Part shown: positions 1 to 64,000 of the stretch, piece after piece
Numbering within the stretch: position 1 is the first letter of the stretch
How the letters are laid out: each line of letters starts with the position of its first letter
NCBI RefSeq assembly: GCF_002240415.1
Contig: NZ_CP020028.1
Coordinates: 5,269,501-5,333,500 of the forward strand
Reading direction: 5' to 3'
Length of the DNA: 64,000 bases
Origin: Paenibacillus kribbensis
GTDB taxonomy: Bacteria; Bacillota; Bacilli; Paenibacillales; Paenibacillaceae
Position numbers and translations under genes: made by a program
Notes under the pieces: model-generated
Told to the model about the DNA's origin: nothing
The model's database searches: none
What the model saw: the letters and a program-made list of their open reading frames with translations, nothing else

Positions 1-213
1 ACCCCCAATAAAATTAAAACGCTTTCATTTAAACCGTACCTTTATATTATGCAAAAGAAATGGGAAATTCAATATGTAGTTTTATATTTTCATGAACTTT
101 TTAATAAAATCATTAATTATACTAATTTAGCTTTGCGAAGCCTCTTTTCCCCTTTCTAACACTGCAGATTTAATGGTTCCGCATAAGTTAACTTCAACTA
201 CCTGTTAAAGCAT

Positions 214-250
214 TAAAGCCAGGATGCGCTAAAGATGCGTCCTGGCTTTA
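214..250. terminator. Hairpin, possible terminator
   Basis: A strong stem pairs AAAGCCAGGA near 215-224 with TCCTGGCTTT near 240-249. No long T tract follows on either strand, so its direction is unclear. It may end a gene lying left of the window or the SRPBCC gene on the minus strand. I see nothing else in bases 1-360, which are AT-rich. Confidence 0.45.
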
Positions 251-360
251 ATATTTATATAAATCTATTGTGCCTTCCAATTGAAACCAATACGCTGTTA
301 TTCCAGCCAAACTTCTAATGGTACCGACTGCTTCTATTTCCGTTTACCGTACAGTCTTTG

Positions 361-819
361 TTATTTGTTGCTTCCGAAATCAAGCGTATGGCCAGTCTCT
401 ATTAACGTTTTTATATTACTTAGAATATGCCACCATGCACTGTCGCTAGGTTCATAGGAAGGATCGTCAGGATGCCACTCATCATGGATAAGAGACAGCT
501 TCGTGCATCCACCCACTGGCTCTAGCAGCCAGGAAATACGGGATTCATAGTTCTCTTGCCCTTTCAGGTAAGAGGGGCCTACCTTATGCGTAAAACGCAG
601 GGCTTTCAAGGGAGCGTACTCCAGCAGCGTCCCGTACACGTGAACGGTTTCCTTACCTTCAGCGCCCGGCCCGATATACTCCAGCAATTCCCCCTCCTTG
701 AAGCTGGAACGGATTATGCTTCCGTAATAGATTTGCTGCACGTACTCCGGGGAAACCAGGCTGGCCCATACTTGTTCCGGCGTTCCCCCAATATAGAACT
801 CATATTTCAGTTCTTTCAT
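361..819 (-). CDS. SRPBCC (AHSA1-like) domain protein
   Basis: A 152-residue protein of the START/SRPBCC fold, in the Activator-of-Hsp90-ATPase-like group. It begins with the typical pattern of this family (YEFYIGGTPEQVWASLVSPE) and ends with the amphipathic helix that lids the hydrophobic cavity (SAWWHILSNIKTLIETG). Members bind hydrophobic ligands, and their substrates are seldom known. The start is fixed by an AAGGAGG eight bases upstream of the ATG. The gene lies 113 bp downstream of a WYL-type regulator on the same strand, a common pairing, although a terminator hairpin separates them. No catalytic residues can be named. Confidence 0.85.
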   Translation of the reverse strand: MKELKYEFYIGGTPEQVWASLVSPEYVQQIYYGSIIRSSFKEGELLEYIGPGAEGKETVHVYGTLLEYAPLKALRFTHKVGPSYLKGQENYESRISWLLEPVGGCTKLSLIHDEWHPDDPSYEPSDSAWWHILSNIKTLIETGHTLDFGSNK

Positions 820-885
820 GCTTCATTCCTCCTTAATCATATGTGCTTGTACTTTCATGCATGCTTAAGACACGCTTACACTATA

Positions 886-919
886 CAAAAAGGACACTGA
901 CAGCTACGGTCAGTGTTCC
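886..919 (-). terminator. Rho-independent terminator of the WYL regulator
   Basis: Read on the minus strand, ACACTGAC pairs with GTCAGTGT around a 7-base loop and is followed by CCTTTTTG. It sits 14 bp beyond the regulator's stop codon. Confidence 0.75.
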
Positions 920-932
920 CAAGGAGATAAAA

Positions 933-1889
933 TTAATTTTCGTAATGGCGAGCCATTTCCGTGGCGACTACCACCAACCGCTGCTTCAACGCCGCTGGCT
1001 CCCGAATATGCAGCGTTTTTCCATAAGGCAACAGAAAATATGGGGCATAGGTGAATAACGAGCTTTCGTCCAGTAGAAACCGGGCCCATCCCTCCTGCCG
1101 CTGCTCCAAAGTATGCCCGAATAGCCAGTGACTGCAAAGATCATTTAATACCACTTCAGATGACTCAATTACCACAGCAACCAACTTGTCCCCTTTTTCC
1201 CGGGCGGGAAGCAAGCTCTGCAGAAGATAATCACGCGCAGAGAAATCGACAGGACGTATGAAGCTTGTGCCGCTACACCGGAGTCCGGTAATTCTGTCGA
1301 CACGGAAGCTACGGATCTCCTGTCGGTGGTGGCAATAAGCAACGATGTACCACTGCCCCTTCCAAAGTACAAGCCCATAAGGATCAATGGAACGTAAGGA
1401 GACTGTTTCTTCATTTCCCTTGCGGTATTCCATTTCCAGAGTATCTCCGTTCGCTATGCCTGATTCAAGCTCTTGCAAAATTTCCGCCATTGCCGCATTA
1501 GAGGTATAAAGCGTTTCAATCCCGCGCTCATGGCTCTCCATCCGTTCGATTTGTTGGACGTTGCTGTAACGCTTCAGTTTATCCAGCGCCCGGTCAAGTG
1601 CTTGGACATACGGATATCCCGTCCCACGGACGAAAGCGGCTGCCTGAACAAGCGCCTTCTGCTCTTCGGCATCGAAGAACAGCGGTGCTTCGACGAAGTT
1701 ATCAGGCAGACAGTAGCCACCACCAGGCCCGGCATCGGCAATAACCGGAACCCCACTGACACACAGCGCATCTATATAACGGTATACCGAACGAACGCTG
1801 ATTTCCAGCGCTTCCGCTAATTCGCCCGCGGTTCGTCTACGCTGCTTTAACATCCAGAGAATGGATAACATATGGTCTGCTTTGGACAT
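933..1889 (-). CDS. YafY/DeoR-type regulator with WYL domain
   Basis: A transcription factor with an N-terminal winged helix-turn-helix of the HTH_11 type (about residues 3-60, with RRRTAGELAEALEISVRSVYR) and a C-terminal WYL ligand-binding domain from about residue 130. The WYL signature is GLVLWKGQWYIVAYCHHR, followed by IRSFRVDRI. WYL proteins sense small ligands or nucleotides and often control a neighbouring gene. I chose the internal ATG at 1889 because GGGAGGAG lies just upstream. An in-frame ATG 21 codons earlier has no ribosome binding site. It probably controls the downstream SRPBCC gene and itself. The ligand cannot be read from sequence. Confidence 0.88.
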   Translation of the reverse strand: MSKADHMLSILWMLKQRRRTAGELAEALEISVRSVYRYIDALCVSGVPVIADAGPGGGYCLPDNFVEAPLFFDAEEQKALVQAAAFVRGTGYPYVQALDRALDKLKRYSNVQQIERMESHERGIETLYTSNAAMAEILQELESGIANGDTLEMEYRKGNEETVSLRSIDPYGLVLWKGQWYIVAYCHHRQEIRSFRVDRITGLRCSGTSFIRPVDFSARDYLLQSLLPAREKGDKLVAVVIESSEVVLNDLCSHWLFGHTLEQRQEGWARFLLDESSLFTYAPYFLLPYGKTLHIREPAALKQRLVVVATEMARHYEN

Positions 1890-2066
1890 CAGTCGGTCTC
1901 CTCCCAGCAGTTCAATTACAATCAGTTTAACGCGAAAACTTGGTATCGCCAACAGATTACATATCCCTTCTTCCCTTCCCTACCAAAATTCCATCAATAA
2001 GTTTATCAGGAGACCCCTGCGTCCATACTGGATTAAAAAGCATCCTCAAGGAGAGGGAGAACGTTC

Positions 2067-3662
2067 ATGCGTTTTCGGAAAAGAAGCACCCCTAGAAAGT
2101 TTAATAAATTGCCTGTCCAGAATATTGAGAAACAGCCTACATATTCAGGGGAACCGTTCAGTGCAAGTCTTGGACAAAACCTTCAGCGGATCAGACAAAC
2201 CGTGGGTAACAGTACGGACATCATCATCAGAGAAGTTCGCATTGGCAAGGACGGTGACCAAATCATCGCGATTCTCTATACCGACGGTTTAGCGGATAAA
2301 AATATAATCTCCGACTTCATCATGGAGTCAATGATGTTGGATAATAGCCTGTCCGGGGACGTAGAAAGCAGGATCCAAACCTCTTCTAATGTCATGCAAA
2401 TTTTAAAAGATTACGCCCTGACCATCGGTGGCATCCATGATATCACCGACTTTAAAGACCTATATAACGCGCTATTGTCGGGAGATGCAGTCATTTTAAT
2501 TGACGGTCAGACTGAGGGAATCGTAGCTAGCGCACGGGGATGGAAGGATCGAGGGGTTAGCGAGCCTGCCTCAGAAAATGTCGTTCGCGGGCCGCGGGAA
2601 GGATTTTCGGAAACACTGCGCACGAATACGGCCTTGATCCGGCGCAAAATTAAAGATCCAAATCTGTGGCTGGAAACCAAACAAATCGGCCGTGTAACCA
2701 AGACCGATGTGGCCGTCATGTACATCAAGGGGATCGCGAATGATAAGTTGGTCGCAGAGGTACATGAACGGCTGAATCGTATTGATGTAGACGGCATTCT
2801 CGAAAGCGGGTATATCGAGGAGTTAATCCAGGATGAAACCTTTACCCCTTTTCCAACCGTGTACAATTCCGAACGCCCGGACGTCATCGCTGCCGAGCTC
2901 CTGGAAGGGAAAATTGCCATATTAGTGGATGGGACCCCCTATGTGCTAATCGTACCCGCATTGTTTGTTTCCTTCCTGCATGCAGCTGAGGACTATTATC
3001 AGCGTGCGGACATCAGCAGCTTCATAAGGCTTCTTCGTTACATCGGGGTCTTTATTTCCCTGCTTGGACCGTCCTTATATGTAGCTATCACTACGTTTCA
3101 TCAGGAAATGCTGCCAACTTCATTATTGATCGGTTTGGCCGCACAGCGGGAAGCCGTACCCTTCCCCGCCTTTATTGAAGCGCTCATGATGGAGCTGACT
3201 TTTGAAATATTGCGGGAAGCCGGGGTTCGCATGCCCAAGTACATCGGAGCAGCCGTCTCTATCGTAGGCACGCTTGTCATCGGACAAGCGGCTGTCCAGG
3301 CCGGGATCATATCAGCGGCGATGGTCATTGTCGTATCCATTACGGCAATTTCCAGCTTCGTTCTTCCTGCCTATAATATGTCCATTGCTTTTCGTATGCT
3401 GCGATTTCCTCTGATGGGGCTTGCCGCTTCATTCGGATTGTTCGGAATTATTGTCGGAGGCATTGCTCTCATCCTGCATATGTGCAGCCTTCGTTCATTT
3501 GGCGTTCCATATATGACTCCTTTGGCACCTCTGGTTCCGTCAGACACCAAGGATACCTTATTTCGGCTCCCTCACTGGATGATGATTTCCCGTCCCAGGT
3601 TAATTAATCAGAAGAACGTGAATCGCCGAAACAGTACCCCGCCCCGAAAATCACGAGAATGA
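2067..3662 (+). CDS. Spore germination receptor A subunit (GerA family)
   Basis: A 531-residue GerAA/GerKA-type subunit of an inner-membrane germinant receptor in the dormant spore. The first ~270 residues are hydrophilic and carry the family pattern (RIGKDGDQIIAILYTDGLAD, and IEELIQDETFTPFPTVYNSERPD). The C-terminal half holds several membrane segments, including a PFPAFIEALMMELTFEILREAG-like conserved block around residue 370. The start follows AAGGAGAGGG. It is the first gene of an A-C-small-B-B operon. Germinant specificity cannot be inferred. The promoter is not obvious in the 177 bp shared with the divergent regulator; forespore sigma-G control is expected from family knowledge only. 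Confidence 0.93.
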   Translation: MRFRKRSTPRKFNKLPVQNIEKQPTYSGEPFSASLGQNLQRIRQTVGNSTDIIIREVRIGKDGDQIIAILYTDGLADKNIISDFIMESMMLDNSLSGDVESRIQTSSNVMQILKDYALTIGGIHDITDFKDLYNALLSGDAVILIDGQTEGIVASARGWKDRGVSEPASENVVRGPREGFSETLRTNTALIRRKIKDPNLWLETKQIGRVTKTDVAVMYIKGIANDKLVAEVHERLNRIDVDGILESGYIEELIQDETFTPFPTVYNSERPDVIAAELLEGKIAILVDGTPYVLIVPALFVSFLHAAEDYYQRADISSFIRLLRYIGVFISLLGPSLYVAITTFHQEMLPTSLLIGLAAQREAVPFPAFIEALMMELTFEILREAGVRMPKYIGAAVSIVGTLVIGQAAVQAGIISAAMVIVVSITAISSFVLPAYNMSIAFRMLRFPLMGLAASFGLFGIIVGGIALILHMCSLRSFGVPYMTPLAPLVPSDTKDTLFRLPHWMMISRPRLINQKNVNRRNSTPPRKSRE

Positions 3663-3702
3663 AATAGAGAGGATCAGCACAAATGGAAAGGAGTCGAAAA
3701 TC

Positions 3703-4911
3703 GTGAAACGAAAGGCCGCCTGTCTGCTCCTGATTCTTACAATGACCATGCTTCTCACTGGTTGTTGGAACCGCACGGAATTAAATGAGCTAGCCATCGC
3801 TGTCGGTATGGGAATCGATAAGCTGGGCGATCAATTCCAGGTTTCCGTCCAAGTCGTAGACCCGGGTCAGGTATCAGCTAAAAGTGGTGGTGGGATTGGG
3901 CGGGCTCCTACCACGTTATATACAGCCAAAGCCGAGACCATTTTTGAAGCCGTCCGGAAAATGACGAAAACGAGTCCCCGAAAAATCTATTTTTCCCATC
4001 TTCGCATCTGTGTGATTGGTGAGACGATGGCCACGGACGGCATGGCCAAAGCTCTTGATTTTATGTCAAGAGACCATCATTTCCGCACCGACTTCTACTT
4101 GGTATTGTCAAAGGACACAAGTGCAGAGGATGTACTGAAAATTTTAACACCTCTGGACCCAATTCCGGCGAATGACTTGTTTTCCGCCTTGGAAATATCT
4201 GAAAAAAGCTGGTCACCTAGTATGACTGTAACCTTGGATGAATTGATTGCAGCTCTCACCAATCAAGGAATAGAGCCTGTCTTGACAGGGCTTCAGATCG
4301 TTGGCAATAAAGAAGCGGGAGAGACCAAAGACAATGTTGAAAAGATCGCCCCTCCCACCCAACTAGAATATTCCGGAATGGCTGTGTTCAAAAAAGACAA
4401 ATTAATCGGCTGGTTAAATGAGGATGAAAGTAGGGGCTACAACTATATTACCGGCAAAGTGAAAAGCTCTGTCGGCTTTGTGGGCTGCCCCGGAGGCGGC
4501 AAAGTCGTAACGGAGATCATTCGGACTCAAACTACCATAAAAGGAGCGGTCAATCGGGGGGAGCCCCGAATCAATATTAAAATGCAGGTTGAGGCCAACG
4601 TGGGAGAAGTCGAATGTACCGATCTGGATCTGACCAAGGTGAGCACGATTTATGACATTGAGAAGAGGGAGGAAGAAAAGTTAGAAGAGATTATGAGAGC
4701 ATCCGTCAGAAAAGCTCAAAAATCGTACAAGTCTGACATCTTTGGATTCGGCGAAGCCATTCGCCGCGCTAACCCGAAGGCCTGGAATACACTTAAAAAT
4801 AATTGGGGCCGTGAGTACTTTGCAGACTTGCCCGTAAATATCAAGGTCAACTTCAAGCTTCGGCGCTTGGGCACAATTGGTAGTTCATTTTTGAATGATG
4901 TTAAAGAGTAA
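3703..4911 (+). CDS. Spore germination lipoprotein C subunit (Ger(x)C family)
   Basis: A 402-residue GerAC/GerKC-type lipoprotein. It has a signal peptide with lipobox LLTGC (lipidated Cys21), then the family hallmark CWNRTELNELAIAVGMGID. It anchors in the outer leaflet of the spore inner membrane and assembles with the A and B subunits. The start is a GTG at 3703 with GGAAAGGAG upstream; no better ATG exists. It begins 40 bp after the A gene. Length and domain order are normal for the family. Confidence 0.93.
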   Translation: MKRKAACLLLILTMTMLLTGCWNRTELNELAIAVGMGIDKLGDQFQVSVQVVDPGQVSAKSGGGIGRAPTTLYTAKAETIFEAVRKMTKTSPRKIYFSHLRICVIGETMATDGMAKALDFMSRDHHFRTDFYLVLSKDTSAEDVLKILTPLDPIPANDLFSALEISEKSWSPSMTVTLDELIAALTNQGIEPVLTGLQIVGNKEAGETKDNVEKIAPPTQLEYSGMAVFKKDKLIGWLNEDESRGYNYITGKVKSSVGFVGCPGGGKVVTEIIRTQTTIKGAVNRGEPRINIKMQVEANVGEVECTDLDLTKVSTIYDIEKREEEKLEEIMRASVRKAQKSYKSDIFGFGEAIRRANPKAWNTLKNNWGREYFADLPVNIKVNFKLRRLGTIGSSFLNDVKE

Positions 4912-4984
4912 ATTCCCGTGCCCGGCCCTGGTTGAGATATAACCCCTGCATTGACCATTACCATGGAAAAGAAGGTGCTGAAAG

Positions 4985-5236
4985 ATGCTGTCTCATATGG
5001 TGAACGTGTTGGGAATATTGCTGGTTGCTGTTGTGATCTGCTTGTTAGAGGTTCCCTATATGTGGAAAAAGGGATTGAAAAAAGAGCTTTGGTTGTTTTC
5101 CGTTCTCCTTGTACTTGGAGTCGGAATCAGTTGCGCCAAGGCATTCACATGGACCATTCCCACGCCTCTGGACTGGATCACAGCCATATATAGACCATTT
5201 AGCAATTTCCTAATCCATATTGGATTAATCAAATAA
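4985..5236 (+). CDS. Small membrane protein of the germination operon
   Basis: An 83-residue protein with two predicted membrane helices, about residues 5-23 and 33-52, separated by a lysine-rich turn (WKKGLKKE). It lies 73 bp after the C subunit and 16 bp before the first B subunit, in the same direction. Small proteins occur in some ger operons (a D subunit in several Bacillus and Clostridium loci); this one may play that role, but I recognise no named family. The start ATG follows GAAGGTG. Confidence 0.7.
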   Translation: MLSHMVNVLGILLVAVVICLLEVPYMWKKGLKKELWLFSVLLVLGVGISCAKAFTWTIPTPLDWITAIYRPFSNFLIHIGLIK

Positions 5237-5252
5237 AAAAAACGAGGTGAAA

Positions 5253-6383
5253 ATGGTGCCCGGACAGGTCAAAATTTCCGCACGTCAGCTTATGATCTTA
5301 ACCATTTTATTTACGATAGGAAGTACAATCCTCATCATCCCTTCAGGCATGGCGCTTGTAGCCAAACAGGATGCGTGGATTGCCTCGCTCGTCGGAGTTG
5401 GGTGCGGGCTTCTTATTGTGTATTTGTACATCAAAATTACAGATCTGTATCCGCAAATGACCCTGGTTGAAATCATGGAAGCCCTGCTGGGAAAATGGTT
5501 AGGCAAAGCCGTTGCTCTCCTGTTTTTTTCATTATTATTTATCAATGCTCCTGCTCCGGTTTTATTTTATTTAGGGAATTTTTTGACCACCCAAATGATT
5601 CCGGAAACTCCAATTACAGCCGTAAATATTATTTTTGCGGTTATTGTATTATTTGCTGTTCGTCTGGGGCTGGAAGTGCTGGCCCGTTCGGCCGAGATAA
5701 TATTTCCGTTATTTGTATTTCTTTATGTTTCTTTTGCAGGTTTAGTGGTGTCCAATATTAAGCTGGAAAATATACAGCCTGTGCTGGAGGCAGGAGTCAG
5801 ACCTATCTGGCCTGCGGCGCTGTCCTTTGTGGGTACCGCATATCTCCCTCACATCGTTTTGCTAATGATTTTCCCGGCTTCTGTAAATCGTTCCGATCAA
5901 GCCCGCAAAGCTTTTTTCTTAGGAAGCTTGATTGGCGGATTAATATTGGTCGTCATCGTGACATTAGCTATTTTAGTGCTAGGTCCTGACATAACGGCAC
6001 GAAATATATACCCAAGCTATGCATTAGCCAAAAAAATCAATATTGGTCATTTTTTACAGCGCATTGAAGCGATCATGGCTACCATGTGGTTTATTTCGCT
6101 TTTTTTCAGACTCACAATATATATGTACACCATTGTGACAGCCATAGCCCAAGTCTTTCAATTAAAAAGCAGTCAGCAGTTGCTGCTTCCTCTCGGGATC
6201 ATTTTGATCGTGATGTCTATCATCGTATATCCCAATGTTTCTTACCAACAAACGTACGATACAAAGACGTGGATTCCTTTTTCATTATCTATAGGATTAT
6301 TTTTACCATTGCTGCTGCTCGGGGTACATGCTCTAAAAAAGTTGTGGACAAAGAAGGATAAGAAGCCGACAGCAACAGAATAG
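5253..6383 (+). CDS. Spore germination receptor B subunit 1 (GerAB/APC family)
   Basis: A polytopic protein of about 376 residues in the GerAB family (amino acid-polyamine-organocation transporter fold, around ten membrane helices). Conserved features include VKISARQLMILTILFTIGST at the start and the QMTLVEIMEALLGKWLGK block near residue 72. B subunits bind the germinant within the membrane. The start could be GTG 5247 or ATG 5253. I prefer the ATG because the upstream ACGAGGTG then has workable spacing. It is followed by a close paralogue, 81 bp away. Confidence 0.9.
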   Translation: MVPGQVKISARQLMILTILFTIGSTILIIPSGMALVAKQDAWIASLVGVGCGLLIVYLYIKITDLYPQMTLVEIMEALLGKWLGKAVALLFFSLLFINAPAPVLFYLGNFLTTQMIPETPITAVNIIFAVIVLFAVRLGLEVLARSAEIIFPLFVFLYVSFAGLVVSNIKLENIQPVLEAGVRPIWPAALSFVGTAYLPHIVLLMIFPASVNRSDQARKAFFLGSLIGGLILVVIVTLAILVLGPDITARNIYPSYALAKKINIGHFLQRIEAIMATMWFISLFFRLTIYMYTIVTAIAQVFQLKSSQQLLLPLGIILIVMSIIVYPNVSYQQTYDTKTWIPFSLSIGLFLPLLLLGVHALKKLWTKKDKKPTATE

Positions 6384-6464
6384 ATGAGCATAGAAAATGC
6401 TGTACATGCTTGGGAGTACATAATTTTTAAATCAGCGACATCAATAAAAGTGAGATAGGTGAAG

Positions 6465-7580
6465 ATGATGCCCAATTCAGTCAAAATTTCTCCACGCCAA
6501 TTGTTGGTCTTAACGATTTTATTTACAATCGGCAGTGCAATCCTCGTCGTTCCTTCCGTTATGGCTACTACGGCTAGACAGGATGCTTGGATCGCGGCAC
6601 TCGTCGGAGTGGTCGCCGGATTACTTATCATCTGGCTGTACAACACGATCACCATCATGTATCCACAGATGACCTTGGTTCAAATTATGGAGACCCTTTT
6701 AGGCAAGTGGCTGGGAAAGTCTTTTTCTATTCTGTTTATCATTACATTTTTTTTGAGTGGACCTGCTGCGGTACTGTATGATTTGGGGAGTTTTTTGACG
6801 ACTCAAATGATACCGGAAACTCCGATCCAGGCGGTCAATATCCTTTTTGCGATCATTGTATTGATGGGGGTGCATCTTGGAATTGAAACGTTGGCCCGTT
6901 CGGCCGAGCTGTTGTTTCCCTTATTCATCTTGCTTTATACGGCTTTTGTCGTTTTGGTAGTATCTAATGTTAAGCTGGAGAATGCTCAACCCATACTGGA
7001 GAGGGGATGGGGGCCCATCTGGCCTGCTGCCTTATCCTTTATAAGCATTGCATTTCTGTCTCATATTGTTTTGTTAATGATTTTTCCTTTTGTAGATCAT
7101 CCCGATCAAGCACGTAAGGCCTTTCTAATAGGAAGCCTGGCTGGCGGATTGATCCTGATTCTGCTCATTACATTGGCAATTCTGGTTTTCGGACCTGAAT
7201 TAACAGCAAAAAATATGTATCCAAGCTATTCGTTAGCCAAAAAAATTAATATTGGAAATTTTCTACAGCGTATTGAAGCGATTATGGCCGCCATGTGGTT
7301 TATCTCGCTCTTTTTCAGGCTGGCTCTGTATATGTACTCTATTATGATAGCCACTGCCCAAATCTTTAATTTGAAAGATTATCGTCCACTGATTTTCCCT
7401 CTCGGGATGATCCTGATCGTCATGTCAGTGATCATATATCCAAATGTCCCATACCAGCAATCCTGGGATGCAAAAATATGGACACCTTATATCTTATCCA
7501 TAGGCCTTATTTTACCACTACTACTCCTGTGTCTGCATGGGATACGAAAAATTTGGTCAAAGAAAAAAAGGTGTTTATAA
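6465..7580 (+). CDS. Spore germination receptor B subunit 2 (tandem paralogue)
   Basis: A second GerAB-family permease, aligning end to end with the gene before it. Long shared blocks include LLGKWLGK, FLTTQMIPETPI, LARSAE, SLAKKINIG and FLQRIEAIMA, which points to tandem duplication. ATG 6465 or ATG 6468 are both possible starts; AGGTG lies just upstream. Divergence is greatest at the C-terminus and in membrane loops. Receptors with two B genes occur in Bacillus, where B swaps change germinant range, so this copy may widen specificity. No clear terminator follows. Confidence 0.9.
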   Translation: MMPNSVKISPRQLLVLTILFTIGSAILVVPSVMATTARQDAWIAALVGVVAGLLIIWLYNTITIMYPQMTLVQIMETLLGKWLGKSFSILFIITFFLSGPAAVLYDLGSFLTTQMIPETPIQAVNILFAIIVLMGVHLGIETLARSAELLFPLFILLYTAFVVLVVSNVKLENAQPILERGWGPIWPAALSFISIAFLSHIVLLMIFPFVDHPDQARKAFLIGSLAGGLILILLITLAILVFGPELTAKNMYPSYSLAKKINIGNFLQRIEAIMAAMWFISLFFRLALYMYSIMIATAQIFNLKDYRPLIFPLGMILIVMSVIIYPNVPYQQSWDAKIWTPYILSIGLILPLLLLCLHGIRKIWSKKKRCL

Positions 7581-7767
7581 CGTCCTCTTTTAGTTTATTT
7601 TAAACGAGTCTTAAGCTTGCGCTAAGATTGGGCGTGTATGATGTATTTACAATCTGGTAACTACATAAGCCGGATGGACTAAAGGCATAAACATGACTCC
7701 CGTTGGATATCCATATACCGTTCGCACCCTGTCACAATTTTAATGAAACAAAAGGAGATTTACACTT

Positions 7768-8166
7768 ATGAATCGAAAACGAATAATGGTCATCTGCACA
7801 CTGTTGCTGGCGTTGTCGATTGGGCAGTCCTCTACATGGGGAAGTCGGGCTAATGCTGCTGCACTGGCTCCGGAGAGAGCCCCGCAGGTACAGGATAATG
7901 AAGCATCCAAGGATGATAAGCTGCTGGATACATTGGGCATATCCTCGGATGAACAATTGTATGATGCACTATATAACGGTCAAACCTTGGCGGATATTGC
8001 CTCAACCCATAAACGGGACGCTCAGGCTGTCGTTGACTTGCAGGTAGCTCAGTTAACGGAGCAATTGGATCAACGACTGGCCAATAAGAGCATTACGCTG
8101 GAGCAATATCAAGCTCATAAGGCAGAATTGACACAGGTCGTTGCTAAAAGTGTGTTTGGGCTGTAA
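7768..8166 (+). CDS. Small secreted helical protein, function unknown
   Basis: A 132-residue protein with a signal peptide of about 33 residues ending near SRANAAALA, an acidic linker, then a helical region with the motif DEQLYDALYNGQTLADIAS and a coiled-coil-like stretch (QVAQLTEQLDQRLANKSITLEQY). Similar short helical exported proteins are common in Paenibacillus without assigned roles. The ATG follows AAAGGAGAT. It is 187 bp beyond the germination operon and ends at a bidirectional terminator, so it is probably its own transcription unit. Confidence 0.8.
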   Translation: MNRKRIMVICTLLLALSIGQSSTWGSRANAAALAPERAPQVQDNEASKDDKLLDTLGISSDEQLYDALYNGQTLADIASTHKRDAQAVVDLQVAQLTEQLDQRLANKSITLEQYQAHKAELTQVVAKSVFGL

Positions 8167-8178
8167 ACTTGAGACGCG

Positions 8179-8216
8179 AAAAAGGCGCTGGTCCCACGGG
8201 GAATCAGCGCCTTTTT
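8179..8216. terminator. Bidirectional terminator
   Basis: AAAAAGGCGCTG pairs with CAGCGCCTTTTT around a 14-base loop. Both strands then read a T tract, so it can stop the small secreted protein gene from the left and pyruvate kinase from the right. Confidence 0.9.
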
Positions 8217-8232
8217 GTTATCTATATTTAGC

Positions 8233-9648
8233 CTATACTTGATGTACTCTGATCAGATTCGTCGCACCGGCCTCTGCAACAGGAACGCCCGCTGACAGCA
8301 CGATGGTATCCCCTTTTTGGATATACCCTGCATTCAGGGCATTGCGGATTGAGGATTCGAACATTTCATCCGTTGTCGCTACTTTATCCCCTTTGACCGG
8401 GAATACTCCGGACAACAGACAAATTTTAGCGAACACCGTATTGTTCGGGGTAACCGCAATAATCGGAGCCTTCGGACGATATTTGGACACCATCCGCGCC
8501 GTGAATCCGCTGGCAGTCGAGGTAATAATCGCTTTGGCATCCAGCTCAAGAGAGGAGCTAACCGCACCCTGACTGATCACTTCGGTAATGTTCGTGCTTT
8601 GGCGCGCTCTGCGCTTATCGAACTGCTCCTGGTAATCAAACTGTGATTCCGCTCTGGCAGCTACCGCAGCCATCGTGCGAACGGACTCGACAGGGTATTT
8701 ACCTGCGGCAGATTCGCCCGACAGCATCACTACATCGGCTCCTTGCATAACCGCATTAAATACGTCACTTACTTCAGCTCTCGTCGGACGCGGGTTGACC
8801 TGCATGGATTCCAGCATGTGTGTAGCTACGATTACCGGTTTGCCGACCAGATTACACTTGTCGATCATTTCTTTTTGCATCACAGGCACGTCTTGAATCG
8901 GCACCTCAACGCCCAAGTCACCACGGGCTACCATGATACCATCCGAAGCTTCGATAATATCATCCAGGTTTTCCATGCCTTCGGCATTTTCAATCTTGGA
9001 ATAAATTTGTACATGCTCGGCTTGATGTCCTTTCAAAATCTCACGGATTTCACGGATATCGTCGCCTTTACGCACAAAAGAAGCCGCAATAAGCTCGATA
9101 CGCTGCTCCACCCCAAATTGGATGTGCTTCACGTCGCGCTCCGTCACGCCTGGAAGAGTCGTATGAATCCCTGGCAGATTCACACCTTTTCTCGGCTTCA
9201 AAACACCGCCGCTTACAATATTACAAATCATTTCAGTACCCTCAACAGAGGCTACAGTCAGATCAACCAAACCATCGTCAATCAAAATGCGGTCGCCTGG
9301 TTTAATGTCCTTTGGCATATCCGGGTAATTCACCGAAATACGGTGCTCGTCCCCCAAAATCTCTTCTGTTGTCAGAATCAGCTGGCTGCCTGGTTTCAGC
9401 AGACAGGATGCTTCTCTCAGCTTGCCGATCCGTATTTCAGGTCCTTTGATATCCATCATGACAGGAATAAAGGTACCCAGTTCCTTCGCAGCCTGTCTCA
9501 CATTTTCAATACGTTTAACGTGATCCTCCAGTTCCCCGTGAGCCATGTTCAAGCGGGCTACTGTCATACCGGCCTGAATCATTTCCTTTAACAAATGAAC
9601 GGAGTCACAGGCAGGTCCCATCGTACAAATAATTTTCGTTTTAAGCAT
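8233..9648 (-). CDS. pyk: Pyruvate kinase, short divergent form
   Basis: A 471-residue pyruvate kinase catalysing PEP + ADP to pyruvate + ATP. Recognisable features are the N-terminal TKIICTMGPAC, the substrate block DIKGPEIRIG, the active-site region IYSKIENAEGMENLDDI and the MVARGDLGVE and ATHMLESM motifs. It lacks the extra C-terminal phosphohistidine-like domain of the ~585-residue Bacillales enzyme. Two usual K+ ligand positions differ: RLNMAHG instead of RxNFSHG, and DIKGPEIR instead of DTKGPEIR. This suggests a second, non-housekeeping isozyme. The gene is divergent from an AraC-type regulator. Confidence 0.92.
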   Translation of the reverse strand: MLKTKIICTMGPACDSVHLLKEMIQAGMTVARLNMAHGELEDHVKRIENVRQAAKELGTFIPVMMDIKGPEIRIGKLREASCLLKPGSQLILTTEEILGDEHRISVNYPDMPKDIKPGDRILIDDGLVDLTVASVEGTEMICNIVSGGVLKPRKGVNLPGIHTTLPGVTERDVKHIQFGVEQRIELIAASFVRKGDDIREIREILKGHQAEHVQIYSKIENAEGMENLDDIIEASDGIMVARGDLGVEVPIQDVPVMQKEMIDKCNLVGKPVIVATHMLESMQVNPRPTRAEVSDVFNAVMQGADVVMLSGESAAGKYPVESVRTMAAVAARAESQFDYQEQFDKRRARQSTNITEVISQGAVSSSLELDAKAIITSTASGFTARMVSKYRPKAPIIAVTPNNTVFAKICLLSGVFPVKGDKVATTDEMFESSIRNALNAGYIQKGDTIVLSAGVPVAEAGATNLIRVHQV

Positions 9649-9795
9649 AGAAATGTCATCCTCCTGAATGTCTTTACTATTTGGTCGTAATTCCAGTATG
9701 GTTTCTATTCCATCTTGCTGTTCTATCTATTTACACTTTTTATGACTTTATTTTACCTATACCGGTGCGACAAGACTATGAACTATAGTATGATG

Positions 9796-9813
9796 ACTGT
9801 ATTATAGTACAGT
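9796..9813. promoter_or_regulatory. Palindrome upstream of the AraC-type gene
   Basis: ACTGTA-TTATAG-TACAGT has perfect 6-bp arms. It lies about 33 bp before the AraC start and in the region shared with pyk. It may be an operator or overlap a promoter; the binding protein is not known. Confidence 0.4.
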
Positions 9814-9846
9814 ATAGTGAATTTTTAAGACATGGAGAGTGGCTTC

Positions 9847-10635
9847 ATGATTACAATCTTGGACATACGACAGGACCATGGCGTAGACTGGTACGAAAAG
9901 GCTGGTCCAGGTAGCGACAACAACAACCTCATGTTCGTTTTGGTCACCTTTGGAAAATGTGTATATTGGGTGAACGATCGCAAGTTCATTCTCGGCAAGG
10001 GAGAGGTCCTGATTCTGCCTGGACATCTACCCTACTATGGCAAGAGCATCCCTACGCTTTTTCATACCAAGTATGTGATACATTGCCGCAAAACATGTAC
10101 GCATAACGTACTTCCCATATTGAATATAGACAAGCCGCTGTCGATCAAGCTCGGATGCTACGATATGCTGCATGAACGGATCAAGTCGGTATATTACCAA
10201 TGGACGGAGCGCCCAAGCTACTATGAACTGATGGCTGACTGTCTACTGACCGAGACGATGATTTATACCAATCAGGAATGGAACAAAGGCGTCATTTCCA
10301 GCGAAAAAGAACGGCATGTGGAGTATATGAAACAGTATATCCAAAATCATTATCGGGAAAAAGTGACGAAGGAAGAGCTTGGCGACGTCATCCGCAAAAC
10401 ACCCAATTACGCCGCCACACTGCTACGTGAGGTAACACGCCAAACCATCAGCGAGCATGTACATACGCAGCGCATCAAAACGGCCATCTACATGCTGACC
10501 GAGTCCCGGCTGACGATTCGTGAAATTTCAGAGTATGTCGGCTATAGTGATGTCTCCTATTTTCATCGAATCTTCAAACGGTTAACAGGCTGCTCCCCGT
10601 CCGAATTTCTGGATGAGCGCTCTTCGATCGTTTAG
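9847..10635 (+). CDS. AraC-family transcriptional regulator
   Basis: A regulator of about 262 residues with an N-terminal cupin-like sensing domain (FGKCVYWVNDRKFILGKGEVLILPGHLPYYG) and a C-terminal double helix-turn-helix, ending with the AraC signature TIREISEYVGYSDVSYFHRIFKRLTGCSPSEF. I chose ATG 9847 because GGAGAG lies seven bases upstream; an ATG five codons earlier overlaps that site. It is divergent from pyk (198 bp apart), so pyk is a candidate target. The effector is unknown. Confidence 0.88.
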   Translation: MITILDIRQDHGVDWYEKAGPGSDNNNLMFVLVTFGKCVYWVNDRKFILGKGEVLILPGHLPYYGKSIPTLFHTKYVIHCRKTCTHNVLPILNIDKPLSIKLGCYDMLHERIKSVYYQWTERPSYYELMADCLLTETMIYTNQEWNKGVISSEKERHVEYMKQYIQNHYREKVTKEELGDVIRKTPNYAATLLREVTRQTISEHVHTQRIKTAIYMLTESRLTIREISEYVGYSDVSYFHRIFKRLTGCSPSEFLDERSSIV

Positions 10636-10683
10636 GGCGTGTTCAAATTATAGAAATAGGATTGTGGGAAGATGGATGATACG

Positions 10684-10713
10684 AAAAAAGAACGCTCATT
10701 TTTTTGAGCGTTC
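10684..10713 (-). terminator. Terminator overlapping the stop codon of the next gene
   Basis: On the minus strand GAACGCTC pairs with GAGCGTTC and is followed by TTTTTTCG. The TGA stop of the minus-strand gene lies inside the hairpin. Confidence 0.8.
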
Positions 10714-11133
10714 CTCGTTCCTGGGAAAATCAATTTTCTTCCTCTTTTTTTCGTAGGTGAAATTTCTTAAAATGACCTGCTTTGTTTTAGCGGTTATTTC
10801 TTCTCCATCATTGTCCAAATTTGCAACCTGATCACTTGGGTACTTGTTGGGAACCTTAACCGGATAAAAATCCCCGTGCTCAGTTAACAGGATGTGGGGT
10901 TGTTTAGATTGAGCTAGATGATTTAGTTCTTTCTTTCTCTCTGGTGAGAGCCAGTTAGAATCGTCGGTTGCTTTAGCCCTGGCTTTGGTTTCATTGACGT
11001 TAGAATTGTCGGTAACCTTAACGCCGGTTATGGTCTCATTGGCAAATGTTTGACTTTGAATGACGGTTATAACTCCTCCGACAAGAACAGTTAGACCTAA
11101 AACTACAACAATTGTTCTTAGCCGCTTGTTCAC
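10696..11133 (-). CDS. Membrane-anchored or secreted protein of unknown function
   Basis: A protein of about 145 residues with a short basic N-terminus (NKRLRT), one hydrophobic helix (IVVVLGLTVLVGGVITVIQ), then a charged extracellular part rich in Lys, Asn and Asp. I recognise no domain. I chose the GTG at 11133 because AAGGGAG lies about eight bases upstream; another GTG two codons earlier is too close to it. The gene and the remnant behind it are more AT-rich than their surroundings, which may mean recent acquisition. Confidence 0.6.
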   Translation of the reverse strand: MNKRLRTIVVVLGLTVLVGGVITVIQSQTFANETITGVKVTDNSNVNETKARAKATDDSNWLSPERKKELNHLAQSKQPHILLTEHGDFYPVKVPNKYPSDQVANLDNDGEEITAKTKQVILRNFTYEKKRKKIDFPRNEERSKK

Positions 11134-11232
11134 ACACACATCTCCCTTCCCAAAGATGTATTACATATTTTTGAAAATATTAGTATTATAACAAGTTCAT
11201 AAAAAACTTAACAATCGTTAAATAAAATAATA

Positions 11233-11782
11233 TTAAAACGTGACGTATCCATTTCCTGAAATCGTATAATCATTGAGGTTAAGTACCATTACCTGATATT
11301 CTCCAGCACTTGGAGCTCTCAGTTGAAAATCCCTACTTTCATCTGTATATCTTCCATAAACGGCAAAAACCTCTCCCAAATAATTTTTGTTCACAATAAG
11401 GTAACCTACTTCAGGACGAGACCAAGAACTACCATCTACCCATTGTACCACATGGAAATTCAAGGTAGCTGCGTTATTAACTGAAAACTTATTAGAGTAA
11501 ATACCCCCATCGTTTCGAGAAAAGTGACTAAATTGCCAAGATGCCAATGATGCCATCGGTGAGATTTTTTGATCGGTTTGAGTCTTTTCTTTTTCAACAG
11601 CAATTGATTCTATCGGTATCGCATTTTCGATAACTTCATTATATTCTTCAGCCGTCAAACCGCTCAATAATGAATTCGAATTAACAATTGAAGAATATGG
11701 TGAGAATAGCGACTGTGGGGAAGAATCTTTAGCCGATGAAGAGGAATCTGCGTAGGAGCATGAAGGGAGGGCCTGGGGCCTT
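11233..11782 (-). pseudogene. 5'-truncated gene remnant for a secreted beta-rich protein
   Basis: An open frame encodes at least 144 residues ending in DYTISGNGYVTF, with a Trp/Tyr/Asn-rich beta-like pattern (WQFSHFSRNDGGIYSNKFSV, then VVQWVDGSSWSRPEVGYL). The only usable start is a TTG at 11667 without a ribosome binding site. The frame stays open upstream to a stop near 11782, giving a Ser-rich stretch with no start codon or signal peptide. The simplest reading is a gene that lost its 5' end. I recognise no family for the C-terminal domain. Confidence 0.5.
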
Positions 11783-11860
11783 CAAAAGCTTGGGTGGAAG
11801 ATTTAGAAGGAAACAAGAAAGAAGTCCCTTATAACCGGATACATAAATGATAAAGTCTAT

Positions 11861-11914
11861 GAAAAACGGCCGCCCCGCTTGGATACCTTCTCTCCAAGAC
11901 AGAACGACCGTTTA
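11861..11914 (-). terminator. Terminator of the sucrose operon
   Basis: On the minus strand AAACGGTCG pairs imperfectly with CGGCCGTTTTT, enclosing a second small hairpin (CTTGG/CCAAG). It lies just beyond the end of scrA. The 290 bp between scrA and the remnant hold nothing else I can identify. Confidence 0.65.
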
Positions 11915-11959
11915 CAGTTCATTTATATACGTGTGCTTATTCGTACCACCACGACGGTG

Positions 11960-13378
11960 TTAATTGGAGGAACCCGCTGTTTTGACTTCCTCCAGCATTT
12001 TATCGTTATAGCCGAACATCCAGGTCAAGACAAACGCTACAGCCATAGCAGCCAAGTTCGCCAAAATGTAAAGCGGAAGCTGATGGTTCATGTAGAGCAA
12101 CGTGCCCGGAATGACTGTAATGGCCATACCTGTTGCCGCCAAATGGAAGATGGAGGCGATGAAGCCGCCAACTGCCCCACCGATCAGCCCCATAACAAAA
12201 GGCTTCATATATCTCAGGTTGACACCGAAAATAGCCGGCTCTGTAATCCCGAGAAAAGCAGACAGCGAGGAAGGAAGTGCCAACGCTTTCAGCTTGGCGT
12301 TCTTCGTTTTCAGTCCAACTGCCAGACAAGCGGCACCTTGAGCAGCCATGGCGCAGGTAATGATCGCGTTGAATGCGTTCACACCAGTCTTTTCAAGCAG
12401 TTGAATTTCCAGAAAATTAAATATATGATGCACACCCGTAACGACGATAATTTGATGCAAGAAACCGATGATAATCCCTGCGATACCAAAAGGCAGATCA
12501 AGTACAAATGTCGTTCCGTGCAGCACCCATTCTTCGAAGGAATGGAAAACCGGACCGATGGCAAACAGCCCGAGTGTAATCATGATTAACAGTGTCAAAA
12601 ACGGTGTAAGGATCAGATCCAGCGCTTCTGGAACCCGTTTGCGCAGCGCCCGCTCCAGCTTGGCTCCGATCAAGCCCACGAAGAAGGCTGGCAATACCGA
12701 GCCCTGATAACCCACGACAGGAATGAATCCGAGCATCGTCAAGGGGTGGGCCGAGCCGTCCGCCACACCATAAGCGTTGGGCAGAGCCGGGTTCACCAGC
12801 ATCAGACCAAGCACAATACCCAATACCGGGCTGCCGCCGAATACTCTAAAGGCTGACCAGGCGACCAGCGCAGGCAGAAAAGCAAAAGCGGTATCCGTTA
12901 GCACCTGTGTAAACAATAGAAAATTAGGTGAAATGTCCTTTGCCGTCATGCCAAACAGAGCGAGAATTTGCGGCTGTGTGAGCAAGCCGCGCAGACCCAT
13001 GAACAGCCCTGTAGCGACCAGCACAGGAATGATCGGCACAAAGACGTCACCGAAGGTGCGTATGGAACGCTGGAATACGTTTCCTTCTTTTTTCGCCTGA
13101 TTTTTCACGTCTTCTTTAGAAGAACCCGTGATCCCCAGCTTTTCAACCTCTTCAAAAATCCGATTTACGGTCCCTGTACCAAAAATAATCTGATATTGAC
13201 CCGAATTAAAGAAAGCTCCCTTGACCTTGTCGATCTCCTCAACCTTTTTCTGATCAATCTTCTCCTTGTTATGCACCATAATCCGCAGACGTGTCGCACA
13301 GTGGGCAAAGGATGCAATATTTTCCTTCCCACCCATCGCTTCAATCACTTCTTTGGCAATTTCCCGGTTTTCTGCCAT
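11960..13378 (-). CDS. scrA: Sucrose-specific PTS transporter, EIIBC
   Basis: A membrane protein of about 472 residues that imports sucrose as sucrose 6-phosphate using phosphate from PEP. The N-terminal IIB domain has the phosphorylated Cys27 in HCATRLRIM. The IIC domain follows from about residue 100 with some ten membrane helices. There is no IIA domain, so a IIA from elsewhere in the genome must serve it. I chose ATG 13378 because GAGAGG lies nine bases upstream; an ATG seven codons earlier overlaps that site. It is the last gene of scrB-scrA, 65 bp behind scrB. Confidence 0.92.
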   Translation of the reverse strand: MAENREIAKEVIEAMGGKENIASFAHCATRLRIMVHNKEKIDQKKVEEIDKVKGAFFNSGQYQIIFGTGTVNRIFEEVEKLGITGSSKEDVKNQAKKEGNVFQRSIRTFGDVFVPIIPVLVATGLFMGLRGLLTQPQILALFGMTAKDISPNFLLFTQVLTDTAFAFLPALVAWSAFRVFGGSPVLGIVLGLMLVNPALPNAYGVADGSAHPLTMLGFIPVVGYQGSVLPAFFVGLIGAKLERALRKRVPEALDLILTPFLTLLIMITLGLFAIGPVFHSFEEWVLHGTTFVLDLPFGIAGIIIGFLHQIIVVTGVHHIFNFLEIQLLEKTGVNAFNAIITCAMAAQGAACLAVGLKTKNAKLKALALPSSLSAFLGITEPAIFGVNLRYMKPFVMGLIGGAVGGFIASIFHLAATGMAITVIPGTLLYMNHQLPLYILANLAAMAVAFVLTWMFGYNDKMLEEVKTAGSSN

Positions 13379-13443
13379 GATGTCCATCCTCTCGTTCATT
13401 CCGTTATGTTATTGATGATTAACGATCCACTTGGTGAATTAGC

Positions 13444-14922
13444 CTACTCCGTAAAATCCCATTTTACCGCTTGGAAGAGAGCCTCTCCCTTGTCAGCAAA
13501 AAAGTGTATTTCGTCACTCTCTCGGTGCGGAAAAATACGACTGGTGAACACCTCTTCCCCATCATTGACGAAAATCTCAACCGAAGACATATCTACAAAC
13601 AAATGTAGCTTGATATGGTCTTCATTCCATGCACACTGCCGTACCTCGCCATACGAAGCCGCCACAGGCTCGCCCGATTGCGAACGGTCCAGTACTAGCT
13701 TACGGCTGACGGCATCATATTTAATCACCGTTCTCTCAGTTGCACTCGCGCGGAATTCAATACCAAACGCCTTGGCGCTCAAAAGATCAACCTCACAAAT
13801 CAGCTCATAGGCCGTACCCGTGAAGCCCTCATAGGTTTTTCTCTCTGACGATAACGTGTCAGCTACCCGATCCTCACGCTTTCTACGCAGCGCAGTCAGC
13901 TCAGGGACAGGCCGCTGCAAGAGTTTACCCTCATGAAGGATAAGTTCCCTCGGCAGCGTCAGGCAATGCGCCCAACCGTTCGGGTCTGTCGGAGAGTCAA
14001 TATCCGGCAATCCCATCCATGCCACCATAATACGCCGCCCCTGCGGATCAACCATGGTTTGCGGCGCATAGAAGTCAAAGCCTCGATCCAGCTCGCGGAA
14101 CGCCCCATGCTCCAATGTCCTTGTCTCGGTATTCAGCGGCTTGCCGATGATGTACCCTGATTGATAAATATTGTGGTATTCATCCCCAGAAGGCTCCAGG
14201 CCTTGAGGAGAAAAGACCAATACTCCCGAGCCGTCCAGTTCAAAATAATCCGGGCATTCCCACATGTAGCCAAACGACTCAAGTCCTGTGCGTATTTCTC
14301 CCTCAAACTGCCACGAATGAAGGTCCGTTGATCGATAAAGGACGACGCAGCCTGTTGCATTCGTTCTTTGTGCACCAATCACACAGTAAAAGCTGTCGCC
14401 GTCCTTCCACAGCTTGGGATCACGAAAATGGTCTGTGTACCCTTCCGGTACATTGGAAATGACAGGGTGCTCCCATTTTGTAATGAGACCGCTCTCATCC
14501 ATAACAGCCATGCATTGATAAGGATGTCTGATCCAGTTTTCATCCCGTGTATTTCCCGTATACAGCATATACAGCTTGCCCTCATGTTCCAGCGCGCTGC
14601 CCGAATAAGCCCCATGTGAATCAAAGGTATCCCCTGGTGTGATGCCAATGCCTGCATTGTCCCATGTCACCAAATCTTTGGACTTCAAGTGATACCAGTA
14701 CTTCATCCCATGATCCGTTCCCAAAGGGAACCACTGATAGAACAAATGGTATTCACCCTGGTAATAGGAAAAGCCATTGGGATCATTGAGCAAGCCTGTC
14801 GATGGCTGAATATGAAACGTCTGCCGCCAATGGCATTGCTTGACCTTCTCCTGCAAGCTGGCTATTTCACCTGGCTCTGCCTGTTCAATCAGCCGATACT
14901 TCTGTTCGTTTGTCATTTTCAT
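13444..14922 (-). CDS. scrB: Sucrose-6-phosphate hydrolase (GH32)
   Basis: A 492-residue glycoside hydrolase family 32 enzyme that splits sucrose 6-phosphate into glucose 6-phosphate and fructose. The three acidic residues of the family are present: nucleophile Asp47 in LLNDPNG, Asp168 in FRDPK, and acid/base Glu222 in WECPDYF. A C-terminal beta-sandwich follows (SSVEIFVNDGEEVFTSRIFP). No signal peptide is seen, which fits a cytoplasmic enzyme. GAGGT lies upstream of the ATG. The promoter region carries four LacI-type operators. It is the first gene of the scrB-scrA unit. Confidence 0.93.
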   Translation of the reverse strand: MKMTNEQKYRLIEQAEPGEIASLQEKVKQCHWRQTFHIQPSTGLLNDPNGFSYYQGEYHLFYQWFPLGTDHGMKYWYHLKSKDLVTWDNAGIGITPGDTFDSHGAYSGSALEHEGKLYMLYTGNTRDENWIRHPYQCMAVMDESGLITKWEHPVISNVPEGYTDHFRDPKLWKDGDSFYCVIGAQRTNATGCVVLYRSTDLHSWQFEGEIRTGLESFGYMWECPDYFELDGSGVLVFSPQGLEPSGDEYHNIYQSGYIIGKPLNTETRTLEHGAFRELDRGFDFYAPQTMVDPQGRRIMVAWMGLPDIDSPTDPNGWAHCLTLPRELILHEGKLLQRPVPELTALRRKREDRVADTLSSERKTYEGFTGTAYELICEVDLLSAKAFGIEFRASATERTVIKYDAVSRKLVLDRSQSGEPVAASYGEVRQCAWNEDHIKLHLFVDMSSVEIFVNDGEEVFTSRIFPHRESDEIHFFADKGEALFQAVKWDFTE

Positions 14923-14957
14923 AGATGTACCTCATTTTTATTAAAACTCTCGTAACA

Positions 14958-15080
14958 GGAACCGGTTCCAAACGCATTAAAAAAATACATCGGAACCGGT
15001 TCCGATCTGATTAAAAAAATATTTCATCCATGGATTTGCAACCGATTCCACTAGTGCCCGAGTGCTATGGAACCGGTTTC
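14958..15080. promoter_or_regulatory. Four ScrR operators upstream of scrB
   Basis: Four copies of a LacI-type palindrome: GGAACCGGTTCC at 14958-14969 and 14992-15003 (both perfect), GCAACCGATTCC at 15038-15049, and GGAACCGGTTTC at 15069-15080. Centre-to-centre spacings are 34, 46 and 31 bp, close to three, four-plus and three helical turns. They lie between scrR and scrB on the same strand, so they can repress scrBA and act as a roadblock behind scrR. Confidence 0.88.
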
Positions 15081-15102
15081 GTAGAAATTATAATCCACCT
15101 GT

Positions 15103-16125
15103 TTAGCGTTTGTCAACGCTTTCTCTTTCAATAAGTGCATAATTCATGACTGTCACTTGCTCTACCGGTTTATGCTCTACCAGCCGCATAATATTTTGTG
15201 CCGCTACACGTCCAGCCTCCATATACGGGTATTGCACGGTTGTCAGCGCAGGGTGAATAACCTCTGTAATATCGTATCCCCCGAAGCCGGTCACCGATAA
15301 ATCCGACGGGATGGCAATCCCTCTGGAATAAGCCGCATTGATCACGCCAAGCGCAATATTATCCGTAGCACACACCATCAACGACGGCTTGAACTGATCC
15401 AAGATGGCAGACGCAGCAATCCGTGCATCGGCCATTTTAAATCCGGTTTCATAGTATCTGATATCATACCCGGCAGCCCGCAACGCATCGTCCGTATGTG
15501 AACCTGCAGGCAATGCATCCCGAACAGCCTGCCTAAAGCCCTCTTTACGCTGTACGCCGACAGCAACGTCCTTCTCCGTAACACCGACGTAGGCAATTTC
15601 ACGGTGTCCCTGCGAGAGAACATAAGCGCCGATATCATAGCCCGCATGGTAGTCGTCATGGATCAGGCTATGAATCTGCTCATGCTGCTGGCCCACTAAC
15701 AACACCGGAATACGAATGTCACGAATCGCGGTCAGATGGTCATCGGTAATTTGAGCAGCCAGCAAAATAATGCCGGAAATCTTTTGCCGCCCCAGCTCAT
15801 AGAGGGCTTCGATTTCACGCTTTACATCCTGGCTCGTATTGGAGATCAGCATCTGATAATGCCGGGAACGCAGCTCCTCATCTATCCCCATTAGTGTATG
15901 AGATGTCGCAAACGAATCCAGACGCGGCACAACGGTTCCGATAATATTGGTACGCTTCGCCTTCAGGCTCTGGGCAAAGGTATTGGGCACATACCCCGTG
16001 GCCTTGACCACCTTTTCAATTTTACGTCTCGTATCCACGCTGACAGCCCCGCCGTTCAAATATCGGGATACCGTGCTCTTGGCCACACCGGCCATGTGGG
16101 CTATATCTGCAATTGTTTTATTCAT
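15103..16125 (-). CDS. scrR: LacI-family sucrose regulator
   Basis: A 340-residue LacI/GalR repressor with the N-terminal helix-turn-helix and hinge (TIADIAHMAGVAKSTVSRYL, then FAQSLKAKRTN) and a periplasmic-binding-like effector domain (VTGFGGYDITEVIHPALTTVQYPY near the end). I chose ATG 16125 because CGGAGGG lies just upstream; an in-frame ATG 13 codons earlier lacks a site. It lies directly upstream of scrB with four palindromic operators between, which is the basis for the ScrR name. Confidence 0.9.
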   Translation of the reverse strand: MNKTIADIAHMAGVAKSTVSRYLNGGAVSVDTRRKIEKVVKATGYVPNTFAQSLKAKRTNIIGTVVPRLDSFATSHTLMGIDEELRSRHYQMLISNTSQDVKREIEALYELGRQKISGIILLAAQITDDHLTAIRDIRIPVLLVGQQHEQIHSLIHDDYHAGYDIGAYVLSQGHREIAYVGVTEKDVAVGVQRKEGFRQAVRDALPAGSHTDDALRAAGYDIRYYETGFKMADARIAASAILDQFKPSLMVCATDNIALGVINAAYSRGIAIPSDLSVTGFGGYDITEVIHPALTTVQYPYMEAGRVAAQNIMRLVEHKPVEQVTVMNYALIERESVDKR

Positions 16126-16236
16126 GAGGCCCTCCGGAGTGTTTTCATTTTCACAAGCTTCCAAACCGTCTCTTTTTCCATAACTCTATCATAGCATATG
16201 GCGGGGGTGGAATGCTGTGACTCCATACTCATATGA

Positions 16237-16276
16237 ACAAAAACGCCGTTCCTTTCAACGAAGAAAGAAACGGCGC
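16237..16276 (-). terminator. Terminator of the aldo/keto reductase gene
   Basis: On the minus strand GCGCCGTTTCTTTC pairs with GAAAGGAACGGCG and is followed by TTTTTG. Confidence 0.85.
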
Positions 16277-16293
16277 CTTATCATAAGCTGAAT

Positions 16294-17136
16294 TTAAAAG
16301 TCGAAGTTATCCGGATCAGGACCTACCCGAAGATTGGCATTCAACGCCTGAATTCGCTCCATATCGTCGCGCGTCAATTCAAAATCAAAGATGTCGGCAT
16401 TTTCAATAATCCGATGCGGCTTGGTAGACTTGGGAATGGTGACAACTCCCTGCTGTACATCCCAGCGCAAAATCACTTGGGCCACCGATTTACCATACTT
16501 GCTTGCTATGTCTTGCAACACCGGATGATCAAGCAATTGGCCCTGCATAAGCGGGGACCAGGCTTCCAATTGAATGCTGTGCTTTTGGCAGAATTGCAGC
16601 AGCTCTACCTGCGTTAATTGCGGGTGGAATTCCACCTGATTGACCATGGGTTTAATCTCTGCATCCTTCATGAGGTCCTCCAAATGATGAATCTGGAAGT
16701 TGCTGACTCCGATCGCCTTGATCCGTCCTTCTTTATATAAGGACTCCAACGCTCTCCAGGCTTCCTTATATTTTCCTTGGACCGGCCAATGAATCAGATA
16801 CAGGTCCAGATAATCCAGGCCCAGCTTATTCAGGCTTGCCTCATAGGCTGCCCGTGTCTCCTCATAGCCTAAATCTGCATTCCACACCTTGGACGTGACA
16901 AACAACTCTTCTCTCGACAGGTTATTCTCCTGAAGAGCTTCCTGAATGGCCTGTCCTACACTTGTTTCATTCGCATAGATTGCAGCTGTATCTATACTGC
17001 GGTACCCATGCTTTATAGCAGCCTTTATAGCATCTACCAGCTCCAAGCCTTCCTCCACTTTAAAGACCCCGATGCCAAACCAAGGCATGCGAACTCCGTT
17101 GTGCAAGGTTGTTGTGCTTTGCAAGTTTTGTGTCAT
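16294..17136 (-). CDS. Aldo/keto reductase
   Basis: A 280-residue NADPH-dependent reductase of the AKR5/YtbE-like group, reducing aldehydes and ketones in the cytoplasm. The catalytic tetrad is complete: Asp49 (SIDTAAIY), Tyr54, Lys83 (TSKVWN) and His116 (LIHWP). The C-terminal cofactor motif IPKSTKPHRIIENADIFDF is present. The start follows GGAGAGGAAG. It lies 31 bp downstream of an MFS exporter gene and probably shares its transcript, which would place it under the divergent HxlR regulator. A role in detoxifying reactive carbonyls is plausible but inferred. Confidence 0.9.
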   Translation of the reverse strand: MTQNLQSTTTLHNGVRMPWFGIGVFKVEEGLELVDAIKAAIKHGYRSIDTAAIYANETSVGQAIQEALQENNLSREELFVTSKVWNADLGYEETRAAYEASLNKLGLDYLDLYLIHWPVQGKYKEAWRALESLYKEGRIKAIGVSNFQIHHLEDLMKDAEIKPMVNQVEFHPQLTQVELLQFCQKHSIQLEAWSPLMQGQLLDHPVLQDIASKYGKSVAQVILRWDVQQGVVTIPKSTKPHRIIENADIFDFELTRDDMERIQALNANLRVGPDPDNFDF

Positions 17137-17167
17137 TCCATATCTTCCTCTCCAATTTTTATAAGTT

Positions 17168-18373
17168 TTAGCCTACCAAGGCAGTTGTATCCCTTTTTTC
17201 TAGTATACGACTCCAGCCTGTGAGCAGAACCGCTACAAAAACCATAATGGCACCGATCCATGTCGTATGAATGAGTCCCAACGAGTCAGTCACAAGCCCG
17301 CCTGCATAAGCTCCGATCGCGATCCCTGCGTTAAAGGCTGCAATATTGACGGCAGAGGCAACATCCACAGCCTTGGGGGCAAAACGTTCCGCTAACATCA
17401 CTACATATATTTGTAAACCAGGCACGTTCATAAATGCAAGCAATCCCATAAAAAAGATCGTAATCAGCCCCGCCGTTTTAAAAGGTACGGTAAACAGCAG
17501 AAGGAACAGAACCACAGCCTGAATCAGGAACATGTAAAATAAAGCTGAAAGCGGCTTGCGGTTTGCAGCTTTTCCGCCTATAACATTCCCGATGGCAATC
17601 GCAATGCCGTACAGCAAAAGAATGAACGTTACCGTATTGGGCTTAAATCCGGTTATGTCGTGAAGTAATGGAGATAAATAAGTAAACACGACAAACGTGC
17701 CTCCATACCCCAGGGCTGTAATGATAAATGCGAGTAGCAAGCGACCATTGGCAACCAGTTTGACCTGCTCGCGGAAAGGAGTCTTGTTCCCTTTGCGCAG
17801 CGTAGACGGCAGCAGCAGCAGATTGGCGATAAGTGCCACTATACCAACGACTACAATCGCCATGAAGGCGGCCCGCCAGCCCCATTGCTGCCCAACATAG
17901 GTGCCCAGAGGTACACCCGTGACTGTGGCTACAGTCAGCCCGGAAAACATGATCGAAATAGCACTGGCCCGCCGATCATCCGGCACAAGGTCGGCTGCGA
18001 TGGTAGAACCGATGGACATGAACACTCCGTGAGAAAATGCCGAGATGACGCGTGCGATCAGCAGCAACACAATTCCGCCGGAAACCGCAGCAAGGCTGTT
18101 GCCTATTATAAATACAATCATGATCCACAGCAGCAGCGTTTTACGGGGAACACTTGATGTTAGTGAGGTCAGGACAGGCGCCCCAATCGTTATCCCCAAT
18201 GCGTACAACGTTACAGTTAGCGCGGACATGGTTACGGATATGTGCAAGTCCTGTGCGATCAGGGGAAGCAGCCCTACGCTGATGAACTCGGTTGTTCCTA
18301 TGGCAAAGGCGCTTACAGCTAAAGCAAGCAGCGGCCAAATACTTCGTTGTTGATCTGACGACATGTTTTTCAC
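17168..18373 (-). CDS. MFS transporter, DHA1 drug:H+ antiporter type
   Basis: A 401-residue, 12-helix major facilitator. The N-terminal signature FAIGTTEFISVGLLPLIA and the antiporter motif C-like stretch (GLTVATVTGVPLGTYVGQQWGWR) place it with the YdhP/AraJ/sugar-efflux group of exporters. It is divergent from an HxlR regulator with a clear inverted repeat in the shared 180 bp, so its expression is probably induced by a stress or drug signal. An aldo/keto reductase follows in the same direction. The substrate is unknown. Confidence 0.88.
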   Translation of the reverse strand: MKNMSSDQQRSIWPLLALAVSAFAIGTTEFISVGLLPLIAQDLHISVTMSALTVTLYALGITIGAPVLTSLTSSVPRKTLLLWIMIVFIIGNSLAAVSGGIVLLLIARVISAFSHGVFMSIGSTIAADLVPDDRRASAISIMFSGLTVATVTGVPLGTYVGQQWGWRAAFMAIVVVGIVALIANLLLLPSTLRKGNKTPFREQVKLVANGRLLLAFIITALGYGGTFVVFTYLSPLLHDITGFKPNTVTFILLLYGIAIAIGNVIGGKAANRKPLSALFYMFLIQAVVLFLLLFTVPFKTAGLITIFFMGLLAFMNVPGLQIYVVMLAERFAPKAVDVASAVNIAAFNAGIAIGAYAGGLVTDSLGLIHTTWIGAIMVFVAVLLTGWSRILEKRDTTALVG

Positions 18374-18440
18374 CCCTATCTATAGAAATCTTCGACCAGC
18401 AGATGTTATTATGAATTATTCAAGCAAGTATGAACAGTAC

Positions 18441-18473
18441 GTACTTTTTAGTAATATAGGTACCAAAAAGTAC
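18441..18473. promoter_or_regulatory. Candidate HxlR operator
   Basis: GTACTTTTT at 18441-18449 and AAAAAGTAC at 18465-18473 form perfect 9-bp arms 15 bp apart, between the divergent MFS and HxlR genes. HxlR/YodB proteins bind dyads with TACT/AGTA arms, so this is the expected regulator site. Confidence 0.65.
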
Positions 18474-18553
18474 CCTTAATCAAAGACTATTTAGATCAAA
18501 ATAGGCAGTTAAGATATGTATAACACGCAGTGAAGCACATGGAGGGATCGACA

Positions 18554-18919
18554 TTGGGACAGAAAAAATACAACATTTCGGTTGAGGCGACATTAGAGGT
18601 GATCGGGGGGAAATGGAAGTGCGTGATTCTGTGTCATTTGACACATGGAAAGATGCGGACAAGTGAATTAAAGCGACTAATGCCTTCTATTACACAAAAA
18701 ATGCTGACTCAGCAGCTTCGGGAGCTGGAGCAGGACGGCATCGTCAATCGAATCAGCTACAATCAGGTCCCTCCCAAAGTGGAGTACGAGCTTAGTGAAT
18801 ACGGTTGTAGCCTGAAAAGTATTCTGGATGCCCTGTGTGCCTGGGGAGAAAAGCATATTATTAAAGAATACGGGGATAAATCCGCTGTTTTGGAGGATAA
18901 CATTCTGAACAAGCTGTAA
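18554..18919 (+). CDS. HxlR-family transcriptional regulator
   Basis: A 121-residue winged-helix regulator of the HxlR type. It shows the family core VIGGKWKCVILCHLTHGKMRTSELKR, MPSITQKMLTQQLRELEQDGIV and the wing VPPKVEYELSEYG. I chose TTG 18554 because GGAGGG lies seven bases upstream and the protein then begins exactly as family members do; upstream GTG and ATG codons in frame have no site. Several HxlR proteins (YodB, HypR) sense quinones, aldehydes or disulfide stress through Cys residues. This one has several Cys, including KCVILCHL. It probably controls the divergent exporter and reductase. Confidence 0.88.
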   Translation: MGQKKYNISVEATLEVIGGKWKCVILCHLTHGKMRTSELKRLMPSITQKMLTQQLRELEQDGIVNRISYNQVPPKVEYELSEYGCSLKSILDALCAWGEKHIIKEYGDKSAVLEDNILNKL

Positions 18920-18942
18920 AGTAAAAAAGAGCGGTTCAATAG

Positions 18943-18976
18943 AAAAAAGCGCCCGCAATCAATCAGCAGGCGCTTA
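18943..18976 (-). terminator. Terminator of the alcohol dehydrogenase gene
   Basis: On the minus strand AAGCGCCTGC pairs with GCGGGCGCTT (one mismatch) and runs into TTTTTTCT. Confidence 0.75.
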
Positions 18977-19032
18977 CGCGCTTGGAAAACTCCATTCCAA
19001 TCTGTACTTATGGAGCTGTGATCGGCATCATT

Positions 19033-20049
19033 TTATTTCGTGAAATCAATGACCATGCGCCCTTGGATTTTGCCATTCTCCATCTCATCGAAGATATGAT
19101 TAATGTCTTCAATCGGACGTTTTTGTACAAGAGGGACGACTTTCCCTTCTGCAGCGAACTGGAACGCTTCTTTGAGGTCTTCACGAGTGCCGACCAAGGA
19201 GCCGATCACTTGAATGCCGTCCAGAACCAGACGCGGAATGTCCAGATCCATCTTATCGGTTGGAAGACCTACAGCTACAACACGCGCGCCAGCCTTCACA
19301 ACGTCGATTGCCTGGTTGAAAGGTGTTTTGGCAACAGCAGTAATCACAGTTGCATCCAGACCAGCACCGTTCGTTAACTCCTTGGCCCGGGCGACCGGAT
19401 CTTCTTTCAGGCTATTAACGACATAGTCGGCACCAACTTTTTTGGCCAGTTCGAGTTTTTCATCACTGATGTCAAAGGCTACAACTTTGGCATTGAATAC
19501 GTTTTTTGCGTATTGTACAGCCAGGTTGCCCAAGCCGCCAATGCCGAAGATACCGATCCATTGTCCTGGTCTGACTTCACTTACTTTAACTGCTTTATAT
19601 GTTGTAACCCCTGCGCAAGTTACACTGCTTGCAGCGGCAGGGTCAAGACGATCCGGTACTTTGACCGCGTAGTCAGCTGTGACAATACATTGTTCTGCCA
19701 TTGCACCGTCTACCGTGTATCCGGCATTTTTGACTTCACGGCACAGCGTTTCCCGCCCGGTTAAGCAATATTCGCAGTGACCGCAGCTTTCGAACATCCA
19801 GGCAATACTTACGCGATCACCTATTTTAAGACTGGTTACTCCTTCACCTAATTCAATAACTTTTCCAATGCCTTCATGCCCCAGAACTCTGCCTGTGACA
19901 TCACCAAAATCTGCATTTTTGACATGTAAATCTGTGTGGCAAACCCCACAATATTCCACCCGGACTAACGCTTCTCCATGTTTCAAAGAGCGTAAAGGCT
20001 TCTCTTCTATACTGACTTTGTTGTCTTTTGTAACAACTGCTGCTTTCAT
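19033..20049 (-). CDS. adhP: Zinc-dependent alcohol dehydrogenase (AdhP/AdhT type)
   Basis: A 338-residue medium-chain alcohol dehydrogenase that interconverts ethanol and acetaldehyde with NAD(H). The catalytic zinc ligands are Cys37 (CGVCHTDLH) and His58 in GHEGIG. The structural zinc loop has the four Cys of [15 protein letters not shown]. The Rossmann motif is [13 protein letters not shown]. Length matches the thermophilic Bacillus AdhT group. A near-consensus Rex box lies about 130 bp upstream, so repression while NADH is low and induction under fermentation are likely. Single gene with its own terminator. Confidence 0.93.
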
Positions 20050-20178
20050 GTGATCTCTCCTTTAACGGCTATATGGAATTATCTTGTAATGCACACTACA
20101 GATTATAATAATTTTTACCCAAGGAAAACAAATATATATTCAAGCTCTTTCCTAAGTCCTTGTACCCTTGTGGAGACT

Positions 20179-20196
20179 TTGTGAATTATTTTACAA
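20179..20196. promoter_or_regulatory. Rex-like redox operator
   Basis: TTGTGAATTATTTTACAA matches the Rex consensus TTGTGAA-N4-TTCACAA at 13 of 14 defined positions. It lies between the divergent adhP and carbonic anhydrase genes. An overlapping palindrome TTTTAC-AAT-GTAAAA (20189-20203) adds to the dyad structure here. Confidence 0.65.
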
Positions 20197-20241
20197 TGTA
20201 AAAAGTTCCACATTTTCTATCTGGAAGAAGGTTAAAGAGCC

Positions 20242-21078
20242 ATGAAAAAAAACTGGAAAGTTTGTCTATCCAGCGTGTTTTCCATTTTCTTGGTCGTATG
20301 GATAACAGGATGTACTCCTCAGTCCACGACTTCTAGCACCACCAACACCTCAGCCCTAGCAGCTGACAATGTACACGCGGTCGTTCAGGAAAGTCCGCAC
20401 TGGTCTTATGAGGGAAATGAGGGACCCGAGCATTGGGGAGAGCTGGAAAAAAATTTTGCCGCTTGTGGTAACGGCCAAGAACAATCACCTGTCAATATAG
20501 AGTATACCCGTTTGGAAGCTTCGCAAACGCAGCAACCGATACAGGTTCACTACACCAATACGAAAGTATCCATACTCAATAATGGACACACCGTTCAAAT
20601 CAATGCAGCCAGCCCCAGTAATTATATTGTACTGGACGGTACTAAATTTACTTTAAAGCAGTTTCATTTTCATCACCCCAGTGAGCACCAAATAGATGGG
20701 AAAAATGCCGATATGGAGCTGCATTTCGTCCATCAGAGCGACAACGGTAGCACAGCCGTCTTAGGAGTACTCATTCAAAACGGCAATGAAAATAAAGCTT
20801 TTAGCCGTATTTGGTCCAAACTGCCAACAGATGTTTCCAAGGAAGCAGCTCTGGAGGAAATCAATCTCGCGGCTCTTCTGCCGAAGGACCTGCACTCGAT
20901 TCGCTACAGCGGATCACTGACTACGCCGCCATGTACCGAGCATGTGAACTGGATAGTCCTGGAGCAGCCTATCGAAATGTCGGCAGACCAAATCAGCCGG
21001 TTCGCCACCCTTTTTCCCAATAACCATCGTCCTGTACAACAACTGGGAACCCGTAAGCTGACGACGGATCATCAATGA
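20242..21078 (+). CDS. Alpha-class carbonic anhydrase lipoprotein
   Basis: A 278-residue carbonic anhydrase that hydrates CO2 to bicarbonate at the outer face of the membrane. It has a lipoprotein signal with lipobox WITGC (Cys24). The alpha-class core is complete: HWGELEKNFAACGNGQEQSP, zinc histidines in QFHFHHPSEH and MELHFVH, and the signature SLTTPPCTEHVNW. Cys in NFAACGNG and TPPCTEH can form the usual disulfide. The ATG follows AGAAGGTTAAAGAG. It stands alone between divergent adhP and a convergent oxidoreductase. Confidence 0.94.
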   Translation: MKKNWKVCLSSVFSIFLVVWITGCTPQSTTSSTTNTSALAADNVHAVVQESPHWSYEGNEGPEHWGELEKNFAACGNGQEQSPVNIEYTRLEASQTQQPIQVHYTNTKVSILNNGHTVQINAASPSNYIVLDGTKFTLKQFHFHHPSEHQIDGKNADMELHFVHQSDNGSTAVLGVLIQNGNENKAFSRIWSKLPTDVSKEAALEEINLAALLPKDLHSIRYSGSLTTPPCTEHVNWIVLEQPIEMSADQISRFATLFPNNHRPVQQLGTRKLTTDHQ

Positions 21079-21079
21079 A

Positions 21080-21115
21080 AAAGCAACCCCCTCCGCGAAT
21101 CCAATACGGAGGGGG
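21080..21115 (-). terminator. Hairpin between convergent genes
   Basis: CCCCCTCCG pairs with CGGAGGGGG around an 11-base loop. Leftward it is followed by TTGCTTTTTC, so it best serves the minus-strand oxidoreductase gene. Confidence 0.7.
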
Positions 21116-21145
21116 CTACCTGATTATTATCCCATTGCTGCCTCG

Positions 21146-22441
21146 CTACAAACGCACCAGTTCCTCCACCTTCACTGGCAGACCTGTACGCATAGAGCGG
21201 TTGGCAGCGATGCCTGTTAAAATGGACCATGCGCCATCGATATGTGAAGCCGCACGATGAAAACGATCCTCTGCCGGCTTATCGAAAATATCCCGCAGCA
21301 TGACTGGATCGCCCCCACCATGACCACCTACACCTTCCTCTACTTCGACTTCATAAGGTGCGGCAAAGTGAGGATAAATCGTGATGGTCTTCTCTTTTAA
21401 CGCTCCTTCATCTGCCTTGCTGCCACCGGAGTTAACGTAGGACTGCTCGGATACCCGAACCTCCATCCGTCCCTTGGTGCCGTTAAATACGATGATAAAG
21501 CCCTCCCAAGGCAGGTAAGCATTTAGCGAGTAGTTCATCACTGCCTTGTTCTTGTACTTCACCATAACACTGAGAGTATCCTCGATGCTGATATTGTCGC
21601 CAAATACGCTTTGATCGCGCAGATAGCCATCCTCATGCTCCGCATCCAGATACATGCTTTTCAGATGCTCGTTACGGTCCAGATGCAGCGCAAAAGGATC
21701 ATTTTCCGCCGCCTTGCTGCCGTAAGCCCGTTGGTAGAACTCCGTCACACCGCGCTGCTCGGCATTTTCCCGGCCGTAAAATTTCAAATCGCCCATCGCA
21801 TATACCGTCTCTGGCTTCGAGCCGAGCCAAAAGTTCATCAGGTCAAAATGATGCGTCGATTTATGGACCAGCAGACCGCCGCTATTGCGCTTATCCCGGT
21901 GCCAGCGACGGAAATAATCCGCACCATGCTGTGTGTTCAGCAGCCATTCGAAATTGACCGACAAGACATCGCCAAGCGTCCCGTCCATAATAATCTCGCG
22001 GATTTTCGTATTATGCGGCGCATAGCGGTAGTTAAAGGTGACGCGCAGCTTGCGTCCCGTGCGGTCTATGGCGTCCAGAATATCCTGGCATTTGTCCTCG
22101 TCCACGGTCATCGGCTTCTCGGAAATGACATCACAGCCCAGTTCCATCGCCCGGATAATATACCGATGATGTACCCGGTCAACGGTCGTGACGATCACGA
22201 TATCCGGCTTCGTTTCCGCGATCATCCGGTCGAATTCATGAGCTTTATAGGTCGGAATCGGCTCATGGTCGTATTTCTCCTGCAGCAGTCGATTGGCATA
22301 ATCCATTCTCGTCTGATTGACATCACAGAACGCGATCAGCTCCGAGGTATCCTTGAAAACGGTAACAACTTCACCGTAAAAAAATTCGGCTCTGCCTCCG
22401 GTGCCCACAAGTGCATATTTGATTTTAGCCAATTGGTTCAC
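21146..22441 (-). CDS. Gfo/Idh/MocA-family oxidoreductase
   Basis: A 431-residue NAD(P)-dependent dehydrogenase of the Gfo/Idh/MocA family, acting on sugars, inositols or their derivatives. The Rossmann start is KYALVGTGGRAEFFYG, the EKP motif is VISEKPMTVDE, and the C-terminal domain carries GGLLVHKSTHHFDLMNFWLG with the usual substrate-site His. Length fits the long subgroup found beside AraC regulators in Paenibacillus. It is divergent from an AraC-type gene 129 bp away, probably its regulator. The substrate is not predictable. Confidence 0.88.
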   Translation of the reverse strand: MNQLAKIKYALVGTGGRAEFFYGEVVTVFKDTSELIAFCDVNQTRMDYANRLLQEKYDHEPIPTYKAHEFDRMIAETKPDIVIVTTVDRVHHRYIIRAMELGCDVISEKPMTVDEDKCQDILDAIDRTGRKLRVTFNYRYAPHNTKIREIIMDGTLGDVLSVNFEWLLNTQHGADYFRRWHRDKRNSGGLLVHKSTHHFDLMNFWLGSKPETVYAMGDLKFYGRENAEQRGVTEFYQRAYGSKAAENDPFALHLDRNEHLKSMYLDAEHEDGYLRDQSVFGDNISIEDTLSVMVKYKNKAVMNYSLNAYLPWEGFIIVFNGTKGRMEVRVSEQSYVNSGGSKADEGALKEKTITIYPHFAAPYEVEVEEGVGGHGGGDPVMLRDIFDKPAEDRFHRAASHIDGAWSILTGIAANRSMRTGLPVKVEELVRL

Positions 22442-22501
22442 ACCCTTTACATGAATTGCTTTTATTTTATAGTATAAAAAAGAGCAAAATCTTCGCTTTT
22501 A

Positions 22502-22519
22502 TTGTGAATTAATTCAAAA
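22502..22519. promoter_or_regulatory. Second Rex-like dyad
   Basis: TTGTGAATTAATTCAAAA differs from the Rex consensus at one of 14 defined positions and contains the 12-bp palindrome TGAATTAATTCA. It lies between the oxidoreductase and the AraC gene, so it could equally be an AraC or promoter element in AT-rich DNA. Confidence 0.35.
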
Positions 22520-22570
22520 AGTATGCATATATTATCCTCGTGCATTCTTTCATTAAAGGAGACTATCAAT

Positions 22571-23422
22571 ATGATCACCACCCCCCGTTTTGCCATCGAG
22601 CAAGCGCTGCGGACGGTCCCGTTCAGCATGTCCGCCGACCATGTCCACCAAGCGCATGAAATCTACTATCTGCTGGCAGGAGAACGATACTACTACATTA
22701 ATCAGCGGGTATACGCGCTACAGAAGGGCGATTTGATCTGGATCAGCAAACACGATTTTCACCGTACAAGCAACAAGGGGAGCGGCAGCCATGAGCGAAT
22801 TTTAATCAATTTCGATGAATCGTTTGTAGCCACGCCTATGCCTGTCGCTCCGTCCAGCGACCACAACCCGCTTCTTCTACCTGAGAAAAGCTTCCTGCTG
22901 CGACCTTCGGCGGAGGAACAACGCGAGCTGGAGCACCTGTTCCGGCAAATGCTGGATGAATACCATCAAGAGCATGCATACCGCCAAATGTATCTCCAAA
23001 GCTTGCTGCTCCAATTGCTTATCCGAATAAGACGCATACAATCGGCCGCTCCCGATACCATTGCACCGGAACGCAGCGAGAAGCAGCAGCGAGTATATTC
23101 GATCATTGAATACCTGCATGCACACTATGCCGAGAAGCTGTCGCTGGATCAACTGGCAGGGCATTTTTTTATTAGCAGCACGTATTTGTGCCGTATTTTC
23201 AAGCAAACCACAGGCTTTACCTTAGTAGAGTATCTTCAGGATGTCCGGGTACAGCAGGCACGGGCGTATCTGAGAGAAACAAACTGGAAAGTGACTTCCA
23301 TTGCTGAAAAAACGGGCTTTGACAGCATCGCTCACTTTGGCCGTGTATTCAAGCAATACACTGGGCATACCCCGTTACAGTATCGGAAAAAGCACCAAAA
23401 GGAGCAGGGAAACGGACGATAG
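22571..23422 (+). CDS. AraC-family transcriptional regulator
   Basis: A 283-residue regulator with an N-terminal cupin sensing domain (HEIYYLLAGERYYYINQRVYALQKGDLIWI) and two C-terminal helix-turn-helix motifs (KLSLDQLAGHFFISSTYLCRIFKQTTGFT and VTSIAEKTGFDSIAHFGRVFKQYTGHTPLQYR). I chose ATG 22571 because AAAGGAGA lies upstream; an ATG 16 codons earlier has none. It is divergent from the Gfo/Idh/MocA gene. Its last codons (GNGR-stop) lie in the left copy of the 19-bp direct repeat that brackets the cyclase-cupin cassette. Confidence 0.9.
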   Translation: MITTPRFAIEQALRTVPFSMSADHVHQAHEIYYLLAGERYYYINQRVYALQKGDLIWISKHDFHRTSNKGSGSHERILINFDESFVATPMPVAPSSDHNPLLLPEKSFLLRPSAEEQRELEHLFRQMLDEYHQEHAYRQMYLQSLLLQLLIRIRRIQSAAPDTIAPERSEKQQRVYSIIEYLHAHYAEKLSLDQLAGHFFISSTYLCRIFKQTTGFTLVEYLQDVRVQQARAYLRETNWKVTSIAEKTGFDSIAHFGRVFKQYTGHTPLQYRKKHQKEQGNGR

Positions 23423-23427
23423 CGCGT
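23409..23427 (+). repeat. Left 19-bp direct repeat of the cyclase-cupin cassette
   Basis: GAAACGGACGATAGCGCGT includes the last three codons and the stop of the AraC-type gene. An identical copy lies at 26240-26258, where it forms the last codons and stop of the cupin gene in the same frame. Confidence 0.9.
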
Positions 23428-23591
23428 GAAAAAAACGGAACAGCAGCCTGTAACGAGTGGTCGCGATGACCGTCTCCACTTTACGCCCGCATTCCGCCAT
23501 GTCGCTTCCTCGGTATATTTTTTACAAACACGAAAATCGGTTTCCCGAGCCTCATATAATGGGGATGACGATAACAAGGAGGGGGCAGGGA

Positions 23592-25520
23592 ATGGGCCAA
23601 AATATTATCGGAATCCACGAGGAGATCCGCCGGCTGTCCGGCGAGCTCATCCAAACACAGCAGCCGGACGGCACCTGGCGTTTTTGTTTCGAAAACGGGA
23701 CGATGCTCGACGCATTCGTAATCATTCTTTTTCGCACGTTAAACGCGGAGAAGGAGGACCTGATCCGGAGGCTGCATGACCGCATCCTTGCCGCGCAGCA
23801 ACCTGAAGGCTGCTGGAGGTGGTATAAGGACGAGGAAGAAGGCAATCTTTCTGCGACGGTCGAAGCGTATTACGCGTTGTTGTGCTCCGGGTACAGTCAG
23901 CCAAAGGACGAACCGGTTCAGCGGGCGAAGCAATACATTCTGGACCGGGGCGGGATCGGAAAAGCGGCGAGCCTGCTGACCAAAACGCTGCTGGCTGCGA
24001 CCGGGCAAAGGAAATGGCCCGCCTCGCTTTCGCTCATTCCGTTTGAAATGCTGCTGCTGTCTTCCTCTTTACCGCTCAGTTTTTTTGATTTTTCCGCCTA
24101 TTCCCGCGTCCATCTGGTCCCGCTGCTCATTATGGCCGATCGGGATTTTTCCGTTAAAACCGCCCATACTCCCGATTTAAGCGAGCTTTATACCAACCGA
24201 AGCCCAGCCGAGGAGCCGCTTTCCCGGGAAAACCGCAAGCTGCTGGAGTATATCCAGTCCACACTCGGCCATCTGGTCGGCACACCGCAGCGAATCCATC
24301 AAGCGGCGGTAAAAAAGGCGGAGCAGTATATGCTGGAACGGATTGAGGGAGACGGAACCCTGTACACGTACGCCAGCAGCACCGTGCTGATGGTGTTCGC
24401 GCTGCTGGCCCTCGGATACGACCCACAGCATCCGGTGATCACGCACGCGGTTGACGGCTTGTCCGCCATGTGCTGTAAGACTGGCGGATACACCACCATC
24501 CAAAACTCCCCCTCCACCGTCTGGGATACCGCCCTACTGGCCTATGCGCTGCAGGAAGCCGGAGTGAGCGTCCGGCATTCCGCGATGCAAAAAGCTGCCG
24601 TCTATTTACGGTCCAAGCAGCATCGCAAAGCCGGAGATTGGCAGATTCACAATCCCGGCACCGCCCCCGGCGGCTGGGGGTTTTCCGACACCAATACGAT
24701 CATCCCCGACGTCGACGACTCCACGGCCGCCCTTCGCGCCATCCACAGCCTGTCTGAACGCGATCCCGCTTATCTCGAATCCTGGAACCGCGGCCTAAAC
24801 TGGGTGATATCGATGCAAAACGACGACGGCGGCTGGCCGGCCTTTGAAAAAAACACCAACAAGGAAATGCTCACCTGGCTGGCGATCGAAGGGGCAAAAT
24901 CGGCGGCCACCGATCCGTCGGAGGCGGATCTTACCGGTCGAGCGCTGGAGTACCTGGGGAATTTCGCCAAGCTCGGCGTCCGGCACGGCTTTATCCAACG
25001 CGGGGCCGACTGGCTGATCAGCCATCAGCAGCCGGACGGTTCATGGTACGGCCACTGGGGGATATGCTACATTTACGGGACTTGGGCGGCGCTAACGGGC
25101 CTGAAGGCCGTGGGGCTTCCTTCCGATCATGCCGCTGTAACCAAAGGGGTGGATTGGCTGCTTGCCATCCAAAACGCGGACGGCGGCTGGGGGGAATCGT
25201 GCCGCAGCGATCAGGCGGAGCGTTATGTGCCGCTTTACGCCAGCACGCCTTCGCAAACGGCCTGGGCGCTCGACGCGCTGATCGCGGTGCACAACCGGCC
25301 TACGCCCGAGATCGAGCGAGGTGCCGCCAGATTGATCGAACTGCTGCACGAAGACGGCTGGGCAAGCGCGTATCCGACCGGTGCCGGTTTACCGGGGTAT
25401 TTTTACGTCCACTATCACAGCTATCGGTACATCTGGCCACTTCTGGCGCTGGGCCATTATGTCAAGAAATACGGGGACATATTCCCCCCGCCGCAAGCAT
25501 ATATATTCAGTAGAAATTGA
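23592..25520 (+). CDS. Squalene-hopene cyclase family terpene cyclase
   Basis: A 642-residue class II cyclase that protonates and folds a linear triterpene or C35 terpene. The catalytic acid motif DVDDSTA starts at residue 373, matching Asp374-377 of the Alicyclobacillus enzyme. Many QW-type repeats are present (QQPDGTWRFCFENG, GGWGFSDTN, QNDDGGWPAFEKN, QQPDGSWYGHWG, QNADGGWGE). It could be a squalene-hopene cyclase or a SqhC-type tetraprenyl-beta-curcumene cyclase that makes spore sporulenes. ATG 23592 follows AAGGAGGGGG. A TATAAT at 23555-23560 may be its -10 box. GC content is visibly higher than the flanks. Confidence 0.92.
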   Translation: MGQNIIGIHEEIRRLSGELIQTQQPDGTWRFCFENGTMLDAFVIILFRTLNAEKEDLIRRLHDRILAAQQPEGCWRWYKDEEEGNLSATVEAYYALLCSGYSQPKDEPVQRAKQYILDRGGIGKAASLLTKTLLAATGQRKWPASLSLIPFEMLLLSSSLPLSFFDFSAYSRVHLVPLLIMADRDFSVKTAHTPDLSELYTNRSPAEEPLSRENRKLLEYIQSTLGHLVGTPQRIHQAAVKKAEQYMLERIEGDGTLYTYASSTVLMVFALLALGYDPQHPVITHAVDGLSAMCCKTGGYTTIQNSPSTVWDTALLAYALQEAGVSVRHSAMQKAAVYLRSKQHRKAGDWQIHNPGTAPGGWGFSDTNTIIPDVDDSTAALRAIHSLSERDPAYLESWNRGLNWVISMQNDDGGWPAFEKNTNKEMLTWLAIEGAKSAATDPSEADLTGRALEYLGNFAKLGVRHGFIQRGADWLISHQQPDGSWYGHWGICYIYGTWAALTGLKAVGLPSDHAAVTKGVDWLLAIQNADGGWGESCRSDQAERYVPLYASTPSQTAWALDALIAVHNRPTPEIERGAARLIELLHEDGWASAYPTGAGLPGYFYVHYHSYRYIWPLLALGHYVKKYGDIFPPPQAYIFSRN

Positions 25521-25554
25521 GACGCCAAAGCGAAAGGAAAGGCAGGGGACGACC

Positions 25555-26253
25555 GTGGCGGTTTCTTATATGGATTTTACTTCACCTTCCGCACAATTTG
25601 CGTTCGACTTGAGAAACAACCCGGCATTCATCAAAGACGAACGCAATTACTTTAACTTATTGTCCATCAAACAGCTGAATACGTTGGGGAACATGTCGAT
25701 GCTGGATACTTACCTGGACAAGGGCAATGCTATCGAACCGCATTACCACCAAAACGCTTCGGAACTCGTTTATTGCATCTCGGGCGAAATCATCGTTTCC
25801 ATCATTAATCCGTTCACTAAGGAACTTCGGCATTATGCCATCCGGCCCGGTCAGACGGCCAGCGTGCCGCAAGCTTGGTGGCATTATGACACCGCCGCCG
25901 CCGACGGAACGCATTTTTTGGCGATTTTCGACGCACCGGTACCCGAGATCATTCCCGCTTCCGACATGCTGCGGTTAACGCCGGCCGAAGTATTCGCGCA
26001 TGTCTACTGCCTTGATGAAGCCAAAGTAAAAGAGGCTTTTGCCCCGCTGAATCAAACCGTGATCATCGGGCCGCCAAAAGGCTGTCAAAAGGCAACTCAG
26101 AGCGCTCACTATCAGCCGCAGCCTAATCCTGCCTCCTGCGCCTATCCCCCCTATAACCAGGGCTATGGCCTTCGCCCGTACCAGCAAAGCGACGGCAACC
26201 TGCAGCGGCCGCAGGCCATCGGAAACGGCTGGGCGGATAGAAACGGACGATAG
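25555..26253 (+). CDS. Single-domain cupin protein with Pro/Gln/Tyr-rich tail
   Basis: A 232-residue protein. The cupin motifs are complete: G-x5-HxH-x4-E-x6-G in GNAIEPHYHQNASELVYCISG, and G-x5-P-x4-H in GQTASVPQAWWH, so a metal site is expected. After about residue 165 comes a low-complexity tail rich in Pro, Gln, Tyr and Asn (PPYNQGYGLRPYQQ), resembling spore-coat tails. GTG 25555 follows AGGGG. It lies 34 bp after the cyclase gene and is probably cotranscribed. The last codons come from the right copy of the 19-bp repeat. Function unknown: a product-modifying enzyme or a coat protein are both possible. Confidence 0.82.
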   Translation: MAVSYMDFTSPSAQFAFDLRNNPAFIKDERNYFNLLSIKQLNTLGNMSMLDTYLDKGNAIEPHYHQNASELVYCISGEIIVSIINPFTKELRHYAIRPGQTASVPQAWWHYDTAAADGTHFLAIFDAPVPEIIPASDMLRLTPAEVFAHVYCLDEAKVKEAFAPLNQTVIIGPPKGCQKATQSAHYQPQPNPASCAYPPYNQGYGLRPYQQSDGNLQRPQAIGNGWADRNGR

Positions 26254-26258
26254 CGCGT
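26240..26258 (+). repeat. Right 19-bp direct repeat of the cyclase-cupin cassette
   Basis: Identical to 23409-23427. It supplies the cupin's final NGR-stop. The solute-binding protein gene on the other strand ends 18 bp beyond, so the ancestral arrangement was probably AraC gene directly facing that gene. Confidence 0.9.
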
Positions 26259-26276
26259 CACGGCTGTATCCCGTGC

Positions 26277-27575
26277 CTACTTGACCGCCTTGGATATGAT
26301 CTGATTCAGCTTCTCTATCGTTGCCGCAGCATCCTGCTTGCCGAGGAACATCAGGTCCATCGTCTCCGTGATATCCGAGTTTAATCCCGGTACCTGAGCA
26401 TCATAGGCCAGTGCGGAGCCATGTGCATGGCCTCTGTTGCGTCCTTCGGTCAAATAGCTGGAATGCTCAATCGTCGCCTTTTTCATAATGCTCTCATCTG
26501 CGGCGACAAGCGTACCCATGGCATTCCCGCCTTCAACCAGTCGCGCCTCCTGTCCCTTCACAGAAACATAGAATGACGCCAGCTTCATGGCCTCTTGCAG
26601 ATGCGGACTGTTTTTGTTCACGGCTACATAGGCAACCGGTATAGCGACAGGTTCATTTTTGCCTGTGTTGGAAGGCCAGTAGATATAATCAAAGTCGAGG
26701 TTTTGATTTTGACTGAACAAGGGCTCCAGCCATCTTCCCGCCGCCAGCATACCGACCTGATTGGACATGAACATCGCATCTGCCCCTTGTTCCTTGGGAA
26801 GTGATCCGAGGTATACTGCATTTCCTTTGCTCACCATATCGTACATGAAGCGGAAGGCTTCCTTGCCCTTTTCATTGTGGTCCAGTACATACTTGCCTTG
26901 TTCATCAAAAATCCGGCCGCCGTTCGACCACACCCATGAATACCAGTGAGCCCACCAGTTTTCCGCAATATAGCCTTGCTTCCCTGCAGCCTTCAGCTTC
27001 GATGTGACTTCCTCAAAGGCATCCCAGTTCCACTTGCCTTCGTCATCATATTCCTGCGGTGTCTTCACACCTGCTTCTTTAAAAACTTTTTTGTTGTAAT
27101 ACATCACCATCGGATTCGAGTCAGGAGTGATCCCATAGATTTCCCCATCACGCTTCGCCGGGCCCCACAATCCTTCTGGAAAATCCTCGGCCTTCACATC
27201 ACTCGCATCACTTGTTAGAAATTCACCCAAAGGCTGTACCTGCTTCGCCTCTATCAAACGCGCAATCGTCGGTTCATACGAATAAAACACATCCGGTCCG
27301 CGACTTCCCTGAAGCTGTGTCAGCAGCTTTTGCTCATATTGGTCTCCCGGCACAGGCACCAGCTTAACCTCAATATTCGGGTTTTCCTTTTCAAATGCAT
27401 CCAATACCCGCTGGTACACCTTCACCTCCGCAGGATTACCCCAGACCTGCAGGGTCAGCCGCACTTTGTTACCTTCTGTGCTCTCCAGCTTGGGAGAGGT
27501 ACTGCATGCCGCTGCCAGTAAAAACAGAACGCTGAGAAAAAAGCCAAGCTTGATCCAGCTCATGTAATCGTCCAT
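26277..27575 (-). CDS. Sugar ABC transporter substrate-binding lipoprotein (orphan)
   Basis: A 432-residue family 1 extracellular solute-binding protein. It has a lipoprotein signal ending in LAAAC, then the family pattern LTLQVWGNPAEVKVYQRVLDAFEKENPNIEVKLV and GRWLEPLF. It would capture a sugar or oligosaccharide at the cell surface. ATG 27575 follows AGGAGG; an ATG 13 codons upstream has no site. No permease or ATPase gene is adjacent, so it must work with components elsewhere. A cre-like site sits about 46 bp upstream, suggesting CcpA control. Confidence 0.9.
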   Translation of the reverse strand: MDDYMSWIKLGFFLSVLFLLAAACSTSPKLESTEGNKVRLTLQVWGNPAEVKVYQRVLDAFEKENPNIEVKLVPVPGDQYEQKLLTQLQGSRGPDVFYSYEPTIARLIEAKQVQPLGEFLTSDASDVKAEDFPEGLWGPAKRDGEIYGITPDSNPMVMYYNKKVFKEAGVKTPQEYDDEGKWNWDAFEEVTSKLKAAGKQGYIAENWWAHWYSWVWSNGGRIFDEQGKYVLDHNEKGKEAFRFMYDMVSKGNAVYLGSLPKEQGADAMFMSNQVGMLAAGRWLEPLFSQNQNLDFDYIYWPSNTGKNEPVAIPVAYVAVNKNSPHLQEAMKLASFYVSVKGQEARLVEGGNAMGTLVAADESIMKKATIEHSSYLTEGRNRGHAHGSALAYDAQVPGLNSDITETMDLMFLGKQDAAATIEKLNQIISKAVK

Positions 27576-27620
27576 CGTAATCGCCTCCTGTAGCTTCGCA
27601 TAGTTATATGTCACGCTATT

Positions 27621-27634
27621 TTAAAACGCTTACA
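27621..27634. promoter_or_regulatory. Probable CcpA cre site
   Basis: TTAAAACGCTTACA matches the cre consensus TGWAANCGNTNWCA with one mismatch. It lies upstream of the sugar-binding lipoprotein gene. Confidence 0.55.
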
Positions 27635-27708
27635 AAAATGTTCTCTATCATCATATGTAGAAGGAAGAGACGCGATCCGAGATATGTGTGTAAAATATAA
27701 TGCATAAC

Positions 27709-27744
27709 GAACAAGGCAGCCTTGGGATCAAGGCTGCCTTGTTC
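27709..27744. terminator. Perfect 16-bp stem hairpin
   Basis: GAACAAGGCAGCCTTG pairs perfectly with its complement around a 4-base loop, downstream of ppdK. Leftward there is no T tract, so it may act as a weak terminator or RNA stabiliser. Confidence 0.6.
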
Positions 27745-27776
27745 ATTTTACACAATATACTATTGAAATGGTTCAG

Positions 27777-30449
27777 CTACAAAGCGGACAACGTTCTCTC
27801 AGGCTGCTCCGCTCTGACAAGCAAGGCTGCTTGAGCAGCGGCAATGCGGGCAAACGGCACCCGGTACGGGGAGCAACTAACATAGTCCAGTCCGCTGCGG
27901 TGACAAAAGAGAATTGACTCGCTATCCCCGCCATGCTCACCACAGATACCTGTCTCCAGAAAAGGCTTTTTTGCTCTGCCTTTGACAACAGCCCATTCGA
28001 TCAGCTTGCCTACGCCATCCTGATCCAACACCTGGAAGGGATTGGTTTCCAGAATATTCTTCTCCATATAGGAGCCGAGGAATTTTCCTTCAGCATCATC
28101 ACGACTGTAACCAAAGGTCATTTGGGTCAGATCATTGGTTCCAAAGGAGAAAAAGTCGGCGTACTGGGCCACGCTATCTGCCAGCAGGGCGGCTCTTGGC
28201 ACCTCAATCATCGTGCCTACCCGATATCTGAACCCTTTGAATTCCTCGCTAAGCACCTGAGCGGCTACCTTATCAACCAGTTCCCTCATTTGCTTGAGTT
28301 CATTGGAGTGGCCAACCAGCGGAATCATAATCCCCGGCCTTACATCCACGCCCTTGCGCAATGCCGCTTGCGCGGCCTTAAAGATCGCTTCAATCTGCAT
28401 GTCGTATATTTCTGGGAACAGAATGCCCAGCCGAACACCGCGCAGACCCAGCATAGGGTTGATTTCCCGCAGCTCGTGCACCTTGGAGATGGTATTTTTA
28501 AGACGTCGCAGTTCCTCCGCATGGCCGCCAGAAAGCTCAAGCTCCCGCTGTTGCTCCTGAAGCTGTTCCAGATTCGGTAGGAACTCATGCAACGGCGGGT
28601 CCAGCAGGCGGATCGTCATCGATAAACCGTCCATCGCACTGAACATAGCCTCAAAGTCAAACTGTTGCATTTGGAGTAAACGATTCAAATGAGTAATCCG
28701 CTCCTCCTGATCATCCGCCAAAATCATCGCCTGAACGATAGGCAGACGATTGCCCGAGAAAAACATATGCTCCGTCCGGCAAAGCCCGATGCCTTCGGCT
28801 CCAAATTCCCGCGCTTTGACTGCGTCATGTGGCGTATCGGCATTGGTGTAGACCTTCAACGTCCGAATGCCATCCGCAATTTCCAGCAGCTTCAGCAGTT
28901 CCGGTGTAATGACCGGCTCGCTCAGGGACAGACTGCCTTCGTACACCTGCCCGGAGGTCGAATCGATTGAGATATTTTCCCCTTCCTGGAAGGTCAGGTT
29001 ACCGATGCTGACGCTCCGACTATCCAGATCAATGCTCAGCGCGTCACAGCCGCAAATGCAGGGTTTACCCATCCCCCTCGCAACCACGGCAGCATGGCTG
29101 GTCATCCCCCCTCGACTCGTCAGCACACCTTCAGCGGCAATGATCCCATGAACATCGTCGGGTGAGGTTTCCACACTGACCAGGATGACTTTCTGCCCAT
29201 CCTTCGTCCAGCTCTCTGCCGTATCTGCGTCGAAGACAATACGCCCACTCGCTGCGCCGGGCGAGGCAGGCAGACCTTGGGCAATCGCAACCAGCGGTGT
29301 GGAAGTATCAATGGAGCGATGCAGCAGTTGATCCATGTGGGACGGCTCGATCCGCTGGATCGCCTCCTCTTGGCTGATAATCCCTTCCTCCACCAAATCT
29401 ACAGCTATTTTTACAGCCGCCTGCGCCGTTCTTTTGCCGCTGCGCGTCTGTAGCAGATACAAATTGCCTTTCTCAATCGTAAACTCGATATCCTGCATAT
29501 CCCGGTAATGGTGCTCCAGCAAGGAAGCCAGCTCTTCCAGACGATCATAGACTAGCGGCTGCTCCTCCAGAAGCTGGGCAATAGGATTGGGTGTTCGCAC
29601 TCCGGCAACAACATCCTCGCCCTGGGCATTCACCATATACTCGCCGTACAATTCCTTAGCACCTGTGGAGGGATTGCGGGTGAACAGTACCCCGGTTCCA
29701 CTGTCGTTGCCGAGATTGCCAAACACCATGGCCTGAATGTTCACTGCTGTCCCTTGTTCATCCGGGATGCCGTAAGCCTTCCGGTACACCTTGGCACGCA
29801 TATTGTTCCAGCTGCGGAACACAGCTTCCACCGCCAGTTGCAATTGCTGATATACATCCTGTGGAAACAGCTGGCCGCTGCGCTCTGCGACCAGATCTTT
29901 GTACTTTGCGATCAATTGCTTCCATTCTCCTGCGCTAACCTCCTGGTCACTGGCACGCCCGTTGGTTTGCTTGTTCTGCTCCTGCAGGTGTTCAAAATGG
30001 ATGGCGTCTATACCTAGCACGACCTCACCAAACATTTGGATAAATCTGCGGTAGCAGTCATAGGCAAAGGTTTCATTTCCCGTCTGTTTCGCCAGTCCAC
30101 GCACGGTTTCATCATTCAGACCCAGATTCAGAATCGTATCCATCATACCGGGCATCGAGGTTACCGAGCCTGAACGGACAGATACCAGCAAAGGCCGCTT
30201 CGCATCTCCGAATATAGCCGACTGGGCTTCCTCAACATCGTGCAGGGCAATTACGATTTCGCCCAATAAGCCCTCCGGGAGCTTGCCGCCGGAAGTAAAG
30301 TAGGCTCGACACGCCTCGGTAGTCACCGTAAAGCCGGGAGGGATCGGAAGACCTAGTGTCGTCATTTCCGCGAGATTGGCGCCTTTTCCTCCTAGTAGCG
30401 CTTTCATCCCCAACTTACCTTCGTTAAATGAGTACACTCTTTTCAACAT
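27777..30449 (-). CDS. ppdK: Pyruvate, phosphate dikinase
   Basis: A protein of about 890 residues that interconverts pyruvate + ATP + Pi with PEP + AMP + PPi. Domains in order: N-terminal ATP-grasp (GGKGANLAEMTTLGLPIPPGF; MFGNLGNDSGTGVLFTRNPSTG), the phosphohistidine swivel (TSRGGMTSHAAVVARGMGKPC), and the PEP/pyruvate TIM barrel (IGLCRTEHMFF; SFGTNDLTQMTFGYSRDD; TGICGEHGGD). I chose the ATG of MLKRVYSF because GGAGGG lies about ten bases upstream; earlier in-frame starts are too close to it. No PPDK regulatory protein gene is adjacent. With pyruvate kinase in the window it links to the PEP supply for the PTS. Confidence 0.94.
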   Translation of the reverse strand: MLKRVYSFNEGKLGMKALLGGKGANLAEMTTLGLPIPPGFTVTTEACRAYFTSGGKLPEGLLGEIVIALHDVEEAQSAIFGDAKRPLLVSVRSGSVTSMPGMMDTILNLGLNDETVRGLAKQTGNETFAYDCYRRFIQMFGEVVLGIDAIHFEHLQEQNKQTNGRASDQEVSAGEWKQLIAKYKDLVAERSGQLFPQDVYQQLQLAVEAVFRSWNNMRAKVYRKAYGIPDEQGTAVNIQAMVFGNLGNDSGTGVLFTRNPSTGAKELYGEYMVNAQGEDVVAGVRTPNPIAQLLEEQPLVYDRLEELASLLEHHYRDMQDIEFTIEKGNLYLLQTRSGKRTAQAAVKIAVDLVEEGIISQEEAIQRIEPSHMDQLLHRSIDTSTPLVAIAQGLPASPGAASGRIVFDADTAESWTKDGQKVILVSVETSPDDVHGIIAAEGVLTSRGGMTSHAAVVARGMGKPCICGCDALSIDLDSRSVSIGNLTFQEGENISIDSTSGQVYEGSLSLSEPVITPELLKLLEIADGIRTLKVYTNADTPHDAVKAREFGAEGIGLCRTEHMFFSGNRLPIVQAMILADDQEERITHLNRLLQMQQFDFEAMFSAMDGLSMTIRLLDPPLHEFLPNLEQLQEQQRELELSGGHAEELRRLKNTISKVHELREINPMLGLRGVRLGILFPEIYDMQIEAIFKAAQAALRKGVDVRPGIMIPLVGHSNELKQMRELVDKVAAQVLSEEFKGFRYRVGTMIEVPRAALLADSVAQYADFFSFGTNDLTQMTFGYSRDDAEGKFLGSYMEKNILETNPFQVLDQDGVGKLIEWAVVKGRAKKPFLETGICGEHGGDSESILFCHRSGLDYVSCSPYRVPFARIAAAQAALLVRAEQPERTLSAL

Positions 30450-30662
30450 TGAATTCATTCCCTCCACTTATCGAGATACATGCCTGAATTGATCAATATG
30501 TCTTATCTAAAGTTGTAACACATATCAGGAGGTCATTTCAATATATATGACGTAATATATGTTTATAATATTCATTTATGATGTTTTAATAAGTGAATAA
30601 ACTTATTTATAAAACACTTTAATTTATGGTTAGCCGTATATTCGAATAGAGTGAGCTGATCC

Positions 30663-30722
30663 TAAAAAAATACAAAAAGAGGCCGCCCCACCGTCATCTT
30701 TGATGACTTCCGGAACAGCCCC
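30663..30722 (-). terminator. Terminator of the GNAT gene; rest of the gap is empty
   Basis: On the minus strand AGGGGCTGTTCCGG pairs imperfectly with CGGTGGGGCGGCCTCT around an inner GTCATC/GATGAC hairpin, followed by TTTTTG. The rest of 30450-30746 is very AT-rich and I find no gene in it; it should hold the ppdK promoter. Confidence 0.6.
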
Positions 30723-30746
30723 TGTACTCCATTCAAATTGTATTTC

Positions 30747-31304
30747 CTACATCTCTATTAGCATCTTCTCAAAAATATTATAGCCGTCCGTTTCACCTCT
30801 ATACGTATAGCCGCATTGTCTGTAAAACTGGCTAAGCTTGTCATTCCCCGCAATACAATCCAGCCGTATTCGATCCTTGCCTGTGAAACGGATGCCTTGT
30901 TCAATCCATTGCATCAATTCATGGCCTAGTCCCTTCCCGGCCCTCTCTCGATCCACAACCAAACGATGCAAATATACGGAGGTTCCTCCCTCGGAATCAG
31001 CATCGTCTAGCCCCCACAACTTACGGTCCCACGCACTGGGCTGCTGCTGCAAGATCACAGCACCTGCCAATGCATGATCCTCTGATGTGCGGAAAATAAT
31101 CACTTCTCCCCGCGCAATAGCGCCGCCCAGGTTGTGATCATCTTTCCCTTTGAGCAGGTTGCCCCATTGCGTGGAGCCTTTGCTGTGCAGCCATCTGGCC
31201 GTCTTTAAAATCAACTCCTGAACCTCTTCCTGATCTTCGGCGACTGCCTGAAAAGCTGCTAATCCTGGTTTGACGGATGGTTCAACAATAGTCATTGATG
31301 TCAT
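30747..31304 (-). CDS. GNAT-family N-acetyltransferase
   Basis: A 185-residue acetyltransferase. The acetyl-CoA binding motif is VDRERAGKGLGHELMQWIEQ (Q/RxxGxG/A pattern), followed by the GNAT strand-helix RIRLDCIAGNDKLSQFYRQCGYTYRGE. ATG 31304 follows GAGGTG; an earlier ATG has no site. Substrate unknown. Single gene between ppdK and a FecCD permease. Confidence 0.87.
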   Translation of the reverse strand: MTSMTIVEPSVKPGLAAFQAVAEDQEEVQELILKTARWLHSKGSTQWGNLLKGKDDHNLGGAIARGEVIIFRTSEDHALAGAVILQQQPSAWDRKLWGLDDADSEGGTSVYLHRLVVDRERAGKGLGHELMQWIEQGIRFTGKDRIRLDCIAGNDKLSQFYRQCGYTYRGETDGYNIFEKMLIEM

Positions 31305-31372
31305 GCTGCACCTCAACTCTCTTCATGATCTATGAAAACTATAGCATAAAAAAAGAGAGCATGATTTTTGAT

Positions 31373-32413
31373 TTAGCAATCGAACCTTTTCCATTCCCTC
31401 CACACCATAAAGATCAAAAAGGGTACGCCGATACAGGCCAGCACCGGGGTTACGGGAAGCCCAACCGGCTCGTTGATTTTAGCAGAAATGACTTTGGCCA
31501 GCATCAACAGACCGCCCCCCCACAAAATGGAACCCAAAATGAGAAGCCGTGGACGGTTTCCTATCATACAACGCATGAAATAAGGCACAATAAGTCCTAT
31601 ATATCCGATGGTACCACATGCCCACACAGTAACGGCGGTCAACACAATCGCGAAGGGAATGTATAACGGACTAAGCTGCTTGGGGAATGCAAAGACAGAT
31701 ACCACAACGAGGATTGTTAGCAGTGCAAGCCAAAACGTGAATGATCCTTCTCTTATTCCCCAGCCTCCCTGAGAGATTGCCCACTCTTGCTGATATTCTC
31801 CATATTCTCCAAGTAACATAATAAATCCAAATGTTGAACGAAGGAAAACATCAATAATAAAACCAATCATGAATAAATGAACTCCCGCAGACCGTCCTCG
31901 AATGAACTGGATTTTATTCAATGTAAATACAATGAATCCCCCTAACACCGCTCCTGCAATACAAAGGGCCATACTACCAAAGGAATCTATGTCCATCCCA
32001 AGCAAAAGGACAACACATAGCCCTACCATTGCCCCAGGCATAAGTCCGGTTAAGGTTGGTGATGCAAATTGATTAGCTGTTCGTAATTGTAAAAGAGTTC
32101 CTGAAACGGCCAGACATCCTCCTAGCAACAACATATCCAATGCAAGTGGCATACGAATCTGGAATACAACTTCCACAAGCGTGGGATTGGGATTTGAAGA
32201 AAATAACACTTCCAATACCTCTGCATAGCTGATAGGAAATATACCTGTGATTAGCGACAGGAACAAACCAAGGATCAATAAAGCAAACCCTGTAGCCAAG
32301 GTTAAAATAATTCTTCGTGGACGTTCAAACACTGTGTTTGGCTCAGCGGATTCCAGTTCAACGACGAGCGCCTCACCTTCACATTCACCCTTATGTATTT
32401 TTTGTTCACTCAT
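31373..32413 (-). CDS. FecCD-family iron-siderophore ABC permease (orphan)
   Basis: A 346-residue membrane protein of the BtuC/FecCD family, with about nine to ten helices. Typical blocks are QIRMPLALDMLLLGGCLAVSGTLLQL, TLTGLMPGAMVG and GTIGYIGLIVPYFMRCMIGN, the last being the coupling region that contacts the ATPase. Such permeases move ferric siderophores, heme or cobalamin. Neither a substrate-binding protein nor an ATPase is adjacent and there is no second permease, so it must work with distant partners or be a relic. No Fur box is evident in the 107 bp upstream. Confidence 0.88.
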   Translation of the reverse strand: MSEQKIHKGECEGEALVVELESAEPNTVFERPRRIILTLATGFALLILGLFLSLITGIFPISYAEVLEVLFSSNPNPTLVEVVFQIRMPLALDMLLLGGCLAVSGTLLQLRTANQFASPTLTGLMPGAMVGLCVVLLLGMDIDSFGSMALCIAGAVLGGFIVFTLNKIQFIRGRSAGVHLFMIGFIIDVFLRSTFGFIMLLGEYGEYQQEWAISQGGWGIREGSFTFWLALLTILVVVSVFAFPKQLSPLYIPFAIVLTAVTVWACGTIGYIGLIVPYFMRCMIGNRPRLLILGSILWGGGLLMLAKVISAKINEPVGLPVTPVLACIGVPFLIFMVWREWKRFDC

Positions 32414-32562
32414 TAGATTTAAAATATCCCCTTTCCTGATTTACCATAAAATATGAATATCACTGTACTTTTATCGGTCATTTATGGTGAAAAATGTAAC
32501 CTTTCTGTCGATTTCAACCGATGATATACCGTATGAGAAAAGATGGAAAGGTTGTGAATCGG

Positions 32563-33390
32563 ATGCCAAGCCGCAATCCATATCTCTTCAAAAGGATATT
32601 TAGCATACACAAAGAACATCTACTCATCTTCGCCCTGTTGCTAATCCCGGCTATCGCTGCTTTTGTTGCAACACGGCCTATGCCCGCACAGTATATTTTG
32701 CAGGGAGAGATGCATCCGGTCAAAGATCTTGGCGTTCAGGGAAGCGTGTTTTTTGCGTCTGTTCAATCGGGGATTGCCAACAATCTCCTGGAGCGTTGGA
32801 ATGTATATTCCAGTGAAAATGTATCCGGGGGAGAGATTAAATTTGAATCCCTTGCCCCTGATGAAGTGGACTCTTATTGGAAGGAACTCACAGAGACGGA
32901 CACACTAAAATATTCGGCGATGCAAGCCGTACATGCAGCGACGGAATTAAGTGTAATAGATAGCGAAACAGGTGAGGCTACGGCGACTTTCTCGAATATA
33001 AGCGAATTGGAGGATGCTCGCTATGCGGAGCTATTGACTCATTTGCAGGAGCTTGCGGGAAATTCCCTGGGCTTGATGACAGGCATCGGACTGTATGAGG
33101 AAGCCAATAACATCGACTTTTCAGATGGGGGACGTCACAAAATCGCAGGCACTGGCACGATGGAAGAGTACGGAGATGTCGGGTCCGTCGGCGGGCTGGA
33201 GCAAAAGCTGCTGGGAGCCGAGGCTGCGAAGGTTGATCTATTTTTTGTACCGGCAGATTATGAATGGCTTGGTGAGGAAGGCAATGAAGCAGAAGCTGCC
33301 CGAGTTCAAAAGGAGCATAGACTCAAGCTGCGCATTATTCCCGTAGAAACACTGGAGGATGCTATCGTGTATTTGAAGCAACTAGACTAG
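32563..33390 (+). CDS. Membrane-anchored Lon-like (S16) peptidase domain protein
   Basis: A protein of about 275 residues: a basic N-terminus, one membrane helix (LLIFALLLIPAIAAFVA), then an extracellular domain resembling the Lon/YlbL proteolytic fold. Counting from the upstream ATG at 32521, Ser182 in GNSLGLMTGIG and Lys229 in SVGGLEQKLLGAEAAKVDLFFVP match the Lon Ser-Lys dyad, 47 residues apart (43 in E. coli Lon). No AAA+ domain and no PDZ domain are seen. The start is uncertain: ATG 32563 has GGAAAGG eleven bases upstream, while ATG 32521 has none. It is followed 13 bp later by a polytopic membrane protein. Confidence 0.72.
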   Translation: MPSRNPYLFKRIFSIHKEHLLIFALLLIPAIAAFVATRPMPAQYILQGEMHPVKDLGVQGSVFFASVQSGIANNLLERWNVYSSENVSGGEIKFESLAPDEVDSYWKELTETDTLKYSAMQAVHAATELSVIDSETGEATATFSNISELEDARYAELLTHLQELAGNSLGLMTGIGLYEEANNIDFSDGGRHKIAGTGTMEEYGDVGSVGGLEQKLLGAEAAKVDLFFVPADYEWLGEEGNEAEAARVQKEHRLKLRIIPVETLEDAIVYLKQLD

Positions 33391-33403
33391 GAGGAAGTAC
33401 ATC

Positions 33404-34018
33404 TTGAATGATTCAGATTCCAAAGCATTCCCATCGAAGACCATTGGCAGTGTGCATCAAGCCTTGTTAGCAGTGGCAGTTATATGCGAATTGCTCATCT
33501 TTATTTTTACGTTGGTGTATATTAACGCAAATGATTTTTATTACGAGCATCTATACGAGCTGGAGCAAAAATTCACTGTTTTTAACTTCGTTCTGTACTA
33601 CCTGTGTTTTGTAACCTATCTGATCTGGCTAGTTCAAGTACATAAAGCCATCCGACAAAAGCATTCCGATTATCCGATTCGCACCTTTGGAGCCATTGTT
33701 CGTATGATTCCTCTTATCAACTTGTGGGGATTCTCCAATACATTTACCCATATCTACAGGCACTTTGCGCTCCATTCAGGATTGGAACGCAAAGCGCGTT
33801 ACATTCAAAGAATGATTGTTCCGCTATATTTTGTCTGGTTTGGTGAAGGGATTATTAACCGGATTCTTATCCGACACTTTTCCGATATGGAATCGATGTC
33901 CATGTTGTTGGGAGATATTATGCAAACCACCAGAATGGCCGTATTTTACTGCATGACACGGATCATTCACAATAGTCTGGTCGTGTTGTATGAAAAGAAT
34001 AAAGAAGGATTATATTAA
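33404..34018 (+). CDS. Four-helix membrane protein, DUF4328-like
   Basis: A 204-residue protein with about four predicted membrane helices (LLAVAVICELLIFIFTLVYI; VLYYLCFVTYLIWLVQV; a middle block around IPLINLWGFSNTF; a C-terminal pair). The arrangement and the RMIPLINLWxF...I motif resemble DUF4328 proteins, whose role is unknown. TTG 33404 is the start, with AGGAGG nine bases upstream. It lies 13 bp after the S16-like protein gene and ends at a terminator, so the two form a likely two-gene operon. Confidence 0.72.
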   Translation: MNDSDSKAFPSKTIGSVHQALLAVAVICELLIFIFTLVYINANDFYYEHLYELEQKFTVFNFVLYYLCFVTYLIWLVQVHKAIRQKHSDYPIRTFGAIVRMIPLINLWGFSNTFTHIYRHFALHSGLERKARYIQRMIVPLYFVWFGEGIINRILIRHFSDMESMSMLLGDIMQTTRMAVFYCMTRIIHNSLVVLYEKNKEGLY

Positions 34019-34055
34019 AAAACGAGTTGGCCTCATCGGTCAGCTCGTTTTCATT
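34016..34055 (+). terminator. Terminator of the S16-like/membrane protein operon
   Basis: AACGAGTTGGCC pairs with GGTCAGCTCGTT (two mismatches) and is followed by TTTC, just after the stop codon at 34018. Confidence 0.65.
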
Positions 34056-34088
34056 TCCGGCAAAGTGGCTTTACTCAAAACCCACGGT

Positions 34089-34544
34089 TTAGTTCGTCTG
34101 CACAGCAGGCACTATCCGGTACAAACCCGCAGTATCACCAGTCGCAGGCCGCACTTCCTGTATGCCCCAACCAAACGACAGCACCCGCTCCAGCCGTTCA
34201 TACTCGGCTTGCGTCAGTTCGGATGTAACAGCTTCGCTTCCTTCCTCCAGAGACAGCTCTGGCTCGCGCCCGAACGCAGCGGCAATCCACGAGTTGATCC
34301 CCCGTATTGTGTTGTACTTGATCTGGTATCCGTCCGTTACCGCGCTGACAAATACCTCCGGCTCTTTGGACGCCAGCCCGGTGGCAAGCTCCGCATAATC
34401 AAAATCGGATGGTCCGTCCGTTGGCAGCTCGTTTTGCTGCACCCGGCGGATTAACTCCTCATTGGACCAGCCCAATGAGCGTAATGATTCCAGCAAGAGC
34501 GCATCCCATTGGGAAATACGTACTCTGTTCGTTGAAGTAGTCAT
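34089..34544 (-). CDS. Uncharacterised protein
   Basis: A 151-residue soluble, acidic protein (rich in Glu, Leu and Ala; ends AGLYRIVPAVQTN). I recognise no family. The start at 34544 is well supported by AAGGAGGT. It lies 47 bp downstream of the peptide transporter ATPase gene on the same strand and may be the last gene of that operon. Confidence 0.7.
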   Translation of the reverse strand: MTTSTNRVRISQWDALLLESLRSLGWSNEELIRRVQQNELPTDGPSDFDYAELATGLASKEPEVFVSAVTDGYQIKYNTIRGINSWIAAAFGREPELSLEEGSEAVTSELTQAEYERLERVLSFGWGIQEVRPATGDTAGLYRIVPAVQTN

Positions 34545-34591
34545 CGTTTTTACCTCCTTTATGGTCACGTGCATCGCACACCGACCTTAAC

Positions 34592-35566
34592 CTAACGGTT
34601 AACCGGATACGCTACATAATGACCGGGACTGATCTCACGTAACTCGGTTGCACCGTTGCTATCCTTGTCCCATGACCATGAACGATCTGGTTGAGCGAAG
34701 CCTCCCCTCACACCCTCCCGCTCTCCGGCCGCTCTTGGGTCAGGCACGGGGATAGATGACAGCAGCGCCTGCGTATAGGGGTGAGCCGGCTGCTCATACA
34801 GCTCATCCGCATCAGCTACCTCTACCAGTCGCCCACGGTACATCACACCGATTCGGTCTGAAATATGACGCACCATCGACAAGTCATGGGCAATGAACAG
34901 ATATGTCAGCCCAAACTCCTGCTGGAGATCCTCCAGCGTGTTAATAACCTGCGCCTGGATGGACACATCCAGCGCTGAAATCGGCTCGTCGCAGACGATG
35001 AACTCGGGGTTCACGGAGAGCGCGCGAGCAATGGAAATCCGCTGGCGCTGCCCGCCGCTAAACTCATGCGAGTAGCGGTACAAATGCTCCCGCTTCAGCC
35101 CTACCTTTTCCAGTAAAGCCACAACTGCGTCTTTCCGCTCACTTCCTTGATGCAATCTATGGATATCCATTGGCTCGCCAATCAGTTCAAGCACGTTCAT
35201 ACCGGGATTAAGCGAGGAATACGGGTCCTGAAAAATACTCTGAATACGCCGACGCAGCGGCTTGAGCTGCTTATCGTTCAATTTGGAAATATCCTGACCG
35301 TCAAAGCGTACCGTGCCCTCCGTATAATCATACAACCGTGTCAGGCAGCGCCCAACGGTCGATTTGCCACTGCCTGACTCGCCCACCAATCCAAACGTCT
35401 CCCCACGCTTGATTTGAAAGCTCACGCCGTCAACCGCCTTGAGCACCTCGGAGCTGCGCCCTAACAAATCCTTGGCAGTCACAAAATGCTTCTTAAGCTG
35501 ATGTACCTCCACCAACGGCTGACGCTCACCCGCTACATGATTGCCTTCACTCACTGCTCCACTCAC
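34592..35566 (-). CDS. Peptide ABC transporter ATPase, OppF/DppF type
   Basis: A 324-residue ATPase of the oligopeptide/dipeptide importer family. Walker A is GESGSGKST, signature SGGQRQRIS, Walker [13 protein letters not shown], and the C-terminal oligopeptide extension is [16 protein letters not shown]. The start is GTG 35566, one base after the stop codon of the upstream ATPase gene, with AAGGGAGGG overlapping that gene's end, so the two are translationally coupled. It pairs with the OppD-type ATPase as a heterodimer. Confidence 0.9.
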
Positions 35567-35567
35567 G

Positions 35568-36602
<1,035 letters not shown>

Positions 36603-36684
36603 TGTGTTGTCGCTCCTTCCTGTCGCTCCTGGAGCCATTTGTAATGGGTCTGTATTATGGACTATAGATATATAAAACTATGAA

Positions 36685-37530
36685 TCATCGTTTTACCAGC
36701 TTGGGTTCAAAGCCCACACGCAGCACATCACCCAGTACATTAAAGCTCAGCACAGTCAGCAAAATAAATAGACCTGGAAAAAGCGCCATGTATGGAGCCT
36801 GAGCAATATATCCTTGGGCATTATTCAGCATACTGCCCCACGTAGCGTTCGGCAGCTGAACACCAAAGCCGAGGAAGCTCAGTGATGATTCCATCATAAT
36901 CGCTGAAGCAATATTGTTCGTCGCCCCTACGATAATCACCGGAATCAGGTTGGGAACGATGTGCTTGAGAATAATGCCAAACGTACTTTGTCCCGAAGCT
37001 TTGGCGTATAGCACATACTCCCTTTCCCGCAGCGTCATTGTTTCTGCCCGTACCACCCGGGCGATATTCATCCACATGAGCAGGGCGATAATGACAATGA
37101 TATTGCCAACCCCCGGCTTCAAAAACACACTAAGCAGCAATATAACCAGAAAAGACGGAATCGACATGAGCAGCTCCAACATCCGCATGAGCAGATTGTC
37201 GATCCACCCGCCAAAATAGCCGCTCACCACACCTACCGCTGCGCCGATGCTGGTCGCAATAACCATGGACGCGAAGCCCACCAGCAAAGATACACGACCG
37301 CCGTACAGCGCTCTTGTAAAATAATCCCGGCCATAATCGTCCGTTCCAAACCAGTGTGCCGCTCCAGGCGGTTGAAGACGCTCTAGCACGTTCAGCTTAT
37401 TCGGGTCCTGCGGCGATAAAAACGCGAAAATCGCACCCAGCGAGAATACGATCAATATAATGAGGGCGACGACGCCCATTTTGCTCGTCAGCAGCTCGAT
37501 CCCGATGTTGCGCCATTTGCTCCGATTCAT
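36685..37530 (-). CDS. Peptide ABC transporter permease, OppC/DppC type
   Basis: A 281-residue permease with the OppC N-terminal domain (GAIFAFLSPQDPNKLNVLERLQPPG) and the canonical AHWFGTDDYGRDYFTRALYGGRVSLLVG block, then five more helices and the coupling loop EYVLYAKASGQSTFGIILKHIVPN. ATG 37530 follows GAGGTG and overlaps the end of the upstream permease gene by a few bases. Confidence 0.9.
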   Translation of the reverse strand: MNRSKWRNIGIELLTSKMGVVALIILIVFSLGAIFAFLSPQDPNKLNVLERLQPPGAAHWFGTDDYGRDYFTRALYGGRVSLLVGFASMVIATSIGAAVGVVSGYFGGWIDNLLMRMLELLMSIPSFLVILLLSVFLKPGVGNIIVIIALLMWMNIARVVRAETMTLREREYVLYAKASGQSTFGIILKHIVPNLIPVIIVGATNNIASAIMMESSLSFLGFGVQLPNATWGSMLNNAQGYIAQAPYMALFPGLFILLTVLSFNVLGDVLRVGFEPKLVKR

Positions 37531-37534
37531 GAGT

Positions 37535-38485
37535 TCACCTCGTTGATTTAATTCTCGGGTCCGCGATGCTGTACAGGATATCCGCAAGGAGATTGCCCAG
37601 GATCAGGAACAGCGCGGAAAATAAAGTAATCCCCATAATGACAGGATAATCCATCCCCTTCACCGCCGTCATGCCCAGCGAGCCAATCCCCGGCCAGGAA
37701 AAGACCGTTTCAGTTACAATGGCCCCTGCAACCAGGTCTGCAGCCGACATACCGAGCAGTGTAATAATAGGCAGCAGCACGTGCTTGAGCACATGCCGAA
37801 ACAAAACCAGCCGTTTGCCAGACCCGAACGCATATTGAATTTGTACATATTCTTCCTTAAGCTGCGTAATCGTACTGGAACGAATATACCTCACATATAC
37901 AGATAAAAAGCTGAAGGCCAATACAAAACACGGTAGAATACCATGCTTGAGTACATCCAGCACAGAGTCTGTTCCAATGGTCCGCATCCCTGTACTTGGA
38001 AGCCAATGGAGATAAATAGCAAACAAATAAATCAGTAAAATACCGAGCCAAAAAAGCGGTACGGAAATTCCGATGTATGACATCAGGTTAATCAGCTTGT
38101 CAATCCAACGGTTCCGATTGGCCGCGGCCAGCAAGCCAAGTGGAATGGCAATCAGAACCGCCAATATAATGGATGCCCCCATCAATCCGGCGGTAGCCGG
38201 GAGGCGATCCAGAATCTGATCCAGCACAGGCTGGTGATTGATTAGCGAATAGCCGAGGTCACCTGTCAGGCTTTTTTTAAGCCATAACACGTACTGTACA
38301 TATGCAGGCTGATCCAGCCCCAGGCTATGCCTCATTCGTTCTATATCTTCCAGGTGCATATTCGGTGTAACAAAAGAGAGAACCGGATCGCCTGGAGCCA
38401 GCTTGATCAAGCCAAAGCAGATGATGGATATGAAGAATAGCATCGGTATAACTTGCAGCAATCTTCTGGCGATGAGCTGTCTCAT
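37535..38485 (-). CDS. Peptide ABC transporter permease, OppB/DppB type
   Basis: A 316-residue permease with six membrane helices. Family marks are LIKLAPGDPVLSFV near the start, the coupling loop EEYVQIQYAFGSGKRLVLFRHVLKHVLLP, and ETVFSWPGIGSLGMTAVKGMDYPVIMG. It closely resembles App/Dpp permeases. The ATG follows AAGGGGAATGT. A hairpin separates it from the substrate-binding protein gene upstream. Confidence 0.9.
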   Translation of the reverse strand: MRQLIARRLLQVIPMLFFISIICFGLIKLAPGDPVLSFVTPNMHLEDIERMRHSLGLDQPAYVQYVLWLKKSLTGDLGYSLINHQPVLDQILDRLPATAGLMGASIILAVLIAIPLGLLAAANRNRWIDKLINLMSYIGISVPLFWLGILLIYLFAIYLHWLPSTGMRTIGTDSVLDVLKHGILPCFVLAFSFLSVYVRYIRSSTITQLKEEYVQIQYAFGSGKRLVLFRHVLKHVLLPIITLLGMSAADLVAGAIVTETVFSWPGIGSLGMTAVKGMDYPVIMGITLFSALFLILGNLLADILYSIADPRIKSTR

Positions 38486-38511
38486 ACATTCCCCTTCCCT
38501 TGCTGTTTTCG

Positions 38512-38545
38512 AAAAAAATAAGCTGGTTCTCCCAGCTTATTTTTG
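38512..38545 (-). terminator. Intra-operon terminator after the peptide-binding gene
   Basis: AATAAGCTGG pairs with CCAGCTTATT, flanked by A and T tracts on both sides. Lying between the binding-protein gene and the permease gene, it probably lets only part of transcription through, which gives more binding protein than transporter. Confidence 0.8.
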
Positions 38546-38556
38546 AAAACCCTGTC

Positions 38557-40176
38557 TTATTTGTGATAAATTTTGGACAAATCCTCGAAAATCACGACTG
38601 GTTTCAGCACAGCCTGCTCAATACCGCCATACTGCTTGTCGAACGCCACAATCGTTTTGGTGTAGGCAATCGGATAGATGACTGCATCGTCAGCCAACAT
38701 TTCTTGTACCTTTTTGTAAATTTCGCCGCGTTTGGTCGTATCCGACTCACCTGCGCCCTCTTCCAGCAGCTTATCCACTTCCTTGTTGGAATAGTGCGAA
38801 TAGTTGGAGGAAGATCCGGTGCTGTACAGGATACGGTACGCATCCGGGTCATAGCCCATGATATAGCCGCTGATTGCCAGATCGAAGTCCTTGGCATTCG
38901 TATCGACGAATTTTTGCGACCATGCCGAGGAATCCATGCTGTTCACATCCAACTGAACGCCAATATCCTTGAATTTCTGCTGGATATACAGCGCTTGTGC
39001 TTCCTGTACCTTGTTGCCGCCCGGAATGATAATGCGCAGCTTCAGCCCTTCGGCTCCAGCCGATTTCAGCAGCTCTTTTGCCTTGTTTACATCATTATTG
39101 AAAAATGGAACGTCATTCGTGTGATACAGCACATCCTGTGTCAAAGCGGACTTTGCAGTATCCGCATAATCTTTGGAGCCATACGATACCTGGATCAATT
39201 CATCCTGATTCAGCGCATAAGACAGCGCCTGACGTACTTCTTTTTTGTTGAGCTGCTTGGTGTCGCTGTTTTCATTGAACATCAGGTAAGCCAAGCGGCC
39301 TTCGCTGTAAGGATAAATGTCAAACTTACCCGTTGCTTTAATGGTATCCACATTTTGCGGATCGACATAATTTACATTGATTTCACCATTCTGGAGCGCC
39401 AAGCTCGCTGCATTCGAATCTTTTACAATCCGATACGTTACAGAATCGAGATGAGGCTTGCCGCCAAAATAGTTATCGAACCGTTCCAGCGTGATGTACT
39501 CGCCAGTTTTGTACTCTTTAAATTTGAAAGGCCCCGATCCAACCGGAGTGTTGTTTTTCGTGCTTTTCTCAATATCCGCTTCGTTCTCGAAAATGTGCTT
39601 CGGAATCGGGGATACCTGTACAAGTGTCGCTTCAAAAGCAGGAGCTGCTTGTGGAAGCTTGAACTCCACCGTTGTATCGTCAACCTTGCTCACCTGCACC
39701 GGCTTGCCATTAATTATAAAATTACTTCTCAAGAAGCTGTGCTGCTTCTCGTCTAAAATTTTGTTAATGGTGAAAACGACATCGTCGGCTGTCAGCTTCT
39801 CGCCATCATGCCAAGTCAGATTTTTTTTCAGCTTCAGCGTGTAAGTCAGCTTGTCAGCCGAAGGAGTCAGGCTATCTGCCAAATAAAATGTCTTCTTGCC
39901 ATTGTTCACCTGAAACAAAGGTGCGAATATAGCCTGATCTATCGTCAGACTTACCCGGTCCCCCGCATAGTTCGGATTCAGTACCACCGGATCGGATTGC
40001 ACGCCAATAATCAGGCTGCCGCCATCCTTGGGCTGTCCATTATCTGCTGTCGTGGCATCTGCATTGGACGTACTGCCATCCGTCGCAGACGAGGTGCCCG
40101 AATTCCCGCCGGAGCATGCACTTACTACCAACATCAATACCATCAATACCAATACACCAATCCCATTACGACGCAT
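38557..40176 (-). CDS. Peptide-binding lipoprotein of an Opp/Dpp/App ABC transporter
   Basis: A 539-residue family 5 solute-binding protein, with lipobox VVSAC (Cys21), a Ser/Thr/Gly-rich linker, then KDGGSLIIGVQSDPVVLNPNY and the family block YTLKLKKNLTWHDGEKLTADDVVFTINKILD. It delivers peptides (or nickel-type ligands; substrate not certain) to the permeases downstream. The ATG follows CGGAGG. It is the first gene of the five-gene operon, with a good sigma-A promoter about 40 bp upstream. Confidence 0.9.
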   Translation of the reverse strand: MRRNGIGVLVLMVLMLVVSACSGGNSGTSSATDGSTSNADATTADNGQPKDGGSLIIGVQSDPVVLNPNYAGDRVSLTIDQAIFAPLFQVNNGKKTFYLADSLTPSADKLTYTLKLKKNLTWHDGEKLTADDVVFTINKILDEKQHSFLRSNFIINGKPVQVSKVDDTTVEFKLPQAAPAFEATLVQVSPIPKHIFENEADIEKSTKNNTPVGSGPFKFKEYKTGEYITLERFDNYFGGKPHLDSVTYRIVKDSNAASLALQNGEINVNYVDPQNVDTIKATGKFDIYPYSEGRLAYLMFNENSDTKQLNKKEVRQALSYALNQDELIQVSYGSKDYADTAKSALTQDVLYHTNDVPFFNNDVNKAKELLKSAGAEGLKLRIIIPGGNKVQEAQALYIQQKFKDIGVQLDVNSMDSSAWSQKFVDTNAKDFDLAISGYIMGYDPDAYRILYSTGSSSNYSHYSNKEVDKLLEEGAGESDTTKRGEIYKKVQEMLADDAVIYPIAYTKTIVAFDKQYGGIEQAVLKPVVIFEDLSKIYHK

Positions 40177-40216
40177 CGCTCTAGCCTCCGAATTCTCTGA
40201 GTTTGTAATAAAAGTT

Positions 40217-40245
40217 ATTATAAATCGGAATAGTCGGATTTACAA
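40217..40245 (-). promoter_or_regulatory. Sigma-A promoter of the peptide transporter operon
   Basis: On the minus strand TTGTAA (-35), a 17-bp spacer and TATAAT (-10), upstream of the binding-protein start. Confidence 0.7.
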
Positions 40246-40308
40246 TCAATTAAAAACTGCATAATACCCTTTTCATTAGCAGTACAGACATTATGTGATC
40301 GAATTTAG

Positions 40309-40333
40309 CAAAAAAACACCCATTAAGGGTGTC
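40309..40333 (-). terminator. Terminator of the DUF1304 gene
   Basis: On the minus strand ACACCC pairs with GGGTGT and runs into TTTTTTTG. Confidence 0.8.
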
Positions 40334-40353
40334 TTCAAGAGTGTCTGTTTCTT

Positions 40354-40716
40354 TTAGAAGACCAGCAAACTGGTTAATGCCAGAATAGCGGGCAATCCTT
40401 GCTTCAATAAAATAGACTTATTGGACGTCAGTGCACCATACACCGCAGCCACCACCACGCAAATGACAAAGAACAGCTGAATTTGCCAGCCAATCACAGC
40501 ATCCGGGTAGCACAAGCCCCACACCAATCCAGCTGCCAAAAAACCGTTATACAATCCCTGATTTGCCGCCAGAGATTTGGTTGCTTCCGCCAGCTCCTTC
40601 GAGGTGCCGAACGTACGCATCGCCCGCGGAGTCGTCCATAAAAACATTTCCAATATCAAAATATACACGTGCTCCAGAGCCACAATTCCAACCAATATTG
40701 AACTGATCAGGTTCAA
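40354..40716 (-). CDS. DUF1304 family membrane protein
   Basis: A 120-residue protein with four membrane helices. Family marks are the Glu-His in GIVALEHVYILILEMFLW, the MRTFG loop and NQGLYNGFLAAGLVWG. The function is unknown. I chose TTG 40716 because AAGAGGA lies six bases upstream and the protein then starts as DUF1304 members do; a GTG seven codons earlier has no site. Confidence 0.82.
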   Translation of the reverse strand: MNLISSILVGIVALEHVYILILEMFLWTTPRAMRTFGTSKELAEATKSLAANQGLYNGFLAAGLVWGLCYPDAVIGWQIQLFFVICVVVAAVYGALTSNKSILLKQGLPAILALTSLLVF

Positions 40717-40804
40717 GTATATTCCTCTTTTCCACACAAGCTTATTAGGAGGCAGCTTTCAGACCTATCCTCAAAAAGTATAATGGATCTTCCAAAAACA
40801 GTAA

Positions 40805-40830
40805 AGAGACCGAGCTTAAAGCCCGGCCTT
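40805..40830 (-). terminator. Terminator of the chemoreceptor gene
   Basis: On the minus strand GGCCGGGCTTTAAGCTCGGTC forms an imperfect stem, followed by a short CTCTTTAC tract. Confidence 0.5.
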
Positions 40831-40846
40831 ATTCCTGCACAAAAAC

Positions 40847-42358
40847 TTACATCGTTCTCGCAAAATCAAGCAATGCTTTGGACATGCTGTTAATTTCGTC
40901 CGTAGCTGCATTCACCTGCTGCGTTAGCGCGGCCTGTGTCTGTGTCAGTGTAGACATGTTGCTGATGTTATGCAAAATCTGCTCGATGAGCGTCTTCATT
41001 TCGTCCAAACTGGTCTCGATATTTCCGGTCGCGTCAGCACTGTGAATGGCAAGCTTTCTCACTTCATCTGCAACCACGGCAAAGCCGCGTCCCTGATCAC
41101 CCGCACGCGAAGCCTCAATTGCAGCGTTTAGACCGAGCAGATTCGTTTGATTGGCAATCTCTTTAATGAAATTGGAGATGTTTTGCGTCTCTTCTGCGCT
41201 AACTTTGGCTTGATTCGCTGCCTCTGTTGATTGCTCCTGGGCCGTAGCCAGCTCCTGCGCCTGATTGCTAACTGAATTGACGCCGTTCACCATTTCCGCA
41301 ATGGAATCGGAGAGATGTTGTATTTTGAGCGTGAGCTCGTCCGCAACGGACTGTTTTTGTTTTTCCAACGTTACATCACGGATAGTACCTGCCATGCGAA
41401 TTGGCACTCCCTTGCTGTCACGTATGCTTCCTCCACTATTATAATACCAGCGATATTCGCCATTTTTATTCTGCAAACGGCAAGTTACTTCATAGGGGGT
41501 GCGGTCTGAATAATCATTCAAATGGTCGTTCAACGCTTTAAGCGCTATTTCAACGTCATCTGGATGCAAGCGCGAACTCCAGCTGCTAAGCGCACTCGGA
41601 AAGTCTTTCTCATCACTAAAACCCAGCGTATTGCGAAATTGCGGCGACCACCAAAATTTACTATTTGGATTTTCCACATCTCCGTCAACCAGGATAATGT
41701 CATATGGAGCTTCGATTAATACACGGTTAACAAGGTCATATCTGGTAACCATTGCTTCCAATTCCTCAGACTTGATCTTCTGGTCATGTACATCCAGCAG
41801 AGCGCCCGCAATACGAAGCGGAACCCCCTGGTGATCACGAATCGTCGTTCCGGTGGCCCGGAACCAGCGGTATTCTCCATGCTTCAGCTTCAAGCGATAC
41901 TGAATGTCGTAAGGAGTCTTACCCGAATGATCCAGCAAATGATCTGACAAAGCTGTCACTACCCATTCACGATCCTCAGGGTGCAGTCGGGATGCCCAGC
42001 TGTCCAATACATTGGGGAAATCCGTTTCATCCTGATACCCCAGCATGAAACGGAATTCATCTGTCCATGTGAATGTATTACTTGGATTGACAGGATCACC
42101 CGCAATGACTTCCATATCCCATAAGCCGACTTCTATGGCCTTGGTAACAAGCTTCAAACGGATGTCGATGTGCCTGGCATCATTTTTGATGGACTCAAGC
42201 GCTTGGTTGACATTGTTTGCGATTTCCTGAACCTCGGAAGATGCTGAGGCAACTCGTATTGTGGCGGAATAATCCTTCTGCTGTGTTTTTTGCAATAGTT
42301 TGCGGCTTTCTTCTACCAAAGGAGCAAGTGAGTGGGTCTCATTTTTCTTGAGAAACAT
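40847..42358 (-). CDS. Soluble methyl-accepting chemotaxis protein with two PAS domains
   Basis: A 503-residue chemoreceptor without any membrane helix. An N-terminal helix leads into two tandem PAS_3 domains (about 65-195 and 205-335; each with a [23 protein letters not shown] and SRLHPEDxE pattern), then a short signalling helix hairpin with the invariant tip [37 protein letters not shown]. The hairpin is shorter than in membrane receptors, as in B. subtilis YfmS. PAS_3 domains can bind heme or flavin, so redox or oxygen sensing is possible but not proven. Starts MFLKKNE; stands alone. Confidence 0.9.
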
Positions 42359-42551
42359 ATATGATCTTCCCTTCTAGGCCAATATATAAAACGGTATAGT
42401 TTAATATCGGAATTTAATCAATAATCGTTATAAATTAAACTTTAATTTAATTAGGTAAAAAGAACTATTTTTCAAGCCCCTATGCCTAAATATTCATACA
42501 TAAAACATCGAAATATGTCGAAAAAATCATAAAATTTACAAAAGAGGGGAC

Positions 42552-42592
42552 AAAAAGAACACCCTTGCATTCTTCGCAAGGGTGTTCTTTTT
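42552..42592. terminator. Bidirectional terminator
   Basis: AAAAAGAACACCCTTGC pairs perfectly with GCAAGGGTGTTCTTTTT around a 7-base loop, just beyond the symporter gene. Confidence 0.88.
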
Positions 42593-42607
42593 CGTTAATC
42601 ATTCAGC

Positions 42608-43870
42608 TCATTGGCTGTTATTTAAGGAAGCGGCGTATTCCTCACCTTTTTTCTTATCATACTCGCCTTCCCATTTGGACATAACCACGGCGGCAAGCGA
42701 ATTGCCTAATACATTGACTACCGTACGCGCCATATCGAGAATACGGTCGATACCAGCGATAAAGGCCAAGCCTTCCAGCGGAAGGTTCACTGCTCCCAGT
42801 GTAGCAAGCAAAACGACAAAGGAGGCGCCCGGTACGCCTGCGATACCTTTGGAGGAAATAATCAGCACCAGCACCAGCGTGATCTGTGTAGTGATCGGCA
42901 GATTAATACCATACATCTGGGCGATGAAGATCGCAGCCAGCGCCTGATACAAGGTGGAGCCGTCCAAATTAAAGGAATATCCTATTGGAATGACAAAGGA
43001 AGTAATCCCTTTCGGACATCCGAACCTCTCCATCTTCTCCATGATCTTGGGCAGAACGCTTTCCGAGCTGGCCGTTGAGTAGGCAAGCAACAGCTCACTT
43101 TTCAAAATTTTGACCATGGTCCAGAGACGAGTACCGCAGAGCTTGGCGATAATTCCAAAAACAATCACAATGAATAGCAGCATGGCCCCATACACCGACA
43201 CAACAAGCTTCAATAACGGCCACAATGAGGCCAGCCCAAACTTGGCTACTGTCGTTCCAATCAGTGCGAATACACCGAATGGAGCCAAGCGCATAACCTG
43301 ATTGGTCACCCAGAACATGGCATCGGCTACGCCTTCGAAGAAATTCAGCACAGGTTTGCCCTTGTTGCCAACCGCCGCTACTCCTAGTCCGAACAAGACG
43401 GAGAAGAAGATAATAGCCAGCATATCCCCTGCGCCCAGCGCTTGAACTATATTAGTAGGAACAATATTGACAATGGTATCTATGAAGCTGTGACCTGTAG
43501 TTTCCGCCGTCTCCACGTATTTATGGATATCACTCTTGGCCAGGTGGGACATGTCCACGCCTTCCCCGGGACGAACCAGATTCGCAACGAGTAATCCGAA
43601 AAGGATCGCAATGGTCGTCACAATTTCAAAGTACAGAATAGACTTGCCGCCGAGCTTGCCCAGCTTTTTCATATCCCCGACGCCAGCTACGCCGATAATG
43701 AGCGTTGAAATTACAATGGGCACGACAATCATTTTGATCAGACGGATGAAAATATCGCCGATTGGCTTTAAGTAGACTTCCACCCCTGGATTGCCGTAAA
43801 ATAAAGCGCCAACAAAAATACCTAAAGCCAGTCCAATAAAGATTTGCATCGTCAAATTTATCTTTTTCAC
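42608..43870 (-). CDS. gltP: Dicarboxylate/amino acid:cation symporter (DAACS)
   Basis: A 420-residue symporter of the GltP/DctA family for glutamate, aspartate or C4-dicarboxylates. Marks are PIGDIFIRLIKMIVVPIVISTLI, the serine-rich re-entrant loop LLAYSTASSESVLPK, the SFNLDGSTLYQ helix and GVPGASFVVLLATL. The Asp in IAGIDRILDMARTVVNVLGN occupies the substrate-binding helix. GTG start. It is divergent from a GlnK/GlnL-type two-component system, its likely regulator, which favours an amino acid substrate. The gltP name reflects family similarity, not proven specificity. Confidence 0.88.
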   Translation of the reverse strand: MKKINLTMQIFIGLALGIFVGALFYGNPGVEVYLKPIGDIFIRLIKMIVVPIVISTLIIGVAGVGDMKKLGKLGGKSILYFEIVTTIAILFGLLVANLVRPGEGVDMSHLAKSDIHKYVETAETTGHSFIDTIVNIVPTNIVQALGAGDMLAIIFFSVLFGLGVAAVGNKGKPVLNFFEGVADAMFWVTNQVMRLAPFGVFALIGTTVAKFGLASLWPLLKLVVSVYGAMLLFIVIVFGIIAKLCGTRLWTMVKILKSELLLAYSTASSESVLPKIMEKMERFGCPKGITSFVIPIGYSFNLDGSTLYQALAAIFIAQMYGINLPITTQITLVLVLIISSKGIAGVPGASFVVLLATLGAVNLPLEGLAFIAGIDRILDMARTVVNVLGNSLAAVVMSKWEGEYDKKKGEEYAASLNNSQ

Positions 43871-43995
43871 TTTGTACCCCCCTGGCTGTATATTTTTGCA
43901 TTATGTTGCTCTTAATATTCAAATGATGTTATTTATACTACAATCTGAACTATAAAAACCGACAATTATCTACACATTTATTTATTTTTTTCTAT

Positions 43996-44030
43996 AAATT
44001 CACAAGCTTTAACGAGGTGCCTGTGAATTT
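43996..44030. promoter_or_regulatory. Inverted repeat between symporter and glnK
   Basis: AAATTCACA (43996-44004) and TGTGAATTT (44022-44030) form perfect 9-bp arms 17 bp apart in the divergent promoter region. It is a candidate GlnL binding site or leader hairpin. Confidence 0.45.
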
Positions 44031-44075
44031 ATCTTACATTGCCTTTCTGAAATAAATACACGGAGGTGAATATGA

Positions 44076-45380
44076 ATGAAAATGAATACACTCCTTTTCC
44101 TGCTGATGCTTATATTTGTACCATTGGCAGGTGAGCTGAATATTCACCCGTTTTCTAATACATTTCGTCTCAGCTTCGGTACGCCTGTATTTTTTTTCTT
44201 TCTATTATCGATTCGGCATATTCCACCTGCGTTATCGGGAGTGCTTACAGGAATAGCTGTAGTCGCCTTTCGCATCTTGCTTAATCAGTACCTTTATCCC
44301 GGGTCTTCCTTTGAAGAGTTGATGACATTGCATGGGCCTACCTTTTTCTATTACATGGCTTACGGTTTGCTCTTCCAGCTTCTGGGCATTAATGCCGAGC
44401 CTTACCGCGCGCTCCGCGTGGGCATCCTGTCTGTGGGGATAGAGGTTGCCGCAAGCGTAGCGGAACTTAGCGTCCGGCGAAGCATTGACGGCGATTTCTG
44501 GGACATCATCAAAATCAGCAAGGTGGTTCTCATCGCCATGATTCGCAGCTTCTTCGTGCTTGGATTCTATAATATGATTCGCCTGAACCAGTCCATCCAG
44601 CATGAAGAGGCGCAAAGACAGCAGACTGAGCGGATTTTACTCCTGGTATCAGACCTGTACGAGGAGTCCGTCCAGCTAGGCAAAACCCTGTCGCACGCAG
44701 AGCAAATCACCCGTGAAAGCTACGAGCTGTACCGTGAGCTGCAGCAGGAGGAATCTCTGAAGGACAAAGATCATTACGCCAGACAGGCACTTCGTATTTC
44801 CGGACAAGTCCATGAGATAAAAAAGGACAGCCAGCGGATTTTTGCCGGTTTGTCCAAGCTTATTGATTCCGAAAGTGATGTCCATTACATGGCTTCGCAA
44901 GAGCTCGGCGAGCTAATCATCCGAACGAACAGCAAATATGCCCAATCACTGAACAAGTTTATCCGTTTCACCCTGAATTTCGATCCTTTGTTGCCCAAGC
45001 TGCATGTTTATACAGTTCTGACACTGATTAATAACCTGACATCCAATTCAGTTGAGGCGATGAAAGACAGCGGAAGGATTGACGTTTCCATTCGCTTTCA
45101 GCCGGGAACAGAGGATGTAGTATCCTTTAGTGTCACCGATAATGGCCCAGGTATTCCTCAGCGCAAACAGAAAATGGTCTTCACACCGGGGTACACGACC
45201 AAGTATGATGAGAAAGGACAGCCTTCGACCGGCATGGGATTGTTTTATGTGCGGGAGGTTGCGGAGAGCCTTGAAGGAACGATTGAACTGCTACAGAATG
45301 AAGAAGAGAATGCAGGTAGGGCACAGACTACTTTTAGAGTCATATTGCCTTTACGGAAACTGACGGAGAAAGGAAGATAG
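44076..45380 (+). CDS. glnK: GlnK/YcbA-type sensor histidine kinase
   Basis: A 434-residue kinase with about six N-terminal membrane helices (residues 1-180) in place of an extracellular sensor, a coiled-coil linker, then a HATPase domain with N box LINNLTSNSVEAM, G1 box DNGPGIP and G2 box STGMGLFYVREV. The layout matches B. subtilis GlnK (YcbA), which senses glutamine. The ATG follows GGAGGTGA. It precedes the response regulator gene by 4 bp. Confidence 0.87.
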   Translation: MKMNTLLFLLMLIFVPLAGELNIHPFSNTFRLSFGTPVFFFFLLSIRHIPPALSGVLTGIAVVAFRILLNQYLYPGSSFEELMTLHGPTFFYYMAYGLLFQLLGINAEPYRALRVGILSVGIEVAASVAELSVRRSIDGDFWDIIKISKVVLIAMIRSFFVLGFYNMIRLNQSIQHEEAQRQQTERILLLVSDLYEESVQLGKTLSHAEQITRESYELYRELQQEESLKDKDHYARQALRISGQVHEIKKDSQRIFAGLSKLIDSESDVHYMASQELGELIIRTNSKYAQSLNKFIRFTLNFDPLLPKLHVYTVLTLINNLTSNSVEAMKDSGRIDVSIRFQPGTEDVVSFSVTDNGPGIPQRKQKMVFTPGYTTKYDEKGQPSTGMGLFYVREVAESLEGTIELLQNEEENAGRAQTTFRVILPLRKLTEKGR

Positions 45381-45384
45381 TCCG

Positions 45385-46314
45385 ATGCGTTTTTATATTG
45401 TGGATGACGATCAAGGGATTCGTTCTATGTTGGCAGACATTATTGAAGACGAAGGTCTGGGAGAGGTCGTTGGGGAAGCAGAGGACGGCTCCTATGTGAA
45501 CAGCGGCCTGCTGGAGCTGAACCGGATTGATGTATTATTGATTGACCTGCTGATGCCGCTTCGTGACGGCATTCAGACGGTGCGCGCGCTCGGTGATCAA
45601 TTCAGTGGAAAAATCATTATGATCTCTCGGATTGAATCCAAGAACATGATCGGCGAGGCCTACTCGCTCGGTATTGAATACTATGTCGCCAAGCCCTTGA
45701 ACCGACTGGAGATTATTGCAGTGATTCATAAGGTGGCCGAACGTCTGCGAATGCAGCAGTCGATTACAGATATCCAGCGCACACTGCAAGGGTTGTCGAT
45801 GTTCACCTCGAATGGCCCATCAGCAACGCTGGAACCGACTCGAAATATTGTGACCTCTGGACAGTTTCTGCTTTCCGAAATGGGAATGATCGGTGAGGCG
45901 GGAAGTATGGATTTGCTGGACATGCTGGAATATCTGGACCAGTATGAGGAGGAAACAGGCAATCTATCACCTCATCTGCTCCCGCCGCTGAAGGATATAT
46001 TCGCCAATGTGGCGTTGAAACGATTGGGAGCCTCGGCCTCTGCGGCAGAGCTAAGCAAGGAAATCAAGGCGTCGGAGCAGCGTGTCCGCCGCGCTATTTT
46101 CCAGACGCTAAGCCATATTGTATCGCTTGGATTAACCGATTATACCCATCCCAAATTCGAAAATTATGCGTCCAAGTTTTTTGATTTTACGGAAATTCGC
46201 AAAAAAATGCTGGAGCTGCAAAATAATGTGGAGCCTTCTCTATCCCAAGCGCGAATTAACACAAAAAAGTTTGTGCAAGTGCTCTATACGGAAGCAAAAA
46301 GGCTGTTACACTAA
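45385..46314 (+). CDS. glnL: GlnL/YcbB-type response regulator
   Basis: A 309-residue regulator: receiver domain 1-120 with acidic pocket Asp7-Asp9 (IVDDDQ), phosphoacceptor Asp54 in LLIDLLMP and Lys in YYVAKPLNR, then the YcbB DNA-binding domain (ASAAELSKEIKASEQRVRRAIFQTLSHIVSLGLTDY) specific to GlnL proteins. In B. subtilis GlnL activates glutamine uptake and glutaminase genes; here the adjacent divergent symporter is the obvious candidate target. It is cotranscribed with glnK. Confidence 0.9.
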   Translation: MRFYIVDDDQGIRSMLADIIEDEGLGEVVGEAEDGSYVNSGLLELNRIDVLLIDLLMPLRDGIQTVRALGDQFSGKIIMISRIESKNMIGEAYSLGIEYYVAKPLNRLEIIAVIHKVAERLRMQQSITDIQRTLQGLSMFTSNGPSATLEPTRNIVTSGQFLLSEMGMIGEAGSMDLLDMLEYLDQYEEETGNLSPHLLPPLKDIFANVALKRLGASASAAELSKEIKASEQRVRRAIFQTLSHIVSLGLTDYTHPKFENYASKFFDFTEIRKKMLELQNNVEPSLSQARINTKKFVQVLYTEAKRLLH

Positions 46315-46321
46315 TAGAAAA

Positions 46322-46369
46322 GCACCTGTATCCCCCACATGTGTCTATCACACAGGATTAAACAGGTGC
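46322..46369. terminator. Hairpin between convergent glnL and marR-type genes
   Basis: GCACCTGT pairs with ACAGGTGC around a 32-base loop with a smaller internal hairpin. Followed rightward by AATTCGTTTTATT. Probably shared terminator. Confidence 0.55.
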
Positions 46370-46380
46370 AATTCGTTTTA

Positions 46381-46896
46381 TTACATGTCCTTTGATTCCA
46401 GACTCTTGTCCTGCCGCTCCACAGCTTCCAAAAAACCAATGCCATCGGACAGCAGACGTTTCAAGACAGCCAATTCCTCCGAGCTGTAACGACTTAAAAA
46501 TTCAAATAACTGACGCTGCACCTTGGCATGCAGCCGTTCATGCACGACAAAGAGCTTTTTCCCCAATGGGGTCAGGCGGAAATAAATTTCTTTTTTATTG
46601 TCGTTAAGCTGGGTTCTGCGAATCCAGCCTTCCTTGAGCAGCTTGGTGCTGACTTTCGAAACCGTACCTTTGCTAAGCTCAATCCGTTCCGCTAATGTCG
46701 TAACATTAATCGGCTCATGTCTCCCGATGCAGTCAATCACGTGGACATCAGTAAGATTAAGCCCGGCAATCCCCTCAAAATGCTCATGGATTTCTTCAAG
46801 AAAAGACATGCTCTCTCTCTGCTGATGCTGCTCCAACTGGTGATTCATTTTAATTAGCAAATCACAGATATGCTGAATTGACGTGGCTTTTTCCAT
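46381..46896 (-). CDS. MarR-family transcriptional regulator
   Basis: A 171-residue winged-helix regulator. The core is PINVTTLAERIELSKGTVSKVSTKLLKEGWIRRTQLNDNKKEIYFRLTPLGKKLF. The N-terminus is longer than usual, with a Gln/His-rich helix. AAAGGAGT lies upstream of the ATG. Two copies of GTTTC-N4-GAAAC upstream point to autoregulation. No adjacent divergent gene shows what else it controls. Confidence 0.87.
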   Translation of the reverse strand: MEKATSIQHICDLLIKMNHQLEQHQQRESMSFLEEIHEHFEGIAGLNLTDVHVIDCIGRHEPINVTTLAERIELSKGTVSKVSTKLLKEGWIRRTQLNDNKKEIYFRLTPLGKKLFVVHERLHAKVQRQLFEFLSRYSSEELAVLKRLLSDGIGFLEAVERQDKSLESKDM

Positions 46897-46949
46897 ACAA
46901 ACAGATGGTCACTCCTTTGGCGTACTCCTCCTTTCATTATAACCCATGT

Positions 46950-46967
46950 TTGTTTCACAGGAAACAA
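46950..46967. promoter_or_regulatory. MarR-type operator, proximal
   Basis: TTGTTTC-ACAG-GAAACAA, perfect 7-bp arms, about 54 bp upstream of the marR-type start. Confidence 0.6.
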
Positions 46968-47036
46968 TATACATACGAAAAGCTCCCCTTTAACATTTCC
47001 GTATATATACAAAAACATATCAAACCATGATATTTC

Positions 47037-47050
47037 GTTTCCTTTGAAAC
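47037..47050. promoter_or_regulatory. MarR-type operator, distal
   Basis: GTTTC-CTTT-GAAAC, the same dyad as at 46950-46967, 86 bp further upstream. The remaining bases up to 47160 hold no gene I can see. Confidence 0.55.
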
Positions 47051-47165
47051 AATTTTATTTTAGTTCAATTGAGAATAATTATCAACTATTTTTTAATCCT
47101 CATTTCTATCCGCCGCCACTACTCCACACGTAATCGTGAGTGCTACCAAGCTGGCATTTGGATTG

Positions 47166-47209
47166 AATACGGGTTGGAGCAGGGGATAACCCCCGATCCA
47201 ACCCGTATT
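47166..47209. terminator. Hairpin downstream of the mannanase gene
   Basis: AATACGGGTTGGA pairs perfectly with TCCAACCCGTATT around a loop that holds a GGGG/CCCC inner stem. No T tract follows leftward, but its position fits transcript termination or protection. Confidence 0.65.
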
Positions 47210-47219
47210 TCTTACCTCC

Positions 47220-49799
47220 TTACAGCTCAATCCCCCATACAAGCTGACCGTTCATATATCCGGTAACCTGTTCGTTGTCTGCGAACTGATTGCTGGATGC
47301 CTTAAACGAGTAATCGTCAGCCTGGTTGTAATTGGACCAGTCGGTTTTGGAGAACCGAGCTTGAACTTCTGCGCTCTGGCCGGGATTAAGCGTTCCAGCC
47401 GAACTCGTAAAGCCAATTTCCAGATAATAATCGGCTCCGGCAACTGGAGTCGCCAGTTTAACGAATTTGCTGGTTACATTCGCACTCCCGATACTGGACC
47501 AGTCGCACCAGAAACTCTGTGCCTTCTCCCCGTCAATCGTGTAGTAATACCGGAGTTTTACATCACTAAGCTGAATCGCAGAATCACCGTTGTTGACTAA
47601 TTTGAATCTGGGTGAAATTCCATTGGTGGAGGCACTCGTGTTCCCGTTGAAGGCTTGGATCGTCAAGTCTCCTGCGGGTACAGGAACACTGCTGTCCACA
47701 ACATTTACTGTAAGAACAGCGTTATTTCCTCCGTTGAAATGAAAGGTTATCGCATTCTGGCCCAGCGGCAGCGTAGCAAGATAGGATTTGCTCAGAACGA
47801 CATCAGCGCCTGATTCCGTATAATCCTGGCCTGATGCAAGCGTATAATTTCCATTCGTTATGCTTGCAAGCTGGTGTCCGTTTAAGGTAAGAGATGCGGA
47901 AAGATCCTGCCCTGGATTCGCCGCTTTATCAAATGTCGCATTCACAGGCGAAATCGCAGCGCTCGGTGTTGAATCGACAATTTTGACTTTTAATACGGAA
48001 TCTTTTCCTTGATTAAAATCAAAGACGATCGAATGCTCGCCAACCGGCAATCCAGCCAGGAATTCTTTTTTCAGCAGCAGCGTATTTCCGTTCAAGGTAT
48101 AATCCTGAGTCACGGTCAATGCATTGTCGCCTGCTCGGAGAGCGGTTAATGTATTGTCGTTAAAATTCACGGTTATGGCTTTATCGCTTTGATTGGGCGC
48201 ATATGTGTCAAATTCGACGCTTGTAGGTGTGATGGACGCTCTTGGGGTTTTATCGTCAGCCTTTAAATCGGGTAGCTCATCCAACGTGATTACATAATCA
48301 CTTTGATAAATCGTTTTCAGGGTGGCTGGATAATTAAAGGCGGAACTCATGAGATGCTCGCCATACCAGGGCAAGAAGTAGAGCCATCCCGACTTTTCCT
48401 CTGTCAGATTCTGTACGCTTGGGACGGTGTCGTTCTCCGTCATGGCCACCATTTTCTTGCCGCCAGTTAAATCAACAAGCTGATAGAAAATCGAAGTAAT
48501 GGCATCCTCATTGGGTACGCCGGACAAACCGTCATAGCGGTTGTAGACCGTATTGTATTTATCATAGCCGACAATATCTACCTTATCGTCGCCGGGATAC
48601 CATGCGGGAGAAGTGCTGTACACGTAGCTGTTGTAGGTCCAGATCAAGTTGTGCAAGCCGTACGTCTCTGTAAGTTCGGTATAGATCTGATCCCACAGCT
48701 GTTTGTACACATCCGCGCCTGCCGAAGCCCACCAGAACCACGCGCCTTCCCCTTTCAATCCGCCGTTGCCCTCCGCCTCATGATAGGGACGGAAAATAAC
48801 CGGCACATTGTTATCTTGCAGAATTTGCAGCTGTTTTGCCAAATCTTTAATAGTCATCTTCACGTATTGATATTCTTTGGTACCGGGAACCACCGCATTG
48901 GCTGTATTAAAATTGGTTTCCGTCGGCTTGTAGGTGGCATTCTTCCAATCCACAGGCTCCCCGAGCTGATAGGCGGTGAAATTGCGAGGCACATTGATAT
49001 GCCAGGAAGCTGTCGCGATCCCGCCCCGGTTATTTACCCAATTGATCATCCGATCGGTTGTGCCGTCCTCCCAACCGTACAACGGATTATAGTTCATCAA
49101 ATCGAAGCCGCGGATTGCCGGATACTTTCCGGTTAAATTGTGAATCCAATCAAACTCCAACTCCGTATTGCCGTCATTGCCGCCTCCATAAATCTCCTGC
49201 TGACCGGAGATCATATGGTTGCCGTAAACCTCCGTTAAATAATTCATCAAACGTTGAGTTTCCGGTGTGGCTTTAGAATCGGTGAGGACAGGCTGCACAT
49301 TCAAGGGATCAAGATCAGCATAATCCACAGTGAAGGTGTCAAAATAAGCGAATCCCCAACCGGACTTCAGTTGGATGGTGTTGCTTCCTTGTTTCAGCTT
49401 ATGGAAGCCAAAATCGAAATTCGACCACGTGGTCGTGTAAGGCAGCATATACGAACCTTTGGTAGCGCCGTTAACGGTTAAATATTGAAGCCTGCCGTCA
49501 GGACTCAACTCCTGCATGTACCGAGTGGAGATCGCATACATGCCGGTTTCCGGGACAGTCACTGTGAAGGTTATTGTGCCGGAATTCTGCATCCAGACAA
49601 ATCCACTCCCGGAGAATCCAGGCTTGGGTTGTCCGTAAATTTCAGTCGCCACTTGAAGATCGGAGGTGAGCTGGGCATCTTCGCCTTCAATTGTGAAAAG
49701 TGCGGTGTCGTCTGCATGAACGGGCGCTGTTGTTATCAATCCAAGCAGCAGAGTAAACGCCAGCATAAATGCGCTTGCCTTTTTGAGCAAATTTTTCAT
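47220..49799 (-). CDS. Secreted modular GH26 beta-mannanase (CBM35-GH26-X2-X2-CBM3)
   Basis: A protein of about 859 residues that cleaves beta-1,4-mannan outside the cell. Numbered from ATG 49805: signal peptide 1-31 (ends VHA), CBM35-type module about 35-165, GH26 catalytic domain about 175-510 with acid/base Glu343 (FRPYHEAEGNGG) and nucleophile Glu457 (VAMTENDT), X2 modules about 522-611 and 613-702, and CBM3 from about 712 to the end (LKYYYTIDGE-like strand, ending GQLVWGIEL). I prefer ATG 49799, which has better spacing to AAAGGAAAG. CBM3 should bind it to cellulose, so it suits mannan in plant cell walls. Single gene. Confidence 0.92.
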   Translation of the reverse strand: MKNLLKKASAFMLAFTLLLGLITTAPVHADDTALFTIEGEDAQLTSDLQVATEIYGQPKPGFSGSGFVWMQNSGTITFTVTVPETGMYAISTRYMQELSPDGRLQYLTVNGATKGSYMLPYTTTWSNFDFGFHKLKQGSNTIQLKSGWGFAYFDTFTVDYADLDPLNVQPVLTDSKATPETQRLMNYLTEVYGNHMISGQQEIYGGGNDGNTELEFDWIHNLTGKYPAIRGFDLMNYNPLYGWEDGTTDRMINWVNNRGGIATASWHINVPRNFTAYQLGEPVDWKNATYKPTETNFNTANAVVPGTKEYQYVKMTIKDLAKQLQILQDNNVPVIFRPYHEAEGNGGLKGEGAWFWWASAGADVYKQLWDQIYTELTETYGLHNLIWTYNSYVYSTSPAWYPGDDKVDIVGYDKYNTVYNRYDGLSGVPNEDAITSIFYQLVDLTGGKKMVAMTENDTVPSVQNLTEEKSGWLYFLPWYGEHLMSSAFNYPATLKTIYQSDYVITLDELPDLKADDKTPRASITPTSVEFDTYAPNQSDKAITVNFNDNTLTALRAGDNALTVTQDYTLNGNTLLLKKEFLAGLPVGEHSIVFDFNQGKDSVLKVKIVDSTPSAAISPVNATFDKAANPGQDLSASLTLNGHQLASITNGNYTLASGQDYTESGADVVLSKSYLATLPLGQNAITFHFNGGNNAVLTVNVVDSSVPVPAGDLTIQAFNGNTSASTNGISPRFKLVNNGDSAIQLSDVKLRYYYTIDGEKAQSFWCDWSSIGSANVTSKFVKLATPVAGADYYLEIGFTSSAGTLNPGQSAEVQARFSKTDWSNYNQADDYSFKASSNQFADNEQVTGYMNGQLVWGIEL

Positions 49800-50088
49800 T
49801 CTCATCTTTCCTTTCTGTGTAAAATATGATAAATAATCTCGTAATATGTCAACTCATGGTGTCGCTTCCATAGTAAACATAGCACACATACCATAATCTG
49901 TAAATATATCAATTTTAAAAAGTTTTGCATTTCGTTTCTCCATAATCCCTACGTTCTTCCACTCCCCTTTTCCTCAACGTCAGCCGCTGATTTTAGGTTT
50001 TGAACTGTTTTATTTTTGAATATTAAATTGTATAATCGTTAAATGAGAACTCATTAGCTACGGCTCTCTATAGAAGGGATGATGATAC

Positions 50089-50586
50089 ATGTCAGATGCA
50101 AACCAATTATTCGGTCAAACACTGGTTAAATCGCTGGTCGGTGAACGCGGACATATTCGAGTGGCCCGGGCATTACCAGACATTGATGTCGAACTGGCAG
50201 GGAAGAAAAATGAAGAAATGCCCTACAGCATTTATCAGCTATTGAAGCACATGATCTACTGGCAGCAATTTATGCTGGAGCATTTGGAAGGACGGAAGCC
50301 TCAGCTTCCGGGCAATGTCATGGAAAGCTGGCCTGAAGAAACAGGACCGCAAAGCGAAGAGGCATGGCAGGCTGTCATTCAAGAATTTTTACAAGGCGTA
50401 GATCGAGCGGTACAGATTGCTGAAACCGCGCAGCTGGATGATTCACTGGCTCATTTCCCCGGTGAGACGAAAGCGGGACTGCTGCGGAATATCGCTTCCC
50501 ACAACTCCTACCATTTGGGCGAAATCGTACTACTGCGCCGGATTTATGGGGCTTGGCCGCCACCTGGCGGCAGATATCCCGCTTAA
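50089..50586 (+). CDS. DinB-family protein
   Basis: A 165-residue four-helix-bundle protein of the DinB/YfiT superfamily with the metal-binding His pattern: His in LLKHMIYWQQFML and two His in IASHNSYHLGEIVLLRR. Members include thiol-dependent S-transferases; the substrate here is unknown. GAAGGG lies ten bases upstream of the ATG and a TATAAT at 50031-50036 may be its -10 box. The 289 bp before it hold nothing else. Confidence 0.85.
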   Translation: MSDANQLFGQTLVKSLVGERGHIRVARALPDIDVELAGKKNEEMPYSIYQLLKHMIYWQQFMLEHLEGRKPQLPGNVMESWPEETGPQSEEAWQAVIQEFLQGVDRAVQIAETAQLDDSLAHFPGETKAGLLRNIASHNSYHLGEIVLLRRIYGAWPPPGGRYPA

Positions 50587-50820
50587 AGGCTGCACCCTAC
50601 CCTTGTTATACACCCAACCAACTGCTCCCTCCCTCCATAAAAGCATTGGAATTTAGGCACAGTGGGGTATACACCCGCGTATCTTAAGTGGGAACCCGTT
50701 CTCCTTGTGCCCTGCTTATTTCATATTCATCCTAGCTCGATTTGAAGCCATTCATGCGTTATCAGGAGCAAGCCGTAAAACAGTTCCCATGATGCAAGAT
50801 CAAAGAGAGGTTTCGAGAAT

Positions 50821-52023
50821 ATGAAAAGACACTTATATTTAAATCGTAATATCGCCTGCATGATCGTTATCAGCCTTATTGCTAACATGAGTGGGAGTAT
50901 GATCCTTCCACTCTTTGCTATTTATGTAGAACAATTCGGGATATCCGCATTCCGTATGAGTATTTTATTTTCTCTGTTTTATGTAGGAAGATTTGTGGGT
51001 GGAGGCCTGGCAGGACGGATTTATGAAAAGGTTGGCGCAAAACGCCTGGGGTTGAGCTTGCTCATCGCTGAAATCGTTTGTATGCTTCTGTTCCCGGTTG
51101 CAGAAAGCTTTATCATTTTATCCATTCTTAGACTTCTTCAAGGCTTGGTGGCTATAGGATTAACTGTCTTTGTAAGAGTCACGATCAACCACATCAGCAC
51201 CATGGAAAATAGAGGAACGCTTAATGGATATATCAGCAGCAGTGAAGGTGCGGGTATGATTTTGGGTCCCCTTATGAGTGGAGTGATCGTTTCTTATTTT
51301 TCTCTAGCGGTTCCGTTTTATATCGTTGCTCTTTTTTCTTGTATATCCTTCGTAGCTGTTTCAAGAATGACTTTCTTCTTCAATTCCCCCGCACAGCCTC
51401 AACAACAGCATTCGCTTCCTCAGGAATCCAAAAGAAAAACCATGCTAACGAAACAGTTACTGCTCTATTCCACCGTTCATTTCCTTGAAATGAGTGCATT
51501 CGCTATCTTTTTAACGTATTTTTCCATATATGCAACCTACAAGCTACACTGGAGTCCAGCAGAAATCAGCCTAGCTTTTACAATCATCGGCATATCAACC
51601 TTTGTATCGGCACCCTTGATCGGAAAAATATCTGATATACTCAAAGATCGCTTAATCCTGTGTATGATCGGTCTGTTATTCATCATGCTGGAAATCGTTT
51701 TATTTCTTTGGTTCACGGAGCAGTGGATTGTATACTTGGGGATGTTCATAGGAGGCATTGGCGGAGCCAGTTATCTCGATTCATTTTACTCACAGCTAGG
51801 AGACGTCATTCCCGAGGAACATAGGAGCCTGTTTATCGGCAATGTTGCCTCTTTCTCTGAATTAGGGGCCATTGTTTCTCCGCTCGTCGCAGGTGTGCTC
51901 CTTGAACGTTTTAACATAAACGCCCCCTTTTATTACAATATGATTTTGGTGTTTATTGCGATTGTGATCCAATATTTCATTCGATTAAAATCGCAAACCT
52001 CAAGAAACAGGCCACTTGCATAA
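50821..52023 (+). CDS. MFS transporter
   Basis: A 400-residue, 12-helix major facilitator. The family motif A region between helices 2 and 3 reads GGGLAGRIYEKVGAKRLG, and the second half has GKISDILKDRLIL. It looks like a drug/metabolite exporter but the subfamily is not clear. AGAGAGG precedes the ATG by ten bases. The 234 bp upstream hold no gene. It converges with the maltose locus. Confidence 0.85.
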   Translation: MKRHLYLNRNIACMIVISLIANMSGSMILPLFAIYVEQFGISAFRMSILFSLFYVGRFVGGGLAGRIYEKVGAKRLGLSLLIAEIVCMLLFPVAESFIILSILRLLQGLVAIGLTVFVRVTINHISTMENRGTLNGYISSSEGAGMILGPLMSGVIVSYFSLAVPFYIVALFSCISFVAVSRMTFFFNSPAQPQQQHSLPQESKRKTMLTKQLLLYSTVHFLEMSAFAIFLTYFSIYATYKLHWSPAEISLAFTIIGISTFVSAPLIGKISDILKDRLILCMIGLLFIMLEIVLFLWFTEQWIVYLGMFIGGIGGASYLDSFYSQLGDVIPEEHRSLFIGNVASFSELGAIVSPLVAGVLLERFNINAPFYYNMILVFIAIVIQYFIRLKSQTSRNRPLA

Positions 52024-52052
52024 GCAGGCGGCCCATTCCCTTTTCCTATGAA

Positions 52053-52874
52053 TTAAAGCTTCACTTCCACGGCAAGCCCGAAATGATCGGATACAACCGC
52101 CCCTGTCTTCCCGTTCAGCACAACAGTTGAAGATTGAACCTGCAGGGCCTTATTGGAAAAAACATAGTCAATCCGCAGCGGCTCCGCGTTGCTTTCCCAG
52201 CCTGCAATGGCTTTGATGACGGTATGCCCTTCATCACGTACGGCTGCGTTCGAATAAGTATCCGACCAACCGGATTGCAATGCATAGTCATATCCTTCTC
52301 CACGCACTTCGGCAGCATTATTAAAATCCCCCATCATGAAAACAGGAGCGGGCGCCAAAGGGTTCAATATTTCCGTAGTACGATCCCAGAGTCCACGGAA
52401 GGATTCCTCATCATTCCACCAGTTATAGTGTCCACTGACAAACCAGGACTGCACGCCGTCCACCACAGTCTGAATGCCCACAACTTTACGCGAGCGGTAG
52501 TTGTCATAATCGCGAAGCGAGGAAACATATTCGTTCACCGTATCTGTAATCGGTGTTCTGGACAAAATCGCCAAACCCTCGTCGTATTTGACAAAACCAA
52601 CATGTGCGGGAGCCCACGTCCAATGATAGGCATTGGACAATAACCTGTTCAGCACATAGGCATAGTTATCACGCTTAATGACGATTTCAGGATCAGCACT
52701 ATAGTAAGAGCCCAAATCGTCCAGTGACAAAGGCGCTTCTTCTATGGACTGATTCACTTCCTGCAAGGCAATGACATCAAACTGCTGTTCATCAATAAAA
52801 GCAGCCAGCTGCTTTAGCTTTTCGAGCTGGTTTTCTTCCATCCAAGCATGTGTATTTAAGGTTAACAATTTCAA
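52053..52874 (-). CDS. mapP: Maltose 6'-phosphate phosphatase (EEP family)
   Basis: A 273-residue endonuclease/exonuclease/phosphatase-fold protein. Metal and catalytic motifs are LTLNTH, IALQEVNQ (Glu39), MGDFNN and SDHFG near the C-terminus. The fold alone would be ambiguous, but the gene starts 6 bp after a maltose-type PTS gene and shares a locus with maltose phosphorylase and beta-phosphoglucomutase. That is the context of MapP in Enterococcus faecalis and Lactobacillus casei, which removes the phosphate from PTS-imported maltose 6'-phosphate. TTG start with AGGTG overlapping the malT stop codon; translational coupling is likely. Confidence 0.8.
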   Translation of the reverse strand: MKLLTLNTHAWMEENQLEKLKQLAAFIDEQQFDVIALQEVNQSIEEAPLSLDDLGSYYSADPEIVIKRDNYAYVLNRLLSNAYHWTWAPAHVGFVKYDEGLAILSRTPITDTVNEYVSSLRDYDNYRSRKVVGIQTVVDGVQSWFVSGHYNWWNDEESFRGLWDRTTEILNPLAPAPVFMMGDFNNAAEVRGEGYDYALQSGWSDTYSNAAVRDEGHTVIKAIAGWESNAEPLRIDYVFSNKALQVQSSTVVLNGKTGAVVSDHFGLAVEVKL

Positions 52875-52880
52875 AACGAA

Positions 52881-54545
52881 TCACCTGTTGAGTATGTCTT
52901 GTATATCTGATTTAAGCACATCGGCCTTCGGTCCGTAAACCGCCTGAACCCCATTGTCTACTTTAATCAAGCCCAGGGCACCCAGCGCTTTCCACGTCTT
53001 TTCGTCTCCGACGGCATCCGTATCTTTCACCGTCACACGCAGACGGGTCATGCAGGCATCCACTTCGACAATGTTCTGCTCTCCCCCAAGCGTCTTGATA
53101 ATATCAGCAGCCAGTTGATTCTGCGTAGAAGCAGCCGCCACACCATCTGTCGCTGTGCTTCCCGCGTTGGAAGCCTCCTGAGACTCCTCATCCGTATAGT
53201 TCCCCAGTCGCCCCGGCGTTGCCATTTGGAATTTGCCAATCATGAAATAAGCGATAAAGTAGGTTGCTACCGCAAACACAATACAGGTCAGCACGAAGTT
53301 GATAATGTCCTGCACCAAGCCTGCTTTGATAGACAACGGCAATCGGGTCAGCAATTCAATCATACCAAACGAATGTAAACGCAAATGTATAATATCGGCC
53401 ATTCCGAACGCAATTCCGGTAAGAATAGCATAAACCACATACAGCAAAGGTGCCACAAACATAAACATGAATTCCAGCGGCTCTGTCACCCCGGTCAAAA
53501 AGACGGCTGCGGCTGCTGAAAAAATCATCGACTTGTACTTGCCGCGCTTATCTTTGTCTACACGGCGATACATAGCCACCGCCAGTCCCATGAGGATTCC
53601 CGCTCCGCCGATCATCTGCCCTACCTTAAAGCGGGCAGGCGTCACGCCTTCCAGCAATTGATTATAGGCTGCCGGATCGGTGCCGTGAAGCACACTCAGG
53701 TCACTCGCCCATGCCAGCCATAACGGGTCTTGCCCGGCCACGACGCTTCCCGCCCCGGAACCCGTGAGTGTCGTGTAAACGCCACCAAGTTGAGTATAGT
53801 TAATGGGAACGGTCAGCATATGATGAAGTCCAAAAGGGATCAACAGTCTTTCCAGTGTACCATAGACAAATGGAGCTACAAAAGGAGCGGACTCACCCGA
53901 GGTCGCGAGCCAAACGCCAAACGAGTTAATCCCTCCCTGGATAAACGGCCAAAAGGCAGACATGATCACACTGACAATAACGGACCAGAAGATGACAACA
54001 AACGGAACGAAGCGCTTGCCGTTAAAAAAGGCCAAAGCATCCGGCAGCTTGCGGTAATTGTAGTATTTGTTATAGACCACTGCCCCGACGAATCCGGAAA
54101 TGATGCCGACAAACACCCCCATATTCAGTGCAGGTGCGCCCAAAATAGAGGTGAAATAGCCGCTGACCGGAATGGTTGCACCAAAGAGGGTTTGGGTGGT
54201 TGCTCCCTCCTGTGTCAGCATCTTCGAGGACACGCCCAAAATCGTCCCTGTTGAAACATTGATGAGGATAAAAGCAATCAAGGCAGCAAAAGCCCCGCCT
54301 GCCCGTTCCTTAGCCCAGGAGCCGCCAATCGCCACAGCAAACAGAATGTGCAAATTATTAATAATGCCCCAACCCAAATTCTCCATAACTCCGCCGACAG
54401 TCAACCAGAAATGGATATCGCCAGCCAACATCGCTACGACTTTACCCAGCGAAATCATAATCCCGGCTGCTGGCATGACAGCGACAACTACAAGCAGTGC
54501 TTTCCCAAGCTTTTGCCAAAAATCAAATGATAGAAGTTTTTTCAT
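52881..54545 (-). CDS. malT: Maltose-type PTS transporter, EIICB
   Basis: A 554-residue membrane protein of the glucose/alpha-glucoside PTS group. The IIC domain begins FDFWQKLGKALLVVVAVMPAAGIM and includes PFGLHHMLTVPINYTQLGG. The IIB domain occupies the last 85 residues with the phosphorylated Cys in VDACMTRLRVTV. There is no IIA domain. Context makes maltose the best substrate, delivered as maltose 6'-phosphate. The ATG follows GAAGGAGC. It is divergent from malR, with a palindromic operator in between, and is cotranscribed with mapP. Confidence 0.87.
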   Translation of the reverse strand: MKKLLSFDFWQKLGKALLVVVAVMPAAGIMISLGKVVAMLAGDIHFWLTVGGVMENLGWGIINNLHILFAVAIGGSWAKERAGGAFAALIAFILINVSTGTILGVSSKMLTQEGATTQTLFGATIPVSGYFTSILGAPALNMGVFVGIISGFVGAVVYNKYYNYRKLPDALAFFNGKRFVPFVVIFWSVIVSVIMSAFWPFIQGGINSFGVWLATSGESAPFVAPFVYGTLERLLIPFGLHHMLTVPINYTQLGGVYTTLTGSGAGSVVAGQDPLWLAWASDLSVLHGTDPAAYNQLLEGVTPARFKVGQMIGGAGILMGLAVAMYRRVDKDKRGKYKSMIFSAAAAVFLTGVTEPLEFMFMFVAPLLYVVYAILTGIAFGMADIIHLRLHSFGMIELLTRLPLSIKAGLVQDIINFVLTCIVFAVATYFIAYFMIGKFQMATPGRLGNYTDEESQEASNAGSTATDGVAAASTQNQLAADIIKTLGGEQNIVEVDACMTRLRVTVKDTDAVGDEKTWKALGALGLIKVDNGVQAVYGPKADVLKSDIQDILNR

Positions 54546-54605
54546 GCTCCTTCAATCTCCATCCCTTATAGTATGTACAGCGTTGTTCGTACCCTATAAA
54601 TATAA

Positions 54606-54619
54606 TGCAATCGGTTGCA
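54606..54619. promoter_or_regulatory. MalR operator upstream of malT
   Basis: TGCAATCGGTTGCA, a near-perfect LacI-type palindrome, about 60 bp upstream of malT in the region shared with malR. It shares GCAA-N-CGGTTGC with the site in the malP promoter. Confidence 0.75.
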
Positions 54620-54788
54620 CGATTATTATAATGATATCGCTTTCTATTGGCAATACCCTAATTCCTGAATATCTCCGCTAATGACGATATGTCGCTCAAA
54701 AAAAGCCGCGAATTTGTTGATTTTCAAGCAATATCGTATGATAGAACATAATATTTCCTGCTTGAGATAGCAAAAGGAGACGAAGACG

Positions 54789-55811
54789 ATGGCAGTAACC
54801 ATCAAAGATGTCGCAAAGCGTGCCAATGTTGCTACTTCCACCGTATCCCGTGTCATTCAAGACAGCCCAAAAATCAGCGAGGCCACCAAGGCACGTGTCC
54901 GCAAGGAAATGAAGGCGCTTGGGTATGAGCCCAATTATTCAGCCCAAAGCCTGGCCAACCGTGTCACACAGTCGATTGGCATTATCATGCCTGAATCGGA
55001 TGTGGCGATCTTTCAAAATCCGTTCTTCCCGGAGAGCCTTCGCGGTATCAGCGAATGGGTAAATGAGCACAACTATACACTGTCGATTATCACTGGAAAA
55101 ACAAGCGATGAGCTGCTATCCCGCGTAAAGCTGATGACGCGGACAGGACGCGTTGACGGCTACATTGTCCTGTATTCCAAGCAAGAAGATAGCGTTGTGG
55201 AGTATCTGCATAAAGAAAAAATACCTTATACCGTCATCGGCAAGCCTCAGCAATTTGTCAGCGAAACCACCCATGTAGACAACGATAATTACCAGGCCGC
55301 CAAGGATGTGGTCTCTTATTTGACCGGACTGAATCATCAGCACATCGCTTATGTGGGCGGAGATCATGAACGCATCGTGAATATCGAAAGACACCGAGGC
55401 TATCAGGATGCGCTAAGAGAGGCCAGCTTGCCTCTACCGGACGAATATGTGGTCAGGGAGCCCTTTGATCTGGAGGATATGCGGACGTTATTGCAGGTTT
55501 CCCCGCCGCCGACCGCCATGATCGTTAACGACGATCTGATAGCCATGGCAGTACAGAAAATGCTTTCTCAGCTCGGTGTGTCCATGCCGGAGCAGCTATC
55601 CATGGTGAGCTTTAATAATTTGATGCTGGCCGAGCTGATGAGCCCCTCGCTTACTTCAGTGGATATCGACATCTTCACGCTTGGTTATCAGGCTGCCAAA
55701 AACCTGATTGAGAAAATCGAAAACCCCAAGGAATTGACCAAACACATCATCGTTCCCCACCGAATCGTAGAACGCAAATCCTGCCAAGCACTGCCATCCC
55801 CTGAGGAATGA
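54789..55811 (+). CDS. malR: LacI-family maltose regulator
   Basis: A 340-residue repressor with the LacI helix-turn-helix (TIKDVAKRANVATSTVSRVIQ), the hinge YSAQSLANRVTQ, and an effector domain ending VDIDIFTLGYQAAKNLIEKIENP. The ATG follows AAAAGGAG. It lies between malT (divergent) and malP (same direction), both of which carry the same operator. It has its own strong terminator, so malP starts from a separate promoter. Confidence 0.9.
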   Translation: MAVTIKDVAKRANVATSTVSRVIQDSPKISEATKARVRKEMKALGYEPNYSAQSLANRVTQSIGIIMPESDVAIFQNPFFPESLRGISEWVNEHNYTLSIITGKTSDELLSRVKLMTRTGRVDGYIVLYSKQEDSVVEYLHKEKIPYTVIGKPQQFVSETTHVDNDNYQAAKDVVSYLTGLNHQHIAYVGGDHERIVNIERHRGYQDALREASLPLPDEYVVREPFDLEDMRTLLQVSPPPTAMIVNDDLIAMAVQKMLSQLGVSMPEQLSMVSFNNLMLAELMSPSLTSVDIDIFTLGYQAAKNLIEKIENPKELTKHIIVPHRIVERKSCQALPSPEE

Positions 55812-55815
55812 GCCC

Positions 55816-55853
55816 AAACTGATTTTATGGACATCCATAGAATCAGTTTTTTT
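55816..55853 (+). terminator. Terminator of malR
   Basis: AAACTGATTTTATGG pairs with CCATAGAATCAGTTT (one mismatch) around a 4-base loop and ends in TTTTTTT. Confidence 0.9.
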
Positions 55854-55856
55854 GCG

Positions 55857-55886
55857 TTGACAGGGCAAACGGTTGCACTATATACT
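55857..55886 (+). promoter_or_regulatory. malP promoter with MalR operator in the spacer
   Basis: TTGACA (55857-55862), an 18-bp spacer and TATACT (55881-55886). The spacer holds GCAAACGGTTGC (55865-55876), matching the operator upstream of malT, so bound MalR would block polymerase directly. The same bases are also an imperfect CcpA cre match. Confidence 0.82.
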
Positions 55887-55950
55887 GAACTCGCTCATAT
55901 ATTGGTTTCATTACAGCAACGATCTCATTTTCCGAGAGGGGTACGCAATC

Positions 55951-58233
55951 ATGGTGTATAACCGATTATTCGACGTAGATAACTGGAAGCTGACAACCCG
56001 CACACTACATACCACACACATGCGATTACAGGAAAGCATCACGTCCATAGGCAACGGATATATGGGAATGCGCGGGAATTTTGAAGAGGCCTATTCAGGC
56101 GATCATCATCAGGGGACTTATATTTCCGGTGTCTGGTTTCCCGACAAGACAAAGGTCGGATGGTGGAAAAACGGCTATCCTGAATATTTTGGCAAGGTCA
56201 TCAATGCGATGAACTTTATCGGCATCAGTCTGATCGTGGATCAGCAGGAGGTGGATTTATTTACTGCGCATGTCAGTGATTTTGTGCAGGAGTTGGACAT
56301 GAAGCAGGGTATCCTGCGGCGGGCCTGCACCGTGAACGGTCAGGTTCGTATCACTACAGAGCGTTTTCTAAGCATTACCACTCGCGAGCTATGCCTGATT
56401 GATTACCGGGTAACGAATATAAGCAAACAGCCTCTCAAGATTGAGCTTGTCCCCTATCTGGACGGCAATATGAAAAATGAGGACAGCAACTACGATGAGG
56501 TTTTCTGGCTGGAGGAGGCGCGTGAGGTTCAAGAGCCATTCATGAGCCTTTCCACAACGACGATCGATAATCCTTTTGGTGTTCCCCGCTTTACCGTAAA
56601 CGCTACCATGGGCATTGTGACCGAGGGACAGGAGCAGCAGACGACGGAGGAAGGCTTTTTGTATGCTGCACGGCACTATCAATACAGCGTCGCTCCCGGT
56701 GACAGCATTCAGCTGCAAAAGATTGTGGCCGTCACCACCTCGCGAGATATGGAAAAGGATGCACTGATCCCACAGGCTGAGCGCATCGCCGTGGAAGCGG
56801 TAAACAAAGGCTACGCATCACTCAAGCAAGAGCATATCGCAGCCTGGGACAGACGCTGGGATAAAGCAGATGTCGAAATCGAGGGAGATGCGGAGGCTCA
56901 GCAGGGGATACGCTTCAACATTTTCCAGCTATTCTCTACGTACTACGGTGAAGATTCACGCCTGAATATCGGACCCAAAGGCTTTACGGGTGAAAAATAT
57001 GGCGGTGCCACCTATTGGGACACAGAAGCGTATGCCGTACCTATGTACCTGGCGCTTGCCGACCCGGATGTGACCCGAAATCTGCTGCTGTACCGCTATC
57101 ATCAACTGGATGGCGCCAAGCATAACGCGGCCCAGCAAGGACTTCGGGGAGCATTGTATCCCATGGTCACCTTTACGGGCGTGGAATGCCATAACGAATG
57201 GGAGATTACCTTCGAGGAAATTCACCGTAACGGGGCCATTGCCTATGCTATTTATAATTACACCAACTATACGGGTGACTCGTCCTATCTTCACCAATAT
57301 GGCATAGATGTACTGGTCGAAATCAGCCGCTTCTGGGCTGACCGGGTCCATTTTTCCAAAAGCCGTCAGCAGTATATGATCCACGGGGTTACCGGGCCGA
57401 ACGAATATGAAAATAACGTGAACAACAACTGGTACACCAATACACTGGCTGCATGGGTTCTGAAATATACGCTATCCGTCTTGCCTCAGATTTCGGCAGA
57501 GAAGCTGCAGCAGTTGGCTGTTGCAGAAGATGAGCTTGGGCATTGGCAGGATATCATCAACCGCATGTATTATCCCTATGATGAGGAGCGGGGAGTCTTC
57601 GTACAGCACGATACCTTTATGGATAAGGATTTGCAGCCTGTATCGTCCCTTGATCCCAGCAACCTGCCACTCAATCAGAAATGGTCATGGGATAAAATCC
57701 TGCGTTCCTGCTTCATCAAGCAGGCCGATGTGCTGCAAGGACTGTACTTCTTCGGCGATCAGTTCACGCTGGAGGAAAAAGCACGCAATTTTGCATTTTA
57801 TGAGCCGATGACCGTTCATGAATCCAGTCTGTCTCCATCCATTCATGCCGTGCTGGCCGCCGAGCTCAAAATGGAGGGAAAAGCAGTCGAGATGTATAAA
57901 CGGACGGCACGTCTGGACCTAGATAACTATAATAACGATACCGAAGACGGACTTCATATCACGTCCATGACAGGAAGCTGGCTGGCGATCGTGCAGGGCT
58001 TTGCCGGGATGAGAACGTATCGTGAAACGTTGAGCTTTTCGCCTTTCCTGCCCCAGGGCTGGAGCAAATATACGTTTAAAATCAATTATCGCGGTCGCTT
58101 GCTAAGTATTCTCGTACAGGAAAATGAAGTCGTCATTACACTGTTGGACGGAGAACCCTTGACGCTGGAGCTGTACGGACAGCCGACACACATCACCAAT
58201 GGGCAACCGTTAATGGCAAGCAATGTTTCATAA
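55951..58233 (+). CDS. malP: Maltose phosphorylase (GH65)
   Basis: A 760-residue GH65 enzyme that splits maltose with phosphate into glucose and beta-glucose 1-phosphate in the cytoplasm. The catalytic acid is Glu485 in [17 protein letters not shown], close to Glu487 of the Lactobacillus brevis enzyme. The (alpha/alpha)6 barrel follows an N-terminal beta-sandwich with [18 protein letters not shown] 55951 follows GAGAGGGG; an ATG 26 codons earlier overlaps the promoter. Trehalose or kojibiose phosphorylases are close relatives, but the PTS/mapP/malR context favours maltose. pgmB follows 23 bp later. Confidence 0.9.
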
Positions 58234-58256
58234 ACCAGGAGACAGGGGGAAACCAA

Positions 58257-58934
58257 ATGAAGGCAGTGATTTTTGACCTGGACGGAGTCATTACAGATAC
58301 CGCCGAATATCATTTCCAGGCATGGGGAAGCTTGGCGGCGGCGCTGGGTATTCCTTTTGACCGGGAATTTAATGAGCAGCTAAAAGGGATCAGCCGTACG
58401 GAATCGCTCGACAAAATACTGGCCCGCGGCAATCTGTCCGAGGCGTATACAGACGAAGACAAGCAAGAGCTGGCCACACGAAAAAACGCCGAGTACCAGC
58501 GGCTCATATCGGCTGTAACGCCCTCGGACGTACTGCCGGGCATTAAATCGCTTCTGACAGAGCTTCATGACGCCGGGATCGGCATAGCGCTGGCCTCTGC
58601 CAGCAAAAATGCAGCGTTTATCCTGGATCGGCTGGAGCTGACGCGCTATTTTGACAGTGTTGTGGATGTCACCGCCATTCGGCACGGCAAGCCGGACCCG
58701 GAAATTTTCCTGACCGGAGCTGCCAATCTGGGCGTTCAGCCTGCAGACTGTGTCGGCATAGAGGACGCGCAGGCGGGAATTCAGGCGATCAAGGGTGCCG
58801 GGATGTTTGCGGTTGGTGTAGGAACACCTTCACAAATGCAGGGTGCGGATATCGTGGTGGCCTCCACTGCTGAGCTTTCTTTGAGCATGCTGGAGGAGCA
58901 TTTTTGCGAGTTTACAAAAAGAGGTTCCTTATAG
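58257..58934 (+). CDS. pgmB: Beta-phosphoglucomutase
   Basis: A 225-residue HAD-family mutase that converts beta-glucose 1-phosphate to glucose 6-phosphate. Nucleophile Asp7 and acid/base Asp9 lie in VIFDLDGVITDTAEYHFQAW, the substrate loop is KGISRTESLDKIL, and motifs III/IV are GKPDPEIFL and GIEDAQAG. It completes the phosphorolytic pathway and is cotranscribed with malP, ending at a strong terminator. Confidence 0.94.
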   Translation: MKAVIFDLDGVITDTAEYHFQAWGSLAAALGIPFDREFNEQLKGISRTESLDKILARGNLSEAYTDEDKQELATRKNAEYQRLISAVTPSDVLPGIKSLLTELHDAGIGIALASASKNAAFILDRLELTRYFDSVVDVTAIRHGKPDPEIFLTGAANLGVQPADCVGIEDAQAGIQAIKGAGMFAVGVGTPSQMQGADIVVASTAELSLSMLEEHFCEFTKRGSL

Positions 58935-58952
58935 AATGAATGAATTGGCTGG

Positions 58953-58980
58953 CTGGTGGACCTGTTCCACCAGTTTTTTT
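58953..58980 (+). terminator. Terminator of malP-pgmB
   Basis: CTGGTGGA pairs with TCCACCAG around a 5-base loop, followed by TTTTTTT. Confidence 0.92.
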
Positions 58981-59042
58981 AATTCGTTTATCATACGTAA
59001 ATAAAGCCTTATTGGCTTTGCAATTTCAGCTATTCTAGAACT

Positions 59043-59213
59043 CTAACAGGTACCTGGTCGTACTTCCATAGCATAGCGTTCTTTTGCTATAACCTTGGCA
59101 CGAGAGGTATGAAAAAAACAATACTCACGCTGACCATCCTTGGAATAGGCTCCAGTTGCCTCAAATACGACCCATTCGTTGGGAAAACGTTCTTTAACTT
59201 CTTCCCATCGCAT
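59043..59213 (-). CDS. Short protein with apparent internal deletion
   Basis: A 56-residue protein starting MRWEEVKERFPNEWVVFEA, preceded by GGAGGTG. From memory of the family, proteins with this N-terminus in Bacillus and Paenibacillus are about 90 residues, with a long middle segment before the REYxxxHTSR motif. Here the N-terminal part joins almost directly to REYCFFHTSR (residues 29-38), so about 35-40 residues seem to be missing. The C-terminus also differs. It may be a decayed gene or a short family form; function unknown. Confidence 0.6.
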   Translation of the reverse strand: MRWEEVKERFPNEWVVFEATGAYSKDGQREYCFFHTSRAKVIAKERYAMEVRPGTC

Positions 59214-59341
59214 TTTATACACCTCCCATATTATTAGAAGAACATAATGTATATAACTCGATATTTTATAATGTCATTCGACTTTCATCGTAGCGAACTC
59301 TTCCGGGAATCTAAAGGATAGCGCATTCCTTGCCAAAGCGA

Positions 59342-59428
59342 TTACCTCCTATTCTTGATAGCTTGTGATAGAGCAGCCAGTGATATAACCAGACCGACCA
59401 CAGCGATGATAAGGGTAACAGTTTGCAT
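59342..59428 (-). CDS. 28-residue single-helix membrane peptide
   Basis: A very short gene with AAAGGAGG placed six to seven bases before ATG. The peptide is MQTVTLIIAVVGLVISLAAL followed by the basic tail SQAIKNRR: one membrane helix with a positive C-terminus. This layout is shared by type I toxin peptides and holin-like peptides, and by small membrane regulators. No antisense RNA gene can be shown. The rest of 58981-59620 holds only the neighbouring small gene and a hairpin at 59557-59592. Confidence 0.55.
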   Translation of the reverse strand: MQTVTLIIAVVGLVISLAALSQAIKNRR

Positions 59429-59556
59429 ACTGATGCCTCCTTTATAGTTACTCAAATTTGTAAAATATAATTTACAACGGAGAATGAAGAGGGTAAGATA
59501 AGCATAAGATGATAGGGTGCAGGAAGGGGATTGCTCCCCAACCTTGCTGTTGACTC

Positions 59557-59592
59557 AAGCCTTCTTACGCTGCAACGTAAGGGGCTTTTTAC
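59557..59592 (+). terminator. Hairpin with T-rich tail, transcript unknown
   Basis: AAGCC..CTTACG pairs with CGTAAG..GGCTT (small bulge) and is followed by TTTTACTTTACTTTACT on the plus strand. No plus-strand gene precedes it, so it may end an unrecognised small RNA; on the minus strand it would follow the esterase gene. Confidence 0.45.
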
Positions 59593-59620
59593 TTTACTTT
59601 ACTATACGTATATACTGCCA

Positions 59621-60232
59621 TCAATACGAGATTCCCGCATCCTCACGCAGCCATTGGAGCACATCCCGCTGGTTATCAGGGGAAACACCGTGGTCGGTCG
59701 GGTATGTTTTGAATGTACATTGAGGTGTCCGGGTCTGGAAATACGCTGCCGTCTCATGTCCGATGCTCACCGGAAATACGGAATCATATTCGCCGTGAGA
59801 AATAAATACGGATACATCCTCTGTGCTTTTCAGCGCATATTCTGTCTTCACAAAATCAGGCACATAGCCGTTCAGTGCCACAATTCCCTTCAACTTATTG
59901 CCCAGCGTGAGCGCAAGTGACATGGACAAAATCGCTCCCTGACTGAAACCAAGGAAATACCGTTTGTCAGGATCAACCGGATATTGGCCGGTAGCGTATT
60001 GTACGAACGCCTGAAGCCGTTCAATAGCCCGGTCAAACTGCTCGCGCAGCGGATGACCCAGGCTTTTCAGCTCATAATTCAGCTCATAATATTGAAATCC
60101 TCCGCCCATAGGGATATCTCCACGAATGCCGATAATAATAAACTCCTTCGACAGCGGCTTCACGACTCCGTACATATCCTGCTCATTGGCCCCCTTACCG
60201 TACGCTTGAGAAGAAGGCATGTCAACCCGCAT
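59621..60232 (-). CDS. Alpha/beta-hydrolase, phospholipase/carboxylesterase type
   Basis: A 203-residue serine hydrolase. The catalytic triad is visible: Ser97 in GFSQG, Asp150 in SHGEYDSVFP and His181 in DHGVS. The oxyanion region, usually HGxGxNE, reads YGKGANEQDM at residue 11, so the first strand and the His are missing or altered. The annotated ATG lacks a good ribosome binding site. Just upstream, GAAGGGAG precedes another ATG whose frame (MKSFHAG) stops after seven codons, which suggests a frameshift near 60220. Cytoplasmic esterase of unknown substrate, possibly impaired. Confidence 0.78.
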   Translation of the reverse strand: MRVDMPSSQAYGKGANEQDMYGVVKPLSKEFIIIGIRGDIPMGGGFQYYELNYELKSLGHPLREQFDRAIERLQAFVQYATGQYPVDPDKRYFLGFSQGAILSMSLALTLGNKLKGIVALNGYVPDFVKTEYALKSTEDVSVFISHGEYDSVFPVSIGHETAAYFQTRTPQCTFKTYPTDHGVSPDNQRDVLQWLREDAGISY

Positions 60233-60360
60233 GAAAACTTTTCATCTGCTCCCTTCGCCTCAATTTCCGTGCGTGAACTGATATAATAGAAGAGTTAAGC
60301 TACCATCTAAGCTAGAATCTAAGTTAAAATCGAAACGACTATTTCTCTCTTAGGAGACTA

Positions 60361-62022
60361 ATGCATATGAAACCAACCTATCTTATGGATGATATACAGT
60401 GGCAGCAGCTTATCCAAAACGTCGCTGACCATTTTAATGATGTAACGATCAAACGAGGCTTTCAATATTTTAAGCAAGGAAGGGTAAAGGAATTCGCCAT
60501 GCCTGATGGCGAGCAAATTGCGGCTGTGGTGGATGGAAGCGAGCTCTACGAGGTAGATCTTCACTTGAACGCTTTTGCTGCCAGCAGATGTACGTGTCCG
60601 GTTCATACCAATTGCAAGCATATGATCGCTGTACTGCTGAATTACGCGAATGAGCAGGAACGCTCTGTACATGCATTGGTGAACGCTCGTTCAGCAGGCT
60701 TTACTCGGCTGGCTGCAAAAGCTGACATACGCCCCCCGTCTCCTTCCCGGTCAAGCTTGTCACTAGATCGCAAGGAAGCAACCAGAAACGCACTTACTAA
60801 AACAGCCAGCCGGATACCGGACATGCCCATTTCAGAATGGCATGATCTGTTCGATCAGTGCATCGGCCTCAACCCTGTGAATACTCAAAATTCCCAATTT
60901 GTCCAAAGCGCCCTAGCCTCGATCTATGCTGTGAAGCCGCCGCTTTTACCCGGCATGCAACAGTTATATGGACTGCACGCCCATCTGCGTGTGCTGGAAA
61001 AGCTGGTGCCTCAGTCCTCGATGCCGGGCTACCCCACTCATTCCTACATGGGATATTACACGCAAATTGCCGCAGATGAGCTTAAAGAAGCGATCGAGCG
61101 TGATTTCGAGAGCCCGCTTGCACTATCGGGCGAGCCGAAGCAAGAAGCCCGTATGGCAGAGACCTTGGCCTATTTGCGCCGCAAAATGCTGACAGAATCG
61201 CGTAATGGCACTTATTTTTCAGACGCGTATTATTGGTTTTGGCTCCGCTGGATGCGGCCCGAACGGCCAACTCCCGGCATATATGCAGAGGAATTACAGC
61301 ATTTACAGGCGGCTGAGGAGGAGCTGGGTGCGACTTTGGCACGACTTCCCTGGATGCTGGCCCAAAGCTGGATGCATATTTATCAATCACAGGATGTTGC
61401 GGCTTGGACGCTGCTCCAAGAGGCAGAACAGGCTTTTCCATTGAAAATCTCTTCGAATCAGCTGCTTTTATTTTTACACGCATTGCGTGAAGCCGAAGAC
61501 TGGACGCGTCTCAAGGATGGACTACGGCATATCGGTCCGTTACTTCACAGTCATCGGGACGATCATTTGCAAGATTATATGCATGATTGGAATCTGGTAT
61601 TGCAACACCTTCCAGAAGCAGAAGCGGACATGTGGGATACGCTGGTCAGCATGCTTCCTTTTGCCGGGGGAATGTATGAAGAAACACTGCTTGCCCATGA
61701 AAAATGGCGACAATGGATCGACTATCAGCTAAGTATACGCAGCGAGCCATTGAGTTTTCGCGTAAGCGTTGTGCAGCCCATTGAGAAGAACGCACCGGAG
61801 CTGCTGCTCCCCTTCTATCATCAAGCGGTAGAACGATATGTGCTGGAAAAAAACAGAGCCGGCTATAAAGCAGCGGTCAAGCTATTGAAACGGCTGTTCA
61901 AGCTATACAAGAAAATGAAGCAAGAGCCGCGCTGGGAGCTGTTTTTCACCAACTTCACCAGCCGCCACAGCCGCCTTCGGGCGCTACAGGAGGAACTGCG
62001 GAAAGGGAAATTGTTATCATGA
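60361..62022 (+). CDS. SWIM zinc-finger protein
   Basis: A 553-residue protein with an N-terminal SWIM zinc finger (CTCPVHTNCKH; Cys77, Cys79, Cys85, His87), followed by a long helical region with no enzyme motif. Such proteins are commonly encoded next to bacterial SNF2 helicases and are thought to help DNA or protein binding. AGGAG lies four bases before ATG 60361 and ten before a second ATG two codons later; either may be used. Its stop codon overlaps the start of the helicase gene (ATGA). Confidence 0.88.
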   Translation: MHMKPTYLMDDIQWQQLIQNVADHFNDVTIKRGFQYFKQGRVKEFAMPDGEQIAAVVDGSELYEVDLHLNAFAASRCTCPVHTNCKHMIAVLLNYANEQERSVHALVNARSAGFTRLAAKADIRPPSPSRSSLSLDRKEATRNALTKTASRIPDMPISEWHDLFDQCIGLNPVNTQNSQFVQSALASIYAVKPPLLPGMQQLYGLHAHLRVLEKLVPQSSMPGYPTHSYMGYYTQIAADELKEAIERDFESPLALSGEPKQEARMAETLAYLRRKMLTESRNGTYFSDAYYWFWLRWMRPERPTPGIYAEELQHLQAAEEELGATLARLPWMLAQSWMHIYQSQDVAAWTLLQEAEQAFPLKISSNQLLLFLHALREAEDWTRLKDGLRHIGPLLHSHRDDHLQDYMHDWNLVLQHLPEAEADMWDTLVSMLPFAGGMYEETLLAHEKWRQWIDYQLSIRSEPLSFRVSVVQPIEKNAPELLLPFYHQAVERYVLEKNRAGYKAAVKLLKRLFKLYKKMKQEPRWELFFTNFTSRHSRLRALQEELRKGKLLS

Positions 62023-64000
62023 GCCAATATACCGAAACGATCACGGTACACATCCGATTGACCACTTATGGAGACGCGTTGATCTATGGGGACTCCTCCA
62101 TGAACTATAGCATTTCCGGCCAAATGTTAAAGCAGCGCTTGTTTGCTTGGCATGAAGCTTCGTTTTATGGAACCGAGCTGGAGGTGCAACACGTTCAGGG
62201 CACTGATATTATCGTCCTTCCCTCGGAGCAAGTGATTCCTTTTCTGGCAGAAGGCGAGCTGCTGGAGCATATCGAATGGATCTGGGACGAGGCCCATGCC
62301 CCTTGGCTGCGCTCCATTCCTCTACTAGCCCATTGCATTGAGGCGAAAGCCTACGTGCCCAGCTTCACAGCATTTCAGGCAGGGAAGCTGCAATGGATTT
62401 GGGATTCGGAATCGCTGGAATCACTGGGAGCACAGGGTGCACCAGAGGCTTCTGAGTCCGAATTAATGCCGGAGAGCGCCCATCTAACAGAGCTTGCCCG
62501 GCTTCTGGATAGCTTGGAAAAGGACGATCGCGAAGGAGTCGCAGCGGCGTTCTCGGCCGCTGTATCCCAGCGCTGGTATGGCACCGAAGCGGAAGCCGCC
62601 GATTTGCGAAGAGAGTATCCGATCCTCTTCGCCCCCAGGCGCTCGGTGCCCGAAGGTCTGGATGCACAGGCATGGCTTGTTGCCATCGGCTGGAAAGCGG
62701 ATACGGCGCCATTTCGCCCACTGCTGCAGCTGCTGGAGCCAGTGCCGGAGGACGACAAGTCGTCCTGGCAGCTCAAGCTTGTGCTGCAGGACAAGCAGGA
62801 CACGACACGGCTGGTGCCTGTACAGCTTGCTGATGACGGATACGCGTCCGGCCTATGGCCCGATGCGTGGACGGCGCAAGTGCGGGAGCGCTCAGCCGGA
62901 TGGCTGGAGCGCTTGAGCGCCATTTTGCCAGCCGGGCTGCGCACCGGAAGCCGCGATGACGTGCTGGATCGCCCGCTCACCGATGAAGCGGCATGGCAAT
63001 TCCTGACGACCGACAGCCAGCATCTGCTGGAGGGCGGCTGGCAGGTGCTGCTGCCGGCTTGGTGGGAGGCAGCCACCCGCAAGAAGCCGAAGCTGCGGGC
63101 CAAGGTCCGCGCGGGCGAAGGCGCGGGACCGGGCGCGAAGGGCAGCTCGCTGTTCGGACTGGACTCGATTGTCCAGTTCGACTGGCGCGTGGCCATTGGC
63201 GATGCCGATCTAAGCGAGTCCGAGTTCGCCGAACTGGTGGCCCGCAACGAGCGCCTGGTGCGCTTCCGCGGGCAATGGATCGCGCTCGATCCCGCGCTGC
63301 TCGCGCAGATTCGCCGGGCCATGGCCGGGATCGACAGCACGCAGGGATTGTCCTTTCAGGACATCCTGCAGCTGCACCTGCTCGGCAATGCCGATGAGCC
63401 TGAAGACGACGCCTCGGGCGGGCAGCCGGAGGATGCGGCACGCTTCCGACTGGAGGTCGAGCTGAACGCGCATCTGCTGAAGCTGATCAGCCAGCTTGGA
63501 CGGCAGTCGGAGTGGCCTGCACTGGACGCGCCGGACGGGCTGCAAGCCGAGCTGCGGACCTATCAGCGGGATGGCTACGCGTGGCTTGCCTTTTTGCGCC
63601 GCTTTGGACTGGGCGCCTGCCTGGCAGATGACATGGGGCTTGGCAAGACGGTGCAGTTTATCGCCTATTTGCTGCATCTGCAGGAGATGGCCGCGGAGAC
63701 GGGCGTCCGCTCCAGCTCCCTGCTGATTTGCCCGACTTCGGTGCTGGGCAACTGGCAAAAGGAGCTTGGCCGTTTCGCCCCTTCATTAAAGGTCCTGCTG
63801 CACTATGGAAGCAAGCGGGAGCAGGGGGACTTGTTCCGCGAAGAGGCCCGGCAAGCCGATGTCATACTAACTTCCTTTGCGACAGCAACCCTTGATCAAG
63901 AGCTGCTCCAAGGCATGACCTGGGATTCGATTTGTCTGGATGAAGCACAGAACATTAAAAATGCGCAAACCAAGCAATCCACCGCCGTTCGCAGCTTCCC
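62019..64000 (+). CDS. SNF2-family DNA-dependent ATPase, partial at window end
   Basis: The first 660 codons of a SNF2 helicase that continues past the edge. An N-terminal SNF2-associated region of about 480 residues precedes the ATPase core: LRTYQRDGYAWLAFLRRFGLGACLADDMGLGKT (Walker A, motif I), LLICPTSVLGNWQKEL (Ia), and LDEAQNIKN (DEAQ-type motif II). The start ATG overlaps the SWIM gene's TGA. GC content rises strongly from about 62.5 kb on. Role inferred: DNA remodelling or repair with the SWIM partner. Confidence 0.92.
   Translation, partial: MSQYTETITVHIRLTTYGDALIYGDSSMNYSISGQMLKQRLFAWHEASFYGTELEVQHVQGTDIIVLPSEQVIPFLAEGELLEHIEWIWDEAHAPWLRSIPLLAHCIEAKAYVPSFTAFQAGKLQWIWDSESLESLGAQGAPEASESELMPESAHLTELARLLDSLEKDDREGVAAAFSAAVSQRWYGTEAEAADLRREYPILFAPRRSVPEGLDAQAWLVAIGWKADTAPFRPLLQLLEPVPEDDKSSWQLKLVLQDKQDTTRLVPVQLADDGYASGLWPDAWTAQVRERSAGWLERLSAILPAGLRTGSRDDVLDRPLTDEAAWQFLTTDSQHLLEGGWQVLLPAWWEAATRKKPKLRAKVRAGEGAGPGAKGSSLFGLDSIVQFDWRVAIGDADLSESEFAELVARNERLVRFRGQWIALDPALLAQIRRAMAGIDSTQGLSFQDILQLHLLGNADEPEDDASGGQPEDAARFRLEVELNAHLLKLISQLGRQSEWPALDAPDGLQAELRTYQRDGYAWLAFLRRFGLGACLADDMGLGKTVQFIAYLLHLQEMAAETGVRSSSLLICPTSVLGNWQKELGRFAPSLKVLLHYGSKREQGDLFREEARQADVILTSFATATLDQELLQGMTWDSICLDEAQNIKNAQTKQSTAVRSF

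Follow-up and report, generated by a model that had tools for sequence, protein, structure and literature searches.

A cyclase-cupin segment in place of an ABC permease pair in a Paenibacillus genome, and a 19-bp direct repeat read as a likely repair scar

Comparison with related genomes indicates that, in the 64-kb window (the whole stretch of DNA analysed here), a segment at 23415..26255 with one gene of the squalene-hopene cyclase family and one cupin gene has replaced a pair of ABC permease genes. The locus is a gene replacement of an ordinary kind, whose scar is instructive: a foreign segment would have displaced the permease pair, would later have been trimmed, and a repair event would then have left the perfect 19-bp direct repeat which now brackets it, a history that we consider likely. 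A first-pass annotation had proposed a small mobile or recombination-borne cassette; of this proposal, the foreign-looking segment between the 3' end of araC and the solute-binding gene is retained, whereas its mobility is not.

Gene order and the replaced site

The resident left flank comprises a GFO/IDH/MocA oxidoreductase gene (21146..22441, minus strand) and an AraC-type regulator gene (22571..23422, plus strand; start taken at 22571, the open reading frame being listed from 22523), both assigned by Pfam and collinear in the nearest relatives. The AraC protein is 85-91% identical across 14 relatives, among which that of Paenibacillus farraposensis (G063/L040) is partial in G063. The cyclase gene (23592..25520, plus strand, 642 aa) and the cupin gene (25555..26253, plus strand, 232 aa, PF00190) follow, both probably foreign, and then the gene of an ABC solute-binding protein (26277..27614, minus strand, PF01547), without the two permease genes that adjoin it in relatives. 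As the first-pass annotation had it, only the cyclase and cupin genes lie between the copies of the repeat, and GC is higher there (57.0%) than on the left (47.9%, 20001-23408) and on the right (52.1%, 26259-30000); the value of the whole window is 48.4%. A scan of 23380-26300 gave one promoter-like site, with 1.6 expected. The same scan listed eight terminator-like sites, compared with 3.3 (sd 1.7) in shuffled sequences.

The uninvaded site had been expected to show araC directly facing the solute-binding gene. What was found instead is a pair of ABC permease genes (about 1.72 kb), intact at the site in 10 of the 14 relatives that have both flanks, and it is because this pair occupies the site that we regard the segment as having replaced genes. 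Homology to the relatives stops at 23414 or just a few bases before it and restarts at 26256-26268; against the best-matching relatives the breaks are sharp on both sides, at 23414 and 26256-26257. A search of the window's own genome with the permease DNA returned no more than three matches, all short or distant (49-158 bp), and relocation of the permeases elsewhere in the genome was rejected on this ground. P. farraposensis carries a 93%-identical cyclase at the same site and no cupin; in a tree of the flanks (15 genomes), the window and G063 are split from the other 13 with a support of 93%.

Origin and trimming of the cyclase and cupin genes

The cyclase carries both cyclase domains (PF13249 and PF13243), scores 440.4 bits against TIGR01507 (cut-off 431.1) and contains DVDD at residue 373, which matches DXDD, the motif of the squalene-hopene cyclase family. 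Sporulenol synthase of the SqhC type cyclises C35 polyprenes in spores. The enzyme described here probably yields a polycyclic terpenoid of hopanoid- or sporulene-like type, which may be destined for spores; it is membership of the family that suggests a sporulene-type function. In a cyclase tree of 48 rows, a subset of the sequences, the proteins of the window and of P. farraposensis fall within a P. macerans/oralis/timonensis group of 16 (100/100), and the resident cyclases of the sister species fall outside it. Because the cyclase groups with the former and not with the latter, the genes look foreign; the conflict between gene tree and species kinship, together with the sharp breaks, makes the cyclase-cupin segment look horizontally acquired (xenologous). 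The GC content of the cyclase gene is 58.8%; in five donor-like loci, drawn from the top 80 of 471 relatives, it is 57-63%. Several sister species keep a cyclase at another locus, where it is missing in the window genome; in its place are 21 kb of metabolic-looking DNA, in whose translations no recombinase was recognised by eye.

In the five donor-like loci a cupin lies downstream of the cyclase, in the same order. The window cupin is 70-75% identical to these cupins and 97% identical to that of Paenibacillus sp. Aloe-11. Ahead of the cyclase gene, the donor-like loci resemble the window from about 23543 onward. Their alignment with the window breaks off at about 25478 and resumes at 25477-25535, the two parts being about 0.4-4 kb apart in the donors, which places an approximate internal deletion joint at 25478, where the 3' end of the cyclase gene would have been fused to the upstream region of the cupin. 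A P. kribbensis cyclase (P0241) has a nearly identical fused C-terminus; its fork with the window protein in the cyclase tree is weak (83/26), and P0001 and P0241 possibly come from different strains. At its other end the cupin is matched by the donor-like cupins only as far as 26234-26235, and its C-terminus (DRNGR) differs from that of Aloe-11 (HSYHNGP) by three residues and a two-residue gap within the last seven, more than elsewhere. The right junction of a cupin-bearing segment is known from the DNA of the window genome alone. The protein clusters were judged by one representative each (P0121, 4 sequences; P0001, 12; P0241, 10), and therefore other strains with the ends of the window may exist.

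According to the account we favour, a GC-richer Paenibacillus resembling P. macerans, P. oralis or P. timonensis would have donated the cyclase-cupin segment to the ancestor that the window species shares with P. farraposensis, in an illegitimate, transformation-like gene replacement which removed the two permease genes of an araC/sugar-ABC-transporter locus. The replacement is evident from the comparison of the genomes; the transformation-like route of uptake is what we infer. Trimming would have followed separately in the two descendants: in the window or P. kribbensis-like lineage by the deletion which fused the end of the cyclase to the cupin upstream region, in P. farraposensis by loss of the cupin. 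Later still, one junction would have been rewritten with the sequence of the other, giving rise to the 19-bp repeat; the rewritten junction has so far been seen in the window genome alone.

The 19-bp repeat and its possible histories

The two exact copies of the 19-mer lie on the plus strand at 23409-23427 and 26240-26258, where the first-pass annotation had placed them. Its reading of their ends is borne out as well: the left copy contains the end of the AraC-type open reading frame and the right copy that of the cupin, last codons and stop included, both terminating in NGR-stop in the same frame. The copies sit on both homology breakpoints. The repeat has three parts: 6 bp that are araC sequence, then a core of 10 bp, and finally 3 bp found at both far sides. 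On the left these are GAAACG (23409-23414), the core (23415-23424) and CGT (23425-23427), which is also present on the cassette side in P. farraposensis; on the right, the end of the cupin and the core are followed by the CGT of the resident flank, likewise present in P. farraposensis. GAAACG occurs at the end of araC in 4 of 7 relatives compared (L033, L034, L037, L038), and P. farraposensis has GGAACG instead. The AraC C-terminus is NGR in the window, ends in NA- or KA-stop in L040, P0122, P0127 and P0181 (the last three known from protein sequences) and reads NAPTP in the permease-bearing L033.

No exact direct repeat in the window is longer than the 19-mer, the runner-up having 17 nt. The window holds no third match at up to three mismatches (none expected, 100 shuffles), and the entire 5.78-Mb genome contains, at up to two mismatches, exactly two hits, which are these two copies. 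A genome repeat family is thus ruled out; neither such a family nor relatives that all carry both repeats, the outcomes which the first-pass annotation had named as speaking against its reading, were observed.

That annotation had explained the repeat by insertion at the 3' end of araC with duplication of that end. Formulated as a mechanism, a circular cyclase-cupin unit would have recombined at a 19-bp att core at this position, duplicating the core. In its favour, the unit is flanked on both sides by a perfect direct repeat, on one side at the 3' end of a gene, and the GC content in between looks foreign. But the segment at the same site in P. farraposensis lacks the 19-mer at up to three mismatches, none of 74 other genomes of the genus contains it at up to one mismatch, and 10 of 14 relatives have permease genes at the site, no empty site bearing one copy having been found. 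In agreement with the earlier statement that integrase and transposase are missing, no recombinase was found among 15 Pfam-scanned proteins between 16294 and 38485, a selection of the open reading frames of at least 220 aa. There is no tRNA gene in the window, so that a tRNA target was rejected, and phage records gave no cyclase match at E 1e-5. Given the absence of the 19-mer from P. farraposensis and the 74 genomes, and the different AraC and cupin ends in the nearest known kin, it probably represents neither an att site nor a target duplication; the att-element mechanism is largely refuted and we rate it as very improbable. A search for short flanking repeats at other cyclase-cupin pairs had also been proposed: among direct repeats looked for up to about 800 bases from either end of the five donor-like loci there was no common one, the longest, 12 nt, occurring in two of the five. 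Carriage by phage or plasmid was dropped, as there were no phage matches and all 66 plasmid records with a cyclase match were below 60% identity; carriage of the 19-mer in viral contigs was likewise dropped after a search of these. A transposon was rejected likewise: the scanned proteins include no transposase, and the ends (23401-23640 versus 26101-26270) share no inverted match of at least 10 nt, hence no terminal inverted repeats. The cyclase-cupin unit is probably not mobile by itself.

Chance identity of two unrelated short stretches has in its favour that each copy is partly native, so that the stretch needing explanation is shorter than 19 nt. However, with uniform base use, 64 kb should contain only about 0.001 exact pairs of at least 19 nt that lie no more than 5 kb apart, and the repeat coincides with both homology breakpoints; we take this possibility to be close to negligible. 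Copying may also have run in the reverse direction: a composite left junction, with a core of unknown origin, would have formed before about 19 bp of it were copied into the right junction. The agreement of the left GAAACG with the araC sequence of the four relatives, the early end of the match to the donor-like cupins and the different C-terminus of the Aloe-11 cupin are in line with it, and a deletion removing the native 3' end of the cupin and the donor DNA behind it might have provided the occasion. Yet the 10-nt core at the left would then require a separate origin, and the N-G-x-stop ending which the window cupin shares with that of Aloe-11 (NGP-stop) points to a right end that is native at least in part. 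We regard this direction of copying as rather unlikely, and the deletion as its occasion as equally doubtful; still, the core may have been born at the left and then copied to the right.

For the replacement followed by trimming and repair, the most economical route to the repeat would start with a transient tandem duplication whose joint lies at CGT; one of the copies would then have been deleted between two stretches of GAAACG. A single template switch would be equivalent, and we infer one or the other. When the window araC as far as GAAACG is joined to the right copy as far as CGT, and the P. farraposensis sequence supplies the remainder, the composite agrees with the left junction of the window at 53 of 54 positions, a match mostly built in by construction. 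The joints of the scar measure no more than 6 and 3 bp and were identified in retrospect. Tentatively, then, the repeat might be the fossil of a passing amplification, in which a tandem duplication arose at the 3-bp and collapsed at the 6-bp microhomology, the collapse leaving the right-hand joint copied at the left. If this is true, short perfect repeats around acquired genes could generally be interpreted as what remains of tandem copies since lost, rather than as att sites.

Relation to known systems

We found no earlier report of the locus in the literature searched, an absence that is itself unproven. Integrative elements with att repeats have flanking direct repeats, one of them at the 3' end of a gene, and so does this segment; unlike them, it shows no integrase, no tRNA gene and a sister copy without the repeat. 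A perfect short repeat around a foreign gene pair, looking like an att site or a target duplication, can be a later scar of illegitimate recombination, and sister species have to be compared before mobility is ascribed to such a segment.

B. subtilis SqhC is a member of the squalene-hopene family, and no cupin gene is known to lie beside sqhC in that species. The parallel to the SqhC/sporulene pathway of B. subtilis (PMC13123705) is a squalene-hopene-family cyclase in a spore-former, substrate and product of the Paenibacillus enzyme being putative. The case documents the arrival of a lipid-cyclase gene in the clade at a new place, the cyclase at the other locus of the sister species being missing there.

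For microhomology-bounded tandem duplication of acquired genes (TDAH), PMC11111574 states that borders of 9 bp suffice, B. subtilis included. Here only a scar is seen and no duplicated state, and the borders are similarly short, 3 and 6 bp compared with 9 bp. Homology-facilitated illegitimate recombination, according to PMC3240628, combines replacement with a deletion of like size at micro-homologies of 3-10 bp and is reported from S. pneumoniae, A. baylyi and P. stutzeri, as well as at a low rate in E. coli conjugation. In our case the event is deduced by comparing genomes, the joints are no longer the original ones and a homologous anchor was not identified; nevertheless, the locus resembles that process as outlined there, in that foreign DNA replaced a resident stretch of similar size and the joints carry short microhomology.

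The repeat and the genes between its copies

The 19-mers at positions 23409-23427 and 26240-26258 are identical and constitute the longest exact direct repeat of the window. A search of the own genome allowing up to two mismatches gave these two copies and no third, which bears out the first-pass annotation in taking the repeat as real and non-random. Between the copies the GC content is 57.0%, compared to 47.9% and 52.1% in the adjoining DNA. Two genes are located there on the forward strand. The first (23592..25520) codes for a cyclase of 642 aa, which possesses both squalene-hopene-cyclase domains and the DVDD motif, and whose TIGR01507 score is just over the cut-off; the second (25555..26253) codes for a cupin of 232 aa. 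According to PMC13123705, loss of sqhC deprives Bacillus subtilis spores of sporulene and heightens their sensitivity to peroxide and UV; judged by family membership, one might guess at the same role for the window cyclase. The stretch 23380-26300 contains 8 terminator-like sites versus 3.3 (sd 1.7) in shuffles.

The site in related genomes

From the 75 genus genomes searched (own genome included), the comparison drew on 14 relatives with good matches to the araC flank as well as to the solute-binding one. Ten of these (G004, G007, G014, G015, G062, G069, G072, G073, G092, G093) carry a complete pair of ABC permease genes in between, sharing the strand of the binding-protein gene, whose own match is split into two pieces in G093. 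The pair is not between the flanks in the remaining four: G063 (P. farraposensis) has a cyclase there, whose tree row is identical to that of locus L040, G034 a LytTR-type regulator and a secreted-looking protein, and G006 and G032 a response regulator, a histidine kinase and a hydrolase (translations of the latter three genomes named by eye). Permease remnants were detected in G034 and G006 by tblastn and DNA match, and G032 gave a 53-bp permease DNA match. The site is thus one of transporter loss and incoming genes, apparently on several occasions. The gaps of G034, G006 and G032 (loci L034, L035, L036), with other genes and permease remnants, appear as a place of recurrent gene loss and gain. 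In the window genome, a search with the permease DNA yielded no more than three matches, all short or distant; its solute-binding protein gene (26277-27614, reverse strand) has no neighbouring permease genes and is possibly an orphan.

Origin of the cyclase and its cupin partner

The window cyclase forms one group (100/98) with P0241 (P. kribbensis), P0242 and the P. farraposensis cyclase, and this group is nested in the cyclases of macerans, oralis, timonensis and barengoltzii (100/100). The suspicion that the segment is foreign was justified: its cyclase groups with those of distant Paenibacillus. The resident cyclases of the sister species cluster together (100/100), separate from the window group. 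They share one locus, next to tRNA-Leu and what by eye is an msrA-like gene, in G007 and in six of the 15 genomes searched with it (G004, G006, G034, G062, G092, G093; G092 has its right flank on a different contig). The resident gene is patchy, as six of 16 genomes have no cyclase match whatever. In the window genome both flanks of this locus are present about 21 kb apart, without such a cyclase; an older copy may possibly have been replaced. The interval (G000:C1:3622000-3651000; L217, L218) contains about 21 kb of metabolic-looking genes. A second cyclase, 46% identical, exists elsewhere in both the window genome and P. farraposensis (L161, L160); these two and one of G075 are set apart from the other 45 tree rows.

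A cupin was looked for in 12 related loci at E 1e-10. Five (L041-L044, L047) have one in the orientation of the cyclase, 0.5 to 4 kb downstream of it; none was found in the sequence examined of L045, L046, L048, L050, L054, L089 and the P. farraposensis locus L040. In the window, cyclase and cupin are fused at about 25478, and P0241 has nearly the same fused C-terminus. In P. farraposensis, both the end of the cyclase and the DNA following it look like those of P. macerans when inspected by eye, and the AraC gene at this site (L040, 5198-5830) is missing its N-terminal part.

Junctions and mechanism

The first-pass annotation had proposed an att-like history, in which insertion at the 3' end of araC duplicated that end. 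The sister species contradict this: the permeases were lost at the same site, and the 19-mer, with up to three mismatches, is absent from all related loci searched and present only in three own-genome loci. Moreover, no recombinase occurs among 15 proteins scanned, and five donor-like cyclase-cupin pairs have no flanking repeat over 12 nt. We regard it as probable that a foreign cyclase-cupin segment replaced the two permease genes and that the 19-mer is a later scar.

The junctions indicate how such a scar could arise. In P. farraposensis, araC is followed by 15 nt differing from the window's 10, and then by CGTGAAAAAAACGG as in the window. AraC ends in NA- or KA-stop in L040, P0122, P0127 and P0181, in NAPTP in the permease-bearing L033, and in NGR in the window; at the right, the closest cupin known, with 97% identity, terminates in HSYHNGP, against DRNGR in the window. 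Thus, neither window end is found in the nearest known kin, each protein cluster being represented by one sequence. The 19 bp consist of GAAACG, a 10-nt core and CGT. GAAACG stands at the araC end in four of seven relatives (P. farraposensis has GGAACG), and this limited generality restrains our confidence in the replacement-and-scar reading; CGT precedes both the cassette (left) and the resident flank (right) in P. farraposensis. Supposing the right copy came first, the window's left junction would result from a tandem duplication with CGT as its joint and a subsequent deletion with GAAACG as its joint. With the far side taken from P. farraposensis, this model matches 53 of 54 positions, most of them built in by taking the araC and core letters from the window, so that the gapless joining of the pieces is what is tested. 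One template switch would give the same product, and the opposite copying direction, with the left junction as source of the right copy, is conceivable.

The locus is an ordinary gene replacement carrying an unusual scar. The segment would have been taken up by transformation-like illegitimate recombination, for which PMC3240628 describes insertion with a like-sized deletion at 3-10 bp of micro-homology; the left junction may owe its form to the duplication-deletion step, and PMC11111574 describes acquired genes that are duplicated in tandem at borders of short length.
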